A DNA stretch of 64,000 nt, from NCBI RefSeq assembly GCF_005144585.1, contig NZ_SSMQ01000018.1:62001-126000 (forward strand). The letters run 5' to 3'. The position numbers were made by a program, and so were the translations under genes. How positions within the stretch are numbered: position 1 is the first letter of the stretch; every line of letters starts with the position of its first letter. Source of the stretch: Polyangium fumosum. Lineage in GTDB: Bacteria > Myxococcota_A > Polyangia > Polyangiales > Polyangiaceae. This document shows positions 1 to 64,000 of this stretch, piece after piece. Under the pieces are notes generated by a model, which was given only the letters and a program-made list of their open reading frames with translations, did no database searches and was not told where the DNA came from.

Positions 1-261
1 GCGGATGTCCACGTGCGCCACGGCGACGCGGCGCAGCTCGCCGCGCTCGAGGAGGTCGAGCGTGCAGTAATCCGCGAGGTTTGGCACCGCGAGCCACACG
101 ACCCGCGTGAGCACCTCTTCGAGCGTCGACGCGCGCAGAAGCTCGTCGGCCGCTCGCTCCACGAACGCGGCGCGGCGCCTCGTTCGAGCGTCGTTGATGT
201 GCGTCACCCCGGTCTGCGCAAGATCCCGGACGCGCTCCGTCTTCGATGCATCCCCCGCCAT
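1..261 (-). CDS. GAF-domain sensor or signalling protein, N-terminal part (runs off the window)
   Basis: The first 87 codons of a gene that continues beyond position 1. The reading frame begins at an ATG at 261 and has no stop to the window edge. Residues of the type LADYCTLDLLERGELRRVAV match the opening strands of GAF domains found in sensor histidine kinases and SpoIIE-type phosphatases. An upstream helix rich in Arg and Ala precedes them. Which output domain follows cannot be seen. It is encoded on the same strand as the acyltransferase gene, which ends about 70 bases upstream of its start. Confidence 0.65.
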   Translation of the reverse strand, partial: MAGDASKTERVRDLAQTGVTHINDARTRRRAAFVERAADELLRASTLEEVLTRVVWLAVPNLADYCTLDLLERGELRRVAVAHVDIR

Positions 262-330
262 CGTGCCCCGATCGCTCAGCCTAGCGATCGGTGTGCACGC
301 TCGCCACTGTGCGGGGCCCTTGCTCTCTTG

Positions 331-1146
331 TCAGGAGGAGCCTTCTCCGTCCACGTCGAGCGCGCGGCGCGCTGCGTAGACGAGCGATTGAACCTCGGCG
401 CGCACTCGCTCGCGAAGGACGCCAACGTCGCCGCCGACATCGACGATCGGCTCCCCCACGACGATCGCCGCGCGTGTCCTCGGCGCACCGCTCACGCGGA
501 CCATGTGATCGGCGAAGCTCTCGGAGCCGAACGACGCCGCCGCGCCTTCGTAGGCGAGGCCCACCGGGACGATCTCCGCCTCCGTGCGTTGCGCGGCGAG
601 GAAGGCGCCGGGCTTGAACGGTCGCACTTCGTCGCCCTCGTACGTCGTGCCCTCGGGGTACACGAGCACGGCGCGGCCTCGCTCGATCGAGGCGGTCATG
701 GCGTTGATCGCGGCCGCGCCGCTCTGCTTGTTCGTGCGATCGACGAAGAGCGTACCCACGCGCCGCGCGGCCACGCCGATGACGGGCCAGCCCGAGAGGT
801 CGGCGCGGCTCAGGATCGTGGCCTCGATGTACGCAAGACAGATCGGGATGTCCAAACCGGAGCGGTGGTTCATCACGAACACACGCCCGCGCTCCCCGGC
901 GCCACGACCCGGGTAGACGTCGCCGCGCTCCACGTGAGGACCCCGCGCGATCATTTGGACCCCATACAATTTGAGCAGGGCCTCGCCGTACCGACGGATC
1001 CACGCGTGGAGGACAGCTTCACGCTCGGACGCGGGCGAGATCGCCGTGTCGAGCTCGAGCATCCCGTACATGCTGAACGTGAGGCCCACGAACGCCGCCG
1101 TGCGCCCGACGAATCGCCCCTTCTCCACGAGGGACTGATCGCTCAT
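331..1146 (-). CDS. Lysophospholipid acyltransferase (PlsC/LPLAT family)
   Basis: 271 residues. The protein shows the LPLAT motifs in order: H-x4-D as NHRSGLD around residues 93-99, and PEGT around 164-167 followed by FKPGAF near 177-182. This family transfers an acyl chain from acyl-CoA or acyl-ACP to a lysophospholipid at the inner membrane, typically 1-acylglycerol-3-phosphate. Residues about 14-30 are hydrophobic and may anchor it. Its ATG overlaps the gatB stop codon (ATGA), so the two genes are probably translationally coupled. An assignment to plsC itself is not possible because myxobacteria carry several paralogues. Confidence 0.85.
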   Translation of the reverse strand: MSDQSLVEKGRFVGRTAAFVGLTFSMYGMLELDTAISPASEREAVLHAWIRRYGEALLKLYGVQMIARGPHVERGDVYPGRGAGERGRVFVMNHRSGLDIPICLAYIEATILSRADLSGWPVIGVAARRVGTLFVDRTNKQSGAAAINAMTASIERGRAVLVYPEGTTYEGDEVRPFKPGAFLAAQRTEAEIVPVGLAYEGAAASFGSESFADHMVRVSGAPRTRAAIVVGEPIVDVGGDVGVLRERVRAEVQSLVYAARRALDVDGEGSS

Positions 1147-2591
1147 GCCCCGCTCCCTTCGCCGAGGAGACGCACGAGCACCGCGTTCACCGTCGCCGGA
1201 TCTGCGCTGCCCTTCGTCTGCTTCATGATCTGTCCGACGAAAAACCCGAGGAGCGCCGTCTTGCCGGCGCGGTACGCGGCGACCTGCTTCGGGTTCGCCT
1301 CCATCACGCCGCGCGCGATGGACTCGATCGCCGACGCATCGCCGAGCACGGCCATGCCTCGCTCCCGTACGACGTCCGCAGGCGCGTGGTCCGTGCCCGC
1401 GACCGCCGCATACAGCTCCTTCGCCTGCTTGCCGCTGATCGTGCCGGCGTCGACGAGCCGCAGGATCTCGGCCACCTGCGCAGGCGTCACCGGGAAGCTC
1501 GCCGAGAGGCCCGTCGTCGTCACGTCGCGCAGGACCTCGCTCTGCACGAAGTTCGCGAGCTTCACCGCGTCCGGATAAAGCGCGCGCGCCTCGTCGAAGA
1601 AACGCGCGATCGCGGGATGCCCGCCGAGCACGCCTGTCGCGTACGCCGTGAGCCCGAGCTCGAGGGCCCATCGCGCGCGCTTCGCGACGGGCAGCTCCGG
1701 CAGCGCGCTGCGGATCGACTCGACGTACGCCTCCGCAAGCACGAGCGGAGGCAGGTCTGGCTCGGGGAAGTAGCGGTAGTCGGACTCGCTCTCCTTGTCG
1801 CGCAGGAGGTAACTCTCGCGCTTCTCCGCGCTGTAGCCGCGTGTCTGCTGCCGGACCCGCTCGCCCCGCTCGACGAGGTTGATCTGCCGCCGGATCTCCA
1901 CGTCGATCGCGTCGGCCACGAACTTGAACGAGTTGATGTTCTTGAGCTCGACACGCGTGCCGAGCCGCGTCTCACCCACCTTGCGGATCGACACGTTCGC
2001 GTCGCACCGGAAGCTGCCCTGTTCGAGGTTGCCGTCGTTCACGCCCGTGAACATCAAGACCTCGCGGAGCCGCCGGAGATACTCGGCCGCCTCGGCGCCC
2101 GCGCGCAGATCGGGCTCGCTCACGATCTCGATGAGCGGCGTGCCCGCGCGGTTCAGGTCGACGACGGACTCGTCGCCGACGCCGTGCAGGTTCTTGCCCG
2201 CGTCCTCCTCCATGTGGACTCGATGGATCCCCACGCGGCGCGGCGTGCCCTCCACCTCGACGTCGAGCACGCCCGAGAGCGCGAGCGGCAGGTCGTACTG
2301 GCTGATCTGGTAGCCCTTCGGCAGGTCCGGATAAAAGTAGTTCTTCCGGGCAAACACGCTCCGCGTCTGCAACGAGCAGCCGAGGGCGAGCGAGGCGCGC
2401 ACGGCGAGCGCCACGGCCTCCGCGTTGAGCACGGGCAGCGCGCCGGGCAAGCCGAGGCAGACGGGGCAGGTGTGCGTGTTCGGCGGGTCGCCGAAGCTCG
2501 TGGCACAGCCGCAGAACGCCTTCGTCCGCGTGAGCAACTGCGCGTGCACCTCGAGCCCGATCACCGGCTCGTACTCACCGTAGGCGCTCAT
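1143..2591 (-). CDS. gatB: Aspartyl/glutamyl-tRNA(Asn/Gln) amidotransferase subunit B
   Basis: 482 residues, the usual length for GatB. The N terminus carries the family signature VIGLEVHAQLLTRTKAFCGC, followed by the zinc-type cysteines (FCGC, CPVCLGLPGALPVLN). A yqey-like tail domain fills the last ~150 residues. With GatA and GatC it converts misacylated Glu-tRNA(Gln) and Asp-tRNA(Asn) into the correctly charged forms. gatA and gatC are not in the window. It is followed by the acyltransferase gene with a 4-base overlap. It begins about 55 bases after the terminator that closes the nuo operon, so it probably has its own promoter there. Confidence 0.97.
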   Translation of the reverse strand: MSAYGEYEPVIGLEVHAQLLTRTKAFCGCATSFGDPPNTHTCPVCLGLPGALPVLNAEAVALAVRASLALGCSLQTRSVFARKNYFYPDLPKGYQISQYDLPLALSGVLDVEVEGTPRRVGIHRVHMEEDAGKNLHGVGDESVVDLNRAGTPLIEIVSEPDLRAGAEAAEYLRRLREVLMFTGVNDGNLEQGSFRCDANVSIRKVGETRLGTRVELKNINSFKFVADAIDVEIRRQINLVERGERVRQQTRGYSAEKRESYLLRDKESESDYRYFPEPDLPPLVLAEAYVESIRSALPELPVAKRARWALELGLTAYATGVLGGHPAIARFFDEARALYPDAVKLANFVQSEVLRDVTTTGLSASFPVTPAQVAEILRLVDAGTISGKQAKELYAAVAGTDHAPADVVRERGMAVLGDASAIESIARGVMEANPKQVAAYRAGKTALLGFFVGQIMKQTKGSADPATVNAVLVRLLGEGSGA

Positions 2592-2645
2592 CGGGCGGAT
2601 TATGGCAAGCCGAAACGCGAACGCCCCTGTTTTCCCGCAGGAAGC

Positions 2646-2688
2646 AAAAACCCCCTCTCCTCGCGGGCCACGCGAAGAAGAGGGGGCT
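2646..2688 (-). terminator. Rho-independent terminator of the nuo operon
   Basis: Read on the minus strand, a C/T-rich arm (CCCCCTCTTC) and its complement (GAGAGGGGG) form a strong hairpin, followed directly by TTTTTG. It begins about 23 bases after the nuoI stop codon and lies before gatB, so it marks the end of the complex I operon. This is one of the few hairpins in the window with a real T tail. Confidence 0.85.
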
Positions 2689-2710
2689 TCTGTCCGTCAG
2701 CGAATCGGGA

Positions 2711-3385
2711 TCAGTGATCCATCTGCTCGCGCGACAGACCGGGATGCGTCGGATCGCCCGGCTCGTGGCGCGGGTTCGCCGACTTGCGCGAACCGTCCCG
2801 GCCGGTGAACTCCATGAGCAGGTCCTTCCTGTAGATGAACTGCTCACGCGAGTCGTACGGCGTCGCGTGGATGCCCGTGTCCATGCGGATCGCGTCGCAG
2901 GGACAAGCCTCGACGCAGAACCCGCAGAAGATGCAGCGCAGCTCGTCGATGACGAACGTCTTCGGGAACCGCTCGTAACCGCGACGCTTGTCGCCCTCGC
3001 CGTACTCGCCCGCCTCGATGTGGATGCACTGCGCGGGGCAAGCGGTGGAGCAGCACAGGCACGCCACGCAGCGCGGCGAGCCGTCGTCACGGAGCGTGAG
3101 GCGATGCAGCCCGCGGAAGCGCTCCGGGTAGGGGCGCTTCTCCTCGGGGTAGCAGATCGTCGTGACGCCCTCGTTGAGGGCCTCCAGCACCGGGTCGGGC
3201 TTCTGGCCGAGCATCATCTCCTTCGTGTTCTTGAAGAAGTGACGCATCGTGATCGCCATGCCCCGGAAGAGCTCGGGCAGGTAGGACTGGACCTCGGCCG
3301 TGCGGCGCGGTCGCGGGATGGCCTTGCCCTGGACGGGCGCGCCGGCAGGCTTGGTCCACGGGTTCGACGGAGTGCGCTTCGCCAT
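2711..3385 (-). CDS. nuoI: NADH-quinone oxidoreductase subunit I
   Basis: 224 residues. Two 4Fe-4S ferredoxin motifs are present: CVACLCCSTACPAQC and CIFCGFCVEACPCDAI. These carry clusters N6a and N6b, which pass electrons towards NuoB and the quinone site. A basic N-terminal extension of about 40 residues precedes an amphipathic segment (SYLPELFRGMAITMRHFF) typical of the family. It is the last gene of the operon, 12 bases after nuoH, and is followed by a strong terminator. No nuoJ follows, although nuoJ is the usual neighbour. Confidence 0.96.
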   Translation of the reverse strand: MAKRTPSNPWTKPAGAPVQGKAIPRPRRTAEVQSYLPELFRGMAITMRHFFKNTKEMMLGQKPDPVLEALNEGVTTICYPEEKRPYPERFRGLHRLTLRDDGSPRCVACLCCSTACPAQCIHIEAGEYGEGDKRRGYERFPKTFVIDELRCIFCGFCVEACPCDAIRMDTGIHATPYDSREQFIYRKDLLMEFTGRDGSRKSANPRHEPGDPTHPGLSREQMDH

Positions 3386-3397
3386 CGTTCGATCCTC

Positions 3398-5167
3398 TCA
3401 GGCCTGCTGAGGCTCCGGCTTGACCCCGCCCATCGCCGCCGCGAAACGCGCCGCCGACGAGGCGAGGAACTTCTTGCGCTCGACCGGCTCGAGCAACCCG
3501 ACCACAACCGCGACGAAACCAGCGAGCGTGGCCACGGCGACGACGCCCTGCGTGATGTCCGCGAGGAGCTTGAGCCACGAATCCGCCGCCGGACCCGCGT
3601 TGCGGAGCGCGAGCACGACCACGCCCGTCACCATCATGTTCGCGATGGCGAGCGGCAGGAGCTTGGTCCAGCCGAGCTTCATGAGCTGGTCGTAACGGAA
3701 GCGCGGCAGCGTCCAGCGGAAGAAGATCTGCACCCACGTGACGAACACGGTCTTGCCGAAGAACGCGATCGCCGAGATGAGGCTCACCGCGAGGTGCGTC
3801 ATCTTGTACTGGAAGAGCACCGTGTCGCCGAACGCGATGTTGAGGCCGTCCGGGTGCAGGAAGGGCAGTGAGTAGCCGCCGAAGAAGAGCGCGACGAGCA
3901 GCGCGCTCGAGAAGACGAGCTCGATGTACTCGCCCGTCATGAACATGCCCCACTTGAACCCCGAGTACTCGAGGAAGTAGCCGGCGACGATCTCGCTCTC
4001 GCCTTCGGGCTGATCGAAGGGCACGCGCTTCGTCTCCGCGCAGAGCGCCGTCAGGAACAGGACGAACCCGAGCGGCTGCACGAAGACGCCCCACGCGTTC
4101 TGGCCCTGCCATACGGCCATGTCGCTCATCCGGACGCTGCCGTAGATGAGGAAGAGGCCGACGAGCGAAAGGCCCATCGCGACCTCGTACGAGACCATCT
4201 GGCTCGACGCGCGCAGGCCGCCGAGGAGCGCGAACTTGTTGTCGCTCGCCCAGCCCGCGATCGCTGCGCCGATGATGCCCGTGCCCGCGATCCCGAAGAC
4301 GTAGAGGATGCCGACGTTCAGATCGATGATCTGCAGCTTCACGCGGAAGCCGTTGCACGCGCCGCTCGCGGGGACCGTGGCGAGGAGGTGTCCGAGGTCC
4401 GAGAGGTCGAGCGTGCCGTTCTTGTTGCCGTCGGCGAAGCAGAGGTCGTTGCCGAAAGGAATGACGGCCATGACCGCGAGCGCCGAGAAGACCGCGAGGA
4501 CCGGCGCGAGGCCGTGGAGGAGGCGATCCGCGTTCTTCGGGATGAAGTCCTCCTTCCAGATCATCTTGACCGAGTCGGCGAGCGCGTGGAGCGTGCCCGC
4601 GAGACGCAGCGGGATCTTGCCGTCGGGCACGCGCGAGGTGGCGTAGAGGCCGACGAGCAGGAAGACGCCGCCGAGCACGAAGCCCGAGACCTGCGCCGCG
4701 AGCGGGATCGCCGCCGGCGGCACGAGGCGCCCGGCCACGAGGCCGATCGCGTGCACGCCGAGGCCCGCGAAGAAGATCGAGCGCGGGTCCGTGTCCTCGA
4801 ACATCTGCTCGGCGCGGTTGATCGCGCCGCCGCTCCGCACCTTCGCGCAGAGCACGAGCAAGCTGAACCAGGCCACGAGGATCGTGAGCTGCACGTTCAT
4901 CGTGAACCGCTCGGCAGCCGCGCGTCCCGCGAGCTGACCGAGCGAGGAGAAGATCGCGAGCACGCCGAAGAGCGCGGGCGGCAGGAGCACGATGACCCGC
5001 GCCACCATGTTCGGCAGGTACACGACCGCGCGGTTCGGGCCGACGCGGTCCTGCACCATCGCGCCCTGCCGGCGGTCGGCCCACGTGCTGAGCGCCGCCA
5101 TGTTCAAGAAGAACAGGGCCAGGATGAGGATCTTGACGACTGCCAGGACGATCTCGACGAGGCTCAT
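3398..5167 (-). CDS. nuoH: NADH-quinone oxidoreductase subunit H, enlarged form
   Basis: 589 residues, against roughly 320-430 for most NuoH proteins. The family core is clear: QDRVGPNRA near 39-47, MIWKEDFIPKNADR near 202-215, GWASDNKFALLGGLRASSQM near 305-324, and ETKRVPFDQPEGESEIVAGY further on. It forms part of the membrane domain and the quinone chamber. Two insertions stand out. Residues about 51-185 add four hydrophobic segments after the DRVGPNR helix. Residues about 240-277 enlarge the next loop and hold an EF-hand or dockerin-like loop (D246-x-N-x-N-G-T-L-D-x-x-D257) between Cys243 and Cys271. The ATG overlaps the nuoG stop codon (ATGAG). Confidence 0.95.
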   Translation of the reverse strand: MSLVEIVLAVVKILILALFFLNMAALSTWADRRQGAMVQDRVGPNRAVVYLPNMVARVIVLLPPALFGVLAIFSSLGQLAGRAAAERFTMNVQLTILVAWFSLLVLCAKVRSGGAINRAEQMFEDTDPRSIFFAGLGVHAIGLVAGRLVPPAAIPLAAQVSGFVLGGVFLLVGLYATSRVPDGKIPLRLAGTLHALADSVKMIWKEDFIPKNADRLLHGLAPVLAVFSALAVMAVIPFGNDLCFADGNKNGTLDLSDLGHLLATVPASGACNGFRVKLQIIDLNVGILYVFGIAGTGIIGAAIAGWASDNKFALLGGLRASSQMVSYEVAMGLSLVGLFLIYGSVRMSDMAVWQGQNAWGVFVQPLGFVLFLTALCAETKRVPFDQPEGESEIVAGYFLEYSGFKWGMFMTGEYIELVFSSALLVALFFGGYSLPFLHPDGLNIAFGDTVLFQYKMTHLAVSLISAIAFFGKTVFVTWVQIFFRWTLPRFRYDQLMKLGWTKLLPLAIANMMVTGVVVLALRNAGPAADSWLKLLADITQGVVAVATLAGFVAVVVGLLEPVERKKFLASSAARFAAAMGGVKPEPQQA

Positions 5168-6789
5168 GCGCTCACCTCGGGCTTCGCGGCCCGATCCGCG
5201 TCACGGCTCGCGAGAGGCGCCTCGGGCGTCATCGCCCGACGCACGTCCGCGAGCGTCTTTTCGGTCATCGCGTAGCCGAGCTCCTTGCCGAGCTTCGCCA
5301 CGAGCTCCCAGCCCGGACGCGCGTCGCCGCGCGGCTTGAGCGCGCGCTCGCTCTTCTGGGCGAGGCCCTGGCGGTTGACGTACGTGCCGTCCGCCTCGGC
5401 CCACGCGGTCGCGGGCAGCGCGACGTGCGCGGCGCGCGCGAGCGGCCCGTCGTGCGCGGCGATCGTCACCACGCCCTTGAGCTTCGACAGCGCGCTCTCG
5501 GCGTCCTTCGCGTCGACCTCGATCTCGGCGCCGAGCGCGATCACGAACGAGTACTTGCCCGCCTTGATCGCGTCGAAGAGCGCCGCGATCGGCTTCGGCG
5601 CCGGCGCGCCCGCGAGCTGCATGACGCCGAGCGTGTTCGGGTTCTTGTCCTCGCTCATGAGGATCTTGTCGCCGCGACCGAGCGGACGACCCGACACGTA
5701 GAGGTCCTTCGCGCCGATGAACGTGCGCGCGAGCTTGAGGAGCGCGAAGTTGTCCTCGTTCGAATGCTGCGCGCTGAGCACGATGGCGACCCGGCCCGGA
5801 TCATCCTTGATGCCCGCGAGCTGATCCTTCGCCGCCGCGAGCGCCTCTTCGAGGCTCGCGTCCTCGCCGCCGACGAGCGCCGTGCCGAGGCGGCCTTCGA
5901 CCGCGCGCCGGTACGAGAGCATGCCCTCGTCGCACATCCAGTACTTGTTGACCTCTTCGTTGTCGCGCGGGCGGTGCCGATGCGGCACGTTCGACCGCGG
6001 ATCGTAGTCGAGGTACGCGTTGCAGCCCGTCGCGCAGCCCTGGCAGACCGTGCGCGCGCTGCGGAGGAACCACACGCGCGCCTTGAAGCGGAAGTCCTTC
6101 GAGGTCAGCGCACCGACGGGGCAGACGTGCTCCGTCATGAGCGTGTAGTCGTGGTCGAGCTCGCGGCCCGGCGAGACGACAATCTCGTTGAGGTTGCCGC
6201 GCTCGCGCACGCTGAGGACCGGATCCTTCGCGACCTCGGCCGTGAAGCGGACACAACGCGTGCAGATGATGCACCGCTCGGCGTCGTAGACGATGGTCGG
6301 CCCGAAATCGACGGCCTTCGGCTTGTGCACGACCTCCTGCTGCATGCGCTTGCCCGTGCCCTGGTGCTCCAGCCAGTAGTCCTGGAGCCGGCACTCGCCT
6401 GCCTGATCGCAGATCGGGCAGTCGACCGGGTGGTTCAGGAGCAACAGCTCCTGCACCGCGCCGCGCGCCTCCTCGACGTGATCGCTGCCCTCGGAGAGGA
6501 CCTCCATGCCGGGCGCGCAGGCCTGCTGGCAGGCAGGGACGAGCTTCGGCTTGCGGGCAGGGACGTAGTCCTTCTTCTCCGGATCCCAGCGCAGGATGTC
6601 GAGCTGCATCGCGGGGCGGCCGGGAGGCGGCGCGACCTCGACGAGGCACATGCGGCAGTTCGCCGCGACGGAGAGGCCCGGATGCCAGCAGTAGTGGGGG
6701 ATGTCGATGCCGGCGCGGTGCGCCGCTTTGATGATGGTTTCCCCTTGCTCGAAGGGGATCTCGCGCCCGTCGATCTTGATCGTAGCCAT
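5164..6789 (-). CDS. nuoG: NADH-quinone oxidoreductase subunit G, short form
   Basis: 541 residues, shorter than the usual 680-900. The N terminus has the [2Fe-2S] ligands (HYCWHPGLSVAANCRMC), then the His-ligated cluster motif HPVDCPICDQAGEC, then CIICTRC with HVCPVGAL, and CQGCATGCN. The molybdopterin-oxidoreductase-like part that normally follows is shortened to about 250 residues. The protein forms the iron-sulfur relay of the peripheral arm. It follows nuoD with a one-base gap; nuoE and nuoF, usually found between nuoD and nuoG, are absent here. Its stop overlaps the nuoH start. Confidence 0.94.
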   Translation of the reverse strand: MATIKIDGREIPFEQGETIIKAAHRAGIDIPHYCWHPGLSVAANCRMCLVEVAPPPGRPAMQLDILRWDPEKKDYVPARKPKLVPACQQACAPGMEVLSEGSDHVEEARGAVQELLLLNHPVDCPICDQAGECRLQDYWLEHQGTGKRMQQEVVHKPKAVDFGPTIVYDAERCIICTRCVRFTAEVAKDPVLSVRERGNLNEIVVSPGRELDHDYTLMTEHVCPVGALTSKDFRFKARVWFLRSARTVCQGCATGCNAYLDYDPRSNVPHRHRPRDNEEVNKYWMCDEGMLSYRRAVEGRLGTALVGGEDASLEEALAAAKDQLAGIKDDPGRVAIVLSAQHSNEDNFALLKLARTFIGAKDLYVSGRPLGRGDKILMSEDKNPNTLGVMQLAGAPAPKPIAALFDAIKAGKYSFVIALGAEIEVDAKDAESALSKLKGVVTIAAHDGPLARAAHVALPATAWAEADGTYVNRQGLAQKSERALKPRGDARPGWELVAKLGKELGYAMTEKTLADVRRAMTPEAPLASRDADRAAKPEVSA

Positions 6790-6790
6790 C

Positions 6791-8005
6791 TCAGTGATCG
6801 CACTCCCCGCCGATCATGTTGAGGGAACCGAACGTCGGGACGACGTCCGGGATCATCAGGCCCGTGATGAGCTGCTCGAGGCCCTGCGTGGTGGCAAAGC
6901 AGGGGGGCCGGATCCGCACGCGGTAGGGCGTGCCGCTGCCGTCGGAGACCAGGTAGAAGCCGAGCTCGCCGTTGCCCGCCTCGGTGTACGAGTAACACTC
7001 GCCCGCCGGGACCTTGATGCCCTCCATCACGATCTTGAAGTGCTGGATGGTGGCCTCGATGGTCGTGTAGACGTCCTGCTTCGGGGGCAGGATGATCCGC
7101 GGATCCTCGATGTTGATCGGGCCCTCGTCCGGCATCTGATCGAGCGCCTGCTCGATGATCCGCCACGTCTGCCGGATCTCCTCCTGGCGGCACATGAACC
7201 GGTCGTAGTTGTCGCCCGTCGTGCCCACCGGCACGTCGAACTCCATCCGGTCGTAGACCATGTACGGGTGCGCGCGGCGCACGTCGTACGGCACGCCCGA
7301 GGCGCGCAGAACGACGCCCGTCCACCCGAGCGCGAGCGCGTCCTCCTTCGACATCACGCCGACGCCTTCGAGGCGGTCGAGGAAGATGCGGTTCTTGAGC
7401 AGCATCTTCTCGCCCTCGTTGATGAGCTGGAGCACGCGCGGCACGCCCGCGCGGATCATGTCCTTGAAGTGCTTCGTCGGCGGGCTCGCCATGCCGCCCA
7501 CGCGACCGAAGCTGTGCGTGACGCGCGCGCCCGTCTCCTCCTCGAAGATGTCCCAGATGATCTCGCGGGCGCGAGCGAAGTAGAGGAACGGCGTGAACGC
7601 GCCGAGCTCCATGCACATCGCGCCCGAGCAGATCATGTGGTCGCAGATGCGCGCGAGCTCGCCGAGCGCCACGCGGTAGTACTGGCAGCGCTCGGGCACC
7701 GTCACGCCGAGCATCTTCTCCACCGCGAGCGCGAAGCCCACGTTGTTCAGCATCGGCGAGACGTAGTTGCAGCGATCGACGTACGGGAAGATCTGCGTCC
7801 AGGTGCCCCGCTCGCACATCTTCTCGAAGCCGCGGTGCAGGTAGCCGATCTGCACGTCGGCCTTCTGGATCATCTCGCCCGAGAGCTCGAGCACGATGCG
7901 CACCGTCCCGTGCATCGCCGGATGGGACGGGCCCATGTTGAGCATCATCGGCTCGCTGGGCAGCTCGAGGAGGCCCTCCTCGAGATCACGATCCAAGGGT
8001 TCCAT
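6791..8005 (-). CDS. nuoD: NADH-quinone oxidoreductase subunit D (49-kDa)
   Basis: 404 residues, a normal length. Clear signatures are NMGPSHPAMHGTVRIVLELSG at the N terminus and IGYLHRGFEK, plus a C terminus (DVVPTFGSLNMIGGECDH) matching the family end. The subunit descends from the large subunit of [NiFe] hydrogenases and forms the quinone-binding cavity with NuoB and NuoH. It starts 3 bases after the nuoC stop and ends 1 base before the nuoG start, so the operon is very compact. The start ATG at 8005 is the first in the frame near nuoC. Confidence 0.97.
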   Translation of the reverse strand: MEPLDRDLEEGLLELPSEPMMLNMGPSHPAMHGTVRIVLELSGEMIQKADVQIGYLHRGFEKMCERGTWTQIFPYVDRCNYVSPMLNNVGFALAVEKMLGVTVPERCQYYRVALGELARICDHMICSGAMCMELGAFTPFLYFARAREIIWDIFEEETGARVTHSFGRVGGMASPPTKHFKDMIRAGVPRVLQLINEGEKMLLKNRIFLDRLEGVGVMSKEDALALGWTGVVLRASGVPYDVRRAHPYMVYDRMEFDVPVGTTGDNYDRFMCRQEEIRQTWRIIEQALDQMPDEGPINIEDPRIILPPKQDVYTTIEATIQHFKIVMEGIKVPAGECYSYTEAGNGELGFYLVSDGSGTPYRVRIRPPCFATTQGLEQLITGLMIPDVVPTFGSLNMIGGECDH

Positions 8006-8008
8006 GGC

Positions 8009-8590
8009 TCAGTTCGTCTCCTCGCCCCGCGGGTAGTCGTGGGTCTGTCGCCCGAACGGCATGCCCTCGTCGATGCCGAAGGGGGGCAGCTTGTCGGGGA
8101 CGTTGCGCAGCTCGACGAGCGGCTGGATCTTGTCCGCCGGATAATCCTTGCGAAGCGGGTACCCGACAAACTCGGGGTACATCAGGATCCGCCGCAGATC
8201 GGGGTGGCCCTTGAAGTTCACGCCGAACATGTCGAAGCACTCGCGCTCGAACCAGTTCGCGCCTTTCCAGACGGGCACGAGCGAGGCGATGTCCGCGCCG
8301 TTCGCGTCCTCGTCGCCGATGCGCGCCTTCAGCCGGATGCGATGGTTTCGCTCCATCGAGCGCAGATGCAGCACGACCTCGAAGCGCGGCGTCTGCCGGC
8401 CGAGGTAGTCGACGGCGGTGAGGTCGACGAACATGTTCATCGCGCACTGGGGATCGTCCCGGAGAAACCGCGCGATCTCGCGCCATTTCTCGGGGTTCAC
8501 CACGGCCGTGTCGTCGCCGAACTGCGAGTGGGTCTCGTAGATGTCGTCGCCGAACTTGCTCTTCAGGATTTCGAGGACGCGCTTGCTCAT
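8009..8590 (-). CDS. nuoC: NADH-quinone oxidoreductase subunit C (30-kDa)
   Basis: 193 residues. The conserved block WFERECFDMFGVNFKGHPDL and the following PLRKDYP identify the 30-kDa subunit, which packs against NuoD in the peripheral arm. The chosen ATG (8588-8590, beginning MSKRVLEILK) overlaps the end of nuoB by 4 bases (ATGAGC), consistent with coupling. nuoC and nuoD are separate genes here, not the nuoCD fusion of enterobacteria. Confidence 0.95.
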   Translation of the reverse strand: MSKRVLEILKSKFGDDIYETHSQFGDDTAVVNPEKWREIARFLRDDPQCAMNMFVDLTAVDYLGRQTPRFEVVLHLRSMERNHRIRLKARIGDEDANGADIASLVPVWKGANWFERECFDMFGVNFKGHPDLRRILMYPEFVGYPLRKDYPADKIQPLVELRNVPDKLPPFGIDEGMPFGRQTHDYPRGEETN

Positions 8591-9174
8591 GTTGCGGTGC
8601 TCTTCTTGCCGAGCCTGACGAGGTTGCCCGCTTGCACGATCGGGTCGCGGCGCGGCTTGACGATCGCGGGCGTACGGTCGCCACGCGCGATCTTGTCCTG
8701 CAGCAGCAGAAGGCCATCGATCACGGCCTCCGGGCGCGGGGGGCAGCCGGGGACGTAGACGTCGACAGGGATGACTTTGTCGATGCCCGCGAGCGTCGTG
8801 TAGTTGTCGTAGAAGCCGCCGCACGACGCGCACGTGCCGAACGCGAAGACGTACTTCGGGTCCGCCATCTGCTCGTAGATACGCTTGAGCGCGGGCGCCT
8901 GGCGCTGGCTGATCGTGCCCACGACCCAGAGCAGGTCCGCCTGGCGCGGCGAGAAGCGCGGCGCCTCGGCGCCGAAGCGCGCCATGTCGAAGCGCGGGCT
9001 CGCCATGGCCATGAATTCCATCGCGCAGCACGCCGTGATGAACGGGTACTGGAACAGCGAGTACTTCCTCGCCCAGTTCAAGAGCGCATCGAAGCGCGTC
9101 GTCGCGAACCCGGTCTCCGATCCCTCGAGGACCTGGATCGTCGTGCCAGCGCCGCCAGTGGTCATTTCTCCCAT
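8587..9174 (-). CDS. nuoB: NADH-quinone oxidoreductase subunit B (20-kDa)
   Basis: 195 residues from the ATG at 9174. The ligands of cluster N2 are present: tandem cysteines in ITACCAMEFM, then FGTCASCGG and VPGCPPRPEAV. NuoB passes electrons to quinone. I prefer the ATG at 9174 because GGGAG lies 7 bases upstream; a second ATG at 9165 overlaps the nuoA stop codon exactly (ATGA) but its ribosome site is too close. Either way the gene overlaps the end of nuoA. Confidence 0.95.
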   Translation of the reverse strand: MGEMTTGGAGTTIQVLEGSETGFATTRFDALLNWARKYSLFQYPFITACCAMEFMAMASPRFDMARFGAEAPRFSPRQADLLWVVGTISQRQAPALKRIYEQMADPKYVFAFGTCASCGGFYDNYTTLAGIDKVIPVDVYVPGCPPRPEAVIDGLLLLQDKIARGDRTPAIVKPRRDPIVQAGNLVRLGKKSTAT

Positions 9175-9521
9175 TCGAGGGCTCCCTTCTTCCAGATGTA
9201 GAGCAGCGCCACCACGAGCATGAGGATGAACGAACCCATGGTCGCGAGGCCGATCCAGCCGAGGTTCTTGAACTCCACCGTCCACGGGTAGATGAGCACC
9301 GCTTCGATGTCGAAGACCACGAAGAGGATCGCCGTGAGGTAGAACTTGACGCTCGGCTTGACGAAGCGGCCGCCCGTCGTTTCGCTCCCGCACTCGTACG
9401 GGATCATCTTCTCCGGCGTCGGGTTCTTCGGTCCGAGCACGGTGCTGATCGTGAACAAGGCGCCCGCGAGGACCGCCGCCACGATGAAGAGCAGGAACAG
9501 GGGGACGTAGGTGGACAACAT
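9162..9521 (-). CDS. nuoA: NADH-quinone oxidoreductase subunit A
   Basis: 119 residues with three membrane helices. The conserved blocks are PTPEKMIPYECGSET, with the loop Cys whose accessibility changes in complex I, and FYLTAILFVVFDIEAVLIYPW. It is the first gene of the operon. The ATG at 9521 is preceded by GGAG with 6 bases spacing; this ribosome site is the last of three exact 9-base repeats. Confidence 0.96.
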   Translation of the reverse strand: MLSTYVPLFLLFIVAAVLAGALFTISTVLGPKNPTPEKMIPYECGSETTGGRFVKPSVKFYLTAILFVVFDIEAVLIYPWTVEFKNLGWIGLATMGSFILMLVVALLYIWKKGALEWEK

Positions 9522-9526
9522 CGTTT

Positions 9527-9553
9527 GCTCCGGGTGCTCCGGGTGCTCCGGGT
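9527..9553 (-). repeat. Triple 9-bp repeat carrying the nuoA ribosome binding site
   Basis: Three exact tandem copies of ACCCGGAGC on the minus strand lie directly in front of nuoA. Each copy contains GGAG; the copy nearest the start is correctly spaced to act as the Shine-Dalgarno sequence. The other two could serve as spare or standby sites, or be a simple slipped-strand expansion. A short hairpin (GGGTAC, 5-base loop, GTACCC) lies just upstream, around 9550-9566. Confidence 0.75.
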
Positions 9554-9641
9554 ACGTGGTGTACCCGGTTCTGGTGCCGACCGAGAAGGTGCGGACCTCT
9601 CTCGCGATCGCTCGCGATCACGAGCGGGCGCTGGCAGGCTC

Positions 9642-9670
9642 CGAGATCACACGAAATCCGTGCGATCTCG
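9642..9670. promoter_or_regulatory. 12-bp inverted repeat upstream of the nuo operon
   Basis: Arms CGAGATCACACG and CGTGCGATCTCG flank a 5-base AT-rich centre (AAATC), with one mismatch in 12 pairs. It sits about 120 bases upstream of the nuoA start. No T tract follows on either strand, so a dimeric regulator's operator is more likely than a terminator. No regulator gene is adjacent to suggest which protein binds. Confidence 0.5.
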
Positions 9671-9753
9671 GCACAATCGCCGCGGCTATGTAGCTTTGGC
9701 GTTCTGGGGTGTCAATTGGGCGGCCAGGGTGTATGGGGGCTCCAGGAGCCCGG

Positions 9754-10872
9754 TCAACTCCGGGAGCTCAACACGAGCCCACGGAACGCCGTCAGCGCCG
9801 TGCCGAGCCGGGTCTCGATCTCGCGGATCTCCTCGATGAGCTCGGCGTCGGGCACGCCCGCCGCGCGGGCCTCCCGCACACACGCGAACGCGGCCACGTA
9901 GCGCTGCCGCTTCACGTACGCCTTCGCCAGGAGCGGCCAGATGAGCTTGGGCGACGCGCCGAGGCTCGCCGCGCGCCGGAGGCCGCCGATGGCCTCCCCT
10001 GCTCGCCCGTTCTCGAGCTGCGCCTCCCCGAGACGGCGGAAGATGTCCGCCGCCGCTGCGCCATCCTGCGCGTATTGCACCGCGAGGCGCATGACCTCCT
10101 CGCCTTGATGCTCTTCGCCGAGCTTGACGCATGCCGTGCCGAGGAGGCCGAGCCCCTTCGCGATGAGCGCACGCGCATCACTCGTGAGCATTTGCCCCTC
10201 GGGCGTGCGAAGGAAGATCGCGAGAGGCGCCGGCCACGCGCCGAGGAGCTGCACCACGCGCGACCAATCGTTGCGCTGGCTCGCCGCCTCGGCCTCCGCC
10301 ACGCGCGTCAGATCGATCGCCGAGCGTGAGCCCGCCGAGGCGCGCTCGAGCTCCTCGCGCACGTGCGCTCGGATGCGCGCGCGGAACTCGCTGAGCTCGT
10401 ACGTTTGCTCGAGGCCGTCGCGCAGCACGAGCAACCTCGACGTGCGACCGTCGACGTAGAGCTTGCGCAGGCTGTAGCCGAAGAGCGGCGCGAGCAGGAG
10501 GTAGCGGACGCCGATGTGGAGCTGCAGCGCCTCGATGTCCGTGTCGCGCTCCGGCGGGCCGGGCGTCGCGTCCTCGGTGAGGAGCGCGCCGACGAGCCGA
10601 TGCCGGAAGTCGGCCAGCGTCAACCGCTGGACCTCGCTGTCTTCTTCCTCGTCGCCCGGAGGCGCGATGACGAAGTCCACGAGGGTGTTGTCGGGGTTGC
10701 GGCGGTCGACCGTGAGCGCGGTGATGCGCGCTCCCGTGATCATCGAGAAGGCGAAAAACGTCTCGCCGACGATGTCGCAGAGAGCCTGAAAGCTGCCGAT
10801 CCCATCGCCGATGCGCTCGAACCAGCCGTCGGTGCGGACCGCATCGAGAGAGAAAACTCGTTCCTTCGCCAT
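9754..10872 (-). CDS. Conserved protein with TPR-like C-terminal half
   Basis: 372 residues from the ATG at 10872 (MAKERVFSLDAVRTDGWFER). I do not recognise a named family. The N-terminal ~250 residues are mixed alpha/beta with an acidic patch (GDEEEDSEVQ); the last ~130 residues look like helical TPR or SEL1-type repeats (IFRRLGEAQLENGRAGEAIG, AKAYVKRQRYVAAFACVREA). No signal peptide is visible, so it is probably cytoplasmic and a scaffold. It is transcribed toward nuoA but a regulatory gap separates them. Longer upstream starts exist but have arginine-rich, unlikely sequence. Confidence 0.7.
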   Translation of the reverse strand: MAKERVFSLDAVRTDGWFERIGDGIGSFQALCDIVGETFFAFSMITGARITALTVDRRNPDNTLVDFVIAPPGDEEEDSEVQRLTLADFRHRLVGALLTEDATPGPPERDTDIEALQLHIGVRYLLLAPLFGYSLRKLYVDGRTSRLLVLRDGLEQTYELSEFRARIRAHVREELERASAGSRSAIDLTRVAEAEAASQRNDWSRVVQLLGAWPAPLAIFLRTPEGQMLTSDARALIAKGLGLLGTACVKLGEEHQGEEVMRLAVQYAQDGAAAADIFRRLGEAQLENGRAGEAIGGLRRAASLGASPKLIWPLLAKAYVKRQRYVAAFACVREARAAGVPDAELIEEIREIETRLGTALTAFRGLVLSSRS

Positions 10873-11077
10873 GAGCGGGAGATTGGGGAGAGTCGCACGA
10901 GCCGCGCGGGATGTCACCGCCCGTGGTCGTCGCCGCGAGCAGTCTTGCCCGTCCCACGGGTCGCCGAAAAGCCCCCTTCTGCGAAGAATTTTGTGGCTCT
11001 TGCCACAACGAGCACACAATCCGGGGGGCAAGCCCACCAATCGGCGCGTCGCCCGCGAATTTTGCGCACTTGCGTGC

Positions 11078-12061
11078 TCAGGTCGCCGGGCGCGCGCTAG
11101 CGGAGGCACGCACGTGGCGCTTGGGGCGCGCGCCGATGTTCGCCACGTCGAAGCTCACGCTGCCACCGAGGCTATCGCTCGACCCGCCCTTGCCGATGTT
11201 CGTGCCGCCCGTGCTGCCGTCCGGCATCTGGAGCTGCGAGACGACCTCGACCATCACGATCGCGCCCGCCGCATACGACTCCGGCAGCGTGAACTGTCGG
11301 CTCGCGAGCCGCCCGCTCACCGCGCCCGCGACTGCGCTCCAGTCGCCCGCGTTCCCCGCCGACGAACGCACGACACGCACGCTCGCCACACGACCGCCGG
11401 GCGCGATGCGCACTTCGAGCGTCGCGCGCGAGACGTCGGGCGTGCCCGAGCCGCGCACGACGTCGGAGACGACACTCGCAATCGTGCCCGCGCCTGGCAG
11501 ATCCAGGCCGAGCTGTCGATCCTTCTCGCGCATCACGTCGGAGATCACGCGGCCCGCGATCTTGCGATCGACCTCGGGCGGAGGGCCGACCGTGGTGGGC
11601 GCGGGCTTCGGCTTGCCCGTCTCGGGGATGACGCCGGGCATCGCCCACACGGGCCCGCCGAGGCCCGGGATCCCAGGGCCCCCGCCGGGCACCGCGGGCG
11701 GCGGCGCGCCGTACTCGTCGGGCGGCGCGGCCGAAGGCATCGCCGTGGGCACGGGCTCGACCTGCTGCGGCTCGACGGTGTTCGGCTGCGTGTTCGGCTC
11801 CACGACGCGCGGATCGACCGCGTCCGTCACGCGCGGACGCGTATCGTTCATCGCGACGGCGGGGTCCTGCGGACGCTCGAAACGAGGTTCGTCCGGGCGC
11901 ATCGGCTCGATCGGAACGTCCTCGATGTCGATCTCCATGCGCCGCGCCATGCCGCTCGAGATCGCGAGGAGCGGGCCATTCGGCCGCGGCGCGACCCGAG
12001 CGACGACCGGGATGAAGAAGTGCAGCCCGGTGGCGACGAGGACGAACGGGAGAAAGCGCAC
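11078..12061 (-). CDS. TonB-like / AgmX-type C-terminal domain protein
   Basis: 327 residues starting with GTG; a stop codon lies immediately upstream, which fixes the start. It has one N-terminal membrane segment (FLPFVLVATGLHFFIPVVA), then a proline- and acid-rich stretch (about residues 45-150), then a folded C-terminal domain. There, LEVRIAPGGRVASVRVVRSS and FTLPESYAAGAIVMVEVVSQ resemble TonB and AgmX/PglI C-terminal domains. Such proteins reach across the periplasm to outer-membrane partners. No exbBD genes are adjacent. The last ~40 residues are rich in Gly and Ser. Confidence 0.6.
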   Translation of the reverse strand: MRFLPFVLVATGLHFFIPVVARVAPRPNGPLLAISSGMARRMEIDIEDVPIEPMRPDEPRFERPQDPAVAMNDTRPRVTDAVDPRVVEPNTQPNTVEPQQVEPVPTAMPSAAPPDEYGAPPPAVPGGGPGIPGLGGPVWAMPGVIPETGKPKPAPTTVGPPPEVDRKIAGRVISDVMREKDRQLGLDLPGAGTIASVVSDVVRGSGTPDVSRATLEVRIAPGGRVASVRVVRSSAGNAGDWSAVAGAVSGRLASRQFTLPESYAAGAIVMVEVVSQLQMPDGSTGGTNIGKGGSSDSLGGSVSFDVANIGARPKRHVRASASARPAT

Positions 12062-12175
12062 CTACAGGGACCTTGGTCCGCGCGCGTCGGCGCCGCAAGG
12101 GAGGAATTCGGGAGGCGCGCGGGGATCACGCCCCGGAGGGCGCGGGAGATCGCAGAGCGCCTCGGATCTCGGCCT

Positions 12176-13171
12176 TCAGCCTTCGAGGCGAGTGACGGCG
12201 CGCTCGACGAGGGCGGGGACCATCTCGCGGCGCCACTCGGTGTCGTCGTCGACGTTCGGGAGGGGCTTGCACTCGGCGTAGGCGCCCTCGGCGAGCTCGC
12301 GCGCGGCGACGTCGAAGGGCGTCCCAGGACGGACGTTCGAAGCGGCGCGGACGCGGCGCGGGCGAGCACCGAGCGCCGAGACGACGACGTCCGCGGCGTC
12401 GACGCGCGGGGTCTCCACGCCCGAGACGTCGAGCCGGACGGCGATCGAGAGCAGCGGGAAGTCGATCGCGTTCCGGCGCCGGAGTTTTTCGAAGCTCGAA
12501 CGGCGACCGGGGCGGCGCGTGATCGAGACACGCACGACGAGTTCGCCGGGTTCGAGCACGGTGTTCTTGATGCCGTCGGCCACGTAGAAATCGTGGGCGG
12601 CTACGATGCGCGCGCCGCGCGGGCCGAGGAGGTGGAGGTCGGCGTCGAGCGCGATGAGCGCGGGCGCGGTGTCGTTCGAGGCGGCGGCGACGCAGCGCGA
12701 TCCGCCGCGCACGACGTGGCAGACGGTGCCGTCCTTCTTGAGGCAGAAGCCCAGCGATTTGCGCCAGAAGTAGGTCTGGTTGTAGTAGCGGCAGCGCGTG
12801 TCGAGGCAGATGTTGCCGCCGAGCGTGCCCATGGCGCGGTGGTGCGGTCCGCCGACCTGGCCCGCGGCCTCGGCGAGCGCGGGCGCGACGCGGCGCACGA
12901 GGATCGAGCTCTCGATCTCGGCGAGGCGCGCGCCGGCGCCGAGGACGAGCTTGTCGTCGTCGCCCTCGCGGTCGAGCGAGATGCCGCGCAGCTCGTCGAT
13001 GCCGGCGATGGAGACGACGTGGTCGGGCTCGACGAGCCCGTGCTTCATGTTGGGCAGCACGTCGGTGCCGCCCGCGAGGACGACGGCCTTGTCGCCGAGA
13101 CGCGCGAGCAGATCGAGCGCCGCCGAGAGGGTGCGTGGCCTGTGATGATCGAAGACGGGCAGCGGTAACAC
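12176..13171 (-). CDS. hcrB: 4-hydroxybenzoyl-CoA reductase beta-like subunit (FAD plus extra 4Fe-4S)
   Basis: 331 residues. The FAD-binding fold of xanthine dehydrogenase medium subunits is seen in VVLAGGTDVLPNMKHG and MGTLGGNICLDTRCRYYNQT. Unlike ordinary family members it has the cysteine-rich loop of HcrB: C127-x15-C143-x7-C151-x8-C160 (with RYYNQTYFWRKSLGFCLKK between). From memory, the Thauera HcrB [4Fe-4S] ligands have the same spacing; that cluster lets the enzyme work at very low potential. It is the last gene of the operon, 7 bases after hcrA. The Leu-Pro start (MLPLPVFDHH) fits the family. Confidence 0.85.
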   Translation of the reverse strand: MLPLPVFDHHRPRTLSAALDLLARLGDKAVVLAGGTDVLPNMKHGLVEPDHVVSIAGIDELRGISLDREGDDDKLVLGAGARLAEIESSILVRRVAPALAEAAGQVGGPHHRAMGTLGGNICLDTRCRYYNQTYFWRKSLGFCLKKDGTVCHVVRGGSRCVAAASNDTAPALIALDADLHLLGPRGARIVAAHDFYVADGIKNTVLEPGELVVRVSITRRPGRRSSFEKLRRRNAIDFPLLSIAVRLDVSGVETPRVDAADVVVSALGARPRRVRAASNVRPGTPFDVAARELAEGAYAECKPLPNVDDDTEWRREMVPALVERAVTRLEG

Positions 13172-13178
13172 GAGGACC

Positions 13179-15509
13179 TCACTCCGCCGCAGCAGTCGCG
13201 GTGGCTTGCTCGTCGGCTTGCTTCTTTCGAAGGGCCGAAAGGACTCGCGCGGGCGAGAAAGGGAGCCTGTCGACGCGTACGCCGACGGCGTCGAAGATGG
13301 CGTTCGCGATGGCCGGGATCGACGGATGCAGCGGACCTTCGCCCGACTCCTTCGCGCCGAGCGGCCCCTCTTGATCCTCGGACTCGACGATGAGCGCGTG
13401 CAGGTCGGGGACGTCGAGGCTCGTCGGGATGCGGTAGTCGAGCAGGTTCGGCCCCTTGTGCAGGCCGTCGGGTCCGATGACGTGCTCTTCGAGCAGCGCC
13501 TCGGCCGCGCCCATGTACGCCGATCCTTCCATTTGCCCCTCGACGATCGTGGGACAGAGGGCCTTGCCGCAGTCGTGCGCGACCCAGATCTTCTCGACGC
13601 GGACGAACCCCGAGCGCGCGTCGACCGAGACCTCGGCGACGTGCGCGGTGAACGAGTACGCGGGCGAGGCGCCGATGGTGCCGCCGCGGTACTCGCCGCC
13701 GAGCTTCGGCGTGTTGTAGTGGCCGACGGCGCCGAGCGTGCCGAACTTCGCCTCGGCGAGCTGGATGGCCTCGGTGACGGAGACGCCGCGGGCCGGGTCG
13801 TGCACGACGACGAGGGCGCCGCGCGTGACGAGCACGTTGCGCGGATCGACGTCGAGCTTCTCGGCGACGGCGGCGACGAGCTTGCTCTTGATCTCGCGCG
13901 CCGCCATCAGGCACGCGTTGCCGTTCATGAACGTGCCGCGCGAGGAGTAAGCGCCGAGGTCGACGGGCGTGAGGTCCGTGTCGCCCGAGATGACGCGCAC
14001 CGACCCGAGATCCAGGCCGAGCTCGTCGGCGACGAGGACGGCGAGCATGAGGTCGCAGCCCTGGCCGATCTCGCTTTGACCTGAAAAGACCGTCACCACG
14101 CCCGAGCGATCGACCTTGAGCTGCACGGCGCTCTGCGGCATCGCGTTCGGGTAGATCGCGTAGTTCGTCCCGCTGATGTACGCGCTCGTGGCCACGCCGA
14201 GCCCGCGCCCCTTGGGCATCTTGCCAAAGCGGTCTTTCCAGCCGCTCGCCCTCTCCACGGCGTCGAGGCATTGCTCGATGCCGTTCGAGGTGACGCGCAG
14301 GCCGTTCAGCGTGGTCGTGTTCGGCGGGACGAGGTTCTTCCGGCGGAGCTCGATCGGATCGATCACGAGCGCGCGGGCGATCTTGTCGAGCGAGACCTCG
14401 AAGGCGAAGCGCGGCTGCACGCTGCCGTGGCCACGCTTCGGGCCGCAGGGAGGCTTGTTCGTGAAGAGGCGCGTCGAGCGGAAGCGGTAGGTGTCGGCGA
14501 ACGCGGGCAGCGTGAGGAGCTGGCCCGAGTAGTAGGTCGTGACGAGGCCAAACGAGGAGTACGCGCCGCCGTCGATGAACGTGCGCGCGTCGACGCCGGT
14601 GAGCTTGCCGTCGCGCCTCGCGCCGACCTTCATGTGGATCTGCATCGGGTGCCGCCCGCGATGCGCGTAAAACTCCTCCTCGCGCGTGTAGAGGAACTTC
14701 ACGGGGCGGCCCGTGACCATCGCGAGCTTGGCGGCGCAGAACTCGAGCGAGAAGGGTTCGCTCTTGCCGCCGAAGGCGCCGCCGACGGGCGGCTGGATCA
14801 CGCGGATGCGCGTGGGCGGCACGCGCAGGACGCGCGAGAGCTCGCGGTGCAGGTAGTGCGGGACCTGCGTCGTGGACCAGACCGTGAGCAGGCCGTTCTT
14901 GTCGAGGTTCGCGATGGCGCAGTGGGTCTCGATCGGGACGTGCGCGCTGCCCTCGTAGTAGTAGTCGCCCGCGATGACGACCTCGCTCTCCGCGAGCGCG
15001 GCGTCGACGTCACCGAACGCGAGGTCGACCTCCTTCGAGACGTTGTCCTTGCCGCCCTTGCCGAGCCCGACCTCGGGTTTGTCGATCGCGGTTTGCAGAT
15101 CCGTCGCGGCCGGCAGCACCTCGTACGCGACGTCCACGAGCTCCGCCGCCTCGTGCGCGATGCGCTCGTCGGTCGCGGCGACGGCGGCGACGGCGTCCCC
15201 GACGAAGCGCGCGTGGTCGAGGGCGAGCGGGTACTCGTCCGGCGTCCAGGGGATGATGCCGAAGCGCTCGGGCATGTCCTTGCCCGTGATGACCGCGAGC
15301 ACGCCGGGCTTCGCCAGCGCGCGTGTCGCGTCGATGCGCACGATGCGCGCATGGGGATGTGGCGAGCGGACGATCCGACCCCAGAGCATGCGCGGCAGGT
15401 GGATGTCGTCGGTGTAGCGGACCTGCCCGGTCACGCGCGGCGCGAGCAGCGTGCGCGTGCGGCTGCCGACGAGACCTCGAAGCGCACTCGGCTTTCGCGT
15501 GTCCGTCAT
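13179..15509 (-). CDS. hcrA: 4-hydroxybenzoyl-CoA reductase alpha-like (molybdenum) subunit
   Basis: 776 residues, normal for the molybdopterin subunit of this xanthine dehydrogenase family branch. Motifs include IQPPVGGAFGGKSEPF, the block EEFYAHRGRHPMQ, FTNKPPCGPKRGHGSVQPRF (very HcrA-like) and, near the C terminus, the active-site region KESGEGPLHPSIPAIANA with its glutamate. The family enzyme removes the para hydroxyl of 4-hydroxybenzoyl-CoA to give benzoyl-CoA. The ATG at 15509 begins 2 bases after the stop of the fusion gene, so the three open frames form one operon. No CoA ligase or ring reductase is nearby; substrate is inferred. Confidence 0.85.
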   Translation of the reverse strand: MTDTRKPSALRGLVGSRTRTLLAPRVTGQVRYTDDIHLPRMLWGRIVRSPHPHARIVRIDATRALAKPGVLAVITGKDMPERFGIIPWTPDEYPLALDHARFVGDAVAAVAATDERIAHEAAELVDVAYEVLPAATDLQTAIDKPEVGLGKGGKDNVSKEVDLAFGDVDAALAESEVVIAGDYYYEGSAHVPIETHCAIANLDKNGLLTVWSTTQVPHYLHRELSRVLRVPPTRIRVIQPPVGGAFGGKSEPFSLEFCAAKLAMVTGRPVKFLYTREEEFYAHRGRHPMQIHMKVGARRDGKLTGVDARTFIDGGAYSSFGLVTTYYSGQLLTLPAFADTYRFRSTRLFTNKPPCGPKRGHGSVQPRFAFEVSLDKIARALVIDPIELRRKNLVPPNTTTLNGLRVTSNGIEQCLDAVERASGWKDRFGKMPKGRGLGVATSAYISGTNYAIYPNAMPQSAVQLKVDRSGVVTVFSGQSEIGQGCDLMLAVLVADELGLDLGSVRVISGDTDLTPVDLGAYSSRGTFMNGNACLMAAREIKSKLVAAVAEKLDVDPRNVLVTRGALVVVHDPARGVSVTEAIQLAEAKFGTLGAVGHYNTPKLGGEYRGGTIGASPAYSFTAHVAEVSVDARSGFVRVEKIWVAHDCGKALCPTIVEGQMEGSAYMGAAEALLEEHVIGPDGLHKGPNLLDYRIPTSLDVPDLHALIVESEDQEGPLGAKESGEGPLHPSIPAIANAIFDAVGVRVDRLPFSPARVLSALRKKQADEQATATAAAE

Positions 15510-15511
15510 GG

Positions 15512-17131
15512 CTAGCCCTGCCTCCCCTCGCGCGAGCTCTTGTTCGAAGGCAAAGGCGGAGGCGTGTTCTCGATCCCCGGCAGGCCCACGCCCGCCTCCG
15601 CCTCGCCGCGGCGGATCTTCGCCGCCAGCTCGATCGCGTCGATGATCTTCCCGTAGCCCGTACAGCGGCAGAGGTTGCCCGCGATCGCGCACTTGATCTC
15701 GTCGCGCGTGGGCCGCGTGTTCCGGTCGAGCAGCGCGGTCGCGGTCATGAGCATGCCGGGCGTGCAGAACCCGCACTGCCCGCCGCCGAGCCTGTCGAAG
15801 CCGTCGAGGAGCGCGTCGATGTGCGGCGCGCCTTCAAGCGTCTCGACCGTGCGGACCTCCTTGCCGTCCGCATCGAGCGCGAGCGTGAGGCAAGAGAGGG
15901 TCGCGACGCCGTCCACGACGACCGTACACGCGCCACAATCCCCCTTGTCGCAGCCCTGCTTCGTGCCGACGAGGTCGAGGTCGTACCGCAGCGCTTCGAG
16001 GAGCGTCCTGCGCGCAGGGACCGCGAGCGCGACGGCGCTGCCGCCGATCTTCATGCACATCGGTACGAGTTTTTCCATGGGCTCCAAGGGCTCGGATGCA
16101 GACGCATCTTCGGGCGTCGCGCGGTAGGGGCGTACCTCGAAACGCGCGCCGCGCATGTTCGCGCCGGCGATCGGATGCCCCGCGGGGATGGGATATCGGA
16201 GCGCGCGGGAAGCAAGCTCGCAGTACTCGACGAGGCGCGCCTCGGGGACACGGGGGCGCGCGCCGAGGAGGCCGAGGTTCTCGACGAGCAATTCGAGGCT
16301 CGTGTTGCCGACCCGCTCGCCGACGCCGAGGCCCGTGCCGTGCACGCGATCGACGCCCCGCGCGGCGGCCCATAACGCGTTCGGCAAGCCGATGCCGCGG
16401 TCGTTGTGCCCGTGCCAGTCGAGCTCGACGTGCCGCGCGCCGAGCTCGTCGAGGGTGTGTCGCGCAAACCCGACGAGCGCCTCGATGCCGTACGGCGTGA
16501 CGTGGCCGGTGGTGTCGCAAAGGCAGATGCGGCTCGCGCCGGCGTCGATGGCGGCGCTGTAGAGGCTGCGGAGGACGTCGGGGTTCGAGCGGGTGGTGTC
16601 CTCGGTGACGAGACAGAACGGCAAGCCCGCGGCCTTGGCCTCCCGCGCGGCGGCGGTGATGGCGCCGAGGAGGAAGTCCGTGTCCCACCCTTCGACGGCG
16701 AGGCGAATGGGGGAGCTGCCGATGAAGGCGTAGACCTCGATGGGGATCCCGGCGCGATCGGCGGCGCGGGCGATGCCGTGGACATCGGCGACGACGGTGC
16801 GCGCGGCGGCGGTGGGGACGAGGCCGAGCTTGGAGCGGACGATCTCGCGGCAGAGGAGGAAACAATCCTCGGCATTGGCGAGGCCGGCGGCGGGGAGGCC
16901 GACGCTGACGACATCGACGCCGATCGCGGCCATGGCGTAGAGCAGATCGATCTTCTGCGCGGCGTCGGGCTGATGGCCGGCCGCGCTCTGCAAACCATCC
17001 CGGAGGGTCTCGTCGACGACCTTGATCGGCCGCACCCTGCGCGCGAAGTCGCGTCGCACAGGCCCACCGGAGAGGGAAATTGCGTGGCCCGATGCATCGA
17101 CGAACGGGACGCTGTCGTTCCAGTCGTACAT
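15512..17131 (-). CDS. DRE-TIM synthase domain fused to an HcrC-like [2Fe-2S] subunit
   Basis: One uninterrupted frame of 539 codons. Residues ~36-330 are an isopropylmalate/homocitrate synthase-like barrel: VDETLRDG (39-46), the metal motif H240-x-H242-N-D, and GLGVGERVGNTSLELLVENL (267-286). The usual C-terminal regulatory domain is absent. After a linker (~331-357), residues ~360-500 are a complete [2Fe-2S] subunit: C394, C399, C402, C414, then C453, C456, C488, C490, with the family's C-x2-C-x31-C-x-C spacing. It is upstream of hcrA and hcrB and supplies the otherwise missing small subunit. An internal ATG at residue 352 with GGAG three bases before it could also yield a free small subunit. 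Start chosen at MYDWND; upstream frame is arginine-rich. Confidence 0.85.
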   Translation of the reverse strand: MYDWNDSVPFVDASGHAISLSGGPVRRDFARRVRPIKVVDETLRDGLQSAAGHQPDAAQKIDLLYAMAAIGVDVVSVGLPAAGLANAEDCFLLCREIVRSKLGLVPTAAARTVVADVHGIARAADRAGIPIEVYAFIGSSPIRLAVEGWDTDFLLGAITAAAREAKAAGLPFCLVTEDTTRSNPDVLRSLYSAAIDAGASRICLCDTTGHVTPYGIEALVGFARHTLDELGARHVELDWHGHNDRGIGLPNALWAAARGVDRVHGTGLGVGERVGNTSLELLVENLGLLGARPRVPEARLVEYCELASRALRYPIPAGHPIAGANMRGARFEVRPYRATPEDASASEPLEPMEKLVPMCMKIGGSAVALAVPARRTLLEALRYDLDLVGTKQGCDKGDCGACTVVVDGVATLSCLTLALDADGKEVRTVETLEGAPHIDALLDGFDRLGGGQCGFCTPGMLMTATALLDRNTRPTRDEIKCAIAGNLCRCTGYGKIIDAIELAAKIRRGEAEAGVGLPGIENTPPPLPSNKSSREGRQG

Positions 17132-17664
17132 GAGAACCCCCGGGATGCTTCCGAGGTGATGAGTACCACGAAACGAGGTTCGGCCGGGACGCGGGATCGC
17201 GCGGACGTACGGGGAGAAAGCTACGGCGCGGTGCGGCGGAGGACGATGCCGCGTGTCGTTTCTTTGCCACGCCGATTCAATCATCCCCTCTTCGTGAAGT
17301 TCCTTTGCGAAGACACCTCTTTCTAGGGAATCGACCCGCACGTGGATTCTTTGGTCGTTTTTTCACCCCCCTCCTCCGAACACCGATCCCCCGTATCCGA
17401 CCTCACACCCCCCTGCTCCCAAGAGTGATCCCCCTGCTCCCGCAGGTCATCCCCCTGCTCCCAACACCGATCCCCCGTATCCCACTTCACACCCCCCTGC
17501 TCCCTCGCACCCACCCCCCGCCTCCGGTCAACGATCCCCCGCGGGGGATCCCCTCCCGGAGCCGGGGGCTCGCCGGCGCGAGCAGCATTTCGACGGGTTC
17601 GCGTCCGTCACATACGTTCCGAGCGGGAACTGCCTAAGTCCACACCCCATAGGGAGGTTCCGAC
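17132..17664. other. 533-bp gene-free region between the fusion operon and the divergent 17665 gene
   Basis: It should hold the promoters of both divergent units. No clear sigma-70 boxes were recognised. Positions 17366-17540 hold the 21-bp repeat array listed separately. Position 17535-17552 has CCCCCGCGGGGG, a perfect palindrome at the end of the array. Short frames through the repeats are open on both strands, but their sequence is only repeats. Confidence 0.6.
17366..17540. repeat. 21-bp phased array of nine C(5-6)/G(5-6) tracts
   Basis: Nine runs of five or six C on the plus strand end at 17371, 17392, 17413, 17434, 17455, 17476, 17497, 17519 and 17540: steps of 21, with a single 22. 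Most runs are followed by TGCTCCC, GTATCC or a close variant (consensus CCCCC-KNTCC). A longer block, CACCGATCCCCCGTATCC, occurs twice. Twenty-one bases equal two helical turns and also seven codons, so both a phased protein-binding array and an in-frame heptapeptide repeat are possible. The minus strand is G-tract rich. Confidence 0.85.
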
Positions 17665-18429
17665 ATGGCAAAGCTCACGATTGGTCAGAAGGCCGAACGC
17701 GTCCTCAAGCTTCTCATCGCGCTCCGCAACCCGCGGATCGCCGCCCCCCTCGCCGGGCACGGCTTCGCGAACGCCGACCTCGACGAGGGATGGACGCTGC
17801 TCAAGAACGTGACGCGCACGAAGCTCGATTTCGTCGAGGCGCCGCCCAATAAGGACCCCGACGCCCTGCGCGCCCTCGACGCCTGGGAAAATCAATGGTT
17901 CGTCATCGGCGATGCCACCCTGAAGCGGCACGCGCCGGAGATTCACGCGCAGGTCTTCCGGAACCTCTCCCAGACCGACGGCATGGCCGTCATCGTCTCC
18001 GTCGGCACCTTCGTCGAACGACTCGACACCATCGACCGTCCCGAATGGGACGGCGGATTCGGGCAGGCGGGGAAAGATGCGCGGAGTCTCCTCGCCCAGC
18101 GCGGGCTCACGGAGCAGGTGGTCGACGAAGCCAAGGCGCTGCTCGACAAATTCCGCAACGTCGACGGGCCAATCCCCGACCTCGCAAAGATCGCCGCCGA
18201 GGACGAGAGCTTCGAGAAGGCCGAGGCGGCGCTCTGGGCCTGGTACCTCGAATGGAGCGCCATCGCGCGGCGAGCCATCACCCAGCGCAGCCTGCTCCGG
18301 CAGCTCGGCTTCCTGCGCACGACGCCGAGCGGCAAAGACGTCGATGTGACGGACGACGAGGCCCCGGAAGACGCGCCCGCCGCGCACGCGCCGCCGCTTC
18401 GAGATGACGCCGCCGCGATTTCGGCGTAA
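17665..18429 (+). CDS. Unrecognised conserved-looking protein, 254 residues
   Basis: An excellent ribosome site (AGGGAGG, 7 bases before ATG) supports the start. The protein is mostly helical, without signal peptide or membrane segment, and ends in an acidic, Ala/Pro-rich tail (about 230-254). A Trp-rich stretch (ALWAWYLEWSAIARRAI) is notable. I do not recognise the family. Directly downstream, in the same frame after its TAA, a hydrophobic stretch begins that leads into the next gene, so the two are probably co-transcribed. Confidence 0.75.
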   Translation: MAKLTIGQKAERVLKLLIALRNPRIAAPLAGHGFANADLDEGWTLLKNVTRTKLDFVEAPPNKDPDALRALDAWENQWFVIGDATLKRHAPEIHAQVFRNLSQTDGMAVIVSVGTFVERLDTIDRPEWDGGFGQAGKDARSLLAQRGLTEQVVDEAKALLDKFRNVDGPIPDLAKIAAEDESFEKAEAALWAWYLEWSAIARRAITQRSLLRQLGFLRTTPSGKDVDVTDDEAPEDAPAAHAPPLRDDAAAISA

Positions 18430-18510
18430 TCCATCCTCATCGTCCTCCCCCTGCTCCTCGGCGTCCTCGCCGCCCTGATCCTCGGGCTGCTGCTCGTCAC
18501 GGCGAGCGGG
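18430..18510 (+). other. Membrane-helix coding stretch without a normal start codon
   Basis: Immediately after the TAA of the preceding gene, 27 in-frame codons read as a strongly hydrophobic segment (ILIVLPLLLGVLAALILGLL) and run into the ATG at 18511 without a stop. There is no ATG, GTG or TTG in this stretch; only CTG (18451, 18475) or ATC could start it. The downstream protein may therefore really begin here, or an upstream base error may hide the start. Confidence 0.5.
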
Positions 18511-19086
18511 ATGATCCCGCGCCCGCGCGCGGAGCGGCGCGCGCTGGAACGAAGCACCACACGCACGAACGCCGTCGCGGACGCCCTCGGGTTCGTCGCC
18601 GAGCAGGACGCCGAGATCCCCACCACCTTCCGGCTGTATTCCCCCGCCGCGCCCGACGACGTCACCTTGTGTATGGGCTCGCCCGCGCTCGTCGCGGGGT
18701 TGTTCGAAAAAGAAAAGCTCATCGACTGGATGACGCTCGAAGGCAAAGGCCCCAAAGGCTTGCCCGCAGGCGTGAACGTGCGGACGCCCGTGCGGACCGT
18801 CTTCGAATGGCGCGACGGCCTCCCCGGCGAGGCGCCGACGCTGGTCACGCCCGGCGGCGTCGAGCTCGTGATCGAGAACGAAGCGGGCTCCGCGTTCGAT
18901 AACGAGGCCCTCGCCGAATGGGTCGATTCGTTCCCCAAAGGAATTTGGCTCGTCCTGATGAGCGCCAGCGCGCTGGAGCTGCGCGCCCATGCGCCCGCGA
19001 CAGACGACGCCGTGCACTGCGCGCAGTCGCTCCTCGGGCTCGCTTCGTCCCTGCCCAGGTTATCCGCCAGAAAACACGGCGATTGA
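18511..19086 (+). CDS. Unrecognised protein, possibly membrane-anchored; start uncertain
   Basis: 191 residues from the first ATG. This ATG has no good ribosome site, and the in-frame region before it encodes a membrane helix, so the true protein may be about 27 residues longer. The C-terminal ~130 residues alternate strands and helices (PGGVELVIENEAGSAFDNEA, FPKGIWLVLMSASALELRAH). No family recognised. It follows the 254-residue gene and ends 75 bases before the OmpA-like gene. Confidence 0.6.
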   Translation: MIPRPRAERRALERSTTRTNAVADALGFVAEQDAEIPTTFRLYSPAAPDDVTLCMGSPALVAGLFEKEKLIDWMTLEGKGPKGLPAGVNVRTPVRTVFEWRDGLPGEAPTLVTPGGVELVIENEAGSAFDNEALAEWVDSFPKGIWLVLMSASALELRAHAPATDDAVHCAQSLLGLASSLPRLSARKHGD

Positions 19087-19161
19087 CACCCTCCCCCGGC
19101 TCGTGCTCCCGTGCCGACATCTTGGGACCTCAAAGGATCCACGCGCAGGGAGGATGATGCC

Positions 19162-19686
19162 GTGAGCCGAACGATGACGTCCGCGATGGTTGCTTCGTTT
19201 CTCTTTCTCGTCGCATGCGGTGGCGGAGGCAGCGCCCAGGTCGAGCTGAAGACCGGCGGCGACGCGACACCGCCGCCGTCGGATACCGCAGCAACCGCTG
19301 CCGCCTCCGACGTGGGCGAGGCGCACCTCAAGGGTGATCACCTGGAGATCGATCACCAGATCCTGTTCGACACGGACAGCGATCACATCAACGAGGCGCA
19401 GTCGCAGAAGGTCCTCGGCGACCTCGTGGCCTTGCTCAAAGCGCACCCGGAGCTCGTGCACCTGCGCATCGAGGGGCACACCGACGTGCGTGGCTCGGCC
19501 GAGCACAACCAGGATCTGTCCGAGCGGCGCGCCAAGGCCGTCGCGCAGTACCTCAACAGCCACGGCCTGCCGAACGTGAAGATCGACTCGAAGGGCTACG
19601 GCCAGAGCAAGCCGCTCTGCTCGGAGGACTCCGACACGTGCCACGACAAGAACCGGCGCGTCGAGTTCCTCGTCGTGAAGGACTGA
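19162..19686 (+). CDS. OmpA-like (Pal-type) lipoprotein
   Basis: 174 residues. A GTG start at 19162 is preceded by AGGGAGG 8 bases away, better than the GTG at 19111. The signal peptide ends in a lipobox (FLFLVAC), then a Gly/Thr/Pro spacer. The C-terminal OmpA domain shows ILFDTDSDHIN, IEGHTDVRGSAEHNQDLSER and RRVEFLV, which bind peptidoglycan meso-diaminopimelate. It likely tethers the outer membrane to the wall. A C-x6-C pair (LCSEDSDTC) near the end may form a disulfide. Confidence 0.85.
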   Translation: MSRTMTSAMVASFLFLVACGGGGSAQVELKTGGDATPPPSDTAATAAASDVGEAHLKGDHLEIDHQILFDTDSDHINEAQSQKVLGDLVALLKAHPELVHLRIEGHTDVRGSAEHNQDLSERRAKAVAQYLNSHGLPNVKIDSKGYGQSKPLCSEDSDTCHDKNRRVEFLVVKD

Positions 19687-19690
19687 GCCG

Positions 19691-20818
19691 TCACGCCACC
19701 GACGGGAGCGCGGGCTCGCTCGGGGCCCGCAGGATGATCCGACGCACGGCCTCCGGATCCGTGATGCGACGAAGCACCGGCTGGAGGCCCTCGGCCTCAC
19801 GCTCGCCGAACGCGCCGCTCGACGCAAAGGCACGCGCGCGCGGGCCATCGAGCACCAGGAACAGATCGTTGAGCCCGCCCGCTGCGGGGCTGTCGATGAC
19901 GTCGACGATCCGCGTGCGTTCGAGGTGCAGCTCCTCGTCGCCGCGCTGGATGAGGACCCGCCGGTTCGTCACCCAGTAACGCGTCCGCGTTTCGAGCCGC
20001 GCAGGCCGGACGATCGAGGCGTACACGACGAGCGCGCCCGCCGAGACGAGCAGGAGGATCGTCAACGCGAGCGAGGTGACGAGCGCGAAGAAGGAGAGCG
20101 ATTCGGGCGAGAGGCCGCCACGCACGACGGTGCGGGTCGCGTGCACGGCGTGGGTCGACGAGACGATCGCGGCGACGAAGAGGCCAATGCCGAGGGCGAG
20201 GCCGAGCGCCGCGCGTCCGCTCGACGGGAGCCACTTGCGAAGGCCGTCGGGTGGATGGCCCGACCAGAGGACACGCTCGCCATCGTCGAGGCGCTGTGCG
20301 AGGAGGCGCTGGCCGTCGCCCGCCGGCGTGGAGGGCGTGACGCCGCGGACGATGGCCCAGACGCGGTCGGGCGCGATGAGGCCGGTGAAGACGATCGCGA
20401 GGCGACGGCGCAAGGCGCCCGTGGGCACGGCACGCACGAGCTCGAGGTCGCCGATGCCAGGCCGCTTGGGGTCCCAGTGGATGCGGGCGAAGCTGATCGC
20501 CGATCGATCCATCATGCGCCGGAGCCGGCCGCGCTCCAGGATGATGTGGCGCTCGGTGACGACGAACTCGAGCTCGCTGCGCCACCACTTGGGGCCGAGC
20601 GCGAACGCGACCGCGAGCACGGCCATCCACGCGGCGAACGCGAGGAGCGCGCCGGGGCTCGATCCGAGCGCCGTGGCGACGACGACGGCGGACGCGGTGG
20701 TGATCGCCGAGACGACGCCCGCGATCCCCGCCGCGATCTGGTAGAGCACCGGGCACGTGACGGCCTTGGGGCGCCCCGACCAGACTACCGACTCCTCGAA
20801 GAGCGAATCCCGCTTCAA
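19691..20818 (-). CDS. Membrane protein with two bacterial PH (bPH2-like) domains
   Basis: 375 residues from a TTG start (20818) with GGAGGG 6 bases upstream; other starts in this frame are far upstream inside the next gene. It contains two similar modules, each a pair of membrane helices followed by a PH-like block: FVVTERHIILERGRLRRMM (about 90-135) and YWVTNRRVLIQRGDEELHLE (about 280-330), with the flanking phrases SGRPKAV and SGHPPDG. The function of such YdbS/bPH2-like proteins is not established. It ends 4 bases from the convergent OmpA-like gene. Confidence 0.75.
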   Translation of the reverse strand: MKRDSLFEESVVWSGRPKAVTCPVLYQIAAGIAGVVSAITTASAVVVATALGSSPGALLAFAAWMAVLAVAFALGPKWWRSELEFVVTERHIILERGRLRRMMDRSAISFARIHWDPKRPGIGDLELVRAVPTGALRRRLAIVFTGLIAPDRVWAIVRGVTPSTPAGDGQRLLAQRLDDGERVLWSGHPPDGLRKWLPSSGRAALGLALGIGLFVAAIVSSTHAVHATRTVVRGGLSPESLSFFALVTSLALTILLLVSAGALVVYASIVRPARLETRTRYWVTNRRVLIQRGDEELHLERTRIVDVIDSPAAGGLNDLFLVLDGPRARAFASSGAFGEREAEGLQPVLRRITDPEAVRRIILRAPSEPALPSVA

Positions 20819-20891
20819 CGAACGCCCTCCGCCGTGGTGACAGTGGAGCGTGGAGCGTCCTTGGGTCACCGTAAAGGGGGACCGTACGATC

Positions 20892-21917
20892 TCAGCGTCG
20901 TCGCGCCGCCGAAAGGACCCGATCCCGCTCCTTCTTGCAAGCGTCGAGGCGCACGCGGCCGAGCGGCGCCCAACGGTCGTCGTCCGGCGCACGTTCGAGG
21001 TACGCCTCCCAGCCCTCGATGGCACGCGTGTACGCCTCGGCGCGCACGGCGCCGAGGTCGGTGGAGCGCGCCGTGCTCCAGGCGCCGAGCGCGTCGTACC
21101 AGGCCTCGTCGTGCGGCGGCGAGAAGAACCAGCTCGGCTCGTGGATCTTCCGATCGTCACGATCGTAGGCGCGGGCGAGCGCGATCGAGGCGAGCGCGCC
21201 GTCGAGGTCGCCGTCGCGATCGGTGGCAACGGCGAGGCCCCAGAGGGCCGTGACGCCGTACTGGAACATCTCGATCGGCAGGAGCGAGCGTAGCGCCTGG
21301 CGGTAGCCCTGGATGGCGTCGTCGAGCCGGCCCATGCCCATGTACGACTCGGCGCGGTTGGCGAAGAGGACGGCGCGGTGATGGCCGAGCGGCTCGTGCG
21401 CGAGCGCCTCGCCGTACGCGTGGACCTCTTGATCCCGCTTGCCGAGGACGGCGTAGGCGATCGCGAGCTCGTTCCACGCGGAGGTCGTGATCGCAGGCGG
21501 CGCGCTGCCGTGCGCGACGGTGAGGAGCACGCGGATCGCCTCCTCGATGCGGCCCGGGTTCGGCGGCTTGCGATCCTGTCCGAGCCGGCGCAGCACGTGG
21601 CCGAGGCGCAAGCGCACGCGTGGATCGGGGCTCTCCGCGCCGCCCGCTTGTTCGAGCCGCTTGAGCGCTTCGAGCAGGTAGACGTCCCGCATGCGCAGGA
21701 GGTCGACGCCGGTCGCGTCGAACAGGGACTCGCTCTGCGCGAGGTCGTGCTTGAGGAGGAACTGATCGGCCTCTTCGAGCAGCGTGACGCGCGACGCAGC
21801 CGCGGGATCACGCGCCTGCGTCCACACGGAGGGCGCAGCGAGCGCCTCGCGTGGAGCGGGCATCACGAACGCGACGGCGAGCGCGACAAACGCGGCGCGA
21901 AGCCCCCTTCGTTTCAC
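20892..21917 (-). CDS. Exported TPR protein
   Basis: 341 residues from a GTG at 21917, with GGGGGG before it. A signal peptide is visible (KRRGLRAAFVALAVAFVMPAP, cut near ALAA-AP). The rest is TPR-like: LGHVLRRLGQDRKPPNPGRI, NELAIAYAVLGKRDQEVHAY, NRAESYMGMGRLDDAIQGYR. It probably acts as a periplasmic scaffold. Its GTG overlaps the stop of the following (upstream) TPR gene as GTGA, so the two are translationally coupled and related in design. Confidence 0.75.
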   Translation of the reverse strand: MKRRGLRAAFVALAVAFVMPAPREALAAPSVWTQARDPAAASRVTLLEEADQFLLKHDLAQSESLFDATGVDLLRMRDVYLLEALKRLEQAGGAESPDPRVRLRLGHVLRRLGQDRKPPNPGRIEEAIRVLLTVAHGSAPPAITTSAWNELAIAYAVLGKRDQEVHAYGEALAHEPLGHHRAVLFANRAESYMGMGRLDDAIQGYRQALRSLLPIEMFQYGVTALWGLAVATDRDGDLDGALASIALARAYDRDDRKIHEPSWFFSPPHDEAWYDALGAWSTARSTDLGAVRAEAYTRAIEGWEAYLERAPDDDRWAPLGRVRLDACKKERDRVLSAARRR

Positions 21918-22918
21918 GGTCCCCCCTTCCCGCCCGCAGGGCGCGGCGCCTTCTTCGCGGCTTCGAGCCGCGCCCGCGCGGAGGCCGCCCACGGGGTCTT
22001 GCCGCCGGGGCCCGCGAGGTACGTCTCCCAGGACTTCACGGCCGCCGCGCCCTCGGCCGCGAGCGCTTCGAGGCAAGCCTTGTCCTCGACCGCCGCGAGG
22101 TAACTCGGTCCGCCCGCGCGCAGGCGCACGCCGGAGGCACGCGCGTCGGCGAGCGCCGCGTCGGCCTGCACGCGATCCCCGTTGCGATCGAGGACGAGCA
22201 CGAGCGAGAGGAGCACGTCGCCCGAGAGCGCGCTCGGCGGACGTTGCCGCGCCTCGCGCAGGTACGCCGCGGCCTCGTCGAGCGGCGCGCGCTTCGGCTC
22301 GGTGGAAGATGCTTCGGCAGGCGCAGCCGCGCCGCCGGGCGCGCGGGCCGCCGCGACGGCCATGGAGACGTGCGCGGCTTCGAGGAGCACGGCGACGCGG
22401 CGATCGGACGAGCCGAGCAGGTCGATGCGCGGCACGAGCGCGCGGTAGACGGCGAGCGCGTCGTCGAGTTTGCCCGTGCGGCGGAGGACCTCGGCGAGGT
22501 CGTGCATCGTGGGCGGGTCCTCGACGCTGCGCGGGTCCTTGGTACGCGCCGCCTCGAACTCGCGCGCGGCATCGTCGATCTTGCCGAGCGCGAGGGCCGC
22601 GCGGGCGAGGAGCACGCGCGGGGCGGCGTGGCCGGGCAGCACCTTCTCGGCGCCCTCGGCGGCGCTCTTCGCGGCGGCCGGATCCGAGACGAGCAGCGCC
22701 TTGGCGCGCGCGACGAGGTCGCAATACCGTCCGAGCTCCGGCGCGCGCGCGAGCTCCCACACCGTGGGACGTCGGGACAATCCACGCCGGACGGTCGAAG
22801 CGCATTCGCGCGGACGGCCCGATGCGGCGGCTGCGGCGACGAGGCTCGCGCCTTGTCCGCTCGATGGAGGCGTCGGGGACGCGAGGACGATCGAGGCGAG
22901 GAAGACGCTCGGGATCAC
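21914..22918 (-). CDS. Exported TPR/PEGA-type helical-repeat protein
   Basis: 334 residues starting with GTG at 22918. A short hydrophobic N terminus (IPSVFLASIVLASPTPP) suggests export. Two or three TPR-like units follow (ARAALALGKIDDAAREFEAA, LAEVLRRTGKLDDALAVYRA). Near the end, SWETYLAGPGGKTPWAASAR closely resembles GWEAYLERAPDDDRW in the next gene, so the pair probably arose by duplication or shares a partner. The promoter lies in the 169-bp divergent gap shared with the kinase gene. Confidence 0.7.
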   Translation of the reverse strand: MIPSVFLASIVLASPTPPSSGQGASLVAAAAASGRPRECASTVRRGLSRRPTVWELARAPELGRYCDLVARAKALLVSDPAAAKSAAEGAEKVLPGHAAPRVLLARAALALGKIDDAAREFEAARTKDPRSVEDPPTMHDLAEVLRRTGKLDDALAVYRALVPRIDLLGSSDRRVAVLLEAAHVSMAVAAARAPGGAAAPAEASSTEPKRAPLDEAAAYLREARQRPPSALSGDVLLSLVLVLDRNGDRVQADAALADARASGVRLRAGGPSYLAAVEDKACLEALAAEGAAAVKSWETYLAGPGGKTPWAASARARLEAAKKAPRPAGGKGGP

Positions 22919-23087
22919 GCGCCGCAGTATACCGGTTCATCGCGTGACGCGCATCACGAGGTCGCTCGCGAGAGCGAACTTGGACGGAGAGAGCGCACGC
23001 ATTCGTCGCGCGTTGGCCGTATCTTTCGGGCTTCGCCTCCGGCAGTCTGTAGAAGCGGAAAGAACGACCTCGAAGGGTTTCGACGTG

Positions 23088-26000
23088 ATGGAGGGCGACC
23101 GCTGGCTCGAGCGAGGGACGCGGGTCGAGGACTACACCATCGAGGATCTCCTCGGCGAAGGTGGGTTCGGCGCGGTGTTCCGGGCGCGGAGCGACGCGGG
23201 CGTGCCCGCCGCGCTGAAGGTCTTCAAGACGACCACGGCCGAGCTCACGGCCGAGCGGCTCATCAGCCAGCAGAACGAGATCGAGGCGCTGCTCAAGCTC
23301 GATCATCCCTCGTTGATCCAGCTCTACGGCTACGGGTTCGTCGAGGGCGTGGGGTTTTACCTCGCGATGGAGCTCGCGGCGGGTGAGACGCTCGACGCGT
23401 ACCTCGAGCGCGTCGGCGCGCTCGACACGCTGGAGGCGGTGCGGCTCATGCGCAAGGTGGCCGAGGCGCTCGCGCACTGCCACGCGCGCGGCGTGCTGCA
23501 CCTCGACCTCAAGCCGAGCAACATCGTGATCGTCGATCCGCACGAGCCACGCGTAAAAGTGCTCGATTTCGGGCTCGCCACGCTGACGTCGAGCTGGCAG
23601 CCGGACGACACGCGCGTGACCGCGGGGACCGTGGGCTACATGGCGCCCGAGTGCCTGCGCAGCGGCCGCGCGCGGCCCGATCCGCGCATGGATCTCTACG
23701 CGCTCGGGACGATCCTGTACGAGCTCGTCTCGGGGAAGCTGCCCTTCGAGGGGCGCGGGCAGCGGACGATCATGATGAACCGGACCGTCGGCGAGATGGT
23801 GCCGCTGCGGGAGGCGTCCCCAGGCGCGCCGCCGGCGATCGCGGCGCTCGTCGACGAGCTGCTCGCGCAGGATCCATCGCAACGGCCGGGGAGCGCGGCG
23901 CAGCTCTGCGCGCGGCTGAAGGAGATCTACTACGACACGCTCCGCGGCGCGGAGCCGGACGTCGAGCGCGGGCCGCAGAGCACGCGGGCGCCGCCGAGCG
24001 TGCGCACGTCGATGCCGCCGCGGCACAACACCGAGGAGGCGGCCTTCGTGGGCCGCGAGAGCGAGCTGTCGCTGCTCGCCTCGCGCGTGCTCGGCACGAC
24101 GTCGCGCGCCGCAGCGCCCGTGGTGATCGTGGGGGACGCCGGGATCGGCAAGAGCCGGCTCGTCTCGGAGCTGCTCAACGTCGTGGAGCAGGACGGCGCG
24201 GCGGTGGTGATTTATGCGCGTTGCCGCGAGCTCAGCGCGCTCATGCCGTACTCGCCGCTGCGCGAGGCGCTGAGCCGGGTCGCCGCGGCCACGCGGCGCA
24301 AGGGCATCACGGGCGCGCTCGTGCAGGCCGCGATCGACGCGACCAACGACGAGGACGCGGAGCTGCTCACGGCGCTCGTGCCCGAGCTCGGCCGGGGCCT
24401 CGGCGACGCCGACGTGCGAAGAACGCTGCTACGGCCCTCGTCGGCGCGGCGGGTGGCGGAGCTCGTGCGCAGGCTCGTCACGCGCATCGCCGCGGACCTG
24501 CCCGTGCTCGTGGCCATCGAGGACCTGCACTGGGGCGACGAGGCGACGCTCGCGGTGCTGGAATTCCTCTCGGGGTCCCTCGGCGGCGCGAAGGTCTTTT
24601 TGCTGGGCACGACGCGGCCTCCCCTACGCGCGGCGTGGCGCGGCGTGGAGCTCATGGATCTCGGCCCGCTCGATCGCGAGGAGAACGCGCGGCTGCTCGC
24701 CGAGTTCGCCCGCGGCGGAGACGAGTCGATCCTGCGCGAGCTCGAGCGGCACGTGCCGCTGCTCGCCGCAGGAAACCCGCTCTTCGGGATCCAGGTGATC
24801 CGCAACCTCGAAGTCGAGGGGTTCGTCGGTCGAACCGCCTTCGGCACCTTGTGCCTCGGCTCGCGCAACCTCGCCGACTACCGCGCCCCGGACTCGATCA
24901 CCGAAGCGCTCCGCCGCGGCGTCGACAGCCTCATGCCCGAATCACGCGAGGTGCTCGGCGTGGCCGCGCTCCTCGGCCGCAGCTTCCTGCGCTCGGACCT
25001 CCGCGCACTCGGGATCTTCACGCTCGACCGCATTGATCGCGCCCTCGAAGAGGCCGAGACGCGATGCCTCGTGCTCGACGAACCGACGTCCACCTCGTTC
25101 GTGCACGACGTCGTGCTCGAACAACTCGAACGACGCGCGGTGCGCGCAGATCTGCGCCAGCACCACCTGCGCATCGCTCGCCAGCTCGAACGACGCGGCG
25201 CCGATCCCGGCACGCTCGCGCGCCACCTCGAACGCGCCGGCGAAACCCAGAGCGCCGCGGACGCGTACCTCACGGCGGCCCTCGAGAGCCCCGCGAACGA
25301 TCCCGGCGCCGGCCCGAAGCTCCACCGCGCGATCGAGCTCGTCGCCACGCTCCCCGCCTCCCCCGAGCAGCGCCGCATCCAGCTCGTCGCCACGGCCGAG
25401 CTCGTGCGCCAGCGCTGCCTGCTCGGCGGCACGGAGGAGCTGCACAAGCTCGTGGAGCGGTGCACCGCGGACACGCCCGCGGCCTCGGCCATGCTCGGCG
25501 CCGCGCTCGCCCGCGTGCACGAGGTGCGCGGCGAGCTCGCCGAGGCGCGCAAGCACGCCGAGCAATCGATCGCGACGGCGGGGAAGGAGCCCGCGCTCGA
25601 ACGTCACAGGTGCGCCGCGACGAACGTCCTTGGCCGCGTGGATCTCGCGCGTGGCTTCGTCGAGCAGGCCGCGCGCTCCCTCGCCGTGGGCTCTTCGCTC
25701 GCCGAGCGCGAAGGCGACCTCGACGAGCTCTGCCACGCGCAGGGCCTCTACGGCGTGGCGCTCGGCCGGACCGGGGATCTCGACGGCGCCGAGCGCGAGA
25801 TCCAGGCCGCCGCCCACCTCGCCGAGCAGCTCGCCGATCCTGCGCGGCTGCTCGGCGCGTGGCACGCGTGCGCGCTCCTCGCCGAGGCGCGGTATGATTG
25901 GGACCTCGGCGTGAGCTCCACGGCGCAGCTCCTCGCGTACGCCGAGGAGCACAAGCTCGGCGGCCATTACCTCTGCACGGGCACGCTCTACGCGGGCCGC

Positions 26001-26798
26001 CACCAGTTCCACGTCGGCCACCTGCACCGCGCCCGCATGCTCGTCACGAACGCGCTGAACCTCGCGCGGCTCGTGGGCACGAACCTCGGCCGCGCCCTCG
26101 GGCAAGCGTTCCTCGGCGACGTGCACCTCGTCGAGGGCCACCTCGCCGACGCGCTTCTCTCGTACGAACGCGCCATCGAGCAGGGCTCGGGCCCGAACGG
26201 CGACGAGCAGGCCGTTTGCCTCGGTCTCCTCGGCCGCATGCACGTCACCGCGCTCCGGCGCGGCGATCCGCGCGAGGTGCGTCGGCTCGGGGAGGAGGCC
26301 ACCTCGCGCATCATCGTGTCGGGCCAGCGCGCGCTCCTGCTCGGCGCGCTCGAGCGGTTCGCCGAGTCGCTCGCCGAGGTCCGCCTCGGCGAGGATGCGG
26401 CGAGCGTACGAGCCCGGCACGAGGCGCTCGCGCATTCGCTCGGCACGGCGAACGGCGGCTTCTGGCCGCGGATCCCGGACCTCGACGCGCGCGCCGCGGG
26501 CATGCGCGCGCGCGACTACTGGCGGAGCAAACAGGCCCGCAGCCGGACCTCGGGTCAATGGAGCTTGCCCACGCAGGCGGTCTCGCCGTCGCGCCTCCTG
26601 ACGACGCGCGGACCACAGAATACAGCGGCGGCGGCCGTGGCGCCGACGGCGCAGGTGATGCCGAGCCGGACGGTGCTCGCGCCGGCGCCGCAATCGGTGG
26701 GGCTCCAAAGCACGGTGCCGCGCACGGGGCTCCTCGAAGCGCTGGCGACGGTGGAGGGGTTCGTCCCGGCGCTTTTCGAGGAGGAAGCGGGGACGTAA
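23088..26798 (+). CDS. Ser/Thr kinase fused to an AAA/NB-ARC-type ATPase and TPR region
   Basis: 1236 residues. Kinase domain 16-300: GEGGFGAV loop, Lys44 (ALKVF), catalytic loop HLDLKPSN (138-145), DFG (160-162), GYMAPE. The loop has Leu where most have Arg (non-RD). A linker leads to an ATPase (~325-640): Walker A GDAGIGKSRL near 348-357, Walker B LVAIEDLHWGD near 475-485. The C-terminal ~550 residues are helical repeats, with a low-complexity Thr/Pro/Ala tail. This architecture is typical of large myxobacterial one-component kinases. Start chosen at ATG 23088; GTG 23085, just before, is equally possible with AAGGG upstream. Confidence 0.9.
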   Translation: MEGDRWLERGTRVEDYTIEDLLGEGGFGAVFRARSDAGVPAALKVFKTTTAELTAERLISQQNEIEALLKLDHPSLIQLYGYGFVEGVGFYLAMELAAGETLDAYLERVGALDTLEAVRLMRKVAEALAHCHARGVLHLDLKPSNIVIVDPHEPRVKVLDFGLATLTSSWQPDDTRVTAGTVGYMAPECLRSGRARPDPRMDLYALGTILYELVSGKLPFEGRGQRTIMMNRTVGEMVPLREASPGAPPAIAALVDELLAQDPSQRPGSAAQLCARLKEIYYDTLRGAEPDVERGPQSTRAPPSVRTSMPPRHNTEEAAFVGRESELSLLASRVLGTTSRAAAPVVIVGDAGIGKSRLVSELLNVVEQDGAAVVIYARCRELSALMPYSPLREALSRVAAATRRKGITGALVQAAIDATNDEDAELLTALVPELGRGLGDADVRRTLLRPSSARRVAELVRRLVTRIAADLPVLVAIEDLHWGDEATLAVLEFLSGSLGGAKVFLLGTTRPPLRAAWRGVELMDLGPLDREENARLLAEFARGGDESILRELERHVPLLAAGNPLFGIQVIRNLEVEGFVGRTAFGTLCLGSRNLADYRAPDSITEALRRGVDSLMPESREVLGVAALLGRSFLRSDLRALGIFTLDRIDRALEEAETRCLVLDEPTSTSFVHDVVLEQLERRAVRADLRQHHLRIARQLERRGADPGTLARHLERAGETQSAADAYLTAALESPANDPGAGPKLHRAIELVATLPASPEQRRIQLVATAELVRQRCLLGGTEELHKLVERCTADTPAASAMLGAALARVHEVRGELAEARKHAEQSIATAGKEPALERHRCAATNVLGRVDLARGFVEQAARSLAVGSSLAEREGDLDELCHAQGLYGVALGRTGDLDGAEREIQAAAHLAEQLADPARLLGAWHACALLAEARYDWDLGVSSTAQLLAYAEEHKLGGHYLCTGTLYAGRHQFHVGHLHRARMLVTNALNLARLVGTNLGRALGQAFLGDVHLVEGHLADALLSYERAIEQGSGPNGDEQAVCLGLLGRMHVTALRRGDPREVRRLGEEATSRIIVSGQRALLLGALERFAESLAEVRLGEDAASVRARHEALAHSLGTANGGFWPRIPDLDARAAGMRARDYWRSKQARSRTSGQWSLPTQAVSPSRLLTTRGPQNTAAAAVAPTAQVMPSRTVLAPAPQSVGLQSTVPRTGLLEALATVEGFVPALFEEEAGT

Positions 26799-26849
26799 CG
26801 GTCCTGCCCCGACGTTGCCGCGCCTTTGCTTTCCGTGTACGCAGGACGG

Positions 26850-27899
26850 ATGATCAAAGCACAGGGCTACGCCGCGCAAAACGCACAGTCTGGCCTCGCG
26901 CCGTTCACGTTCGATCGGCGTGACCCCGGCGACCACGACGTCGTCATCAAGATCCTCTACTGCGGGGTCTGCCATTCCGACATTCATCAGGTCCGAGGCG
27001 AGTGGGGCAATTCGACGTTTCCCATGGTGCCGGGCCACGAGATCGTCGGCCGCGTGACCGGGACCGGCAAGGGCGTCACGAAGTTCCGCCAGGGAGATCT
27101 GGTCGGCGTCGGCTGCTTCGTCGATTCGTGCCGCGAATGTGGGAGCTGCAAAGAAGGCGTCGAGCAGTTCTGCGAGGGCGGGATGGTCCTCACGTACAAC
27201 GGCGTCGAGCGCGACGGCAAAACGCCGACGTTCGGCGGGTACGCGAGCACCATCGTGACGGACGAGAACTACGTGCTCCGCGTCCCGGAGGGCCTCGATC
27301 CCGCGGCCGCGGCGCCTCTGCTCTGCGCGGGCATCACGACCTATTCGCCGCTGCGGCACTGGAAGGTGAGCGCGGGGCAGCGGGTCGGCGTCGTCGGGCT
27401 CGGCGGACTCGGGCACATGGGCGTGAAGTTCGCCGCGTCGTTCGGCGCCGAGGTCACGGTGATCAGCACGTCGGCGCGGAAGGAAGCCGATGCGCGCCGG
27501 CTCGGCGCGAACCATTTCCTCGTGAGCAGCGATCCGAGCGCGCTCGCAAAGCAGGCGGGGTCGTTCGACTTCATCCTCGACACCGTCTCGGCGACGCACG
27601 ACGTCAATGCGCTCCTCGGCCTGCTCCGTCGCGACGGCACGATCGTGCTCGTGGGCGCGCCGGAGAAGCCGCTCCCCATCGGGGCGTTTGGCCTCGTCAT
27701 GGGGCGCAAGACGCTCGCGGGCTCCTTGATCGGCGGCATCAAGGAGACGCAGGAGATGCTCGACTATTGCGGCGAGAAGGGGATCACCTCCGACGTCGAG
27801 GTGATCCCGATGCAGCAGGTCAACGAGGCGTACGACCGGACCGTCAAAGGCGACGTTCGTTATCGCTTCGTCATCGACATGAAGAGCCTGTCCGTTTGA
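26850..27899 (+). CDS. Zinc-dependent alcohol dehydrogenase (cinnamyl-alcohol dehydrogenase / YahK type)
   Basis: 349 residues. Catalytic zinc ligands appear in YCGVCHSD and PGHEIVG and in PLLCAGITTYSP; the structural zinc site is CRECGSCKEGVEQFC. The Rossmann motif GLGGLGHMG and the following VISTSARKEADARRLGA match NADPH-dependent CAD-type enzymes, which reduce aldehydes to alcohols. The ATG at 26850 is preceded by AGGA. It stands alone between the kinase gene and purA, with which it is convergent (only 3 bases apart). The substrate cannot be inferred from context. Confidence 0.9.
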   Translation: MIKAQGYAAQNAQSGLAPFTFDRRDPGDHDVVIKILYCGVCHSDIHQVRGEWGNSTFPMVPGHEIVGRVTGTGKGVTKFRQGDLVGVGCFVDSCRECGSCKEGVEQFCEGGMVLTYNGVERDGKTPTFGGYASTIVTDENYVLRVPEGLDPAAAAPLLCAGITTYSPLRHWKVSAGQRVGVVGLGGLGHMGVKFAASFGAEVTVISTSARKEADARRLGANHFLVSSDPSALAKQAGSFDFILDTVSATHDVNALLGLLRRDGTIVLVGAPEKPLPIGAFGLVMGRKTLAGSLIGGIKETQEMLDYCGEKGITSDVEVIPMQQVNEAYDRTVKGDVRYRFVIDMKSLSV

Positions 27900-27902
27900 C
27901 CT

Positions 27903-29186
27903 TCAAGCAAATGCGTCCCTGAGGACGATCGTCTCGTCCCGCCGCGGCCCCACCGACACCAAGAACACCGGCACGCCGATCTCGGCTTCGAGGTAGCGCA
28001 CGTAGTCTTGCGCGGCCTGGGGCAGCTCTTTCATCGTCCGCGCGTGGGAGAGCGGCTCGCGCCAGCCCGGCCGCTTTTCGTACACGGGCTTCGCCGCTCC
28101 GACGTGCCGGATCGGCAGCTCCTTCGTGCGCCCCTCCGGCGTGTCGTACGCGACGCACACCTCGATCGAGTCGAGCCCCGAGAGCACGTCGAGCTTCGTC
28201 ACGGCGAGCCCGTCGAGCCCATTCACCCGCGCTGCATACCGAAGCGCCGGCAGGTCGAGCCAACCCGTTCGCCGCGGCCGACCCGTCACCGAGCCGAACT
28301 CGCCTCCCGCGACCCGCAGCCGCTCGCCGACATCGTCCGAGAGCTCCGTCGGGAAAGGCCCCTCGCCCACGCGCGTCGCGTAGCCCTTCGTGATCCCGAG
28401 GACCCGCTTGATCCGCGTCGGCCCCACGCCCGCGCCCACACACGCGCCGCCCGCCACCGCCGACGACGACGTCACGAACGGGTACGTCCCGTGATCCAGG
28501 TCGAGCAGCGTCCCCTGCGCGCCCTCGAACATCACGCGTTCGCCCTTCTGGATCGCATCGTTCGCGAGCACCGCCGTGTCCGCGAGGAGCGGGACGATCC
28601 GCGGCGCGAGCGCGCGAAGCTCCGTCATCATCGCGGACACCTCCGGCATCTCGCCGCCGAGCTCGCGCACCACCGGGCCCCACGCGCTCGCCGCCCGCGC
28701 GAGCTTCTGCGCGAGCCCGTCGAGATCCGCGAGATCCCCGACGCGGATCCCGCGCCGCGCCGCTTTGTCCTCGTAACACGGCCCGATGCCGCGCTTCGTC
28801 GTCCCGATCTTCTGCCCGTCCGTCGCGGCTGCCTCGCGCAGGCCGTCGACGAGCCGATGGTAGGGCAGGATGAGGTGCGCGAGGTCCGAGACGAAGAGCC
28901 GCCCGCGCGTCGCGTGGCCCTTCGCTTCGAGTACGTCGAGCTCCGACACGAGCACGGCCGGATCGACCACCATGCCCTGCGCCATGATGCATCGCGCCTG
29001 CGCCCGGAGAATCCCGCTCGGCACGAGCCGCACGACGATCTTGTCGTCGCCCACGACGAGCGTGTGCCCGGCGTTTGGCCCTCCGGCGAAGCGCACGACC
29101 ACGTCCGCGCTCTCCGTGTACAGGTCGACGATCTTGCCTTTTCCCTCGTCCCCCCACTGGGCGCCGACGATCACGACCGCGGACAT
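27903..29186 (-). CDS. purA: Adenylosuccinate synthetase
   Basis: 427 residues, the standard length. The N terminus VVIVGAQWGDEGKGKIVDLY contains the GTP-binding and catalytic segment; GIGPCYEDKAAR and MFEGAQGTLLDLDHGTYPFV are further signatures. It joins IMP and aspartate with GTP to make adenylosuccinate, the first committed step to AMP. The ATG at 29186 follows AAGGAGG. The gene is divergent from the 29259 membrane protein. Confidence 0.98.
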   Translation of the reverse strand: MSAVVIVGAQWGDEGKGKIVDLYTESADVVVRFAGGPNAGHTLVVGDDKIVVRLVPSGILRAQARCIMAQGMVVDPAVLVSELDVLEAKGHATRGRLFVSDLAHLILPYHRLVDGLREAAATDGQKIGTTKRGIGPCYEDKAARRGIRVGDLADLDGLAQKLARAASAWGPVVRELGGEMPEVSAMMTELRALAPRIVPLLADTAVLANDAIQKGERVMFEGAQGTLLDLDHGTYPFVTSSSAVAGGACVGAGVGPTRIKRVLGITKGYATRVGEGPFPTELSDDVGERLRVAGGEFGSVTGRPRRTGWLDLPALRYAARVNGLDGLAVTKLDVLSGLDSIEVCVAYDTPEGRTKELPIRHVGAAKPVYEKRPGWREPLSHARTMKELPQAAQDYVRYLEAEIGVPVFLVSVGPRRDETIVLRDAFA

Positions 29187-29258
29187 CCGGCCTCCTTGCG
29201 TGCTGCTCGGTCCGTCACGAGCCGGAACGTTAGTACACTCCCCGCAGCCGTCCCACCC

Positions 29259-30281
29259 ATGAGCCGCTCGATCGTCCCGATCCCGCCCGGGCTCCGCCTC
29301 CTCGCGCTCCCCACCTGCCGGGACGTCGCGCTCGTGGCCGCGCTCGTCACCTCGGTCTCGGTCGCCGCGGGCCTCGTCCGTTCGATGCCGCTCCTCCTCG
29401 CGCCGAGCGTGCCCGCGCGGCTCGGCTTGCCGTTTGCCCGCGCCGCGCTCGCCGTCTCGCTCGAAGTCGCCCTCGTGCTCGCCCCTCCCCTCGGCGCGGC
29501 GCTCGCGGCGGCTCGGCTCGTCGATCGCGGCGAGGCGCGCGCCGTCTTCGCCCTGGGCGCTTCGCCGCGATCGCTTGTCGCTTCGGCCCTTCCCGTTTGG
29601 CTCCTCGTGTTCGTCCTGTCCGCCCTCGCCTCGCTCGCGTGGGGCCTCGAAGCCGAAGCGCCCGGCCGGCTCGCCTCGCGCCTCCTCGCGGACGGCCGCG
29701 CCGCCTGCGTCGATCGAGCCGCGCGGGATCCCCAAGTCCCGCACGCCGCGACGGTCCCGATGGCCGAGGCCACCTGGATCTGCTTGCCCGGCGAGCCCCC
29801 GCGCCTCGTCATGAGCCCTTCCCTCCTCGGCGGCTCCGCGCTCGCGGCGCGCTCGATCGAGCTCTCCGCCGATACGGCTTCCCTCGTGGCCGACGACCTC
29901 GTCCTTGCTTTGCCCTCGAACGAGACGACCGGCCCCATGACCGTCCGTGTCGCCCGCGCCTCGGTCCGCGGCCTCCTGCCCCTCGGCCGCCCCTCGAACC
30001 TCCGCGCCCCCGTGCGGGCTGTGCTCCTCGGCGCGACGTCGGCGGCGAGCGCCCTGCTCACGAGCCTCGCCGTGCTCGCCTCCTCGATCCGCGGCCGCGC
30101 GCTCGCCCTTTTCGTCGGCCTCTCTGGCCCGGCGCTCGCGCTCCTCGTCCTTTCGGCGCTCGAACGCGAAAGGAGCCCGCTCCTCGCTTATGGCCTCGTC
30201 CCTGCGCTCGGCCTGCTCGGTCCGCTCCTGGCGGCCCGGTTCGCGCGAATTCTCGCATCACGCCGCGCCCCGGGCGCATGA
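29259..30281 (+). CDS. Multi-pass inner-membrane protein (remote LptF/LptG-like layout)
   Basis: 340 residues, about 70% Ala, Leu, Arg, Pro and Val. About six hydrophobic segments: three in the first ~130 residues, a periplasm-sized domain with two Cys (AACVDRAARD, ATWICLPGEP) at about 145-245, and three near the end. This 3 + soluble domain + 3 layout resembles LptF/LptG permeases, and LVDRGEARAVFALGASPRSL resembles their first coupling loop. I judge this a remote resemblance only. It precedes tatA by 144 bases. Confidence 0.55.
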   Translation: MSRSIVPIPPGLRLLALPTCRDVALVAALVTSVSVAAGLVRSMPLLLAPSVPARLGLPFARAALAVSLEVALVLAPPLGAALAAARLVDRGEARAVFALGASPRSLVASALPVWLLVFVLSALASLAWGLEAEAPGRLASRLLADGRAACVDRAARDPQVPHAATVPMAEATWICLPGEPPRLVMSPSLLGGSALAARSIELSADTASLVADDLVLALPSNETTGPMTVRVARASVRGLLPLGRPSNLRAPVRAVLLGATSAASALLTSLAVLASSIRGRALALFVGLSGPALALLVLSALERERSPLLAYGLVPALGLLGPLLAARFARILASRRAPGA

Positions 30282-30425
30282 CGAAAGAAGACGGCGGATC
30301 CAGCGACCCGCGTCCCCTTCACCCGCGATCCTGCGGCCTTGGCGTCCATTGCCGGAGGCGCCCGAGGATGGTACGGGTGGAGTGGACGCGGGAAGCTCGA
30401 CGCTTCCCCGGGCAGGAGCACGACC

Positions 30426-30629
30426 ATGGGCCGACTGAGCATCACCGAACTCCTTCTCATCCTGGGCGTCGCTCTGCTCTTGTTCGGCGCCGGGCGCATC
30501 TCCGACATCGGCAAGGGCCTCGGCGAGGGCATCCGAAACTTCAAGAAGGGCCTCAAGGACGAGGACCAACCCCCGCCGAAGCAGCTCCCGAAGAAGGACG
30601 AAGAGGGCGGCGAGAAGTCGACGTCGTAG
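30426..30629 (+). CDS. tatA: Twin-arginine translocase subunit TatA/E
   Basis: 67 residues. One N-terminal membrane helix (LLLILGVALLLFGAGRI), the FGAGRISDIGKGLGEG hinge and an amphipathic helix (IRNFKKGLKDE) are classic TatA. The tail is charged. It forms the pore that exports folded proteins with twin-arginine signals. No tatB or tatC follows. GGAGC lies 6 bases before the ATG. A likely substrate, with RRNFLRW at its N terminus, is encoded 9.5 kb downstream at 39991. Confidence 0.93.
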   Translation: MGRLSITELLLILGVALLLFGAGRISDIGKGLGEGIRNFKKGLKDEDQPPPKQLPKKDEEGGEKSTS

Positions 30630-30669
30630 GCGCGTCGGCCCGCGATCTTTCTTTCCAGGCGGGGGGTTC

Positions 30670-30704
30670 GGGGGCGGCGCTCGGCTGGTCCGAGCGGAGC
30701 CCCC
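30670..30704 (+). terminator. Strong GC hairpin after tatA
   Basis: GGGGGC and GCCCCC enclose a second stem (CGCTCGG/CCGAGCG) with a 5-base loop and a two-base internal mismatch. It lies 40 bases after the tatA stop. No T tract follows, as is common in very GC-rich genomes, so termination is likely but not certain. Confidence 0.45.
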
Positions 30705-30776
30705 GAGCGTTGGCCGAGGCGGCCGCGTAGCGCGTGGTCGACGCGGACGCCCCGAGGCCTATACTCGGGGAATCGT

Positions 30777-33700
30777 ATGAAGATCCTCGAGCGTCTCGGG
30801 AAGATCGGCATCGCGTTTGCCACGTTCGCCATCGCTGCGTTTTTCGCGGTGCAGTTCGGGGCGGGCGGTCTGTGGCGCGGATTCGAACCCGCCCTCGCCG
30901 TGACGGGCGGCAGCCCCACGACGAAAGCGCCCTACGATTTGACGCGGCTCGAAGCCGTCAACGAGACGCTCAAGCTCATCCGCGACAAGTACGTCGAGCC
31001 CGGACGGGTCAAGCCGAAAGAGATGCTTCTTTCGGCTTTGAACTATGTCCAGCGTGACGTCGCCCAGGTGATCGTCGTGAACGACGATCCGAACGAGGTG
31101 ACCGTCCGCGTCGAGACGGCGGAGAAGAAGTTCCGCATCGACAACGTGCAGGGCCCCTGGGACGTATCGGCGCGCCTGCGCGAGGTCTTCGCGTTCCTCC
31201 AGAAAAACCTGCGCGGCACCGAGGTCGATCTGCGCGAGGTCGAGTACGCGGCGTGCAACGGCATGCTCCACACGCTCGACCCGCACTCGGTCTTTTTGAG
31301 CCCCGAGGCCTACAAGGAGATGAACCTCTCCACGTCGGGCCATTTCGGCGGCCTCGGCATCGTGATCTCGATCCGCGATCAGGTCCTCACCGTGATCAAC
31401 CCCATGCCGGACACGCCGGCGGGGCGCGCGGGCATCAAGCGTCACGATCGGATCGTCAAGATCAACAACGAGTCGACGCTCAACATGCCGCTCGACGACG
31501 CCGTACGCCGCCTGCGCGGCGACCCCGGGACGAAGGTCACGGTGTGGGTCACGCGTGACGGCGAGCAAGGCTGGCAGACGCCAAAGCCCTACGATCTCGT
31601 GCGTGAGGTCATCAAGGTCCGCTCCATCGAGTCGCGCCCGCTCGAGGCCTCGGGCATCGGCTACGTGCGCATCAAGAACTTCCAGGCGACGACGTCGACG
31701 GAGCTCGACCTCGCGCTCGACGATCTGCGAACCAAGGGCTCGCTGAAGGGCCTCGTGCTCGACCTGCGCGGCAACCCGGGCGGCCTGCTCGATCAGGCCA
31801 CGCGCGTCGCCGACAAGTTCCTCGCCGACGGCGTCATCGTCTCCACCGTGGGCGCCTCCGAGGGCCGCGACGAGAAGAAGGCCAAGAGCCCCGGCACCGA
31901 GCCTACGTACCCCATCGTCGTCCTCGTCAACGGCAACTCCGCCAGCGCGAGCGAGATCGTCGCGGGCGCGCTGAAGAACCACGATCGCGCGGTCATCGTC
32001 GGCTCGACGACGTTCGGCAAGGGCAGCGTGCAGCTCGTCTTCCCCGACGTCACGCCGGAGAAGGCCGCGCTCAAGCTCACGATCGCGCAGTACCTCACGC
32101 CCGGCGACGTCTCGATCCAGGGCGTCGGCGTCACGCCCGACATCGAGCTCGATCCGATGACGGTCGACGAGCTCGAGATGGATCTCACGATCCAGAAGGA
32201 CGGCCTGCGCGAGCGTGATCTCTCGGCGCACCTGACGAACGGCAAGGCCCAGCCCGGGTCGAAGCCGCGCGAGGTCGTGCGCTACCAGCTCACGAGCACC
32301 GAGCGCGAGGACATGCGCGAGCGTGGCGGCGAGACCGACGACGACTTCCGCGTGGACTTCCCGATCCGCTTCGCGCGTGACCTCGCGCAGCGCATGCCCC
32401 CCGGCGCCGCGCGCAACACGCAGATCGACGCCTCGCGCGACTACATTGAGAAGGCGCGCAAGGACGAGCTCGACAAGGTCGCCGCGGAGCTGTCGAAGCT
32501 CGGCTACGACTGGTCCGACGCACCCGAGGGCGCGCAGGGCCCGGCGAAGAGCGACCTCGAAGTGAAGGTCGAGACCGACCGCGCAAACAACGAGGTGACG
32601 GCGGGCGAGCCCATGAACCTCTCGGTCACGGTGAAGAACAACGGCAAGCAGCCGATCTATCGCCTGCGCGCCTCCACCGAGAGCGACAGCGGCTACCTCG
32701 ACGGCAAGGAGCTCGTCTTCGGCAAGATCGCGCCCGGCCAGAGCAAGACCTCGAAGGCGCCGCTCGGCTGGTGCGAGGTCGAAGGCCGCAAGGTCGGCAC
32801 GACGAAGCCGCGCCTCGCGAACCAGAAGCGCATCTGCAAGATCCCAATGGACGCGCTGAGCCGCGCCGACGGCGTGAAGGTGAAGTTCGAGGCCGCGGGT
32901 GGCTTCGAGCCCACGCCGGCCGAGTTCCGCCCGACGATCCGCGCCCTCGAGCGCCCGCTCTTCCAGTACGCCTACCAGATCGTCGACGACCGCAGCGGCA
33001 ACGGCGACGGCCGTATCCAGCGCGGCGAGGGCGTGTCGATGTACCTGACCGTGAAGAACGTCGGCAAGGGCCGCTCGTTCGAGACGCAGGCGAACATCGC
33101 GAACCTCTCGGGCGAGGGCCTGCTCCTGCGCGCCGGCCGGTTCGACATCTCGAACATGAACCCCGGCGACGTGCGCAAGGTGGTCTTCACGTTCGACGTG
33201 CAGCCCGAGCTGCAAGACACCGAAGCCACGCTGAGCCTGTCCGTCGGCGATCGCGACCTGCGCGAGGTCGCCACGGAGAAGGTGAAGATCCCCGTCGGCA
33301 GCCCGATCACGATCGCGAAGGCCACGGGCACGGCGAAGGCCGGCCTGCAGGGCGCGACGTTGTACGCGACGGCGGACGCGAACGGGCTCGTCTTCGGCAA
33401 GCTGCGGCCCGGCGAGACCGTGGCGATCACCGGCAAGGTGAGCGACTTCTACAAGGTCGACCTCGGTTCGAGTCGCTTCGCCTTCGTGCTCGCCGCGGAG
33501 ACAGCGCAGGGCAGCGGCGCCGCGTCCGTCACGCCGTCCTTCGAGGACGTCTACTCGAAGGCGCCGCCGACGCTCGACGTGAGCGCCTCGGCCATGGCCA
33601 CGCGCGACGAGAAGGTGAAGATCACGGGCGCCGCCTCCGACGGCGAGCGCTTGCTCGACCTCTACGTCTTCGTTGGTTCGCGCAAGCTCTACTACAAGTC

Positions 33701-33926
33701 GAACCGCGACGGCGCCGACCCCAAGAAGGCGACGTTCGAGTTCGATGCGCCGCTCCGGCCGGGCGTGAACGTCATCACGGTCGTCGCGCGTGAGAACTCG
33801 GACACGATGACGCGCCGCACGCTCGTCGTGCGCAAGGATGGCGCCGACGGCACGATCCTGAAGACGCCGAAGACGGACGATCCGGTCGCCGAGTGGCTCG
33901 GCGAAGCGGCGCTCCCCGAGGATTGA
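30777..33926 (+). CDS. Large S41 (C-terminal-processing type) protease with extra C-terminal domains
   Basis: 1049 residues. One N-terminal membrane anchor (IGIAFATFAIAAFFAVQF); a PDZ domain at about 185-260 (GGLGIVISIRDQVLTVINPM); then the S41 core with VNGNSASASEIVAGAL (catalytic Ser near 390) and STTFGKGSVQ (catalytic Lys near 414). The family usually ends near 500. Here ~500 more residues follow: two CARDB-like domains (AGEPMNLSVTVKNNGKQPIY, QRGEGVSMYLTVKNVGKGRS), an SH3-like segment (FGKLRPGETVAITGKVSDFY) and an Ig-like end. It probably processes or degrades periplasmic proteins. Confidence 0.9.
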   Translation: MKILERLGKIGIAFATFAIAAFFAVQFGAGGLWRGFEPALAVTGGSPTTKAPYDLTRLEAVNETLKLIRDKYVEPGRVKPKEMLLSALNYVQRDVAQVIVVNDDPNEVTVRVETAEKKFRIDNVQGPWDVSARLREVFAFLQKNLRGTEVDLREVEYAACNGMLHTLDPHSVFLSPEAYKEMNLSTSGHFGGLGIVISIRDQVLTVINPMPDTPAGRAGIKRHDRIVKINNESTLNMPLDDAVRRLRGDPGTKVTVWVTRDGEQGWQTPKPYDLVREVIKVRSIESRPLEASGIGYVRIKNFQATTSTELDLALDDLRTKGSLKGLVLDLRGNPGGLLDQATRVADKFLADGVIVSTVGASEGRDEKKAKSPGTEPTYPIVVLVNGNSASASEIVAGALKNHDRAVIVGSTTFGKGSVQLVFPDVTPEKAALKLTIAQYLTPGDVSIQGVGVTPDIELDPMTVDELEMDLTIQKDGLRERDLSAHLTNGKAQPGSKPREVVRYQLTSTEREDMRERGGETDDDFRVDFPIRFARDLAQRMPPGAARNTQIDASRDYIEKARKDELDKVAAELSKLGYDWSDAPEGAQGPAKSDLEVKVETDRANNEVTAGEPMNLSVTVKNNGKQPIYRLRASTESDSGYLDGKELVFGKIAPGQSKTSKAPLGWCEVEGRKVGTTKPRLANQKRICKIPMDALSRADGVKVKFEAAGGFEPTPAEFRPTIRALERPLFQYAYQIVDDRSGNGDGRIQRGEGVSMYLTVKNVGKGRSFETQANIANLSGEGLLLRAGRFDISNMNPGDVRKVVFTFDVQPELQDTEATLSLSVGDRDLREVATEKVKIPVGSPITIAKATGTAKAGLQGATLYATADANGLVFGKLRPGETVAITGKVSDFYKVDLGSSRFAFVLAAETAQGSGAASVTPSFEDVYSKAPPTLDVSASAMATRDEKVKITGAASDGERLLDLYVFVGSRKLYYKSNRDGADPKKATFEFDAPLRPGVNVITVVARENSDTMTRRTLVVRKDGADGTILKTPKTDDPVAEWLGEAALPED

Positions 33927-33960
33927 CCCCCGAGAATCACCCCGAGTACGTTGGTCTGTC

Positions 33961-34449
33961 GTGGGACTTCTAGCCTGGCTCGGCCTCAAGCGAGGGGACA
34001 CGTATCCGAACGTGGACGCGCTCCTCGCGGAGCTGCGCCGCGCCCTGCCTGACGACGAGAGCGTCGTCCTTCGTTACATCGCTGCGGTGGTCGTCCTGCT
34101 CGGCAAGGTCGCGGGCGTGGACGGCCGCCTCACCGAGGGGGAAGAACAAACGCTCCGCGGCCTGCTCGCGCACATCGAGGGCTTGTCCCCCGAGGCGATC
34201 GAGGCCGTCACGCACGCCCTCAAGGGCAAGCTTCCGGCGCTGCGCGACGAAGAGCTCGCGCTCTGCGTGCGTGAGCTCAAGACTCTCTGCGACGGCCGCG
34301 AGCGCGTCGAGGTGATCCGGCTCCTCGCCAAGGTCGCGGTGGCGGATGGAAGGCTCTCGCCCGCCGAGCGCGCGGAGCTGCACCACGTCGCCGCGGATCT
34401 CGGCGTGCCCGAGAGCGAGCTCGCCGCCGTCGAGGAAGAAGTCGGCTGA
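33961..34449 (+). CDS. TerB-like (DjlA N-terminal type) protein
   Basis: 162 residues from a GTG. Two copies of the TerB-type helical motif with metal-binding acids are visible: AGVDGRLTEGEEQTLRGLL (about 55-73) and VADGRLSPAERAELHHVA (about 130-147). TerB-like domains are found in tellurite-resistance proteins and DnaJ-like co-chaperones and may sense metals or membrane stress. It lies 34 bases after the S41 protease gene and is probably co-transcribed with it. The ribosome site is weak. Confidence 0.75.
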   Translation: MGLLAWLGLKRGDTYPNVDALLAELRRALPDDESVVLRYIAAVVVLLGKVAGVDGRLTEGEEQTLRGLLAHIEGLSPEAIEAVTHALKGKLPALRDEELALCVRELKTLCDGRERVEVIRLLAKVAVADGRLSPAERAELHHVAADLGVPESELAAVEEEVG

Positions 34450-34465
34450 TGCTTCGCGCGCGTCT

Positions 34466-34489
34466 CCCCTCTCCCGCGAGGGAGAGGGG
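34466..34489. terminator. Perfect 10-bp hairpin between convergent genes
   Basis: CCCCTCTCCC and GGGAGAGGGG pair perfectly around a GCGA tetraloop. It lies 17 bases after the TerB-like gene and 24 bases beyond the end of the convergent membrane-protein gene. No T tail follows on either strand. A bidirectional terminator is the most likely role. Confidence 0.55.
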
Positions 34490-34512
34490 TTCGGCGTGAG
34501 GGCGTCGTTCCG

Positions 34513-34788
34513 CTAGCTCTTCGCGCTGCGCGCCGCGCGCTGCTTCATCGCCGTGAGGGCGACGAACAGGACGAACGTCACGGCCCCGCCGACCGCGAGG
34601 AACATCCCTGCGTTGAACACATAGTGCAGGTCGCGCGCTCCCCCGAGGCCCATCACGAAGATGCCGAACAGCGCGAGGCCTGCGCCGATCACCGGATCGG
34701 GCCCCTCCGCCTTCCTCGTGTCGAGCGCTTCCCCGGCACCTTCCTCGTCGCCGCCGGCTCCGTGCAGCCCGTCTGCGCTCTCGTCCAT
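34513..34788 (-). CDS. Small membrane protein with two membrane helices
   Basis: 91 residues from the ATG at 34788, preceded by GGAAGG 5 bases upstream; a GTG two codons before is less well placed. The N-terminal ~30 residues are acidic; two hydrophobic segments follow (IGAGLALFGIFVMGLGG and MFLAVGGAVTFVLFVALTAM), with a basic C-terminal tail. No family recognised. It is divergent from the hemD gene. Confidence 0.65.
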   Translation of the reverse strand: MDESADGLHGAGGDEEGAGEALDTRKAEGPDPVIGAGLALFGIFVMGLGGARDLHYVFNAGMFLAVGGAVTFVLFVALTAMKQRAARSAKS

Positions 34789-34871
34789 GCGCACCTTCCT
34801 TGCTCGATCCCAGTCTAGCGCAGACTCGGCGTTCCACGAAGCGCTGGCGGCGCGGGACCTGTGCGCGCACG

Positions 34872-35729
34872 ATGGCCCACGTGCCTCCTGGTCCTGCGTC
34901 CTTCGGCGGCCGCCTGGTCGTCTCCTTCGAGAGCCGGCGCGCGCCCGAGATGGCCTCGCTCGTCGAGCGCCACGGCGGTGAGCCCGTCCGCGCGCCTGCG
35001 CTCCGGGAGGTCGGTCTCGACGCGCCGGAGGGCGCCCTCGCGTTCGCCGAGGCCCTCGCCGCAGGCACGATCGACGTCCTCGTCCTCATGACGGGCGTCG
35101 GCACCCGCGGCCTCGCCGAGGCCGTTGCGCCCGTGCTCGATCGCGTTGCGTTCGCCGCTGCGCTCGCCCGTGTGACCGTCGTCGCGCGGGGGCCGAAGCC
35201 TGCCGTCGCGCTTCGGGAGCTCGGCGTCCCCGGTTTCGTCACGGTCGCCGCGCCGAACAGCCATCGGGAGGTCCTCTCCGCGCTCGACACACGAGGCCTG
35301 CTCGTGGGGAAGCGCGTCGCGGTCCAGGAGTATGGCGTTCCGAACGCTGCGCTCCACGAGGGCCTCGCCGCGCGTGGCGCCGAGGTCCTGCCCGTCTCCG
35401 TCTATCGTTACGCCTTGCCCGAGGACACGGCGCCGCTCCGCAGCGCACTTCGGAGGCTCGCGACCGGCGAAATCTCGATTGCCCTCTTCACGAGCCGCGC
35501 GCAGGTCGAGCATGCGCTGCTCGTCGCGGCCGAGGAGGGGATCGACGGCCCTGTTCGGGAGGCGCTCGGGCGCGGCCTTCTTGGATCGATCGGCCCTGTC
35601 TGCTCGGAGGCGCTCCGGCAGGAGGGGCTCAGCCCCGACGTCGAGCCGGAGCATTCCAAAATGGGCCACCTCGTCAAAGAGGCGGCGAAGCGCGCCGACG
35701 AGATCCTCGCGCGAAAGGGCCGCCCGTAA
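34872..35729 (+). CDS. hemD: Uroporphyrinogen-III synthase
   Basis: 285 residues. The two-domain HemD layout is visible: GGRLVVSFESRRAPEMASLV at the start, DVLVLMTGVGTRGLAEAV, then LVGKRVAVQEYGVPNAALHE, and IALFTSRAQVEHAL with SIGPVCSEALRQEGL near the end. It closes and rearranges hydroxymethylbilane into uroporphyrinogen III for haem and related tetrapyrroles. No other hem gene is adjacent, apart from a HemJ-like gene 11 kb away. HemD is poorly conserved, so confidence is moderate. The ATG at 34872 is chosen; an earlier TTG (34800) gives an unlikely arginine-rich extension. Confidence 0.8.
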   Translation: MAHVPPGPASFGGRLVVSFESRRAPEMASLVERHGGEPVRAPALREVGLDAPEGALAFAEALAAGTIDVLVLMTGVGTRGLAEAVAPVLDRVAFAAALARVTVVARGPKPAVALRELGVPGFVTVAAPNSHREVLSALDTRGLLVGKRVAVQEYGVPNAALHEGLAARGAEVLPVSVYRYALPEDTAPLRSALRRLATGEISIALFTSRAQVEHALLVAAEEGIDGPVREALGRGLLGSIGPVCSEALRQEGLSPDVEPEHSKMGHLVKEAAKRADEILARKGRP

Positions 35730-35750
35730 CGCCGGGCGCGGCCCCTCGAA

Positions 35751-36503
35751 TCATTCGTCTTCGTAATCGCTGCGGGCGACCTGGGGCTCCTTGCCCGTCT
35801 TGGATTCGACCACGTGGCCGACGTTCAAGACCTCGGCGCGATAAATGACCGAGCCGTCCTCGGCCGCGATCTCGCCGGAGAGGTCGCCCCAGGGGAATTT
35901 GTCACTCACGACCGTGGTGAGCGTCGCCTTCTTTTCGCCGATCTTCACGCGGAAGCTCGTGCGCTTCGCGGGCAGCATGTCGTTGCCCATCACGGCGACC
36001 ACGTGCTCCGAGCCGAGGGCTTCCTCGTTCTCGTCGGCGACGACCATCGTCTTGCCCATCAGCGCCTCGTATTCGTCGACGCCGGCCGCGACGAGCTTGC
36101 CTTTTTCGATGCGCTGGACCGAGAGCACCTCGCCGCGCGTCTCGGCCGTATCGCTCAGACGCACGCGGAGCTCGCTCTTCTCCTTGCCTTCTTCCAGGAG
36201 GAAGTCGATCAGGAGCGAATTCTTGTCGCGGCCCACGACGCGCTCGGTGAGCGTCACGGGCGCCTTCTGGAAGCTGCCCGAGAATCGATAGACCACGTAA
36301 TCGCCGACCTCGCGACGACCCTCCACAGGCGCCTGCTCCTCCTCGGCGGCCTCGGGCTCGGCCTTCGCGACCGTTTCTTTTTGCTCGGTGACGACGGGCG
36401 CGGGCTTTTCCGGGGCGAGCGCTTGCGTGCGGACCGCGGCTTTGCCGCAGCCCATGGCGAGGAGCGATACGAGGGCGGGGAGCAGGATCCGATTCATGCG
36501 CAT
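35751..36503 (-). CDS. Lipoprotein of unknown function
   Basis: About 250 residues; the signal peptide ends in the lipobox LLAMGC. A Glu/Ala/Pro-rich spacer follows, then a beta-rich domain (VGDYVVYRFSGSFQKAPVTL, RVVGRDKNSLLIDFLLEEGK) of unknown family. Three ATG codons lie close together (36512, 36503, 36497); I chose the middle one, which leaves a short basic n-region. It stands alone and ends convergent with hemD, 21 bases away. Confidence 0.75.
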   Translation of the reverse strand: MRMNRILLPALVSLLAMGCGKAAVRTQALAPEKPAPVVTEQKETVAKAEPEAAEEEQAPVEGRREVGDYVVYRFSGSFQKAPVTLTERVVGRDKNSLLIDFLLEEGKEKSELRVRLSDTAETRGEVLSVQRIEKGKLVAAGVDEYEALMGKTMVVADENEEALGSEHVVAVMGNDMLPAKRTSFRVKIGEKKATLTTVVSDKFPWGDLSGEIAAEDGSVIYRAEVLNVGHVVESKTGKEPQVARSDYEDE

Positions 36504-36770
36504 CGGGTACATCCGCCGGGCCGATCGGGACCAGTTTTGTGCGATCCGAAGATCGCCGCCGGTTGGTCCCCTCGACCTGGTTCAACGCAGATCCACCCTG
36601 GGGCATCTGTCATCCACCCCCTCGCCGCGAGGGCGTCTTCCGGGCCTCGTTCGTACGGCTCGGGTGCAAACGCACAGGCAGAGCGGATGGCGCAGGGCGT
36701 GCAAGAGCGTTTGGGGCTTCTCGCCGCTCGGCGACTCAGCCATTCTCGACCCATGGGCATCCTTGCGACG

Positions 36771-37973
36771 ATGAAACCAAAACAGCAATACTTTCGAGCG
36801 ATTGCCATCGGACTTGGGGCGCTCGCGGTCGCGGCCTCCGCGGTCTCCGCAGGCTGCGTCGAGGCGCCCTCGGGCCTCGCGCCCGGACCGACGGGCGGCG
36901 GCGCAGAGGATGGTGGCCCCAGCGACGGCGGCGGGCTCCCTGTCGTCAGCGGGCGGGCCCTTTTCGAGTCCATGCAGGCCGACCTGATGAGCGCGTGTGG
37001 CCTTTGCCACGACGTCGCGGGGCTCGCCGACACGCCCTTCCTCGCGGGGCCGGATCGTTATCAATCGTTCGCGAGCTGGCCCGGGATTGTCTCGACGGAC
37101 CCCACGCACAGCCTCTTGCTCACGTATGCAATGACGGGCAAGGGGCACAGCGGGACGAACCTCGATTCGCCGGCGCTGAAAGAGACGCTCTTGCCGAAGG
37201 TCAAGGCATGGCTCGCGCAGGAGGCGAAGAACTTCTCGGAGCCGCCGCCGCAGGCCGGCCCGCACATCACGCCGTTCGTGCCCATCATGGGCTTCAATGC
37301 GATTTACCTCGGCGCGCTCGGGCCCGAATTCGAGGGCATGGCCGTCACGTTCCAGGCCGACGTGCTCGCCGAGACGACGCTCGAGCTCACGAACATCGAG
37401 CTGCACCCGACCTCGAAGACGGGCTTGAAGATCGTCCACCCGCTCTGGGTCGTGCACCCGCTCGGCAAGGACCCGAATCCGGATCCGGTCGACAGCTTCT
37501 CGAACGTGGACACGATTTACCAGGTCGGCGAATCCGGCCCGCTCGGCCCCGGCACGCTCATCCTCGTGAACTGGTCGACGGACGCGAAGCTCTCGCTCGC
37601 GTTCGAGCTCATCGAGAAATACGAGCCGGCGTCGCCCGACGCGGGGGACGGCGGGCCCACGGGCGGATGCAAGGACGTCCCCTCGTTCGAGGCCAATGCA
37701 CGGCAGCAGCTCACGACCTGCCTGAATTGCCACGGTGGTGGCAATGGTCAGGCCGTCGCGGCGGTCGACATGACGGCGCTCCAGAGCGACTCGGCGAAGG
37801 CGTGCGGGCAGATCAGGAATCGCGTCAACCCGAACGACCCGCCCGCGAGTCAGCTCTTCATCACCACGAATCCCGGCGGGAATGCCGCGCATCCGTTTAA
37901 ATTCGGCGGGCAGGGCGGCGCGTTCAACACCTTCCGCGACAACGTATCCATCTGGATCGCAGCGGAGAAATGA
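36771..37973 (+). CDS. Exported lipoprotein with two CxxCH (c-type haem) motifs
   Basis: 400 residues with a signal peptide and lipobox (ASAVSAGC). Two haem-attachment motifs are spaced far apart: CGLCHD near residue 78 and CLNCHG near residue 322. Between them is a beta-rich domain of unknown family. The layout resembles planctomycete- and myxobacterium-type cytochrome-associated lipoproteins. It is the first gene of a four-gene unit that ends with a Tat-exported protein. An upstream ATG at 36753 is possible. No ribosome site is clear for either start. Confidence 0.75.
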   Translation: MKPKQQYFRAIAIGLGALAVAASAVSAGCVEAPSGLAPGPTGGGAEDGGPSDGGGLPVVSGRALFESMQADLMSACGLCHDVAGLADTPFLAGPDRYQSFASWPGIVSTDPTHSLLLTYAMTGKGHSGTNLDSPALKETLLPKVKAWLAQEAKNFSEPPPQAGPHITPFVPIMGFNAIYLGALGPEFEGMAVTFQADVLAETTLELTNIELHPTSKTGLKIVHPLWVVHPLGKDPNPDPVDSFSNVDTIYQVGESGPLGPGTLILVNWSTDAKLSLAFELIEKYEPASPDAGDGGPTGGCKDVPSFEANARQQLTTCLNCHGGGNGQAVAAVDMTALQSDSAKACGQIRNRVNPNDPPASQLFITTNPGGNAAHPFKFGGQGGAFNTFRDNVSIWIAAEK

Positions 37974-37995
37974 TGAGGACGAAAGGTAGGCGGCC

Positions 37996-39204
37996 ATGAA
38001 GCGGACCAGAATGCTCACCTTGCTCGCCGCGCTCGCGGCGGGCGCGTGCTCGAGCTCGGGGCCTAGTGGCCTCGAGCCGCCGTCGGGAGACAATTCGACC
38101 GGCGACCCCGACAACACCACCAGCGGCAACCCGACGACGAGCGGCGACCCCGAGGCGCCCCCGATCCCGGACAAGACCGTGCTCGACGACCGGGTCACGA
38201 GCTACACGGAGGCCCTGCGCACGGCGTCGCTCAAGCTCGTGCGAAACCTCCCGACGCTCCAGCAGATCAAGAACGTCGAGACCGCGACCGATCAGCGCGC
38301 CGCGTACGAGGCCGAGATCGACACGCTGCTCGCCGATCAGCGTTTCACCTCGCGCATGATCAAATGGTGGCGCGATACGATGCGCCAGGGCGGCGGCGCC
38401 CAGGACAACAAGCCGAGCCGCGACACCGCGCCCGTGTTCGCGACGCGCGTGATGATCGAGGAGAAGCCGTACACCGACCTCTTCACGGCCAGCACGAACA
38501 CCTGCCCGACGTACGACGGCGGGACGAACACGTTCAACGACGGCAATTGCGACAACGGCGTCCCCACGCACGCCGGCGTGCTCACGAACCCCGGCGTCAT
38601 GATGCAGTTCTACGGCAACATGGCGTTCCGACGCGTGCGCTGGGTGCAGGAGGTCTTCGTTTGCACGAAGTTCCCGGCCGAATACGCGGCGGAGCCGAGG
38701 CAGGTCAACGGCGCCGATTACACCGGCCCCTGGCCCTTTGAATCGGTGGGGACGGCCCCGATCAATTTCCAGGACACGTCGTCGGTCGTCTGCGCGAACT
38801 GCCACGTGACGCTGAACCGCGTCGCGCCGCTCTTCGCGAACTTCAACATGAACGGGCAATGGATGAACGACAGCCAGGTCGAGACCCCGACCGTGCCCGA
38901 TCCGCAGAAGACGGTCATCTCCCATTGGCTCCGCAATGGCGAGAGCACGGCCTGGCGCTTCGGCGAACCTGTCGCGGACCTGCCCGCGCTCGGCCAGGCC
39001 ATGGCCGCGGACACGGACGTCCACGATTGCGCCGTCGCGCGCATGTACAACTTCGCGATGTCGAAGGAAGACATCGTCTCGGACCTCGCGACGGTGCCGC
39101 CCGCGGTCCTCAAGCCCTACGTCGAGGAGTTCCTCGCGAATGGCATGAACCTGAAGAAGACGCTGCGCACGATCCTGCTCAGCGAGGACTTCACCAAGTT
39201 CTAG
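37996..39204 (+). CDS. Lipoprotein with a CxxCH motif, DUF1588/DUF1592-like
   Basis: 402 residues. A signal peptide with lipobox (LAALAAGAC) is followed by a Ser/Thr/Gly/Asp-rich spacer. FTSRMIKWWRDTMRQ near 115-130 and VVCANCHVTLNRVAPLFANF near 257-276 resemble the DUF1592 and DUF1588 modules of planctomycete haem proteins; the single CxxCH could bind haem c. The C terminus (NGMNLKKTLRTILLSEDF) matches the end of DUF1585-type proteins. It follows the previous gene by 22 bases with AGGCGG before its ATG. Confidence 0.75.
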   Translation: MKRTRMLTLLAALAAGACSSSGPSGLEPPSGDNSTGDPDNTTSGNPTTSGDPEAPPIPDKTVLDDRVTSYTEALRTASLKLVRNLPTLQQIKNVETATDQRAAYEAEIDTLLADQRFTSRMIKWWRDTMRQGGGAQDNKPSRDTAPVFATRVMIEEKPYTDLFTASTNTCPTYDGGTNTFNDGNCDNGVPTHAGVLTNPGVMMQFYGNMAFRRVRWVQEVFVCTKFPAEYAAEPRQVNGADYTGPWPFESVGTAPINFQDTSSVVCANCHVTLNRVAPLFANFNMNGQWMNDSQVETPTVPDPQKTVISHWLRNGESTAWRFGEPVADLPALGQAMAADTDVHDCAVARMYNFAMSKEDIVSDLATVPPAVLKPYVEEFLANGMNLKKTLRTILLSEDFTKF

Positions 39205-39232
39205 GCGCATGCGGAAAGAAAGGAGAGAGACC

Positions 39233-39979
39233 ATGAATCGCATCATCTCGATGTTCCTCCGCGGCGCGCCGATTGCTCTCGCCGCCGGACTCTTCGCGAC
39301 GGCCTGCGTGCAGGAGCCGCCGTCCGGAAACCTCTCGCGGCCGTCCCCCGTCATCGACGATCCGACGACGGACTTCGAAAACCAGCCGGGCGTCTTCGCG
39401 GGCGACGAGGACAACACGCACAGCCACATGGGCGACCTCGGCGAGGGCGTCTTCAAGGATCCGTTCGAGGTCCTCGCGCAGCGCCAGGAAGAGGGCCCGC
39501 CGGAGGTGCGCACGCGCCTTCATTCGTGCCAGAAGCTGCAAAACGCGGCGCTCCAGAACCTGCTCGTCTCGCTCGGCGTGAACATCGACGCGACGGCGCA
39601 GGTGCCCACCGCAGGCCAGCTCTTCAAGGGCGGCGGCGGCGCGCTCGGCGCGGCGACCTACGACGCCCGCGTCGGCGAGGCGGTCGTGTGGAGCGCGGCC
39701 GGCGCGGCGAAGCTCTTCGACATCTTCGTGCAAGCGGCGCCCGAGATCATCGCGAACCTGCCGAACGTCGACCAATGCAAGGTCGGCGGCGTCGGGACCG
39801 AGATGTTCGACGCGAACAACCAGTGCAATCGGGACGCCATCGCCTGCATCACGGGTCGCCCCGCGACCGACTCGCACGTCGCGATCTGCAACAAGGTCGT
39901 GACGAGCGCCTCCGATGTGGAAAAAGGCAAGCGAATTGCGGTCGGTACGATGATGGCCGCAGCCCATTCGTGCGAGTGA
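39233..39979 (+). CDS. Lipoprotein of the DUF1501-like cluster
   Basis: 248 residues. An AGGAGAGA ribosome site precedes the ATG at 39233, better placed than the upstream ATG at 39209. The signal peptide ends in the lipobox LFATAC. Six Cys in the mature protein may form disulfides (LHSCQKLQ, DQCKVGG, NQCNRDAIACITG, IAICNK, AHSCE). No family recognised; its place between the DUF1588-like and Tat-exported genes suggests one complex. Confidence 0.75.
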   Translation: MNRIISMFLRGAPIALAAGLFATACVQEPPSGNLSRPSPVIDDPTTDFENQPGVFAGDEDNTHSHMGDLGEGVFKDPFEVLAQRQEEGPPEVRTRLHSCQKLQNAALQNLLVSLGVNIDATAQVPTAGQLFKGGGGALGAATYDARVGEAVVWSAAGAAKLFDIFVQAAPEIIANLPNVDQCKVGGVGTEMFDANNQCNRDAIACITGRPATDSHVAICNKVVTSASDVEKGKRIAVGTMMAAAHSCE

Positions 39980-39990
39980 CGGAGGAGACC

Positions 39991-41373
39991 ATGGTCGACG
40001 ACAAGCTCAAGAGCCTCCAAGGCAATGCCCGGCGTAACTTCCTGCGCTGGACCACCGCAATGGGCGCCGTCCTCGCGCTCGATCGCGCGAAGGTGCTCGA
40101 CGTCATCGCGGACTCGGCCGGCACGGCCATGGCCGACGACGCGTGCGCCGCGACGAACCGCTCGGTCCACCTCGTGGCGGGCGACGGCGGATTCGCGTGG
40201 TTCCAGCTCCTCTGGCCCCACACGCAAATCGCCAAGGCGAACAACGACAACTTCGCCTTCCACGCGTTCGGCCAGACGGAAGACGCGAAGGACACGGACA
40301 AACCGTTCGTCTACGCGCCCCAATCCCCCTGGAGGAACCTCGACAAGCGCAAGCGCATCTCGGCATTCATGGCCGGGACGAACCAGACGCACACACCGAC
40401 GCCCGGCTCCGCCGCGACGCTCGGCAATGGCGTCAGCATGCTCGCCACGGCCGCCGCCATTCAGCGACAAACCCCGTCGCTCCTGCCGGTCATTGCGATC
40501 AACCCGCTGAACTTCGGCGCCGCCCCGGGCGCGCCGCAGGTCGCCACGGTGAACAACGCGGGCGGCATGGTCGATCTCTTCGACAGCGCAGCATCGCGCG
40601 TGACGCTCGCCGTCGAGGAGGACGCGGCGCTCTTCGAGGCCTATTACAAGGCGTTCGTCGGCCTCAATGCGGCCGCCGGCCGCCCGACGTGGTCGAGGCA
40701 GCTCCGCGTGGGCAAGACGAGCGCGAACTTCCTCGGGAAAAACCTCTCCGCGCAGCTCGCGCCGTCGGCCGACGACCTCACCCGCTACAACATCGGGCAG
40801 GGCACGCCGAACCGCCTCGCCGAGATTGGCCGCGCCTTCATCACGACGGCGCGCGCCTTCAAGCTCGGCCTCACGCAAAGCGTGATGATGCCGGCCATGC
40901 GCGACGACCCGCACGGGGCGTTCAATGACATGAACAACCTGCGCAACACGGTCGCTCAGCTCGGCAAGATGTTCGACGAGTTCATGAACGACCTCGCCGC
41001 CATCCCCGACCCGGTCTGCACGGCGCGCAACCTCGCCGACAACATCGTCATGACGGTGCACGGCGATACGCCGAAGAACCCGCGCGACCGCGGCGGCTGG
41101 CCCGACGGGACGCCGAACAACTCGAACTGGCTCTACGTCATGGGCAATGGCTTCACGAAGACGGGCTGGTTCGGCGGCGTGCGGGCCGACGGCAGCACGG
41201 ACGGCTTCGATCCCACGACGGGCGAAAACGTGCCGGGCCAGCAGAGCAATGCGACGAGCGCGGCGGCGGGCGCGGCCGTGGCCTTCGCGGTGGCCAAGGG
41301 CGACATGCGCCGGGTGCAGGACTTCTACACCGGTCCGAGCATCAAGGGCATCGTGAACGAGAATCCGGTCTGA
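39991..41373 (+). CDS. Tat-exported DUF1501-like (sulfatase-fold) protein
   Basis: 460 residues. The N terminus carries a twin-arginine signal: NARRNFLRW then a hydrophobic stretch and ADSAGTAMADD as probable cleavage region. The C-terminal third shows the DUF1501 pattern MTVHGDTPKNPRDRGGWPDG and GNGFTKTGWFGGVRADGSTD. DUF1501 proteins are related to alkaline-phosphatase-fold hydrolases and occur with cytochrome-type partners in planctomycetes. Their substrates are unknown. GGAGGAG precedes the ATG; the gene starts 11 bases after the lipoprotein gene and ends at a hairpin. Confidence 0.8.
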   Translation: MVDDKLKSLQGNARRNFLRWTTAMGAVLALDRAKVLDVIADSAGTAMADDACAATNRSVHLVAGDGGFAWFQLLWPHTQIAKANNDNFAFHAFGQTEDAKDTDKPFVYAPQSPWRNLDKRKRISAFMAGTNQTHTPTPGSAATLGNGVSMLATAAAIQRQTPSLLPVIAINPLNFGAAPGAPQVATVNNAGGMVDLFDSAASRVTLAVEEDAALFEAYYKAFVGLNAAAGRPTWSRQLRVGKTSANFLGKNLSAQLAPSADDLTRYNIGQGTPNRLAEIGRAFITTARAFKLGLTQSVMMPAMRDDPHGAFNDMNNLRNTVAQLGKMFDEFMNDLAAIPDPVCTARNLADNIVMTVHGDTPKNPRDRGGWPDGTPNNSNWLYVMGNGFTKTGWFGGVRADGSTDGFDPTTGENVPGQQSNATSAAAGAAVAFAVAKGDMRRVQDFYTGPSIKGIVNENPV

Positions 41374-41412
41374 AGACCGGTGGGGGGTTTTCGGGACAAC
41401 CCGAAAGCCCCC
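41366..41412 (+). terminator. Double hairpin ending the four-gene cluster
   Basis: CCGGTC/GACCGG with a 4-base loop includes the stop codon of the preceding gene. It is followed by a longer hairpin, GGGGGG-TTTTCGGG paired with CCCGAAA-GCCCCC around an ACAA loop, at 41382-41412. No T tail is present, but the second stem is very stable. The convergent RCC1-like gene ends 19 bases downstream, so it probably serves both directions. Confidence 0.6.
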
Positions 41413-41430
41413 TCACCTCGATCGCGCAGC

Positions 41431-43409
41431 TCATTCCGTAAGTCGAAACGACGATTTTCGATCTTTCGGGCTGCCCGGCGCGCGCCCGCGCTGGCAGACG
41501 ACCTCGCCATTCTGCGTGAGGATACAAATCGCTGCGTGGGACATGGCCACGCTCGTGGCCTTCGGCAGGTCGAGGCGCACGGGCGTCTGACCGGTCGCCG
41601 ACGCGGGGATCACGCTCGTTTGCCCCCAGCACCACACGGAATTCGCTTCGTCCACTGCGCAGGTCGCGCTCCGGCTCGCGGCGACGTCGAGGACCTTCCC
41701 GAGGCCGACCGGCGCCACGGGCGTCGCGCTCACGCGCGCGGGCTCGTTTTCGGCCGCGCCCTGGGGCAGGCGCGGGCCGCCATTGCCGAGAGCGCCATAC
41801 AGATCCTCGCCCCAGCAGCGCAATTCGCCTGTCTGCAAGCGCGCGCAGACGTGCGCCACCGCTGCCGCGACCTGCGCCGCGGGCCCCGGCAACACGGCCG
41901 TGCCCTCGGCCATCACGAACCGCTTCGTCTTCGTGTCGAACGCGCCCTTTGCCGCCACCCGACCGTCCCCGAGGATCCCCACGTCGCTGTCATTCACCTG
42001 GCATTGCACGGCGCCCTTGTCGTCGAGGACGCACGCATAATAGCGGTCCATGTTCCAGCCTGCCGCGCGCGCCCGGATCGATTTCACGTCGTACGCGGAC
42101 ACGCACGTATCACCTCGAATCGGGCAGCGGGTCTGGACGAGCTGGCCCTCCGGCGTGATCGCGCCGGGGACCGGGGAATCGACGAGGGACGCATACCGAC
42201 GTTTCCCGAGCGGGCCCTTGAGCGGATTCGGCGCGCCGCGACGAGCCTGTTTCCCTCGTGGAGGTCGAGCAGAATCTCGACGACGCTCCCGTCGCGCCGG
42301 AGCGCGACCACGCGCACGAGGTTCACGCTGATGTCGAGGGCGTCCTGGATCGGCAACGCAATGGGCCCCGTTTCGCCGACGACCCAGCAAGAGACCGCGC
42401 CGCCGCGGGTCCGCGCGCAGGCGATGGGATGGTCCTTGTCCACGTCGGCGCTCAGCCGGACCTGCGCCACGTCGGCGAGGCCGGCCACGGGCGCGGCCGC
42501 GCTGGGCTCGCCGAACCGACCGTCGCCGAATCGACCGTCGCCGAATTGCCCTCGATCGCCGATTCCATGGCATTCAATCCGGCCATCGGGAAAACCTCCA
42601 CAACCGACTTCGCTGCCCATATGATGCGCCACGGCGAAGAGCGGCGGCCGGGCCTCGAAATGCCGTCGCCACGCCGGGGGCGCATCGCTGAAATCGTCGA
42701 GGTAGAGCTTTTCTTCGACGGGGCACGCGCGCCCTTCCGGGCCGAGGAAGCAGCCGTCGTCGTCGATCGCGGTCGCGCCCGCGGGCGCGGGGATCGTCTC
42801 GATGCTGCTCCGACAAACTGGTACGCCCGGGGCCGGGAGGGTTTGCCCACAAACGAAAATGCTCTTGATGGCGCGAGGCCGATGGCCATCGCGGAACGGG
42901 ACGAGCTGCTCGATGCGGCGCAGCGTGCCGCCGAACAACGTGCTGTTTCCCGGGCCTGCCTCGACCTCGACGACGATCGTGTCGCCTCCCAGCGCCACAT
43001 CACGCGCTTTGCCAGGCAGCGGCACCACGCGCGGCGCCCGCCAGCGCCCTTCGCCCCAGCAAGTGAGGGACCCGTCGCCGACGATGGCGCACGTGGCGCG
43101 GCCGCCCGCGGCAATGCGGGTCGCGCCCGTGATCCCCTCGACCAGCCGCGGCGTGGCGATTGCCTGGTCGTCGACGTTGCCCGCCTGAAAATCCTCGTTA
43201 TGGCCCCAGCAGAGGACCCGACCGTCGCCGCGCAGCGCGCAGAAATGCCTCTCGCCGGCCACGAGCGCGCGCAGGCGCGGGGCCGTCGTCGGGGCGGCGA
43301 CAGGCGCGTCGACCTTCCCCGCCTCGCGCGCGGGCTTTTGGCTCGGTTGTCCGCAGCCTGCGGCGGCCAGGACGAGCAGCGCAGCAAAAGGAAGGCGGTA
43401 TCGCGTCAT
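41431..43409 (-). pseudogene. RCC1-repeat lipoprotein in two frames (frameshifted or programmed -1 frameshift)
   Basis: Lipobox at the N terminus (LVLAAAGC), then RCC1-type repeats (FCALRGDGRVLCWGHNEDFQ). The first frame runs from 43409 into a basic tail and stops at 42084. RCC1-type sequence continues to 41431 in the -1 frame (LRCWGEDLYGALGNGG, NSVWCWGQTS). The two frames join at 42249-42255, where the zero frame reads GAG GGA AAC, giving the slippery heptamer GGGAAAC; slipping back one base gives GGG AAA CAG GCT, exactly the continuing frame. A second in-frame GGGAAAC is at 42201-42207. A point deletion or sequence error in the run is the simpler explanation. RCC1-like lipoproteins are numerous in myxobacteria; function unknown. 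Confidence 0.75.
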
Positions 43410-43449
43410 GCGACGACGATACACCGCAGAAGATGAGGCTGGGTTGGAA

Positions 43450-45879
43450 TTACGAGAGCTTGCCCTTGCTCACGAGATCGTCGAACGCGAGATCGAAATC
43501 GTCGCCGAGGAGCTCCGCGCCGGCCGCCTTCGCCTGCTTGGCCGGGACCGGGTTCGGCTCCAGCCGGCGAATACGATCCTGCACGCCGCCACGCGGCTCT
43601 CGGTAGTTCGGGTCGATCTGCCCGACGCGCTTGAAGTAATAGAGCGCCTGCTCCGGGTTTTTCCGGGCCTCGTACGCGTCCGCGAGCTCGTACGCGAGCG
43701 CGAGCTCCTGTTCCCGCGTCTTCTGCCGCGCCTCGAGCCCGCGCAGGAACGCGTCGATCGCCGCGTCCACGTTGCCGAGCTGCAGGTGGATCATCCCGAT
43801 GACCGACCGGCACACGCATTCACGGGACGGGTCCCGCGCCGCGACCTCGAATTCATGGATTGCGTCCATGTACATGCCCATCTCGCGATAGGCGACGCCG
43901 AGATCGTAATGCGTGGCCGAATCCGCATCCGAGATCTGCGCCTGAACGCCCTGCTTGAACTCGTCGAAAATCTTCTCGACGTTGACACCGGGGAACTCGG
44001 GCGGCGCCGCTGCGGCCTCGGGCGCGAACTCCAGGTCATTGATCATGTCCTGGATCTCTTTGAAGTCGTTATCGGCCGGGTACTCGCTCTTCTTCGTGAT
44101 GATCCCGCTGCCGCCGCCCGGCAGATCCGGCACGTACGAAGGCCGGCCCATCTGCTCGAGCTCGGCGCGCTTGTAGAGCAGGAGCGGGTGGTTCGGCAGG
44201 AGCGCGAGCTGCTCGTCGAGCATGGCGCGCGCGTCGTCGAGCATGCCTTGGTTGGCATAGAAATCGATCTGCTCGAGGACGTCCTCGTCGAGCGTGTGCC
44301 CCGTCTGGCTCCGCGTCGGCGCAGGCGGATGCTGCGGCGGCGCGTACGGCTGCGCCGGGTACTGCGGCTGCTGCGCGTAGGCCTGATGCTGCTGCGCCGG
44401 GACGCCCGCGAACGGATCGTCGAGCGCGCCGAGCTGCCCCTGCGGCTGCGCGTACGGATACGCTTGCTGCTGCGGGTAGACCTGCTGCGGCTGCGGCGCA
44501 TCGACCTGGTAGCCGAGCGCGCGCAGCATCTGGATCGCCTCGGGTTGCGACGCATCCATGAGCAGGATCTCGTCGAGCAGCTCCGCCGCCCTCTTCACGT
44601 CGCCTTCGACGCTCAGGCGCTGCGCGAAGATCAGCATCTGGCGGATCGCGCCTTCCTCGTCGCCCGCCTCCTTGAGCACGTCGACGAGCCGCGATCGCAG
44701 CTCGTGCGAGGTGGGCACCATGGCGACGGCGTCGAGCAGGATCGCGATCGCCGAGGGATAGTCGTACTGGCTGCGGTACGCCTCCGCCCGCTGCATGTAC
44801 TGCCGCGCGCGGAGCGCCTCGTCGTCGTGGTGCGAGGGCTGGAGCGGGATCGGCGGCTCGGAGTCGGGCGGCAGATCGTCGACGTCGACGTAGTCGTCGC
44901 CCACGACGATGACCGAGTCGTCCTCGACCTGCTTGCGCGGCGGCGCGGGCCGCTGCGCCGCGAGCTGCCGGACCGCGTCGTCGTTCGGCGCGCGCGCGAG
45001 GAGCGCGTCGACGAGCTCGTTGAACTCGTCGTTTTTCTTGGCTTCCTTCGCGAGGCGCGCGGCCTCCTTCAGGACCTCGGTCGCCTTCGGCCCCTGCCCG
45101 AGTTTGTCGAACGCCTTCGCCAAGAGGCCGAGCGTCTCGAGGTCCTTCGGGTTCTCCTTGAAGGAGATCTGGAGCTTCGCGAGCGCGGTCATCGCGTCGG
45201 TTTGCTGCGCGCGCTCCAGGTACATCCTCGCCGCGACCTTGGCGTACTTGCCGTCGGGCTTGATCGCGAGCAGCCGGTCGAGGACCTTCATCGCGTCGTC
45301 GCGACGGCCGATCTTGACGAGGACCTCCGCCGCTTGTCCGAGCTGCCCGATCGCCGCCGGCGTGTCCTTGATGCGGCTGTACGCCTCGGCGAGGCGCAGG
45401 CGCGGCACGGGGTTTTGCGGGTCGAGATCGACGACCTTCTTCAGCGGCTCGATCGCCTCGCGATCCTTGTTCGCCTTGTGCAGCCGGTTCGCGATGTCGT
45501 CGTACGTCGCGGCCGCGTCGCTCGTCAGGCCGAGCTGCGTGTAGAGCTCCGCGAGGCGCGGCAAGACCCAGCCAAACCGTTCGAGGAGCTTCGGCGCGCG
45601 CTTGTCGATGATCTCCAGGATCTGACGGTAGACGCGGATCGCCTTGAGCGGCTCGGGCGGCTTCTGCTCGATGTAGAGCCGCGCCACGACCTCGTACGTC
45701 TCGATGGCCTCGGCGTACTGCTCGATCTTGAGGTGGCAGTCGCCGATCTTGAGCAGGACCCGGACGTCCTTCGGATCTTCGGCGATGAGCCGCTGGAACT
45801 CGGCAATCGCTTTGTCCCAGCGCTTTCCTTCGACGAACTTCTGCGCTGCTCGGAGCACCTTGTCGCGATCGACCGCCAC
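43450..45879 (-). CDS. Large TPR protein with a Gln/Tyr/Pro-rich linker
   Basis: 809 residues from a GTG at 45879 (VAVDRDKVLRAAQKFVEGKR); GAGGAG lies 12 bases upstream, slightly far, and longer frames exist. TPR units fill both halves (AIAEFQRLIAEDPKDVRVLL near the start; LGVAYREMGMYMDAIHEFEV near the end). A disordered Q/Y/P-rich linker lies at ~480-545. Such TPR proteins scaffold motility and cell-polarity machines in myxobacteria; partners here are unknown. No signal peptide, so cytoplasmic. Confidence 0.8.
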   Translation of the reverse strand: MAVDRDKVLRAAQKFVEGKRWDKAIAEFQRLIAEDPKDVRVLLKIGDCHLKIEQYAEAIETYEVVARLYIEQKPPEPLKAIRVYRQILEIIDKRAPKLLERFGWVLPRLAELYTQLGLTSDAAATYDDIANRLHKANKDREAIEPLKKVVDLDPQNPVPRLRLAEAYSRIKDTPAAIGQLGQAAEVLVKIGRRDDAMKVLDRLLAIKPDGKYAKVAARMYLERAQQTDAMTALAKLQISFKENPKDLETLGLLAKAFDKLGQGPKATEVLKEAARLAKEAKKNDEFNELVDALLARAPNDDAVRQLAAQRPAPPRKQVEDDSVIVVGDDYVDVDDLPPDSEPPIPLQPSHHDDEALRARQYMQRAEAYRSQYDYPSAIAILLDAVAMVPTSHELRSRLVDVLKEAGDEEGAIRQMLIFAQRLSVEGDVKRAAELLDEILLMDASQPEAIQMLRALGYQVDAPQPQQVYPQQQAYPYAQPQGQLGALDDPFAGVPAQQHQAYAQQPQYPAQPYAPPQHPPAPTRSQTGHTLDEDVLEQIDFYANQGMLDDARAMLDEQLALLPNHPLLLYKRAELEQMGRPSYVPDLPGGGSGIITKKSEYPADNDFKEIQDMINDLEFAPEAAAAPPEFPGVNVEKIFDEFKQGVQAQISDADSATHYDLGVAYREMGMYMDAIHEFEVAARDPSRECVCRSVIGMIHLQLGNVDAAIDAFLRGLEARQKTREQELALAYELADAYEARKNPEQALYYFKRVGQIDPNYREPRGGVQDRIRRLEPNPVPAKQAKAAGAELLGDDFDLAFDDLVSKGKLS

Positions 45880-46055
45880 GGCGATGGGATTCTCCTCGAG
45901 AGAGCGACCGGGGACGACGCGACGCGACGCTTCGCGCCGCCTCATCCACGATTCATCATCTAACGGAACGACGACCCGCACAAGCACGGTCGCGTCAGAA
46001 CGGAGTATCGAAACCAAAACCGGGCGATCTCAGGCGAGCCGCGATCCCGGCTTTT

Positions 46056-46478
46056 TCAGTTCGGCAGCTTGAAAATCGCGAAGAAGGCGGCGATGACCGC
46101 CGACACCGCGAGGATCATGGCCATCATAGCAGTCGGCCCGGCGTCCTGCACAGTTCCCCGCGCGAGCTTCTTCGCCCGGCCGCCGATCACGTGGTGGATC
46201 CCGATGATCACGAGCGCGAAGAGCAGCTTGCCGTGCATCCAGTGGTGCTCGACGAGGTAGTAGCGCGTGTCCATCAACAGGCGCGCCACGCCGGCCACGA
46301 ACGAAAGCACGAACGCAGGCACGCTGAGCAGCCGGTAGATCCGCTCTCCCAGCGCGCCACGAACCTTCGGGTCGGTCCCGCCCGCCGTGAGAGCGAACGC
46401 AACCGCGAGGATCGAGCCGATCCAGACGAGGTTGCCCGACACGTGGAGCCACACGAGGGCGATCTGGGGTCCGTTCAT
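46056..46478 (-). CDS. HemJ/CopD-like integral membrane protein
   Basis: 140 residues, four membrane helices. Conserved-looking residues are LVWLHVSGNLVWIGS at the start and EHHWMHGKLLFALVIIGIHH, with basic GGRAKKLARG at the loop. This matches the layout of HemJ, the protoporphyrinogen oxidase of many bacteria lacking HemG and HemY, and of CopD-type proteins; the two cannot be told apart by eye. It is divergent from tldD. Confidence 0.6.
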   Translation of the reverse strand: MNGPQIALVWLHVSGNLVWIGSILAVAFALTAGGTDPKVRGALGERIYRLLSVPAFVLSFVAGVARLLMDTRYYLVEHHWMHGKLLFALVIIGIHHVIGGRAKKLARGTVQDAGPTAMMAMILAVSAVIAAFFAIFKLPN

Positions 46479-46615
46479 CGTAAAAACGCGTTACCTCTTC
46501 GCCCGAGCGACGTCGACTTTTCTGCGCCCGAGGTCGCGAGAAACCACACGCGAAGGCCGGATTTCCGGGGCTTCGGCTCGACCGATCCAGGGCCGCGCTC
46601 TACATTCGGAGGCCC

Positions 46616-48064
46616 ATGACCAGAAGCGCTGCCTATCGTGCCCCGTTCGCGCCGGGCGGAGACACCGAGATCGACGCCGACCTGTGCGGACGCCTCCTCG
46701 CCGTCGCCCTCTCCAAAGGCGGCGAGTACGCCGATCTGTTCTTCGAATACCGCGCCGGCGGTGGCTTCTCCTTCGACGAAGGCATCCTCAAGGCCGCCTC
46801 GCGCGGCGTGTCGATGGGCGTCGGCGTACGCGTGCAGCGCGGCGACGCGACGGGCTACGCCTACACCGAGGACCTCTCGTGGGAGTCGATGAAGCGCGCG
46901 GCCGAGACCGCGGCGCAGATCGCCACGAGCTCCGGCGGCACGACGCACGTGCTGCCGAGGTTCCGGCCGCTGCCGAACCGCTACGACGTGCCGCTCGTTT
47001 CGCTCGACGTGCCCGGCATGGAAAAACGCGCGCTGCTCGAACGAGCGAGCGCCGCGGCCCTCGCCGAAGGTCCGCACATCGTGAAGGCCGAGGCGAGTTT
47101 CTCCGAGGAGATCCGCGAGATCCTGCTGGCGACGAGCGACGGCGTGATGGCGCACGACGTGCAGCCGCTCTTCCGCTTCAGCGTGCGCGCGATCGCGGAG
47201 CGCGACGGCAAACGGCAGGAAGGATCGAGCAGCGGCGGCGGACGAACCACGCTCACAGCTTACTTCGCCGATCTCTCGCCGGAGATGCACGCCCGAGAAG
47301 CCGCGCGGCAAGCGACGACGATGCTCGACGCCGAGGAAGCGCCGGCGGGCGAGATGAACGTAGTGCTCGGCCCCGGCGACAGCGGCATCCTCCTGCACGA
47401 GGCCGTGGGCCACGGGCTCGAAGCCGACTTCAACAGGAAGGGCACATCGAACTACGCCGGCAAGGTCGGCGAGCCGGTCGCGAGCCCGCTCTGCACCGTC
47501 GTCGACGACGCGACGCTGCTCTCGTCGCGCGGCGCGATCAACGTCGACGACGAGGGCAACGAGCCGGGCAGGAGCGTGCTCATCGAGAACGGCACGCTCG
47601 CCGGGTACATGCACGACCGGCTCTCGGCCAAGCACTACAAGCTCGCGCCGACGGGCAACGGCCGGCGCGAGAGCTTCGGCGCCGCGCCCTTGCCCCGCAT
47701 GACGAACACCATTCTGCTCGCGGGTCCGCACGATCCGGAGGAGATCGTTCGCAGCGTCAAACGCGGCGTGTTCGCGAAGAAGTTCGGCGGCGGCCAGGTC
47801 GACATCTCGAACGGCGACTTCGTGTTCTCGTTGACCGAGAGCTACCTGATCGAAGACGGCAAGATCACGCGGCCTCTGAAGGGCGTGAACCTCATCGGCA
47901 ACGGCCCCGACGTGCTCGGCAAGGTCACGATGCTCGGCACGGACCTCGCGATCTCCGACGGCATCTGGACCTGCGGCAAGGACGGCCAGAGCGTGCCCGT
48001 CGGCGTCGGATGCCCGACGATCAAGATCGACAAGATCACCGTGGGCGGCACCAAGATCGGCTGA
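46616..48064 (+). CDS. tldD: Metalloprotease TldD
   Basis: 482 residues. The metal motif H-E-x3-H appears in LLHEAVGHGLEADFNRKG, and the C-terminal block ESYLIEDGKITRPLKGVNLI is typical of the family. TldD works with TldE/PmbA to cut unfolded peptides and to mature small peptides such as microcin B17. tldE is not in the window. GGAGG precedes the ATG. A hairpin 8 bases after the stop ends the gene. Confidence 0.93.
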   Translation: MTRSAAYRAPFAPGGDTEIDADLCGRLLAVALSKGGEYADLFFEYRAGGGFSFDEGILKAASRGVSMGVGVRVQRGDATGYAYTEDLSWESMKRAAETAAQIATSSGGTTHVLPRFRPLPNRYDVPLVSLDVPGMEKRALLERASAAALAEGPHIVKAEASFSEEIREILLATSDGVMAHDVQPLFRFSVRAIAERDGKRQEGSSSGGGRTTLTAYFADLSPEMHAREAARQATTMLDAEEAPAGEMNVVLGPGDSGILLHEAVGHGLEADFNRKGTSNYAGKVGEPVASPLCTVVDDATLLSSRGAINVDDEGNEPGRSVLIENGTLAGYMHDRLSAKHYKLAPTGNGRRESFGAAPLPRMTNTILLAGPHDPEEIVRSVKRGVFAKKFGGGQVDISNGDFVFSLTESYLIEDGKITRPLKGVNLIGNGPDVLGKVTMLGTDLAISDGIWTCGKDGQSVPVGVGCPTIKIDKITVGGTKIG

Positions 48065-48071
48065 AGTTTCA

Positions 48072-48097
48072 GCGCGGCAGGCGCACGCTTGCCGCGC
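48072..48097 (+). terminator. Hairpin after tldD
   Basis: GCGCGGCAGGC and GCTTGCCGCGC pair over 11 positions (one G-T wobble) around a GCAC loop, 8 bases after the tldD stop. No T tract follows. Confidence 0.5.
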
Positions 48098-48125
48098 CGC
48101 AGCATGAGCTTTATAGCGACGCCCG

Positions 48126-48866
48126 ATGTCGCGCCGCTCGTCGTTCATCGTCATCGTCGGGCACGGCCCCGAGCTCGAACGCGAAGAGTGCGCGGCGAGC
48201 GTGCTGCGAGGCCTCGGCGCCACGGTGCGCACGCTCGATCTGTGGGACGAGCCCTCGCGGTGTTTCCAGCGCGAGGACGACGAGGCGCGGGCGATCCTCG
48301 TGGAGACGCCGGAGCGGCCGGATCTCGCGGTGGCGGCGCTCCGCGCGTTGCGGCGGGAGACGCGGCTCACGGGCGTCCCGGCGATCGCGGCCGTCTCGGT
48401 GGCGCAGGTCGCGCGGATGGATCCCGCGAGCGGCTTCGACGATTTCGTCCTTTCGCCGTACGTGCCTGCGGAGCTTTACGCGCGTATCCGCAAGGGGGAG
48501 TGGCAAAAGAGCGAGTTTGCCACGGAGGAGCGCGTGAAGGTCGGCGCGCTCGTCGTCGATCGATCGGCGCACGAGGCGTGCATCGATGGCCGCAGCGTGC
48601 CGCTCACGGCGAAAGAGTTCGCGTTGCTCTCGTATCTCTGCGAGAAGCGCGGCAAGGTCGTGTCGCGCGAGGAGCTGCTCGTGAAGGTATGGGGGCCGCG
48701 GTACGAAGGCGGGCCCCGCACGGTGGACATCCACGTGCGGCGGCTGCGCTCGAAGCTCGGCGGCGCGCTGCCGCTCGTGACGCTGCGAGGCGCGGGCTAC
48801 AAGCTCGAAGCGCCGGACACGCCGAGCCGGACCACGGTCGAGCCGCGGAGGGCGATGCTCGCATGA
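48126..48866 (+). CDS. OmpR-type winged-helix regulator with a degenerate receiver
   Basis: 246 residues. The C-terminal half is a clear OmpR DNA-binding domain (VPLTAKEFALLSYLCEKRGK, RTVDIHVRRLRSKLGG, LVTLRGAGYKL). The N-terminal ~120 residues resemble a receiver, but the usual phosphoacceptor Asp is replaced by Glu in ILVETPERPD and the switch Lys appears missing. It probably works without phosphorylation. Its stop overlaps the pdxA start (ATGA), an unusual pairing that may link it to vitamin B6 supply. Which genes it controls is unknown. Confidence 0.85.
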   Translation: MSRRSSFIVIVGHGPELEREECAASVLRGLGATVRTLDLWDEPSRCFQREDDEARAILVETPERPDLAVAALRALRRETRLTGVPAIAAVSVAQVARMDPASGFDDFVLSPYVPAELYARIRKGEWQKSEFATEERVKVGALVVDRSAHEACIDGRSVPLTAKEFALLSYLCEKRGKVVSREELLVKVWGPRYEGGPRTVDIHVRRLRSKLGGALPLVTLRGAGYKLEAPDTPSRTTVEPRRAMLA

Positions 48867-49915
48867 AGCGCCAGACGATCGCCGTGAGTGTGGGTTGTCC
48901 GAGCGGAATCGGTCCCGAGGTCGCGGTGCACGCGGCGGCAAACGCCGAGGCCGAGGCGCGGTGCGTGCTCGTCGGGGATACGGAGACGTTGCGGCGCGCG
49001 GCGCGCGACGGGAAGATCGCGGCGTCGAGGTTACGCGTCGTGGCGAGCGCGCAGGAGATCGAGGCCCTCGCGCTCGGCGAGATCGGCGTGTGGGGGCCGA
49101 GCACGCAGCTCGCCGCGCCCGCGCAGCCCGGCGCCCCGGATCGCAAGGCCGGCGCCGCGCAGCTCGCGTGGGTGAACGAGGCGCTCTCGCTCGTGCAAGA
49201 CGGCACCGCTGCCGCGCTCGTGACCGGTCCGGTGTCGAAGCTCGCGATCGCGACGAGTGGTGCTCCCGGGGCAAAAGGTTTTTCGGGACACACGGAGCAC
49301 CTCGCGGCGCGGCTCGGGGCGCGCGAGGTGGTGATGGCGTTTCGCGCGGCAAACATCACGACGGCGCTCGTCACGACGCACCTTCCGCTCGCGGAGGTCC
49401 CGGCGGCCGTGACGCCCGACGCGGTGGCGACAAGCTGTTACTGGCTCGTGCGGCTGCTCCGATCGCTCGGCATGGCGGCGCCGCGCGTGGCCGTCGCGGC
49501 GCTGAACCCGCACGCGGGCGAGGGCGGGATGCTCGGGATCGAGGAGGAGACGAGCATCAAGCCGGGGATCGAGCACGCGAACGAGCGGCTCGCCGCGGAT
49601 GGGTTTTTCGCGCAGCTCTCGGGCCCGCTCGGCGCCGAGACTGCGTTCCGCAAGCAAGCGGCAGGGGCCTTCGACGGGGTCGTCGCGATGTACCACGACC
49701 AGGCGACGATCCCCTGCAAGCTCGTGGGGTTTGGCGAAGCGGTGAACGTGACGCTCGGCCTGCCCGTGATCCGCACGAGCGTCGATCACGGGACGGGGTA
49801 CGACATCGCGGGCACGGGCAAGGCCGATCCACGCGGGATGGAGAGCGCCCTCGCGCTCGCGCTCACGCTCGCGAAGGTGCGCGGGCGCGCGTCGCTCATC
49901 GCGGGCACGTCATGA
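48863..49915 (+). CDS. pdxA: 4-hydroxythreonine-4-phosphate dehydrogenase
   Basis: 350 residues. Signatures: SVGCPSGIGPEVAVHAA, FSGHTEHLAARLGA (metal His), VAMYHDQATIPCKLV and RTSVDHGTGYDIAGTGKAD. It oxidises 4-phosphohydroxy-threonine in the DXP-dependent route to pyridoxal phosphate. It overlaps the regulator gene by 4 bases and ends 6 bases inside the convergent ketopantoate-reductase-like gene. pdxJ is not in the window. Confidence 0.95.
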   Translation: MKRQTIAVSVGCPSGIGPEVAVHAAANAEAEARCVLVGDTETLRRAARDGKIAASRLRVVASAQEIEALALGEIGVWGPSTQLAAPAQPGAPDRKAGAAQLAWVNEALSLVQDGTAAALVTGPVSKLAIATSGAPGAKGFSGHTEHLAARLGAREVVMAFRAANITTALVTTHLPLAEVPAAVTPDAVATSCYWLVRLLRSLGMAAPRVAVAALNPHAGEGGMLGIEEETSIKPGIEHANERLAADGFFAQLSGPLGAETAFRKQAAGAFDGVVAMYHDQATIPCKLVGFGEAVNVTLGLPVIRTSVDHGTGYDIAGTGKADPRGMESALALALTLAKVRGRASLIAGTS

Positions 49916-50884
49916 CGCGCGGAGCCGCTGCATGAGGTGATCGAGCTGGGGCATGTCGAGGCCCTGCTCGCGGCCGAGCTCGCGGATGCTCTCGCCCATG
50001 GCGAGGTGCTGCGCGTGGAGCTTCGGGCCGAAGTGGCGCTCGACGAAGCGCACGGTCTCGGGCGCCAGGCGGCGCGCGAGGGCCACGCCGGGCTTGATGG
50101 TGTAGGGCCCGACGAAGCGCGTGAGCACGTGCGCCCACGGCGCGACCTTGCCGAGCTTTTTCGCGAGGCCCTCGCACTCCTTGGCGGCCGCGACCGCGGT
50201 CTCGAAGAGGTCCTTGTCCTGGAGCACGCCGTCGATGCCGCGGCCCGCGTCGATCGACGCGATGAGCGGAAAAAACGAGACAGTGCTGGCCGCATTGAGC
50301 GAGGCGACGTCGCGCTCGAAGCGCGTGGGCAAACCACCGTTCGTGAGGCGACGCGCGAGGACCTCGAGCGCATCGCGGGACGTCGAGTGCGCGGGGCCCG
50401 AGGCGTCGTCGTCGAGGAGCGTCGAGGCGATGCCGGTCGACCAGTACCGAACGACGCCACGATCATCGACGTCGTCCACGTACCCCGCGACGCCGGGCAT
50501 GGCGCTGACGGCGCGCCGCCCGATCGCCTTCTCCAATGCAGCGAGCTGCGGCGGCAAGACGGGCGTGAGCACGACGAGCGGCACGGCAGGGCCCGCGCGG
50601 AGGGCCTCGGCGAGCGCGTCGTCCTGGTTCTGGCAAAGGTGGTCGAGCTGGTCGAACCGAACCGCGAGGAGGAGGAGCGTCGCGTCGGCGGGGATCTGCT
50701 CGATGCGGCGCGGCTGCTCGATGACGTCGCGGCGCTTCTCCCCGTTCACCTGCTCGACGACGAACGAGTACGTCTCGGCAAGGCGCGAGGGCCGAACGAC
50801 GAACGAGACCTGAACGCCCGCCGCGGCGAGGCGTACGCCATAAATGCGCCCGAGCGCGCCCGCTCCGAACACGATCACGTGCAT
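49910..50884 (-). CDS. Ketopantoate reductase-like (ApbA/PanE family) protein
   Basis: 324 residues. The NADP-binding motif is IVFGAGALGRIYGVRLAAAG at the N terminus. The C-terminal helical domain matches ApbA (LNAASTVSFFPLIASIDAGR). PanE reduces ketopantoate to pantoate for coenzyme A; many family members act on other substrates, and no panB or panC is nearby, so the symbol is withheld. Its 3' end overlaps pdxA on the opposite strand by 6 bases. Confidence 0.75.
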   Translation of the reverse strand: MHVIVFGAGALGRIYGVRLAAAGVQVSFVVRPSRLAETYSFVVEQVNGEKRRDVIEQPRRIEQIPADATLLLLAVRFDQLDHLCQNQDDALAEALRAGPAVPLVVLTPVLPPQLAALEKAIGRRAVSAMPGVAGYVDDVDDRGVVRYWSTGIASTLLDDDASGPAHSTSRDALEVLARRLTNGGLPTRFERDVASLNAASTVSFFPLIASIDAGRGIDGVLQDKDLFETAVAAAKECEGLAKKLGKVAPWAHVLTRFVGPYTIKPGVALARRLAPETVRFVERHFGPKLHAQHLAMGESIRELGREQGLDMPQLDHLMQRLRAS

Positions 50885-50928
50885 GGTGAGCCGTTACGTA
50901 CCGCCGCGCGTGGCGCGTGGGAAGACGG

Positions 50929-51378
50929 TCAGAACAAGCGGCGCGAATCGACGAGGATCGTGACCGGTCCGTCGTTCTCGACGAAGACACGCATGTCCGC
51001 GCGGAAGCGACCGGTCTCGACGGGGACGCCGCTCTTGCGAGCGGCCTCGACGAAACGATCGTAGAGCGCCTCGGCGCCAGCAGGCTCCATCGCGCCGTCG
51101 AAGCTCGGGCGCAGGCCGCGGCGCACGTCGCCGAAGACGGTGAACTGGCTGATGACGAGCAAGCCCCCGCCGACGTCGGCGAGCGCGCGGGTCATCTTGC
51201 CGTTTTCGTCGGGAAAGACGCGGAGGCCGAGGACCTTGCTCGCGACGTAGTCGAGGTCGGCCTGCGCGTCGCCCTCCTCGGCGCCGATGAACGCGACGAG
51301 GCCCTGGCCGATGCGGCCCGTGACCTCGCCGTTCACTTCGACGCGGGCGGATAGGGCGCGCTGCACGACGGCGCGCAT
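50929..51378 (-). CDS. dtd: D-aminoacyl-tRNA deacylase
   Basis: 149 residues, normal length. The N terminus MRAVVQRALSARVEVNGEV, the SQFT motif (LVISQFTVFGDVRRG) and NDGPVTILVDSRRLF, with the Gly-Pro motif that reads chirality, are diagnostic. It removes D-amino acids wrongly attached to tRNA. It follows the cysteine-rich gene by 7 bases and is probably co-transcribed with it. Confidence 0.97.
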   Translation of the reverse strand: MRAVVQRALSARVEVNGEVTGRIGQGLVAFIGAEEGDAQADLDYVASKVLGLRVFPDENGKMTRALADVGGGLLVISQFTVFGDVRRGLRPSFDGAMEPAGAEALYDRFVEAARKSGVPVETGRFRADMRVFVENDGPVTILVDSRRLF

Positions 51379-51385
51379 CGAACGA

Positions 51386-51802
51386 TCAGCCGAGGCCGAG
51401 CTCGCGCGTGAGGCGGCTCGTGATCGCGAAGTACGTGCTGCGGTCGTAGGGCTTGTTCAGGATGTGGAAGTCCTTGCGAACGAGCCCGACGCAACCAAAG
51501 CAGTACGTGCACTCGGTGCAGTCGACGGAGCGAACCACGTACGAGCACTGCGTGCAGCGCTCGCACGCGACGCAGTGGTTGCAGCGCACGAGGTCGCGCG
51601 AGCTGCGGCAGTGCGTGCTGTCCGAGCAGCGCTGCGAGTCGACGCAGTAGTGGCAACGCGCGAGCGCCTTCGAGCTCTTGCAGAACGTGCAGTCGACGCA
51701 GCGCTCGCAGCTCACGCACTGCACGCAGCGCTCGTTTTCGGTGCGGGACTCGTGGGCCTGGAAGAGCTTGCGCAGCTCGGCCTCGAACTCGGCTTTGTTC
51801 AT
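51386..51802 (-). CDS. Cysteine-rich CxxC-repeat protein
   Basis: 138 residues with more than twenty Cys, mostly as repeated C-x2-C between residues 25 and 105 (RCVQCVSCERCVDCTFC, RCNHCVACERCTQC). A C-terminal tail reads CFGCVGLVRKDFHILNKPYD, a phrase I recall from Cys-rich proteins of candidate-phyla bacteria. Ligands would suit zinc or iron-sulfur binding; no named family recognised. The ATG overlaps the stop of the upstream gene (ATGA), and dtd follows closely. Confidence 0.8.
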   Translation of the reverse strand: MNKAEFEAELRKLFQAHESRTENERCVQCVSCERCVDCTFCKSSKALARCHYCVDSQRCSDSTHCRSSRDLVRCNHCVACERCTQCSYVVRSVDCTECTYCFGCVGLVRKDFHILNKPYDRSTYFAITSRLTRELGLG

Positions 51803-52503
51803 TGGGCGGACTGGTTCTGCGTATCGGGCCTGCCGCTCACTTGCCTGCGGAGCTGGGCGGCGGCATCGCGGGTGGACTCGTCCTCGGCGAACTCCTCGAT
51901 GCGGCGCAGGCGCGACTCGAGCACGGCGCGGCGCTTCGGCAGCTCGCCGACGAGGAGCGAGGAGAGCGAGGAGAGCGCCTCACGCACGCGCGACTCGTCG
52001 CTGTGCTCGAGGAGCTTCAGGTGCACGTCCTGGTCGTCGGGGAAGGTGAAGCCGGCGCCGAGGAACTCGTTCGCGGCCTTCGTGATGTGCGGGCGCCCCT
52101 CGGCGACGAGGAGCTTCGACAGGAGCCGCTGGCGCTCCGTGGCGCGCGGATCACTCTGCGGAGGCGGCGCGAGCACGATGCGGCCCGGCTTCGGCGTCGA
52201 GTCGCGGCCGTTCTTGCCGTTCTTTCCGCTGCCTTCTGGCTCCGGTTCCCGGCGCGGCGCGAAGAGCGCCTCGAGCGCGGCGCGATGCTCCTTCGCGACG
52301 CGGCTGTCCTGGGGGGTCGTGCCGCTCCGGCTCGTGCTGCCGGCCTTCGGCGCCCGCGCAAACGGCGCGAGCTCGGGGTTGTGCCAGACCTTGGTCTCGT
52401 CTTTCCGCATCCGCCGCATAAATTCGTCCTTGCTGCCGCCGGAGGGGGAGAGCTTCGCAGGGCTCGCGGTTCTTGGTCCCGGGACTCGTGAGCCCGGAGG
52501 CAA
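51799..52503 (-). CDS. Unrecognised protein with disordered N-terminal half
   Basis: 234 residues from a TTG; the true start may be a later ATG (for example before RRMRKDE at 52419). The first half is Pro/Arg/Ser-rich with Gly-Lys repeats (SGKNGKNGRD). The last ~110 residues are helical (RQRLLSKLLVAEGRPHITKA, LSSLLVGELPKRRAVLESRL). No family recognised. Its stop overlaps the cysteine-rich gene start by 4 bases, so the two probably work together. Confidence 0.65.
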   Translation of the reverse strand: MPPGSRVPGPRTASPAKLSPSGGSKDEFMRRMRKDETKVWHNPELAPFARAPKAGSTSRSGTTPQDSRVAKEHRAALEALFAPRREPEPEGSGKNGKNGRDSTPKPGRIVLAPPPQSDPRATERQRLLSKLLVAEGRPHITKAANEFLGAGFTFPDDQDVHLKLLEHSDESRVREALSSLSSLLVGELPKRRAVLESRLRRIEEFAEDESTRDAAAQLRRQVSGRPDTQNQSAQ

Positions 52504-52902
52504 CGTTCATGCTCGACGTCCGCGCCTCGTGGCGTGCTCGTGCTTCGCTGGCAGTCGCTCGCTCACGCGCGGGCCCGCCGTGCGGCGTTGCCCTTCTCTG
52601 GTTCTCCAAGAACGCTCGTCTGCTTCGAGCCGACCTTTCCCCCGGTGCGGGCCAACTGCGCGGGCGCCTCGGTTGGACTCTGCCCGCCGCCGTCCGAGCG
52701 ACGGGACGTGCCATGAACGAGGGCGACGTCCGCGCCATCGAGGCGCGCGTGGCGCCGCGATGGGTGCCCCACCTCTACCACAGGCACCCGTGGAAGCCTC
52801 AGAAAATTAGGCCCGCGCACCTACCCCATGACACAACGCGAGACACCGGCGTACCCAGCGTCCCGCGCATGGACGGATGGGCGTCGGTGGAGAGCACGAC
52901 AC
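52504..52902. other. About 400 bases without a gene
   Basis: This stretch lies between divergent genes and must hold both promoters. I see no tRNA, no repeat and no recognisable promoter box. A short inverted repeat (GGGTGCC with GGCACCC) lies near 52760-52795. Confidence 0.5.
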
Positions 52903-54321
52903 ATGGTCAGCGGTCGTTACGGTCGGATCAGGCGTAGGGTTGCGTCCACGCTCGCGGCGGTGTTGACGCTCGCGGCGCCCTTCGCCTTCGGCGAGGCGTT
53001 CGCGGAAGAGGCGGCGCCGAAGGCGGCGGAGCCCGCGAAGGCGCAGGCGCCCGCGAAGACGGAGAAGGCGCCCGAGGAGCCCCAAAAAACCGCCGCTGCG
53101 CCGAAGAAACGCAAGAACCGACGCAAGGCCCCGCCGAAGCGCATGGTGCAGGCCGAGCCGAAGACGGCCGAGGTCGCGAACAAGGCGGCGTCGACGAAGG
53201 CCAAGCCCGAGGCGGCCACGAAGCCCGCCACGCACGAGAAGGGCGCGACCACGACCGCCGGCACGAAGGCCGCGAGCGCGAAGAAGTCCGAGGGCGCGAC
53301 CACGACGGCCAGCACGAAGACCACGAGCGCGAAGAAGTCCGAGGGCGCGGCGGGCGTTTCGCGCACGAAAAAGGCATCGACGCGGACGCCGAGCAAGAAG
53401 CGCAAAGGCACGAAAAAAGCCGAAGCCGAGACGGACCGCCCACCCTGCTTCGCGCCGGCGGTGTCGATCGATCGGAACGGCCTCGAAGGCGAGACGTTCT
53501 CGCTCGTCGACTGCAAGGGCAAGGTGCTCGACGACGCGCGCGAGAAGCTCAGCGTGCTCGCGCGGCCCTGGGGCACGCCGCGGCCAGAGCTTCCGAAGGC
53601 GAAAAAGCCCGACCCGCGCGCGGCGAAGCAGGAAAAACCAGCCGCGGCCAAGGGCAAGGGAGGCAAGGAGAAGGAGCCGGCGGTCGCGTCCCACGAGATC
53701 GCGCCGAACGTGCGGCTGCTCGATCCAGGGCTCCTGTCGCGAGTCGAGGCGATCGCGAAGCATTTCCCGGGCAAGGGGATCTCGCTCGTGAGCGGCTACC
53801 GCCCGAAGAGCCGGGGCAGCTTGCACCAGAGCGCGCGCGCGCTCGACCTGCGCGTCGCGGGCGTATCGAACGAGGAAGTCGTCGCGTTCTGCAAGACGAT
53901 CGCGGACACGGGCTGTGGCTACTACCCGAACAGCTCGTTCGTCCACGTGGACGTGCGCACGCCGGGGACGGGCTCGGTGACCTGGATCGACGCGTCGGGG
54001 CCGGGAGAAGCGCCGCGCTACGTGAGCCAGTGGCCGCCGCCGCCAGAGCCCGCGGATGCGCCGGCAACGTCGCCCGTCGCCGCGGTGGACGAGGCGATGG
54101 AGCAGCAGGGCAAGGAGCAGCCCGCGACGAAGGAGCCGCAAACCGCGGCGCAGGCCCCGAAGGATCCCCCCGCGGCGCAGGCCCCTACGAATCCAACGGC
54201 GCAGCCGCCGGCGGAAAAGGACGAGGAGCCGAAGGAAGCCGACCCGAAGGATCCTGTGCCTCCCCCGAAGAAGACGCAGCCGACCCCGCCCCCCGCGGCT
54301 CCGTCACCGACGACGCGATAA
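52903..54321 (+). CDS. Exported D,D-peptidase-like protein (DUF882/M15 family) with disordered flanks
   Basis: 472 residues. A signal peptide (VASTLAAVLTLAAPFAFGEAFA) is followed by ~180 Lys/Ala/Thr-rich residues with a 17-residue tandem repeat. The core at about 285-370 carries the M15 pattern: GISLVSGYRPKSRGSLHQSA, ARALDLRV and the second ligand NSSFVHVDVR. This family trims peptide cross-links in peptidoglycan. The C-terminal ~110 residues are Pro/Ala-rich and disordered. ATG at 52903 chosen because the signal peptide starts there. Confidence 0.8.
   Translation: MVSGRYGRIRRRVASTLAAVLTLAAPFAFGEAFAEEAAPKAAEPAKAQAPAKTEKAPEEPQKTAAAPKKRKNRRKAPPKRMVQAEPKTAEVANKAASTKAKPEAATKPATHEKGATTTAGTKAASAKKSEGATTTASTKTTSAKKSEGAAGVSRTKKASTRTPSKKRKGTKKAEAETDRPPCFAPAVSIDRNGLEGETFSLVDCKGKVLDDAREKLSVLARPWGTPRPELPKAKKPDPRAAKQEKPAAAKGKGGKEKEPAVASHEIAPNVRLLDPGLLSRVEAIAKHFPGKGISLVSGYRPKSRGSLHQSARALDLRVAGVSNEEVVAFCKTIADTGCGYYPNSSFVHVDVRTPGTGSVTWIDASGPGEAPRYVSQWPPPPEPADAPATSPVAAVDEAMEQQGKEQPATKEPQTAAQAPKDPPAAQAPTNPTAQPPAEKDEEPKEADPKDPVPPPKKTQPTPPPAAPSPTTR
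53242..53343 (+). repeat. Two tandem 51-bp repeats inside the peptidase gene
   Basis: Two near-identical 51-bp units encode 17 residues each (GATTTAGTKAASAKKSE and GATTTASTKTTSAKKSE), and a partial third begins at 53344. They lie in the Lys/Ala/Thr-rich linker, so the unit number could vary between strains without harming the enzyme domain. Confidence 0.8.
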
Positions 54322-54386
54322 CACCCCGCCGCAGCCGTCCAAAGCAGCGACCGCGCAAGCGCGACGCCCACCCCGGCGCCTGCGCT

Positions 54387-54845
54387 TCAAGGTGTGCCCG
54401 TCGGAGCCGTCGGAACGGGCGCCTCGGACGGGAACCGGATCTGCGCCAGCACGGCGAGTTTGTCCGGCGCGGCGATGGGTTTTCCACCGAGCGCGCCCCC
54501 GACGCACGTCGCCTCCACGCCCTTCGTCGCGACCTTGCCGATCGCGCCCTGCTCGACGCGGAACGAGACGCCCACGATCTCACCGCGTTGCCCGGCCTGC
54601 ACGATCTCCGGGCAAAGCTCGACCGCTGCGTGCAAGGCCGCGCCGAGCGCCGGGACGAGCGGCGCGATGTCGGTCCCTTTGGAGACGGCGACGGCAATTT
54701 CATAGTCCGGCACCCCGCGCTTCGTCGCCATCCGAAGCCCGACCGGCTCTCCATACTCGATCGCTGGCGGAGGCGGTTCCGAGCGGCAGGCGGACGCCAA
54801 AGCCCCAAGAACCACGAGCCCCATCCACAACATTCGGTGTTTCAT
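54387..54845 (-). CDS. Small lipoprotein of unknown function
   Basis: 152 residues, signal peptide with lipobox LASAC. The mature protein has one likely disulfide pair (ELCPEIVQ and ATCVGGALGG). No family recognised. Its ATG overlaps the stop of a 27-codon ORF (ATGA), so its translation is probably coupled to that ORF. Confidence 0.75.
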   Translation of the reverse strand: MKHRMLWMGLVVLGALASACRSEPPPPAIEYGEPVGLRMATKRGVPDYEIAVAVSKGTDIAPLVPALGAALHAAVELCPEIVQAGQRGEIVGVSFRVEQGAIGKVATKGVEATCVGGALGGKPIAAPDKLAVLAQIRFPSEAPVPTAPTGTP

Positions 54846-54925
54846 GCGAGGAGACGGTCAGGGTGACTCGCCGTCGGCGGCGCAGTTGGGCCCACCGCCA
54901 GGGGAAACCTGAGGGTCTTCTTCAT
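54842..54925 (-). CDS. 27-codon ORF coupled to the lipoprotein gene
   Basis: A short frame reading MKKTLRFPLAVGPTAPPTAS and on, 27 residues. It has an exceptionally strong ribosome site (GGAGGAG, 4 bases before ATG), and its TGA overlaps the lipoprotein ATG. It may be a leader peptide that controls the downstream gene, or only an upstream start context. Too short to assign a function. Confidence 0.5.
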   Translation of the reverse strand: MKKTLRFPLAVGPTAPPTASHPDRLLA

Positions 54926-55005
54926 CGCTCTCCTCCTCTCGTGAGATGCGCCCGAAACGCTCGCGCGGCCCGAGCGGATCCGCACATACCACAGACCCCA
55001 GGCGT

Positions 55006-55584
55006 TCAGGCCGAGCGATGTTCGAGCGCGGCGCCGGCCGGAGTGGCGAGGACGTCGGCGAAGGCGCGCTCGAACTCGTCGATCAACGGGTGCGACGGCA
55101 AGCGCACGATGCGCTCGCGCAGCGCGCGGAAGCCGGCGATCTGCGTATCGCGGCCGCGGCGGAACATGGGCCAAGGGTCGCCGTGGGTCGCCGCGCAGAC
55201 GACGATCGATTGGAAGTTGTCGATCTTGTCCGCAATGGTGATGGCCTGGGCGTCCCAGGGGTTGTTCATGAATTGCTCGAGGTAGCGCTGTTTGCGCTCC
55301 TCCCAGGCGAACGTCTTCGCGGGCTCGGTCACGGCGAGCACCAGCTCGGCGACGCGGCGCCCGAACAGACGCGCGATGTCCTCGGCTGTCGCGCCGGTGT
55401 CCTCGATGGCGTCGTGCAGCGCGCCTGCTGCGATGACTTCGTCGTCGAAGCCATGCTTGGCGAGGAGGACGGCGACGCCAGCCAGGTGGCTCACGTACGG
55501 CACGTCGACGCCGGGGTACTTGCGTTTCTGTCCTCGATGCCAAACCGCCGCCTGATCGAGCGCGCGCTTGAGGAGGGGCGTCAT
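55006..55584 (-). CDS. Single-domain HD (p)ppGpp hydrolase-like protein
   Basis: 192 residues, only an HD domain, with no synthetase, TGS or ACT domain. Ligands: H33 (YVSHLAGV), H57-D58 (AGALHDAIEDT) with the E61-D62 pair, and a later Asp in IADKIDNFQS. This matches the small alarmone hydrolase (Mesh1-like) group, which removes pyrophosphate from (p)ppGpp. It is alone, with an unlinked small membrane gene upstream. Other HD hydrolases cannot be excluded. Confidence 0.8.
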   Translation of the reverse strand: MTPLLKRALDQAAVWHRGQKRKYPGVDVPYVSHLAGVAVLLAKHGFDDEVIAAGALHDAIEDTGATAEDIARLFGRRVAELVLAVTEPAKTFAWEERKQRYLEQFMNNPWDAQAITIADKIDNFQSIVVCAATHGDPWPMFRRGRDTQIAGFRALRERIVRLPSHPLIDEFERAFADVLATPAGAALEHRSA

Positions 55585-55689
55585 GCCTGGAATCTAGTGT
55601 CCCCGAGGCGCCGCGGCGAGCGCCGAGCGCGCGCCGCGACACTTCACGCCGCAGTCAAGCCGGCGCGCCTGCTTCGGACCGCCTCGACC

Positions 55690-55965
55690 TCAGTACATGT
55701 GCGGGGTCTGCTGCGCCGCGGTGACGCACCCGCGCAGAATCCCCCACACAAACATGGACAGAATGGAAAACCCAAGCATTTTCGCGCCACTGGGCTCGCC
55801 CTTGATGACCCGGACGAGCCCGACGATGGCCGCGGGACATGAACAAAGGACGATGAGGGCCCAATCCGCCCCGCTGAGTTCTGCGTTCTGGCTCCACGAG
55901 TTCTCGAATCTCTGCGGAGGCGCCTCTTTCGGGGGCTCGTAGGGGTTCGGCGTATCGTCACGCAT
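55690..55965 (-). CDS. Small membrane protein
   Basis: 91 residues. The N-terminal ~30 residues are hydrophilic and Pro-rich (NPYEPPKEAPPQ, as in many proteins of the DUF4190/DUF4870 type). Two membrane segments follow (WALIVLCSCPAAIVGLVRVI and MLGFSILSMFVWGILRGCV). Function unknown. The ATG at 55965 is the first in the frame. Confidence 0.65.
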   Translation of the reverse strand: MRDDTPNPYEPPKEAPPQRFENSWSQNAELSGADWALIVLCSCPAAIVGLVRVIKGEPSGAKMLGFSILSMFVWGILRGCVTAAQQTPHMY

Positions 55966-56136
55966 GATCGAACCACTCCACCAGCGCGTAAGTGAGCCGT
56001 CAAGCCCTGCTCACAGACACACCTCGGACGAAGTTCCATCACGTCCCATTGCAAACGCGTCACAAAAAGCCCGAACGCACGTGGGGTTTGTCTGGTTGAA
56101 TCACCGTCTGCGAGGCTTCCACGCACGCAAGAGGAT

Positions 56137-59100
56137 TCAAACCCGCAAGAGCAAAGCCACGCAGGGCTCCCCCGTCGCCCGCCCGATCGCCGTCGCATAA
56201 AGCGAAACCTGCCGCCGATACACGGGCCCCGCGCGGTCGATCGCGCGGTCGGTCTTGAAATCCACCACGGTCCATCCGTTCGGCTCGCGAAACGCGAGGT
56301 CGACGATGCCCTCGATCAGCGTCCCATCCTCGGCCATCAGGCTGAGCGGCGTCTCCCGTCGGCATTCGCCGCGCGCCTCGGCCGCGCGCGCCCTCTCGAT
56401 CACCGGATGAGCGAGCGCGAGGACGACCGCGCGCACCGCCGCCGCCTCCTCGATCTCCGTCGCGCCGAAGAGCCGCGCCGCGAGCGCCGCCGCCTGCTCC
56501 ACGACATCCCGGTCGGCCGAGAGCGGGACCTGCGCGAGCACCGCATGCACGAGCTCGCCGAAGCGAGCCCCCCCGGGCCGGCCCGCTTCCCGACCGACAT
56601 CGAAGATCGGCACGTCGAGCGCAGGCGCTTCGTTCGACGTCTCGGCCCGCTCCGTGACCGTCTGCACCTTGTACAGCGGACGCGCGCCGCGCTCGCGATC
56701 GGCCGCGCGCTCCCGGACCCAGCGTCGGTACGTCTCCAGATCCTCTTCCACGCGGCCGACGGGCGCGTCCTTGCGCAGCATGTCCTCGCGCCGCACGCCG
56801 AACGCAGGCTCACGCGCGAGGTCGAGGCGCGTCACGTCCCACCACACGACGTCATGACCGCCGGACAAACGATATCCGCCCGGACAAACCGTGGCCGGCC
56901 CGCGTGAAACCCCCGGCGGCCGTGACAGGACCGTATCGTCGCCGAACGGCGGGCAGCCGGGCGCCGCGTCGACGGACGGCATCGCGCCCGAGGGAGGCGC
57001 GATCGCCGCGTGGATCGGGCCGATCCACGATTGCTCGGGGAACTGCGGAGCGTCGCCCACGGCCGGCACGATGACGAGGTCCCGCGCGCGCGTCGCGGCC
57101 ACATACACGAGCCGCGTGCCTTCGGCCTCGTCGCGCCGCATTTCGAGCGCCTCGTGCTCCACGAGGTCCCAGGGCGCGACGCTGCCGAGGCGGAGCGCGC
57201 AGAGCGAGCGCGAGGCGTCGACGTAGCGGCTCACCGCTTGCGCGCCGAGACGCGCGGTCACGTCGGCGAGCACCACGACGGGAAATTCGAGGCCCTTGGC
57301 TCGATGCGCCGTCATGATCCGCACGCCGTCGCCGCCCTCTTCGAGGATCGGCGCTTCGGGCGCGCGACCGCGCTCGGCGTCCTCTTCGAGTTGCTCGACG
57401 AACGCGCGGAACGACGTGCCACCGGAGGCCTCGTAGGCGCGCCCGAGCTCGGCGACGTGCAGCACGTTGGCGAGCGCGCGTTCGCCCGAGGGACGCAGGG
57501 CAAACCCCACGCAGGCGCGTGTCGCGTCGCAGAGCTCGGTGACCGTGGTCTCGATCGGCCGCGCGTTTCGCCCCTCGGAGAGCCGCGCGAGGAGCGAGAG
57601 CGCGGCGGCGATCGGCGCGAGGTGCGGGGGCAGCGGGGCCTCGGGGATTCGTTGGGGGTGCAACTTCCCGTAGGTGAACCGGTATTCGAGCAGCGCCTCG
57701 TCGCCGACGGCGAAGAGCGAACCACGCAGCGTCGCGAAGACGGCGAGCTCGTCCTCGGGGCGCTCGATCGCGCGCAGCGCCGCGAGCATGGTCTCGACCT
57801 CCTCGCGGGCGTAAAACGACTTTCCGCCGACGAGCACGTGCGGGATGCCGCGCGCTTCGAGGGCCTCGACGTAGGCGCGCGTGACGTCCTCGCCGTGGCT
57901 CTCGAAGCGGCGGAAGACCAGGCAAACGTGCCTCGGCGCCACGGGGACGAGCTCGCCGGGCTGATCGCGCTCGGTCACCTTCCAGCCGCTCTCGTGCAGG
58001 AGCCAGTCGAGGTACGCGCCCACCGCGGCCGGCACACTCTCCTCGACGGCGGCCGAGGTGAGCCGCTGCTTGCCGTACGGCTCGGGCACGGGAACGCACA
58101 CGATCGACGGCTGCTCTGCGATCGACTTGCGCGCGGGCCGGAGCGGCACGTACCGCGCGGAGAGCGCCTCGCGATCGCCCACCATCACGGGCGCGAACGC
58201 GACGTTCACGAGCTTTTGGATCCCGGGGACCGATCGGAAGCTCGTGCTGAGCTCCACGAAGAGCGCGCCGCGCCGGACGAGCAGCTCCTTGACCTCCTCG
58301 TACACGGAAAGATCGGCCCGACGAAACCGGTAGATCGCCTGCTTCGGATCCCCGACGAGGAAGAGCTTTCCGGGCACGGGCCGCACGTCGCGATAGGCGC
58401 GGACGCTCGGATCGTCGGCCGCCAGCAGCATGAGGATCTCGGCCTGGAGCGGGTCCGTGTCCTGGAACTCGTCGACGAAGATGCAGCGATACCGCTCCTG
58501 GAACGCGCGGCGCACCTCGCCCTGATCACGCACGAGGTCGCGCGTGCAGACGAGCAGATCCTCGAAGTCGAGCGCGCCCACCTCGGCCTTGCGCGCCTGG
58601 TACGTCGCGACGAGCGCTCCAAGCTCTTCCTGCAAGAGCGCCGCGAGATCCCCGTCGGCCGCGCGCTGGAACCGCTCGAGCGATGCCACGAGCGCTGCGT
58701 GCGCCGCGAGCAAATCGGCCCGCGTCGTGTGCGCTCCGTAGCGGGATCCCGCGCCGCGCCGCGGTCGCATGAAGTCGCGTTGCCGCGCGAGGGCGCAAAG
58801 CTCGGCCTCGATCTCGTCGCGATCCCAGCGGTGCTCGCCCTCGGCGCGCAGGCGCATGACGAGCGCGCGTGCCGGCTCGGTGTCGCGGTGTAGCGGATCG
58901 TTTCCGTGGAGCGCGCCCTCGCTCGCCTCGGCGAAGGCCGACATCTCCGCGAGGATCGCGTCGACGGCGTGGTCCCGCTCGAACGGAGGCCGCTGCCAGC
59001 GCGCGGTGAAATGTCGCCAGGCGATGAGCTCCTGTCCGGCACGGCGCAGCCTCTCGATCGGACCGGGGCCGTGCTCGCGCCGCCGCAGGAGCCGTCGAAC

Positions 59101-59604
59101 ACCTTCGGGCGGACGACCGAGGATCTGTTCGAGCCACCGATGGAACGCCTCGCCGTACCGCCGATCCGCCTCGGCCTCGGTCACCACGCGGAACGCCGGA
59201 TCGACGCCCGCCTCCACGGGGCGCTCGCGCAGGAGATCCGCGCAAAACCCGTGGATCGTGCTGATTCGCGCTTCTTCCAGATGCGCGAGCGATCGCTCCA
59301 AGTTCGCGCGTTGCGCCTCGTCCGGGGCGAGCCTCCGCGCGCGCTCGATCCCGCTGCGCAGCCGGAGCTTGAGCTCGCCGGCTGCTTTTTCGGTAAACGT
59401 GACCGCGACGATCTCCTCGATCTCCGCGCGCCCCTCCGCGAGCACGGCGACCATGCGGAGCACGAGCTCGGTCGTCTTGCCCGTGCCGGCCGCAGCCTCG
59501 ACGATCATCGTGCTCCCGAGCGCGCCGCGGATGAGCGCACGCGCCTCCGCGTCGGCGAGCCCCTCGCCTTGCAGCGCCTCGAACGCGAGCGTGCCTTCGG
59601 TCAC
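56137..59604 (-). CDS. AddA-like UvrD-family helicase with a C-terminal nuclease
   Basis: 1155 residues from a GTG. Walker A is EAAAGTGKTTELVLRM near 37-52; motif Ia AVTFTEKAAGELK; Walker B IFVDEFQDTDPLQ; motif III GDPKQAIYRFRRAD; motif V VRIMTAHRAKGLEFPVVVLA. The C terminus has a PD-(D/E)xK nuclease (EGIVDLAFREPNGWTVVDFK). With its partner it processes double-strand breaks. Its GTG overlaps the stop of the AddB-like gene (GTGA), and it is the last gene in the operon. The symbol is withheld because myxobacterial pairs differ from classic AddAB. Confidence 0.9.
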   Translation of the reverse strand: MTEGTLAFEALQGEGLADAEARALIRGALGSTMIVEAAAGTGKTTELVLRMVAVLAEGRAEIEEIVAVTFTEKAAGELKLRLRSGIERARRLAPDEAQRANLERSLAHLEEARISTIHGFCADLLRERPVEAGVDPAFRVVTEAEADRRYGEAFHRWLEQILGRPPEGVRRLLRRREHGPGPIERLRRAGQELIAWRHFTARWQRPPFERDHAVDAILAEMSAFAEASEGALHGNDPLHRDTEPARALVMRLRAEGEHRWDRDEIEAELCALARQRDFMRPRRGAGSRYGAHTTRADLLAAHAALVASLERFQRAADGDLAALLQEELGALVATYQARKAEVGALDFEDLLVCTRDLVRDQGEVRRAFQERYRCIFVDEFQDTDPLQAEILMLLAADDPSVRAYRDVRPVPGKLFLVGDPKQAIYRFRRADLSVYEEVKELLVRRGALFVELSTSFRSVPGIQKLVNVAFAPVMVGDREALSARYVPLRPARKSIAEQPSIVCVPVPEPYGKQRLTSAAVEESVPAAVGAYLDWLLHESGWKVTERDQPGELVPVAPRHVCLVFRRFESHGEDVTRAYVEALEARGIPHVLVGGKSFYAREEVETMLAALRAIERPEDELAVFATLRGSLFAVGDEALLEYRFTYGKLHPQRIPEAPLPPHLAPIAAALSLLARLSEGRNARPIETTVTELCDATRACVGFALRPSGERALANVLHVAELGRAYEASGGTSFRAFVEQLEEDAERGRAPEAPILEEGGDGVRIMTAHRAKGLEFPVVVLADVTARLGAQAVSRYVDASRSLCALRLGSVAPWDLVEHEALEMRRDEAEGTRLVYVAATRARDLVIVPAVGDAPQFPEQSWIGPIHAAIAPPSGAMPSVDAAPGCPPFGDDTVLSRPPGVSRGPATVCPGGYRLSGGHDVVWWDVTRLDLAREPAFGVRREDMLRKDAPVGRVEEDLETYRRWVRERAADRERGARPLYKVQTVTERAETSNEAPALDVPIFDVGREAGRPGGARFGELVHAVLAQVPLSADRDVVEQAAALAARLFGATEIEEAAAVRAVVLALAHPVIERARAAEARGECRRETPLSLMAEDGTLIEGIVDLAFREPNGWTVVDFKTDRAIDRAGPVYRRQVSLYATAIGRATGEPCVALLLRV

Positions 59605-62600
59605 GGCTCACCTCGGAGCAGACGAAGCCGCGTGAACAACGCGCCGCCGTCGAGCGAGTCCTCGTCCTTGCGCGCCGCGCGCCTCTCCTCGTGGGGCCCG
59701 CATACGAGCCTGTAGCCGCAGGTCTCACACGCGCCCGGCCTCGGCGCAGGCGGGAAAAACCCCTTGTCGATTGCCTCGTCGACGAGCGAGAGCACGCGGA
59801 CGGCCTTCGCGCGCGCCGACTCGTCGAGCTCGATCACGTGCTCGACATACCCACCGCGTGCCGTACAGAACGACAAACTCGCGTCCGCCACCGGCTCCTT
59901 CCACACCGCCTCGTACGCGAGACCGTAGAGCACCGGCTGCAGCACTTCGCCGCCGTCGATCACGAGCCCCGGCCGCGTGAAGTTCGCCCCCGTCTTCACG
60001 TCGGTCACACGTGCATGCCCTGTCGCCGCATGCCGCTCGACCACGTCGATCGCGCCGTGCAGCAGGTACTGCCCCTCGATCAACGCGGCCTCGACCACGC
60101 TGCGTGGATCCTCGTGCTCGTGCGGCGGCAGCCCGAACGCGAGGTCGTACCGCACCGGCCAGACGAGCCAGCTCTGCTCGGCCACGCGCGCGAGCCACGT
60201 ATGAAGCTCCACCCGCGCGCGCTCGATCTCGTCGCGGAACACGCTCTCCACCGGCGGCAGCGTACGCTCCTCGTGCTCGCGCGCCGCCGCGTCGAGCCGC
60301 TCATCGAGCACGGCCTCGGCCCGCGACAAACCATCCGGGCCGAACGGCAGCGCCCCTTCTCGCTCCAGCTTTGCGAGCGTCTCGGCTTGCACACGGTGAA
60401 AGAGCACGCCGCGCGAGATCGGATCGAGCCTATCGGGCGAACCGCGCCGCTCGCGCGCCGGCAGCCGGTGGATCGCCGCCAGCAAGAATCGATACGGGCA
60501 CGCCGCGAACTTCTCGAGCGCCGTCACTGCATACGGCCGCACGCGCAGCCGGCTCGCCGCGAGCACCGCCGCCGTCGCCGCGGTCTTGCGCACGATGCCG
60601 TCATGATGCGTCACGGGTTTGTCCCAGCGCGCCGACCGTGTACGCAACGATCGCGCGAGGTGCGGATTCAAATCCAGCAAGTACTGCGCGCGCCCTGCCG
60701 CCTCGGCCTCCTCGCCTCCGTGCAAGAGCCGCCCCAGCATCGCGAGGTCATGCTCGGCGTCGTCGATCGCGTCCTCGGGCTCGGCGGGCGCGGGCCACGC
60801 GAGCCGCGCGCCCGACGCGCTCGCCGCGTCTCGCTCCAGCGCGTCGTGATCGGGCAACGTCCCCGTCGTCGCGCGTCGCACGTCGAGCCCATAAAACGAA
60901 GGCACCCGCGGCCGTCCCGCCGCCACCTCGACGCGCGGATACGAGAGATGCACCCGCTCTCGCGCAGCCCCCACGGACAAACGCAGAAGCAACCGCTCAT
61001 TGCGGCTCCGATCTGCCTGCGTCCGCAACGCCTTCGAGATCGCGCGCCGGTCTCCGTCGAGCAGGATCGGATCCTCGCGCGGCGCCTCCGGGAACAGCCG
61101 CTCGGCAAGCCCGGGGACGAACACCACCGCGAACGATCGACCTCGCGCGAGCTCCGGCGTCCCCACGAACACCGCGCCGTATCGTCTCCCCGACGGCGGC
61201 GTCACGCGGGACCCGAGCCGGCCTTCGAGCACGCGCCGAACTTCGTCGAACGACACCGCCGGCAGCTCCGCCATCGGCGCGAGCTCGAACAGCGCGGAGA
61301 GCACGTCCTCCGGCTCTTCCAGCGCCATCCGCGCGAGCTTGCCGAGCTCCTCGATCCACACACCCCAGCTCCCGTGCTCGGGCAGCGACGCGAGCGTATC
61401 GACGAGCGGAAGCGCGAACCGCGTGAGCTCCGAGAGCGCCTCGATCTCGCGCTCCACCGTCTCGATCCGCGGCGAGCTCGGATCCCGCCGCCGGAGCAAC
61501 GCAAGCTCCCGTTCGAAGGCCTTTCCGAGGGCCGCGAGCCGCTCGGCCCAGCGCTCCTTGCGCCCGACGATCGAGGCCTTCGTGAGCAGACGCTCCCATC
61601 CGATCGGCGCGGACCGCACAGGCACACGCGCACCCTCGCTCACCTGCTCGCGACGCATCCGTTTCGCCGTCGGCTCGCCTTCGAGCAGCGCGCCGAAAAG
61701 ATCGGCCCGCGGCATCAACGGCCGCGGCGCTGCCTCTGCCGCGACGTTCTCCTTCGGCATCGGCGCGAGCGACAGGTACTCGGCGAACCGCCGCGGTGAG
61801 AGGTCTTCGGCGCGACAGGCGAGCAGCGCGAGGAACGCGCGTCCCGAGGGATCCGGCCGCGCGGCGCCTATCGCAAAATGCGCGGGAATCTTCGCGCGGC
61901 GCAGCGCGCTCTCGAGCAACGCCGCGTACGTGTCGGGCGCGCGCAGGAACACCGCGATGTCGTCGAACGGCACGCCGCGCCGCGCCTCCGCGAGGATCCG
62001 ACGCGTGATCTCCACGCACTCGCGCCCCTCGCCCGGCGCCGAGAAAAACGACACGTCCTCCCCCGCCTCCGCGGCCGGCAGCTCCGCGGCGGCGAACAGG
62101 TATTGATGCAGCCGCGAGAGCGACGAATGCGACCGCTCGCTCCGATCCGTCACGACCTCCGAAGCGAGCGCTGCGAGCGCCTCCACCGCGCGATCGTCCC
62201 CTGTCGGCGCCGTCGCGAACGTGACCTCCGCCGCGGCGACGAGCTCCGCGACGAACCTCTCTTCGAGCCGCGACGCGATCGGCACGTCGAGAAGCACGAG
62301 CCGCGCCCTTCGTATCTCGCTCGCCTCGCGCACGGCCACCGTCGCCGCCGCGAGCACCTCCGCGCGATCGGCGATCCGCGCTCGCTCTCGCTGCTCGTCG
62401 TAGCGACGCGCGAGCTCCCGCAGATCCCGGCTCCTCGGATCGTCCCCTCGGATCTCCGCCGGCCCGACGCCCTCCACCCGCAGCTCGCTGAGCGTCGCCG
62501 CGAGCGTGCTCGCGAAGCTCGGCGTCCGCGCGACTGGCGCGAAATATCCCAGCGCGCCCGCTTCGAGCGCGCTCGCCACGGCGCGCGCCACCACCGCCTC

Positions 62601-62861
62601 CACGCCGAGCGGCGTGGCCGGCGCGAGCCTCCGCCGCGCGAGCTCCGGCGCTGCGAGGCGCGCCGCGAGTTGCCCGAGCGTCAGACGATGCAGCCCGAAG
62701 ATCGCGCCTCGCGACGAACCCACCCGCGCCGCGAGATCGAGCGCTGCCCCGCGGGACGGCCCCACCAGGAGCGCGACCGCGTCGGCGTTCCCCTCCCCGA
62801 GGAAAACCTCCGCGGCCCGGAGCCGCTCCTCGCTTCGGGGGGACACGAGCAGACGCAGCAC
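59601..62861 (-). CDS. AddB-like helicase-nuclease subunit with a 4Fe-4S nuclease
   Basis: 1086 residues from a GTG. The N-terminal ATPase motifs are not well preserved, as in AddB proteins where the Walker A is often lost. The C-terminal nuclease carries the 4Fe-4S ligands (KFAACPYRF, then ACETCGYRLVC) and the catalytic block with DVVERHAATGHARVTDVKTG. It pairs with the AddA-like protein in break repair. Next upstream is rtcA, 78 bases away on the same strand. Confidence 0.85.
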   Translation of the reverse strand: MLRLLVSPRSEERLRAAEVFLGEGNADAVALLVGPSRGAALDLAARVGSSRGAIFGLHRLTLGQLAARLAAPELARRRLAPATPLGVEAVVARAVASALEAGALGYFAPVARTPSFASTLAATLSELRVEGVGPAEIRGDDPRSRDLRELARRYDEQRERARIADRAEVLAAATVAVREASEIRRARLVLLDVPIASRLEERFVAELVAAAEVTFATAPTGDDRAVEALAALASEVVTDRSERSHSSLSRLHQYLFAAAELPAAEAGEDVSFFSAPGEGRECVEITRRILAEARRGVPFDDIAVFLRAPDTYAALLESALRRAKIPAHFAIGAARPDPSGRAFLALLACRAEDLSPRRFAEYLSLAPMPKENVAAEAAPRPLMPRADLFGALLEGEPTAKRMRREQVSEGARVPVRSAPIGWERLLTKASIVGRKERWAERLAALGKAFERELALLRRRDPSSPRIETVEREIEALSELTRFALPLVDTLASLPEHGSWGVWIEELGKLARMALEEPEDVLSALFELAPMAELPAVSFDEVRRVLEGRLGSRVTPPSGRRYGAVFVGTPELARGRSFAVVFVPGLAERLFPEAPREDPILLDGDRRAISKALRTQADRSRNERLLLRLSVGAARERVHLSYPRVEVAAGRPRVPSFYGLDVRRATTGTLPDHDALERDAASASGARLAWPAPAEPEDAIDDAEHDLAMLGRLLHGGEEAEAAGRAQYLLDLNPHLARSLRTRSARWDKPVTHHDGIVRKTAATAAVLAASRLRVRPYAVTALEKFAACPYRFLLAAIHRLPARERRGSPDRLDPISRGVLFHRVQAETLAKLEREGALPFGPDGLSRAEAVLDERLDAAAREHEERTLPPVESVFRDEIERARVELHTWLARVAEQSWLVWPVRYDLAFGLPPHEHEDPRSVVEAALIEGQYLLHGAIDVVERHAATGHARVTDVKTGANFTRPGLVIDGGEVLQPVLYGLAYEAVWKEPVADASLSFCTARGGYVEHVIELDESARAKAVRVLSLVDEAIDKGFFPPAPRPGACETCGYRLVCGPHEERRAARKDEDSLDGGALFTRLRLLRGEP

Positions 62862-62939
62862 GTGCCCGTCATGCCCGGGGTCGGCCGCGTTGTCGAGCGT
62901 TCCCTTGCATGCCGAGCCCGAGCGCCTGCCCGCTCGCTC

Positions 62940-63968
62940 CTACCGCCGCATTCCTTTGACCTCGATCACGCATTCCTCCGCGCCACGCTCGTCCATCCGC
63001 ACCTCCGTTCCCAGGAAGGTCCGGATCACCTCGACTTGCGTCCGCGTGTGCCCCGACGGTGCGAGCGTGCGAAAGGCCCCGCCCTCGCCGAGCGCCATCG
63101 GCAAGAGCAGTTGATCGGCGAGGTGCTCGCCGACGGGCACGCCAGCGACGAGATATCGCTTCACCTCCTTCGCGAGCTTCTCTGCCACGGCCTCCGCGCG
63201 CACTCCGCGCTCGCCGAACGACGTGAAGATCTCCGTCACGTGCTCGCTCTCCACGTCGGCCACAAGCGCGTTGCCCGGCCCCGGGCTGTTCTTCACGACC
63301 TCGGGCCGCGCGCACGCGCGATCCCACGGCACCTCCGCGAGGAACGCGTCCACCTCGCGCAGCCCGACCGTGCCTGGGATCTGCGACACGAGCGCGCGAA
63401 GCTGCGTCCTTCGCACCTCGCCTCGATTGAGCAGCGCGAGAGCCGCGAGCCGCGGGCAGCCCTCCACGGTCACCTCCACGCGGCCCCCGCCGGCCGGGTA
63501 AAACCCGTACGACACGATCTGCGCCGAGATGCTCGCGCCCATGCGACGCACGATCGGCAAAAACGCGCGCTCCACGAAATCGTAGGGCGGCGCCATCGGG
63601 TTGTGCGTCCCGCCCTCGAACACGAGCGACGAGCTGCCGGCCGTCGCGAGCAGCGCCGGCAGCACCGTCTGCAGCACGAGCGTCGCGCTCCCCGCGCTCC
63701 CGATCGCGAACCGATACGACCCGTGCTTCACGGCGCTCGGCCTGAACACGAGCTCGCGCGAATTGATCACGTCGCCTTCGAGCGCCGCGCCGCTCACCTC
63801 CGCGGCCGCGCGCACGGCCGCGAGGTGCTGACGCATGAGCCCCGGCTTCGACCGCCTCGCGCGGATCGAGTGCACCCGGAACGCCTGACCCGTCACCATC
63901 GACAAGGCCAGGGAGGAGCGCAGGATCTGCCCTCCGCCCTCGCCCGTTGCTCCATCCAGCGTCAGCAT
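62940..63968 (-). CDS. rtcA: RNA 3'-terminal phosphate cyclase
   Basis: 342 residues. Motifs: LDGATGEGGGQILRSSLALS at the start, RQHLAAVRAAAEVSGA, GGTHNPMAPPYDFVERAF, and near the end EHLADQLLLPMALGEGG with the His that is adenylated. It converts RNA 3'-phosphate ends to 2',3'-cyclic phosphates. It starts 4 bases after the stop of a gene whose visible C-terminal residues match RtcB. Confidence 0.96.
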   Translation of the reverse strand: MLTLDGATGEGGGQILRSSLALSMVTGQAFRVHSIRARRSKPGLMRQHLAAVRAAAEVSGAALEGDVINSRELVFRPSAVKHGSYRFAIGSAGSATLVLQTVLPALLATAGSSSLVFEGGTHNPMAPPYDFVERAFLPIVRRMGASISAQIVSYGFYPAGGGRVEVTVEGCPRLAALALLNRGEVRRTQLRALVSQIPGTVGLREVDAFLAEVPWDRACARPEVVKNSPGPGNALVADVESEHVTEIFTSFGERGVRAEAVAEKLAKEVKRYLVAGVPVGEHLADQLLLPMALGEGGAFRTLAPSGHTRTQVEVIRTFLGTEVRMDERGAEECVIEVKGMRR

Positions 63969-63972
63969 CGCC

Positions 63973-64000
63973 TCACCCCTTCACGCACACCACTTGCCGC
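63973..64000 (-). CDS. rtcB: RNA ligase RtcB, last eight codons (gene runs off the window)
   Basis: Only the end is present: RQVVCVKG then TGA. From memory this is the C-terminal sequence of RtcB proteins, and the gene sits directly before rtcA, as in rtcBA operons. RtcB joins 2',3'-cyclic phosphate and 5'-hydroxyl ends of RNA. The match is short, so this rests partly on gene order. Confidence 0.7.

Follow-up and report, generated by a model that had tools for sequence, protein, structure and literature searches.

The HCR of Thauera is oxygen-sensitive, and in Thauera ferredoxin is reduced by 2-oxoglutarate:ferredoxin oxidoreductase. A DRE-TIM enzyme in stable complex with a redox enzyme is found in the DmpG-DmpF aldolase-dehydrogenase (1nvm), in which the two proteins are separate chains, the partner is an aldehyde dehydrogenase and there is no molybdenum. 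The reductase considered here resembles HcrABC of Thauera aromatica (1rm6) in having three subunits, two [2Fe-2S] motifs and a [4Fe-4S] loop with four Cys residues. A 2025 paper counts Ucdh, whose substrate is urolithin C, as the second xanthine-oxidase-family enzyme, after HCR, to catalyse reductive dehydroxylation (PMC12771579, available part). Among Claisen-type enzymes with a DRE-TIM barrel, the available part of PMC11532901 assigns roles in MAM synthase to a catalytic Arg, a metal Asp, a Gln, a Glu, a Thr and metal His residues. According to the same text, the catalytic His388 is borne on a C-terminal lid whose Tyr is held by that Glu; activity was undetectable in H388A and lost in Y399S, and kcat/Km was 29- to 42-fold lower in H388N.

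Here we describe a gene in which a barrel of this type is joined to the small subunit of an HCR-like reductase. It lies in the window, by which we mean the whole 64,000-nucleotide stretch of Polyangium fumosum DNA that was analysed. Both parts, the DRE-TIM barrel and the HCR-like complex, are known; their combination appears to be new. Searches of the literature on myxobacterial HCR and on isopropylmalate and homocitrate synthases returned no report of the fusion among the matches listed, in keeping with the original prediction, which knew of no described enzyme of this kind, and the term 'benzoyl' does not occur in the available part of PMC11821767.

Results

A DRE-TIM barrel is fused to the small subunit of an HCR-like reductase

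Translation of the minus strand from 15512 to 17131 gave a stop-free frame of 539 amino acids, while frame 1 of the plus strand over this interval was interrupted by a stop codon. The original prediction, which had named no strand, had read one uninterrupted frame of 539 codons with TLRDG, H-x-H-N-D and GERVGN motifs and eight Cys residues; all are present in the translation (TLRDG at residues 42-46, HGHND at 240-244, GERVGN at 271-276, and both [2Fe-2S] motifs, with eight Cys in total). Pfam matches were HMGL-like at residues 36-300 (E 3.9e-38), Fer2 at 362-413 and Fer2_2 at 428-501 (E 4.2e-25). The fusion ends with a TAG at 15514-15512, two bases before the ATG of the hcrA-like gene at 15509; the hcrA-like stop codon ends at 13179, seven bases before the hcrB-like GTG at 13171, and these are the spacings first proposed. 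Residues 325-339 and 345-349 of the linker have a pLDDT below 50 in the structure prediction and are predicted to form a flexible or disordered stretch. Features of the locus are given in Table 1.

Table 1. Positions of the fusion gene, its domains and the adjoining reductase genes within the window.
Feature	Positions	Strand	Remarks
Fusion gene, 539 aa: N-terminal DRE-TIM barrel, linker and HcrC-like [2Fe-2S] domain	15512..17131	minus	
DRE-TIM barrel, residues 36-311, no C-terminal lid	16199..17026	minus	keeps R44, D45, Q48, E177, T207, H240, H242, N276
Linker, residues 326-353, holding internal ATG352 (16076-16078)	16073..16156	minus	evolves faster than either domain
HcrC-like domain, residues 354-510, two [2Fe-2S] motifs	15602..16072	minus	Pfam and 1rm6_C match
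hcrA-like molybdenum subunit	13179..15509	minus	best PDB match 1rm6_A
hcrB-like FAD subunit	12176..13171	minus	best PDB match 1rm6_B
Four-Cys loop of the HCR-specific [4Fe-4S] cluster, FAD subunit residues 127, 143, 151, 160	12692..12793	minus	

The molybdenum, FAD and [2Fe-2S] subunits all belong to the xanthine oxidase family, with HCR as the best match for each. In the PDB, the molybdenum subunit matched 1rm6_A with 607 bits (next match, 289) and the FAD subunit 1rm6_B with 196 bits (next match, 104); the best sequence match of the fusion was also 1rm6, through its [2Fe-2S] domain (147 bits), and this domain superimposed on 1rm6_C with a Z score of 26.4 and an rmsd of 1.3 over 157 aligned residues at 50% identity. 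The [4Fe-4S] loop is complete in the FAD subunit of the window, and alignment columns show its four Cys in every one of the 47 distinct FAD subunits with at least 280 aligned residues (a regular expression for the loop caught 39 of the 47). The small subunit differs from that of HcrABC in its 353-residue N-terminal extension with the DRE-TIM barrel, and the complex differs in falling below the NCBIfam cut-offs for HCR: scores against TIGR03193, TIGR03194 and TIGR03195 were 156.5, 823.5 and 267.5 bits, against cut-offs of 257.8, 994.55 and 404.55. We therefore term the complex HCR-like rather than HCR. These scores imply that its substrate may differ, and the precedent of Ucdh (PMC12771579, available part) makes other substrates plausible. 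A MobA-like gene lies 3' of the FAD gene in L162, on the same contig as L017, one of the loci with separate genes described below.

The fusion recurs in one family and its barrel is under purifying selection

The same one-frame fusion was found in at least 16 of 183 genomes of the order, which is that of Sorangium, in nine genera of a single family. All six genomes of the window's genus carry it, with 89-100% identity; the others are G130, G109, G069, G168, G169, G111, G114 (where the contig starts within the barrel), G070, G113 and G090. Three metagenome-assembled contigs with the fusion among the matches listed (L001-L003) correspond to G069, G168 and G111 and are already counted among the 16. 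Across the 16 genomes, barrel identity to the window ranged from 50 to 98%. The original prediction had proposed recurrence in the order as a check, and had held that homologues occurring solely as separate genes would speak against the fusion; separate genes do exist, alongside the 16 fused forms. The fusion of the barrel to an HcrC-like subunit is thus confirmed as genuine, and an assembly or frameshift artefact joining two genes, given the same one-frame fusion in nine genera at such divergence, is rejected as extremely improbable.

A search of 377 genomes sampled from the phylum, at an E value of 1e-88 or better, a threshold that diverged fusions could escape, gave two matches outside the order, G191 and G239, both of which span the barrel alone. 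Among 1465 plasmid records, the sole match covering at least 80% of the query was no fusion but a Buchnera leuA (H69) with 20% identity.

Against the five congeners, the barrel gave dN/dS values of 0.09-0.14 and the [2Fe-2S] domain 0.09-0.21, and the linker values reached 0.17-0.37. The barrel is under purifying selection within the genus. Against G109, of another genus, dN/dS of the barrel was 0.40, at a high dS of 0.61.

The internal ATG at codon 352, from which a free small subunit had been suggested to arise, exists in the window, but only four of the six genus members keep it together with a GGAG-like site, and the 10 fused genes from outside the genus show no conservation of this site. 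Of the 16 distinct fused genes, 12 (including the four with ATG352) have a start codon with a purine-rich match somewhere in the linker region, a count given without a chance expectation; L088, L095, L103 and L133 have none there. Judged from these sequences, a free small subunit from an internal start is not upheld, being neither supported nor excluded.

The barrel keeps its active-site residues but has no lid

In fold, the barrel matched MAM synthase, HCS, IPMS and CMS (Z ~30-35 over ~270-310 residues), DmpG-type aldolases (Z up to 29.5) and HMG-CoA lyase (Z up to 27.5). With IPMS, HCS and MAM synthase it shares the fold, the RDGxQ, HxHND and GERxGN motifs and the catalytic Arg and Glu; unlike them, it has neither the lid His nor a regulatory domain, and it reached no NCBIfam synthase cut-off among the best 25 of 32 families (best score 123.2, against a cut-off of 532). 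SSPIR, TEDTTR and DWHGHNDRG replace the E. coli LeuA sequence. HMG-CoA lyase is likewise a DRE-TIM barrel of ~300 residues without a synthase lid and with an RDGLQ motif, but the window barrel does not have its cysteine loop, reading GLGVGERVGN, whereas the lyase of the same genome (contig C142) has GGCPY. That lyase scored 410 against a cut-off of 246 for PRK05692 (HMG-CoA lyase), which the barrel did not match among the best 25 of 32 families.

Mapped on MAM synthase (PMC11532901, available part), R44 corresponds to the catalytic Arg, D45 to the metal Asp and H240 and H242 to the metal His residues, with Q48, E177 and T207 as the Gln, Glu and Thr. R44, D45 and Q48 were present in all 15 fused barrels that reach that far, and E177, T207, H240, H242 and N276 in all 16. 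Every one of the 23 short and 54 long barrels has the full set of eight metal and substrate residues; N243 is variable. The active site of the barrel is strongly constrained.

The lid His motif, GVHA, was found in none of the 16 fused and none of the 23 short barrels but in all 54 long ones (class counts that leave out two L025 fragments). The first division into short and long forms used the lid motif itself, and a repeat division used tail length alone: among unfused barrels, tails of at most 81 residues gave 24 rows (including the fragment L025b) with no GVHA and one loose match (L136), and tails of at least 117 residues gave 54 rows, 54 with GVHA and 51 with a YxxVP-like motif. The lid His column of the long forms aligns with E. 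coli LeuA; the long-form Tyr (YSSVP-like) lies off the LeuA Tyr column, so that its equivalence is one of motif likeness only.

The original prediction of an IPMS/homocitrate-synthase-like barrel joined to the HcrC-like subunit of an HCR-like complex thus holds, and recurs in the order. Its description of the synthase-like part as complete is true of the barrel but not of the lid with the catalytic His, whose absence means that the barrel is not a complete synthase. The suggested Claisen-type condensation is weakened accordingly if the enzyme is to be self-contained: its residues make it improbable that the fused barrel works as a Claisen synthase in its own right.

Unfused relatives occupy several layouts

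An HCR-type FAD subunit (at least 241 bits; next lower match, 178 bits) was found in 39 of the 183 genomes. In 28 of these the barrel lies in the same locus, fused in 15 and as separate genes in 13; the latter include G077, where the barrel is ~10-14 kb away with HGD-D (benzoyl-CoA-reductase-type) genes between. Five more have a second barrel match elsewhere (short in G143, G018, G085 and G086; also G084). The remaining six (G021, G022, G078, G082, G083 and G087) have only one barrel match at E 1e-40, and none that is linked. Where the genes are separate, the barrel may be upstream of hcrC (L017, which is G053; L018, L021, G153, G155 and G156), downstream of the FAD gene (L026, G048 and G049) or divergent from hcrC (G001, G050, G051, G173, G175, where this occurs twice, and G177). 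L018 ends after hcrC, the FAD match of G001 is on another contig, and L021 has hcrC and hcrA with no FAD gene found next to them.

At least seven short barrels occur without an HCR-type FAD match (G162-G165, G115, G079 and G146). Those of the Sorangium-type genomes G162-G165 indicate that the barrel can serve without the reductase. The idea that fusion caused the loss of the lid was rejected, as short lid-less barrels also exist as separate genes.

In a free tree, which leaves out L025, L025b, L096 and L141, HCR-linked short barrels fell in several places, mostly on their own branches, and a single clade of all short and fused rows was not rejected (p-AU 0.126). Parsimony on this tree gave three changes between long and short, four between fused and unfused, and 10 between HCR-linked and unlinked. 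The branch to E. coli LeuA is very long (8.56), so the root is unreliable.

A long paralogue and aconitase-family genes accompany the barrel

Each of the 16 fused genomes has a second barrel match, which in G111 consists only of contig-edge pieces; in each of the four examined (G000, G152, G130 and G070) it is long and lid-bearing. At E 1e-8 the window's own genome has three PF00682 matches, namely HMG-CoA lyase, the long paralogue (also below the NCBIfam synthase cut-offs) and the fusion, together with one LeuB-like dehydrogenase gene (367/393 bits) and one aconitase/IPM-isomerase family gene on contig C111. Since the genome offers no other PF00682 match beside these leucine-type partners, we infer that the long paralogue is probably the leucine-pathway synthase and that the HCR-linked barrels are its relatives. 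This keeps alive, as a rival reading, a role in 2-oxo-acid elongation.

The barrel has an aconitase/IPM-isomerase family gene nearby in G113 (a fused barrel) and in G115, G079, G050, G051 and G175 (short barrels); in the last three this gene is a second genomic copy. Such a gene was found in 123 of 183 genomes, 118 of them with a barrel match as well; eight genomes have the barrel alone and five the aconitase-family gene alone. On a Streptomyces plasmid, a long relative stands beside aconitase-family and IPM/isocitrate-dehydrogenase-family genes.

Genes of aromatic metabolism

A BoxB match was present in 38 of the 39 HCR genomes and in all 16 fused genomes, among them all six of the window's genus. 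Fragments that fall short of the family cut-off make up some of the BoxB matches; 106 of 109 genomes exceed it. HGD-D matches were present in three of the 16 fused genomes, absent from the other 13, and absent from all six genomes of the window's genus. Where the linked genes are separate (13 genomes), BoxB was present in 12 and HGD-D in 10. HGD-D here means PF06050, which also covers 2-hydroxyacyl-CoA dehydratases; class-II (Bam-type) benzoyl-CoA reductases lay outside the search. Kinship confounds these co-occurrences, of HCR with BoxB as of the barrel with aconitase-family genes, so they are counts, not proof.

Several unfused loci stand among such genes. L021 has a BcrAD-type ATPase and an HGD-D gene, and inspection and clustering placed ring-hydrolase-, alcohol-dehydrogenase- and dienoyl-CoA-hydratase-like genes beside its barrel and hcr genes; the context of L018 resembles it by clustering. 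L026 has two enoyl-CoA-hydratase genes and one alcohol-dehydrogenase gene (Pfam) and an ORF that clusters with the HGD-D gene of L021. The neighbour genes in these cluster surveys are mechanical ORFs, some of them antisense (an L129 ORF matched no family, the real gene being on the opposite strand). HGD-D matches share a contig with the barrel and hcr genes in G077, G153 and G001; in G143, HGD-D, the hcr genes and BoxB are on one contig and the barrel is elsewhere.

Discussion

Our preferred reading, held tentatively, is that the locus encodes an HCR-like aryl-CoA dehydroxylase that feeds benzoyl-CoA to the Box route and carries a tethered, lid-less C-C bond enzyme. The three genes would form the reductive dehydroxylase, from whose small [2Fe-2S] subunit the barrel, a metal-dependent DRE-TIM enzyme related to the isopropylmalate-synthase-like paralogue, would hang by the flexible linker. 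Electrons would pass from FAD to the [4Fe-4S] cluster and, by way of the fused [2Fe-2S] domain, reach molybdenum; there a hydroxy-aryl-CoA would lose its para-hydroxyl to give benzoyl-CoA. In fused species this product would mostly enter the aerobic Box pathway; in unfused relatives it may often go to a benzoyl-CoA reductase. In favour of the reading as a whole are the recurrence of the fusion, the shared locus in 28 of 39 HCR genomes, the nearby benzoyl-CoA-reductase-type genes and the BoxB matches, the invariant barrel residues and low dN/dS within the genus, the four-Cys loop and the fold. The oxygen sensitivity of Thauera HCR fits poorly with aerobic hosts and counts against it, as do the scores below the HCR cut-offs, the short barrels of G162-G165, the six HCR genomes without a linked barrel, the loci L021 and L018 without a FAD gene, and the higher barrel dN/dS against G109.

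Less surely, the barrel would be a working C-C bond enzyme with a CoA thioester or a 2-oxo acid from the same pathway as its substrate, and would either cleave instead of condensing or borrow a lid, for example from the paralogue in the same genome. By analogy with DmpG-DmpF, and by analogy only, the tether may hold both enzymes in one complex. Cleavage of a 3-hydroxy-3-aryl-propionyl-CoA, as HMG-CoA lyase cleaves its own substrate, was considered as one such activity. So was a different role, the synthesis of citrate or homocitrate feeding ferredoxin reduction through 2-oxoglutarate:ferredoxin oxidoreductase. Completion of the fused barrel in trans, with the lid of the full-length paralogue closing its active site, seems doubtful. 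It is suggested indirectly by the invariance, in lid-less forms, of E177, whose counterpart holds the lid Tyr in MAM synthase (PMC11532901, available part), and the electron-transfer subunit would then recruit a half-synthase into the aryl-CoA dehydroxylase; the paralogue is common across the order anyway, so its presence in fused genomes is weak evidence for this.

Absence of the lid, a linker predicted to be flexible and attachment to the electron-transfer subunit would also suit a catalytically idle docking or sensing domain that binds CoA or a 2-oxo acid and positions or regulates the reductase. We consider this rather unlikely, as the eight metal and substrate residues are invariant, dN/dS is near 0.1 within the genus, and unfused forms persist, some of them without HCR. 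The short barrels of Sorangium-type genomes, which have no HCR-type FAD match, are consistent with a separate metabolic role in leucine-like or other 2-oxo-acid metabolism, the fusion merely securing co-expression with HCR. The aconitase-family neighbours point the same way, as does the window's own genome, where the long paralogue is accompanied by an isomerase-family gene and a LeuB-like gene, and where none of the three PF00682 matches represents a further synthase. However, HCR-linked barrels lie mostly on their own branches, and the link to hcr genes recurs as a fusion and as upstream, downstream and divergent neighbours, which makes a separate role rather unlikely as well.

Finally, the barrel could be an ordinary Claisen synthase, condensing acetyl-CoA with a 2-oxo acid to a 2-alkylmalate and so starting a 2-oxo-acid elongation route tied to the reductase. 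IPMS, HCS and MAM synthase are nearest to it in fold and sequence, R44, Q48 and E177 are invariant, and aconitase/IPM-isomerase family genes lie near the barrel in six genomes and, with IPM/isocitrate-dehydrogenase-family genes, near the long relative on the Streptomyces plasmid. Yet the lid His motif is missing from every fused and short barrel, and in MAM synthase H388A had undetectable activity and Y399S lost activity, though H388N retained some (PMC11532901, available part). Moreover, the aconitase-family gene of the window's own genome is on another contig, and an HCR-type FAD match is missing from two of the genomes with such neighbours, G115 and G079. We regard this explanation as unlikely.

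In this locus a DRE-TIM synthase-type barrel is physically joined, in a conserved manner, to a reductive molybdenum hydroxylase, a link for which the literature matches listed contain no report. It places an HCR-like dehydroxylase in genomes with a BoxB match and mostly without an HGD-D match, and it offers a natural test of a Claisen-type DRE-TIM barrel that has no catalytic lid and keeps its other active-site residues. If a lid were indeed supplied in trans, a two-enzyme complex would join acyl-CoA C-C chemistry to aryl-CoA dehydroxylation in bacteria of the Box pathway. The fusion points to an unrecognised step in myxobacterial aromatic-CoA metabolism, and, as the join is conserved across many species, it likely matters for how the soil myxobacteria that carry it handle aromatic compounds.

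Barrel relatives and hcr-type genes in other genomes

Barrels without the lid, the C-terminal part with the catalytic His, are retained in Sorangium and relatives (loci L124-L126 and L098-L101) at 60-65% identity to the window's barrel, and a search of their genomes for an HCR-type FAD subunit gave no match. Bacterium CPR1 encodes its [2Fe-2S] subunit and its molybdenum subunit in a single open frame; the FAD gene comes next, then a separate long barrel, and benzoyl-CoA-type degradation genes lie nearby. In comparison genome G143, BoxB shares one contig stretch with HCR-like genes and with genes of the HGD-D (benzoyl-CoA-reductase) type, an arrangement that joins the aerobic and anaerobic benzoyl-CoA routes. 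Streptomyces sp. KN37 plasmid NZ_CP139046.1 carries an NRPS/PKS cluster that includes a barrel relative (44% identity). Genes for a crotonyl-CoA carboxylase/reductase and for members of the aconitase and IPM/isocitrate dehydrogenase families accompany this relative, and together they may form a module that elongates a 2-oxo acid for a natural product. Downstream of the window's operon is a NuoB-like (Oxidored_q6) open frame.

Coordinates of features (G000 is the window's own genome)
Feature	Location	Strand
Candidate leucine set	G000:C185:8321-9199 (L082)	
Candidate leucine set, isomerase-family protein	G000:C111:270503-272488	
Candidate leucine set	G000:C2:13470-14477 (L232)	
CPR1 locus	L026:6152-11182	
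G143 stretch	G143:C46:22620-32438	
NuoB-like frame	window 8587-9621	minus
KN37 barrel relative	L223:14884-16155	

A candidate leucine gene set

The window's own genome encodes a long, lid-bearing synthase paralogue without a regulatory domain, its other PF00682 matches being an HMG-CoA lyase and the fusion. It also contains an isomerase-family protein, a single chain in the order LeuD-LeuC, and a LeuB-like dehydrogenase gene. Leucine synthesis in these bacteria may proceed by this unusual set of synthase paralogue, isomerase-family protein and LeuB-like dehydrogenase.
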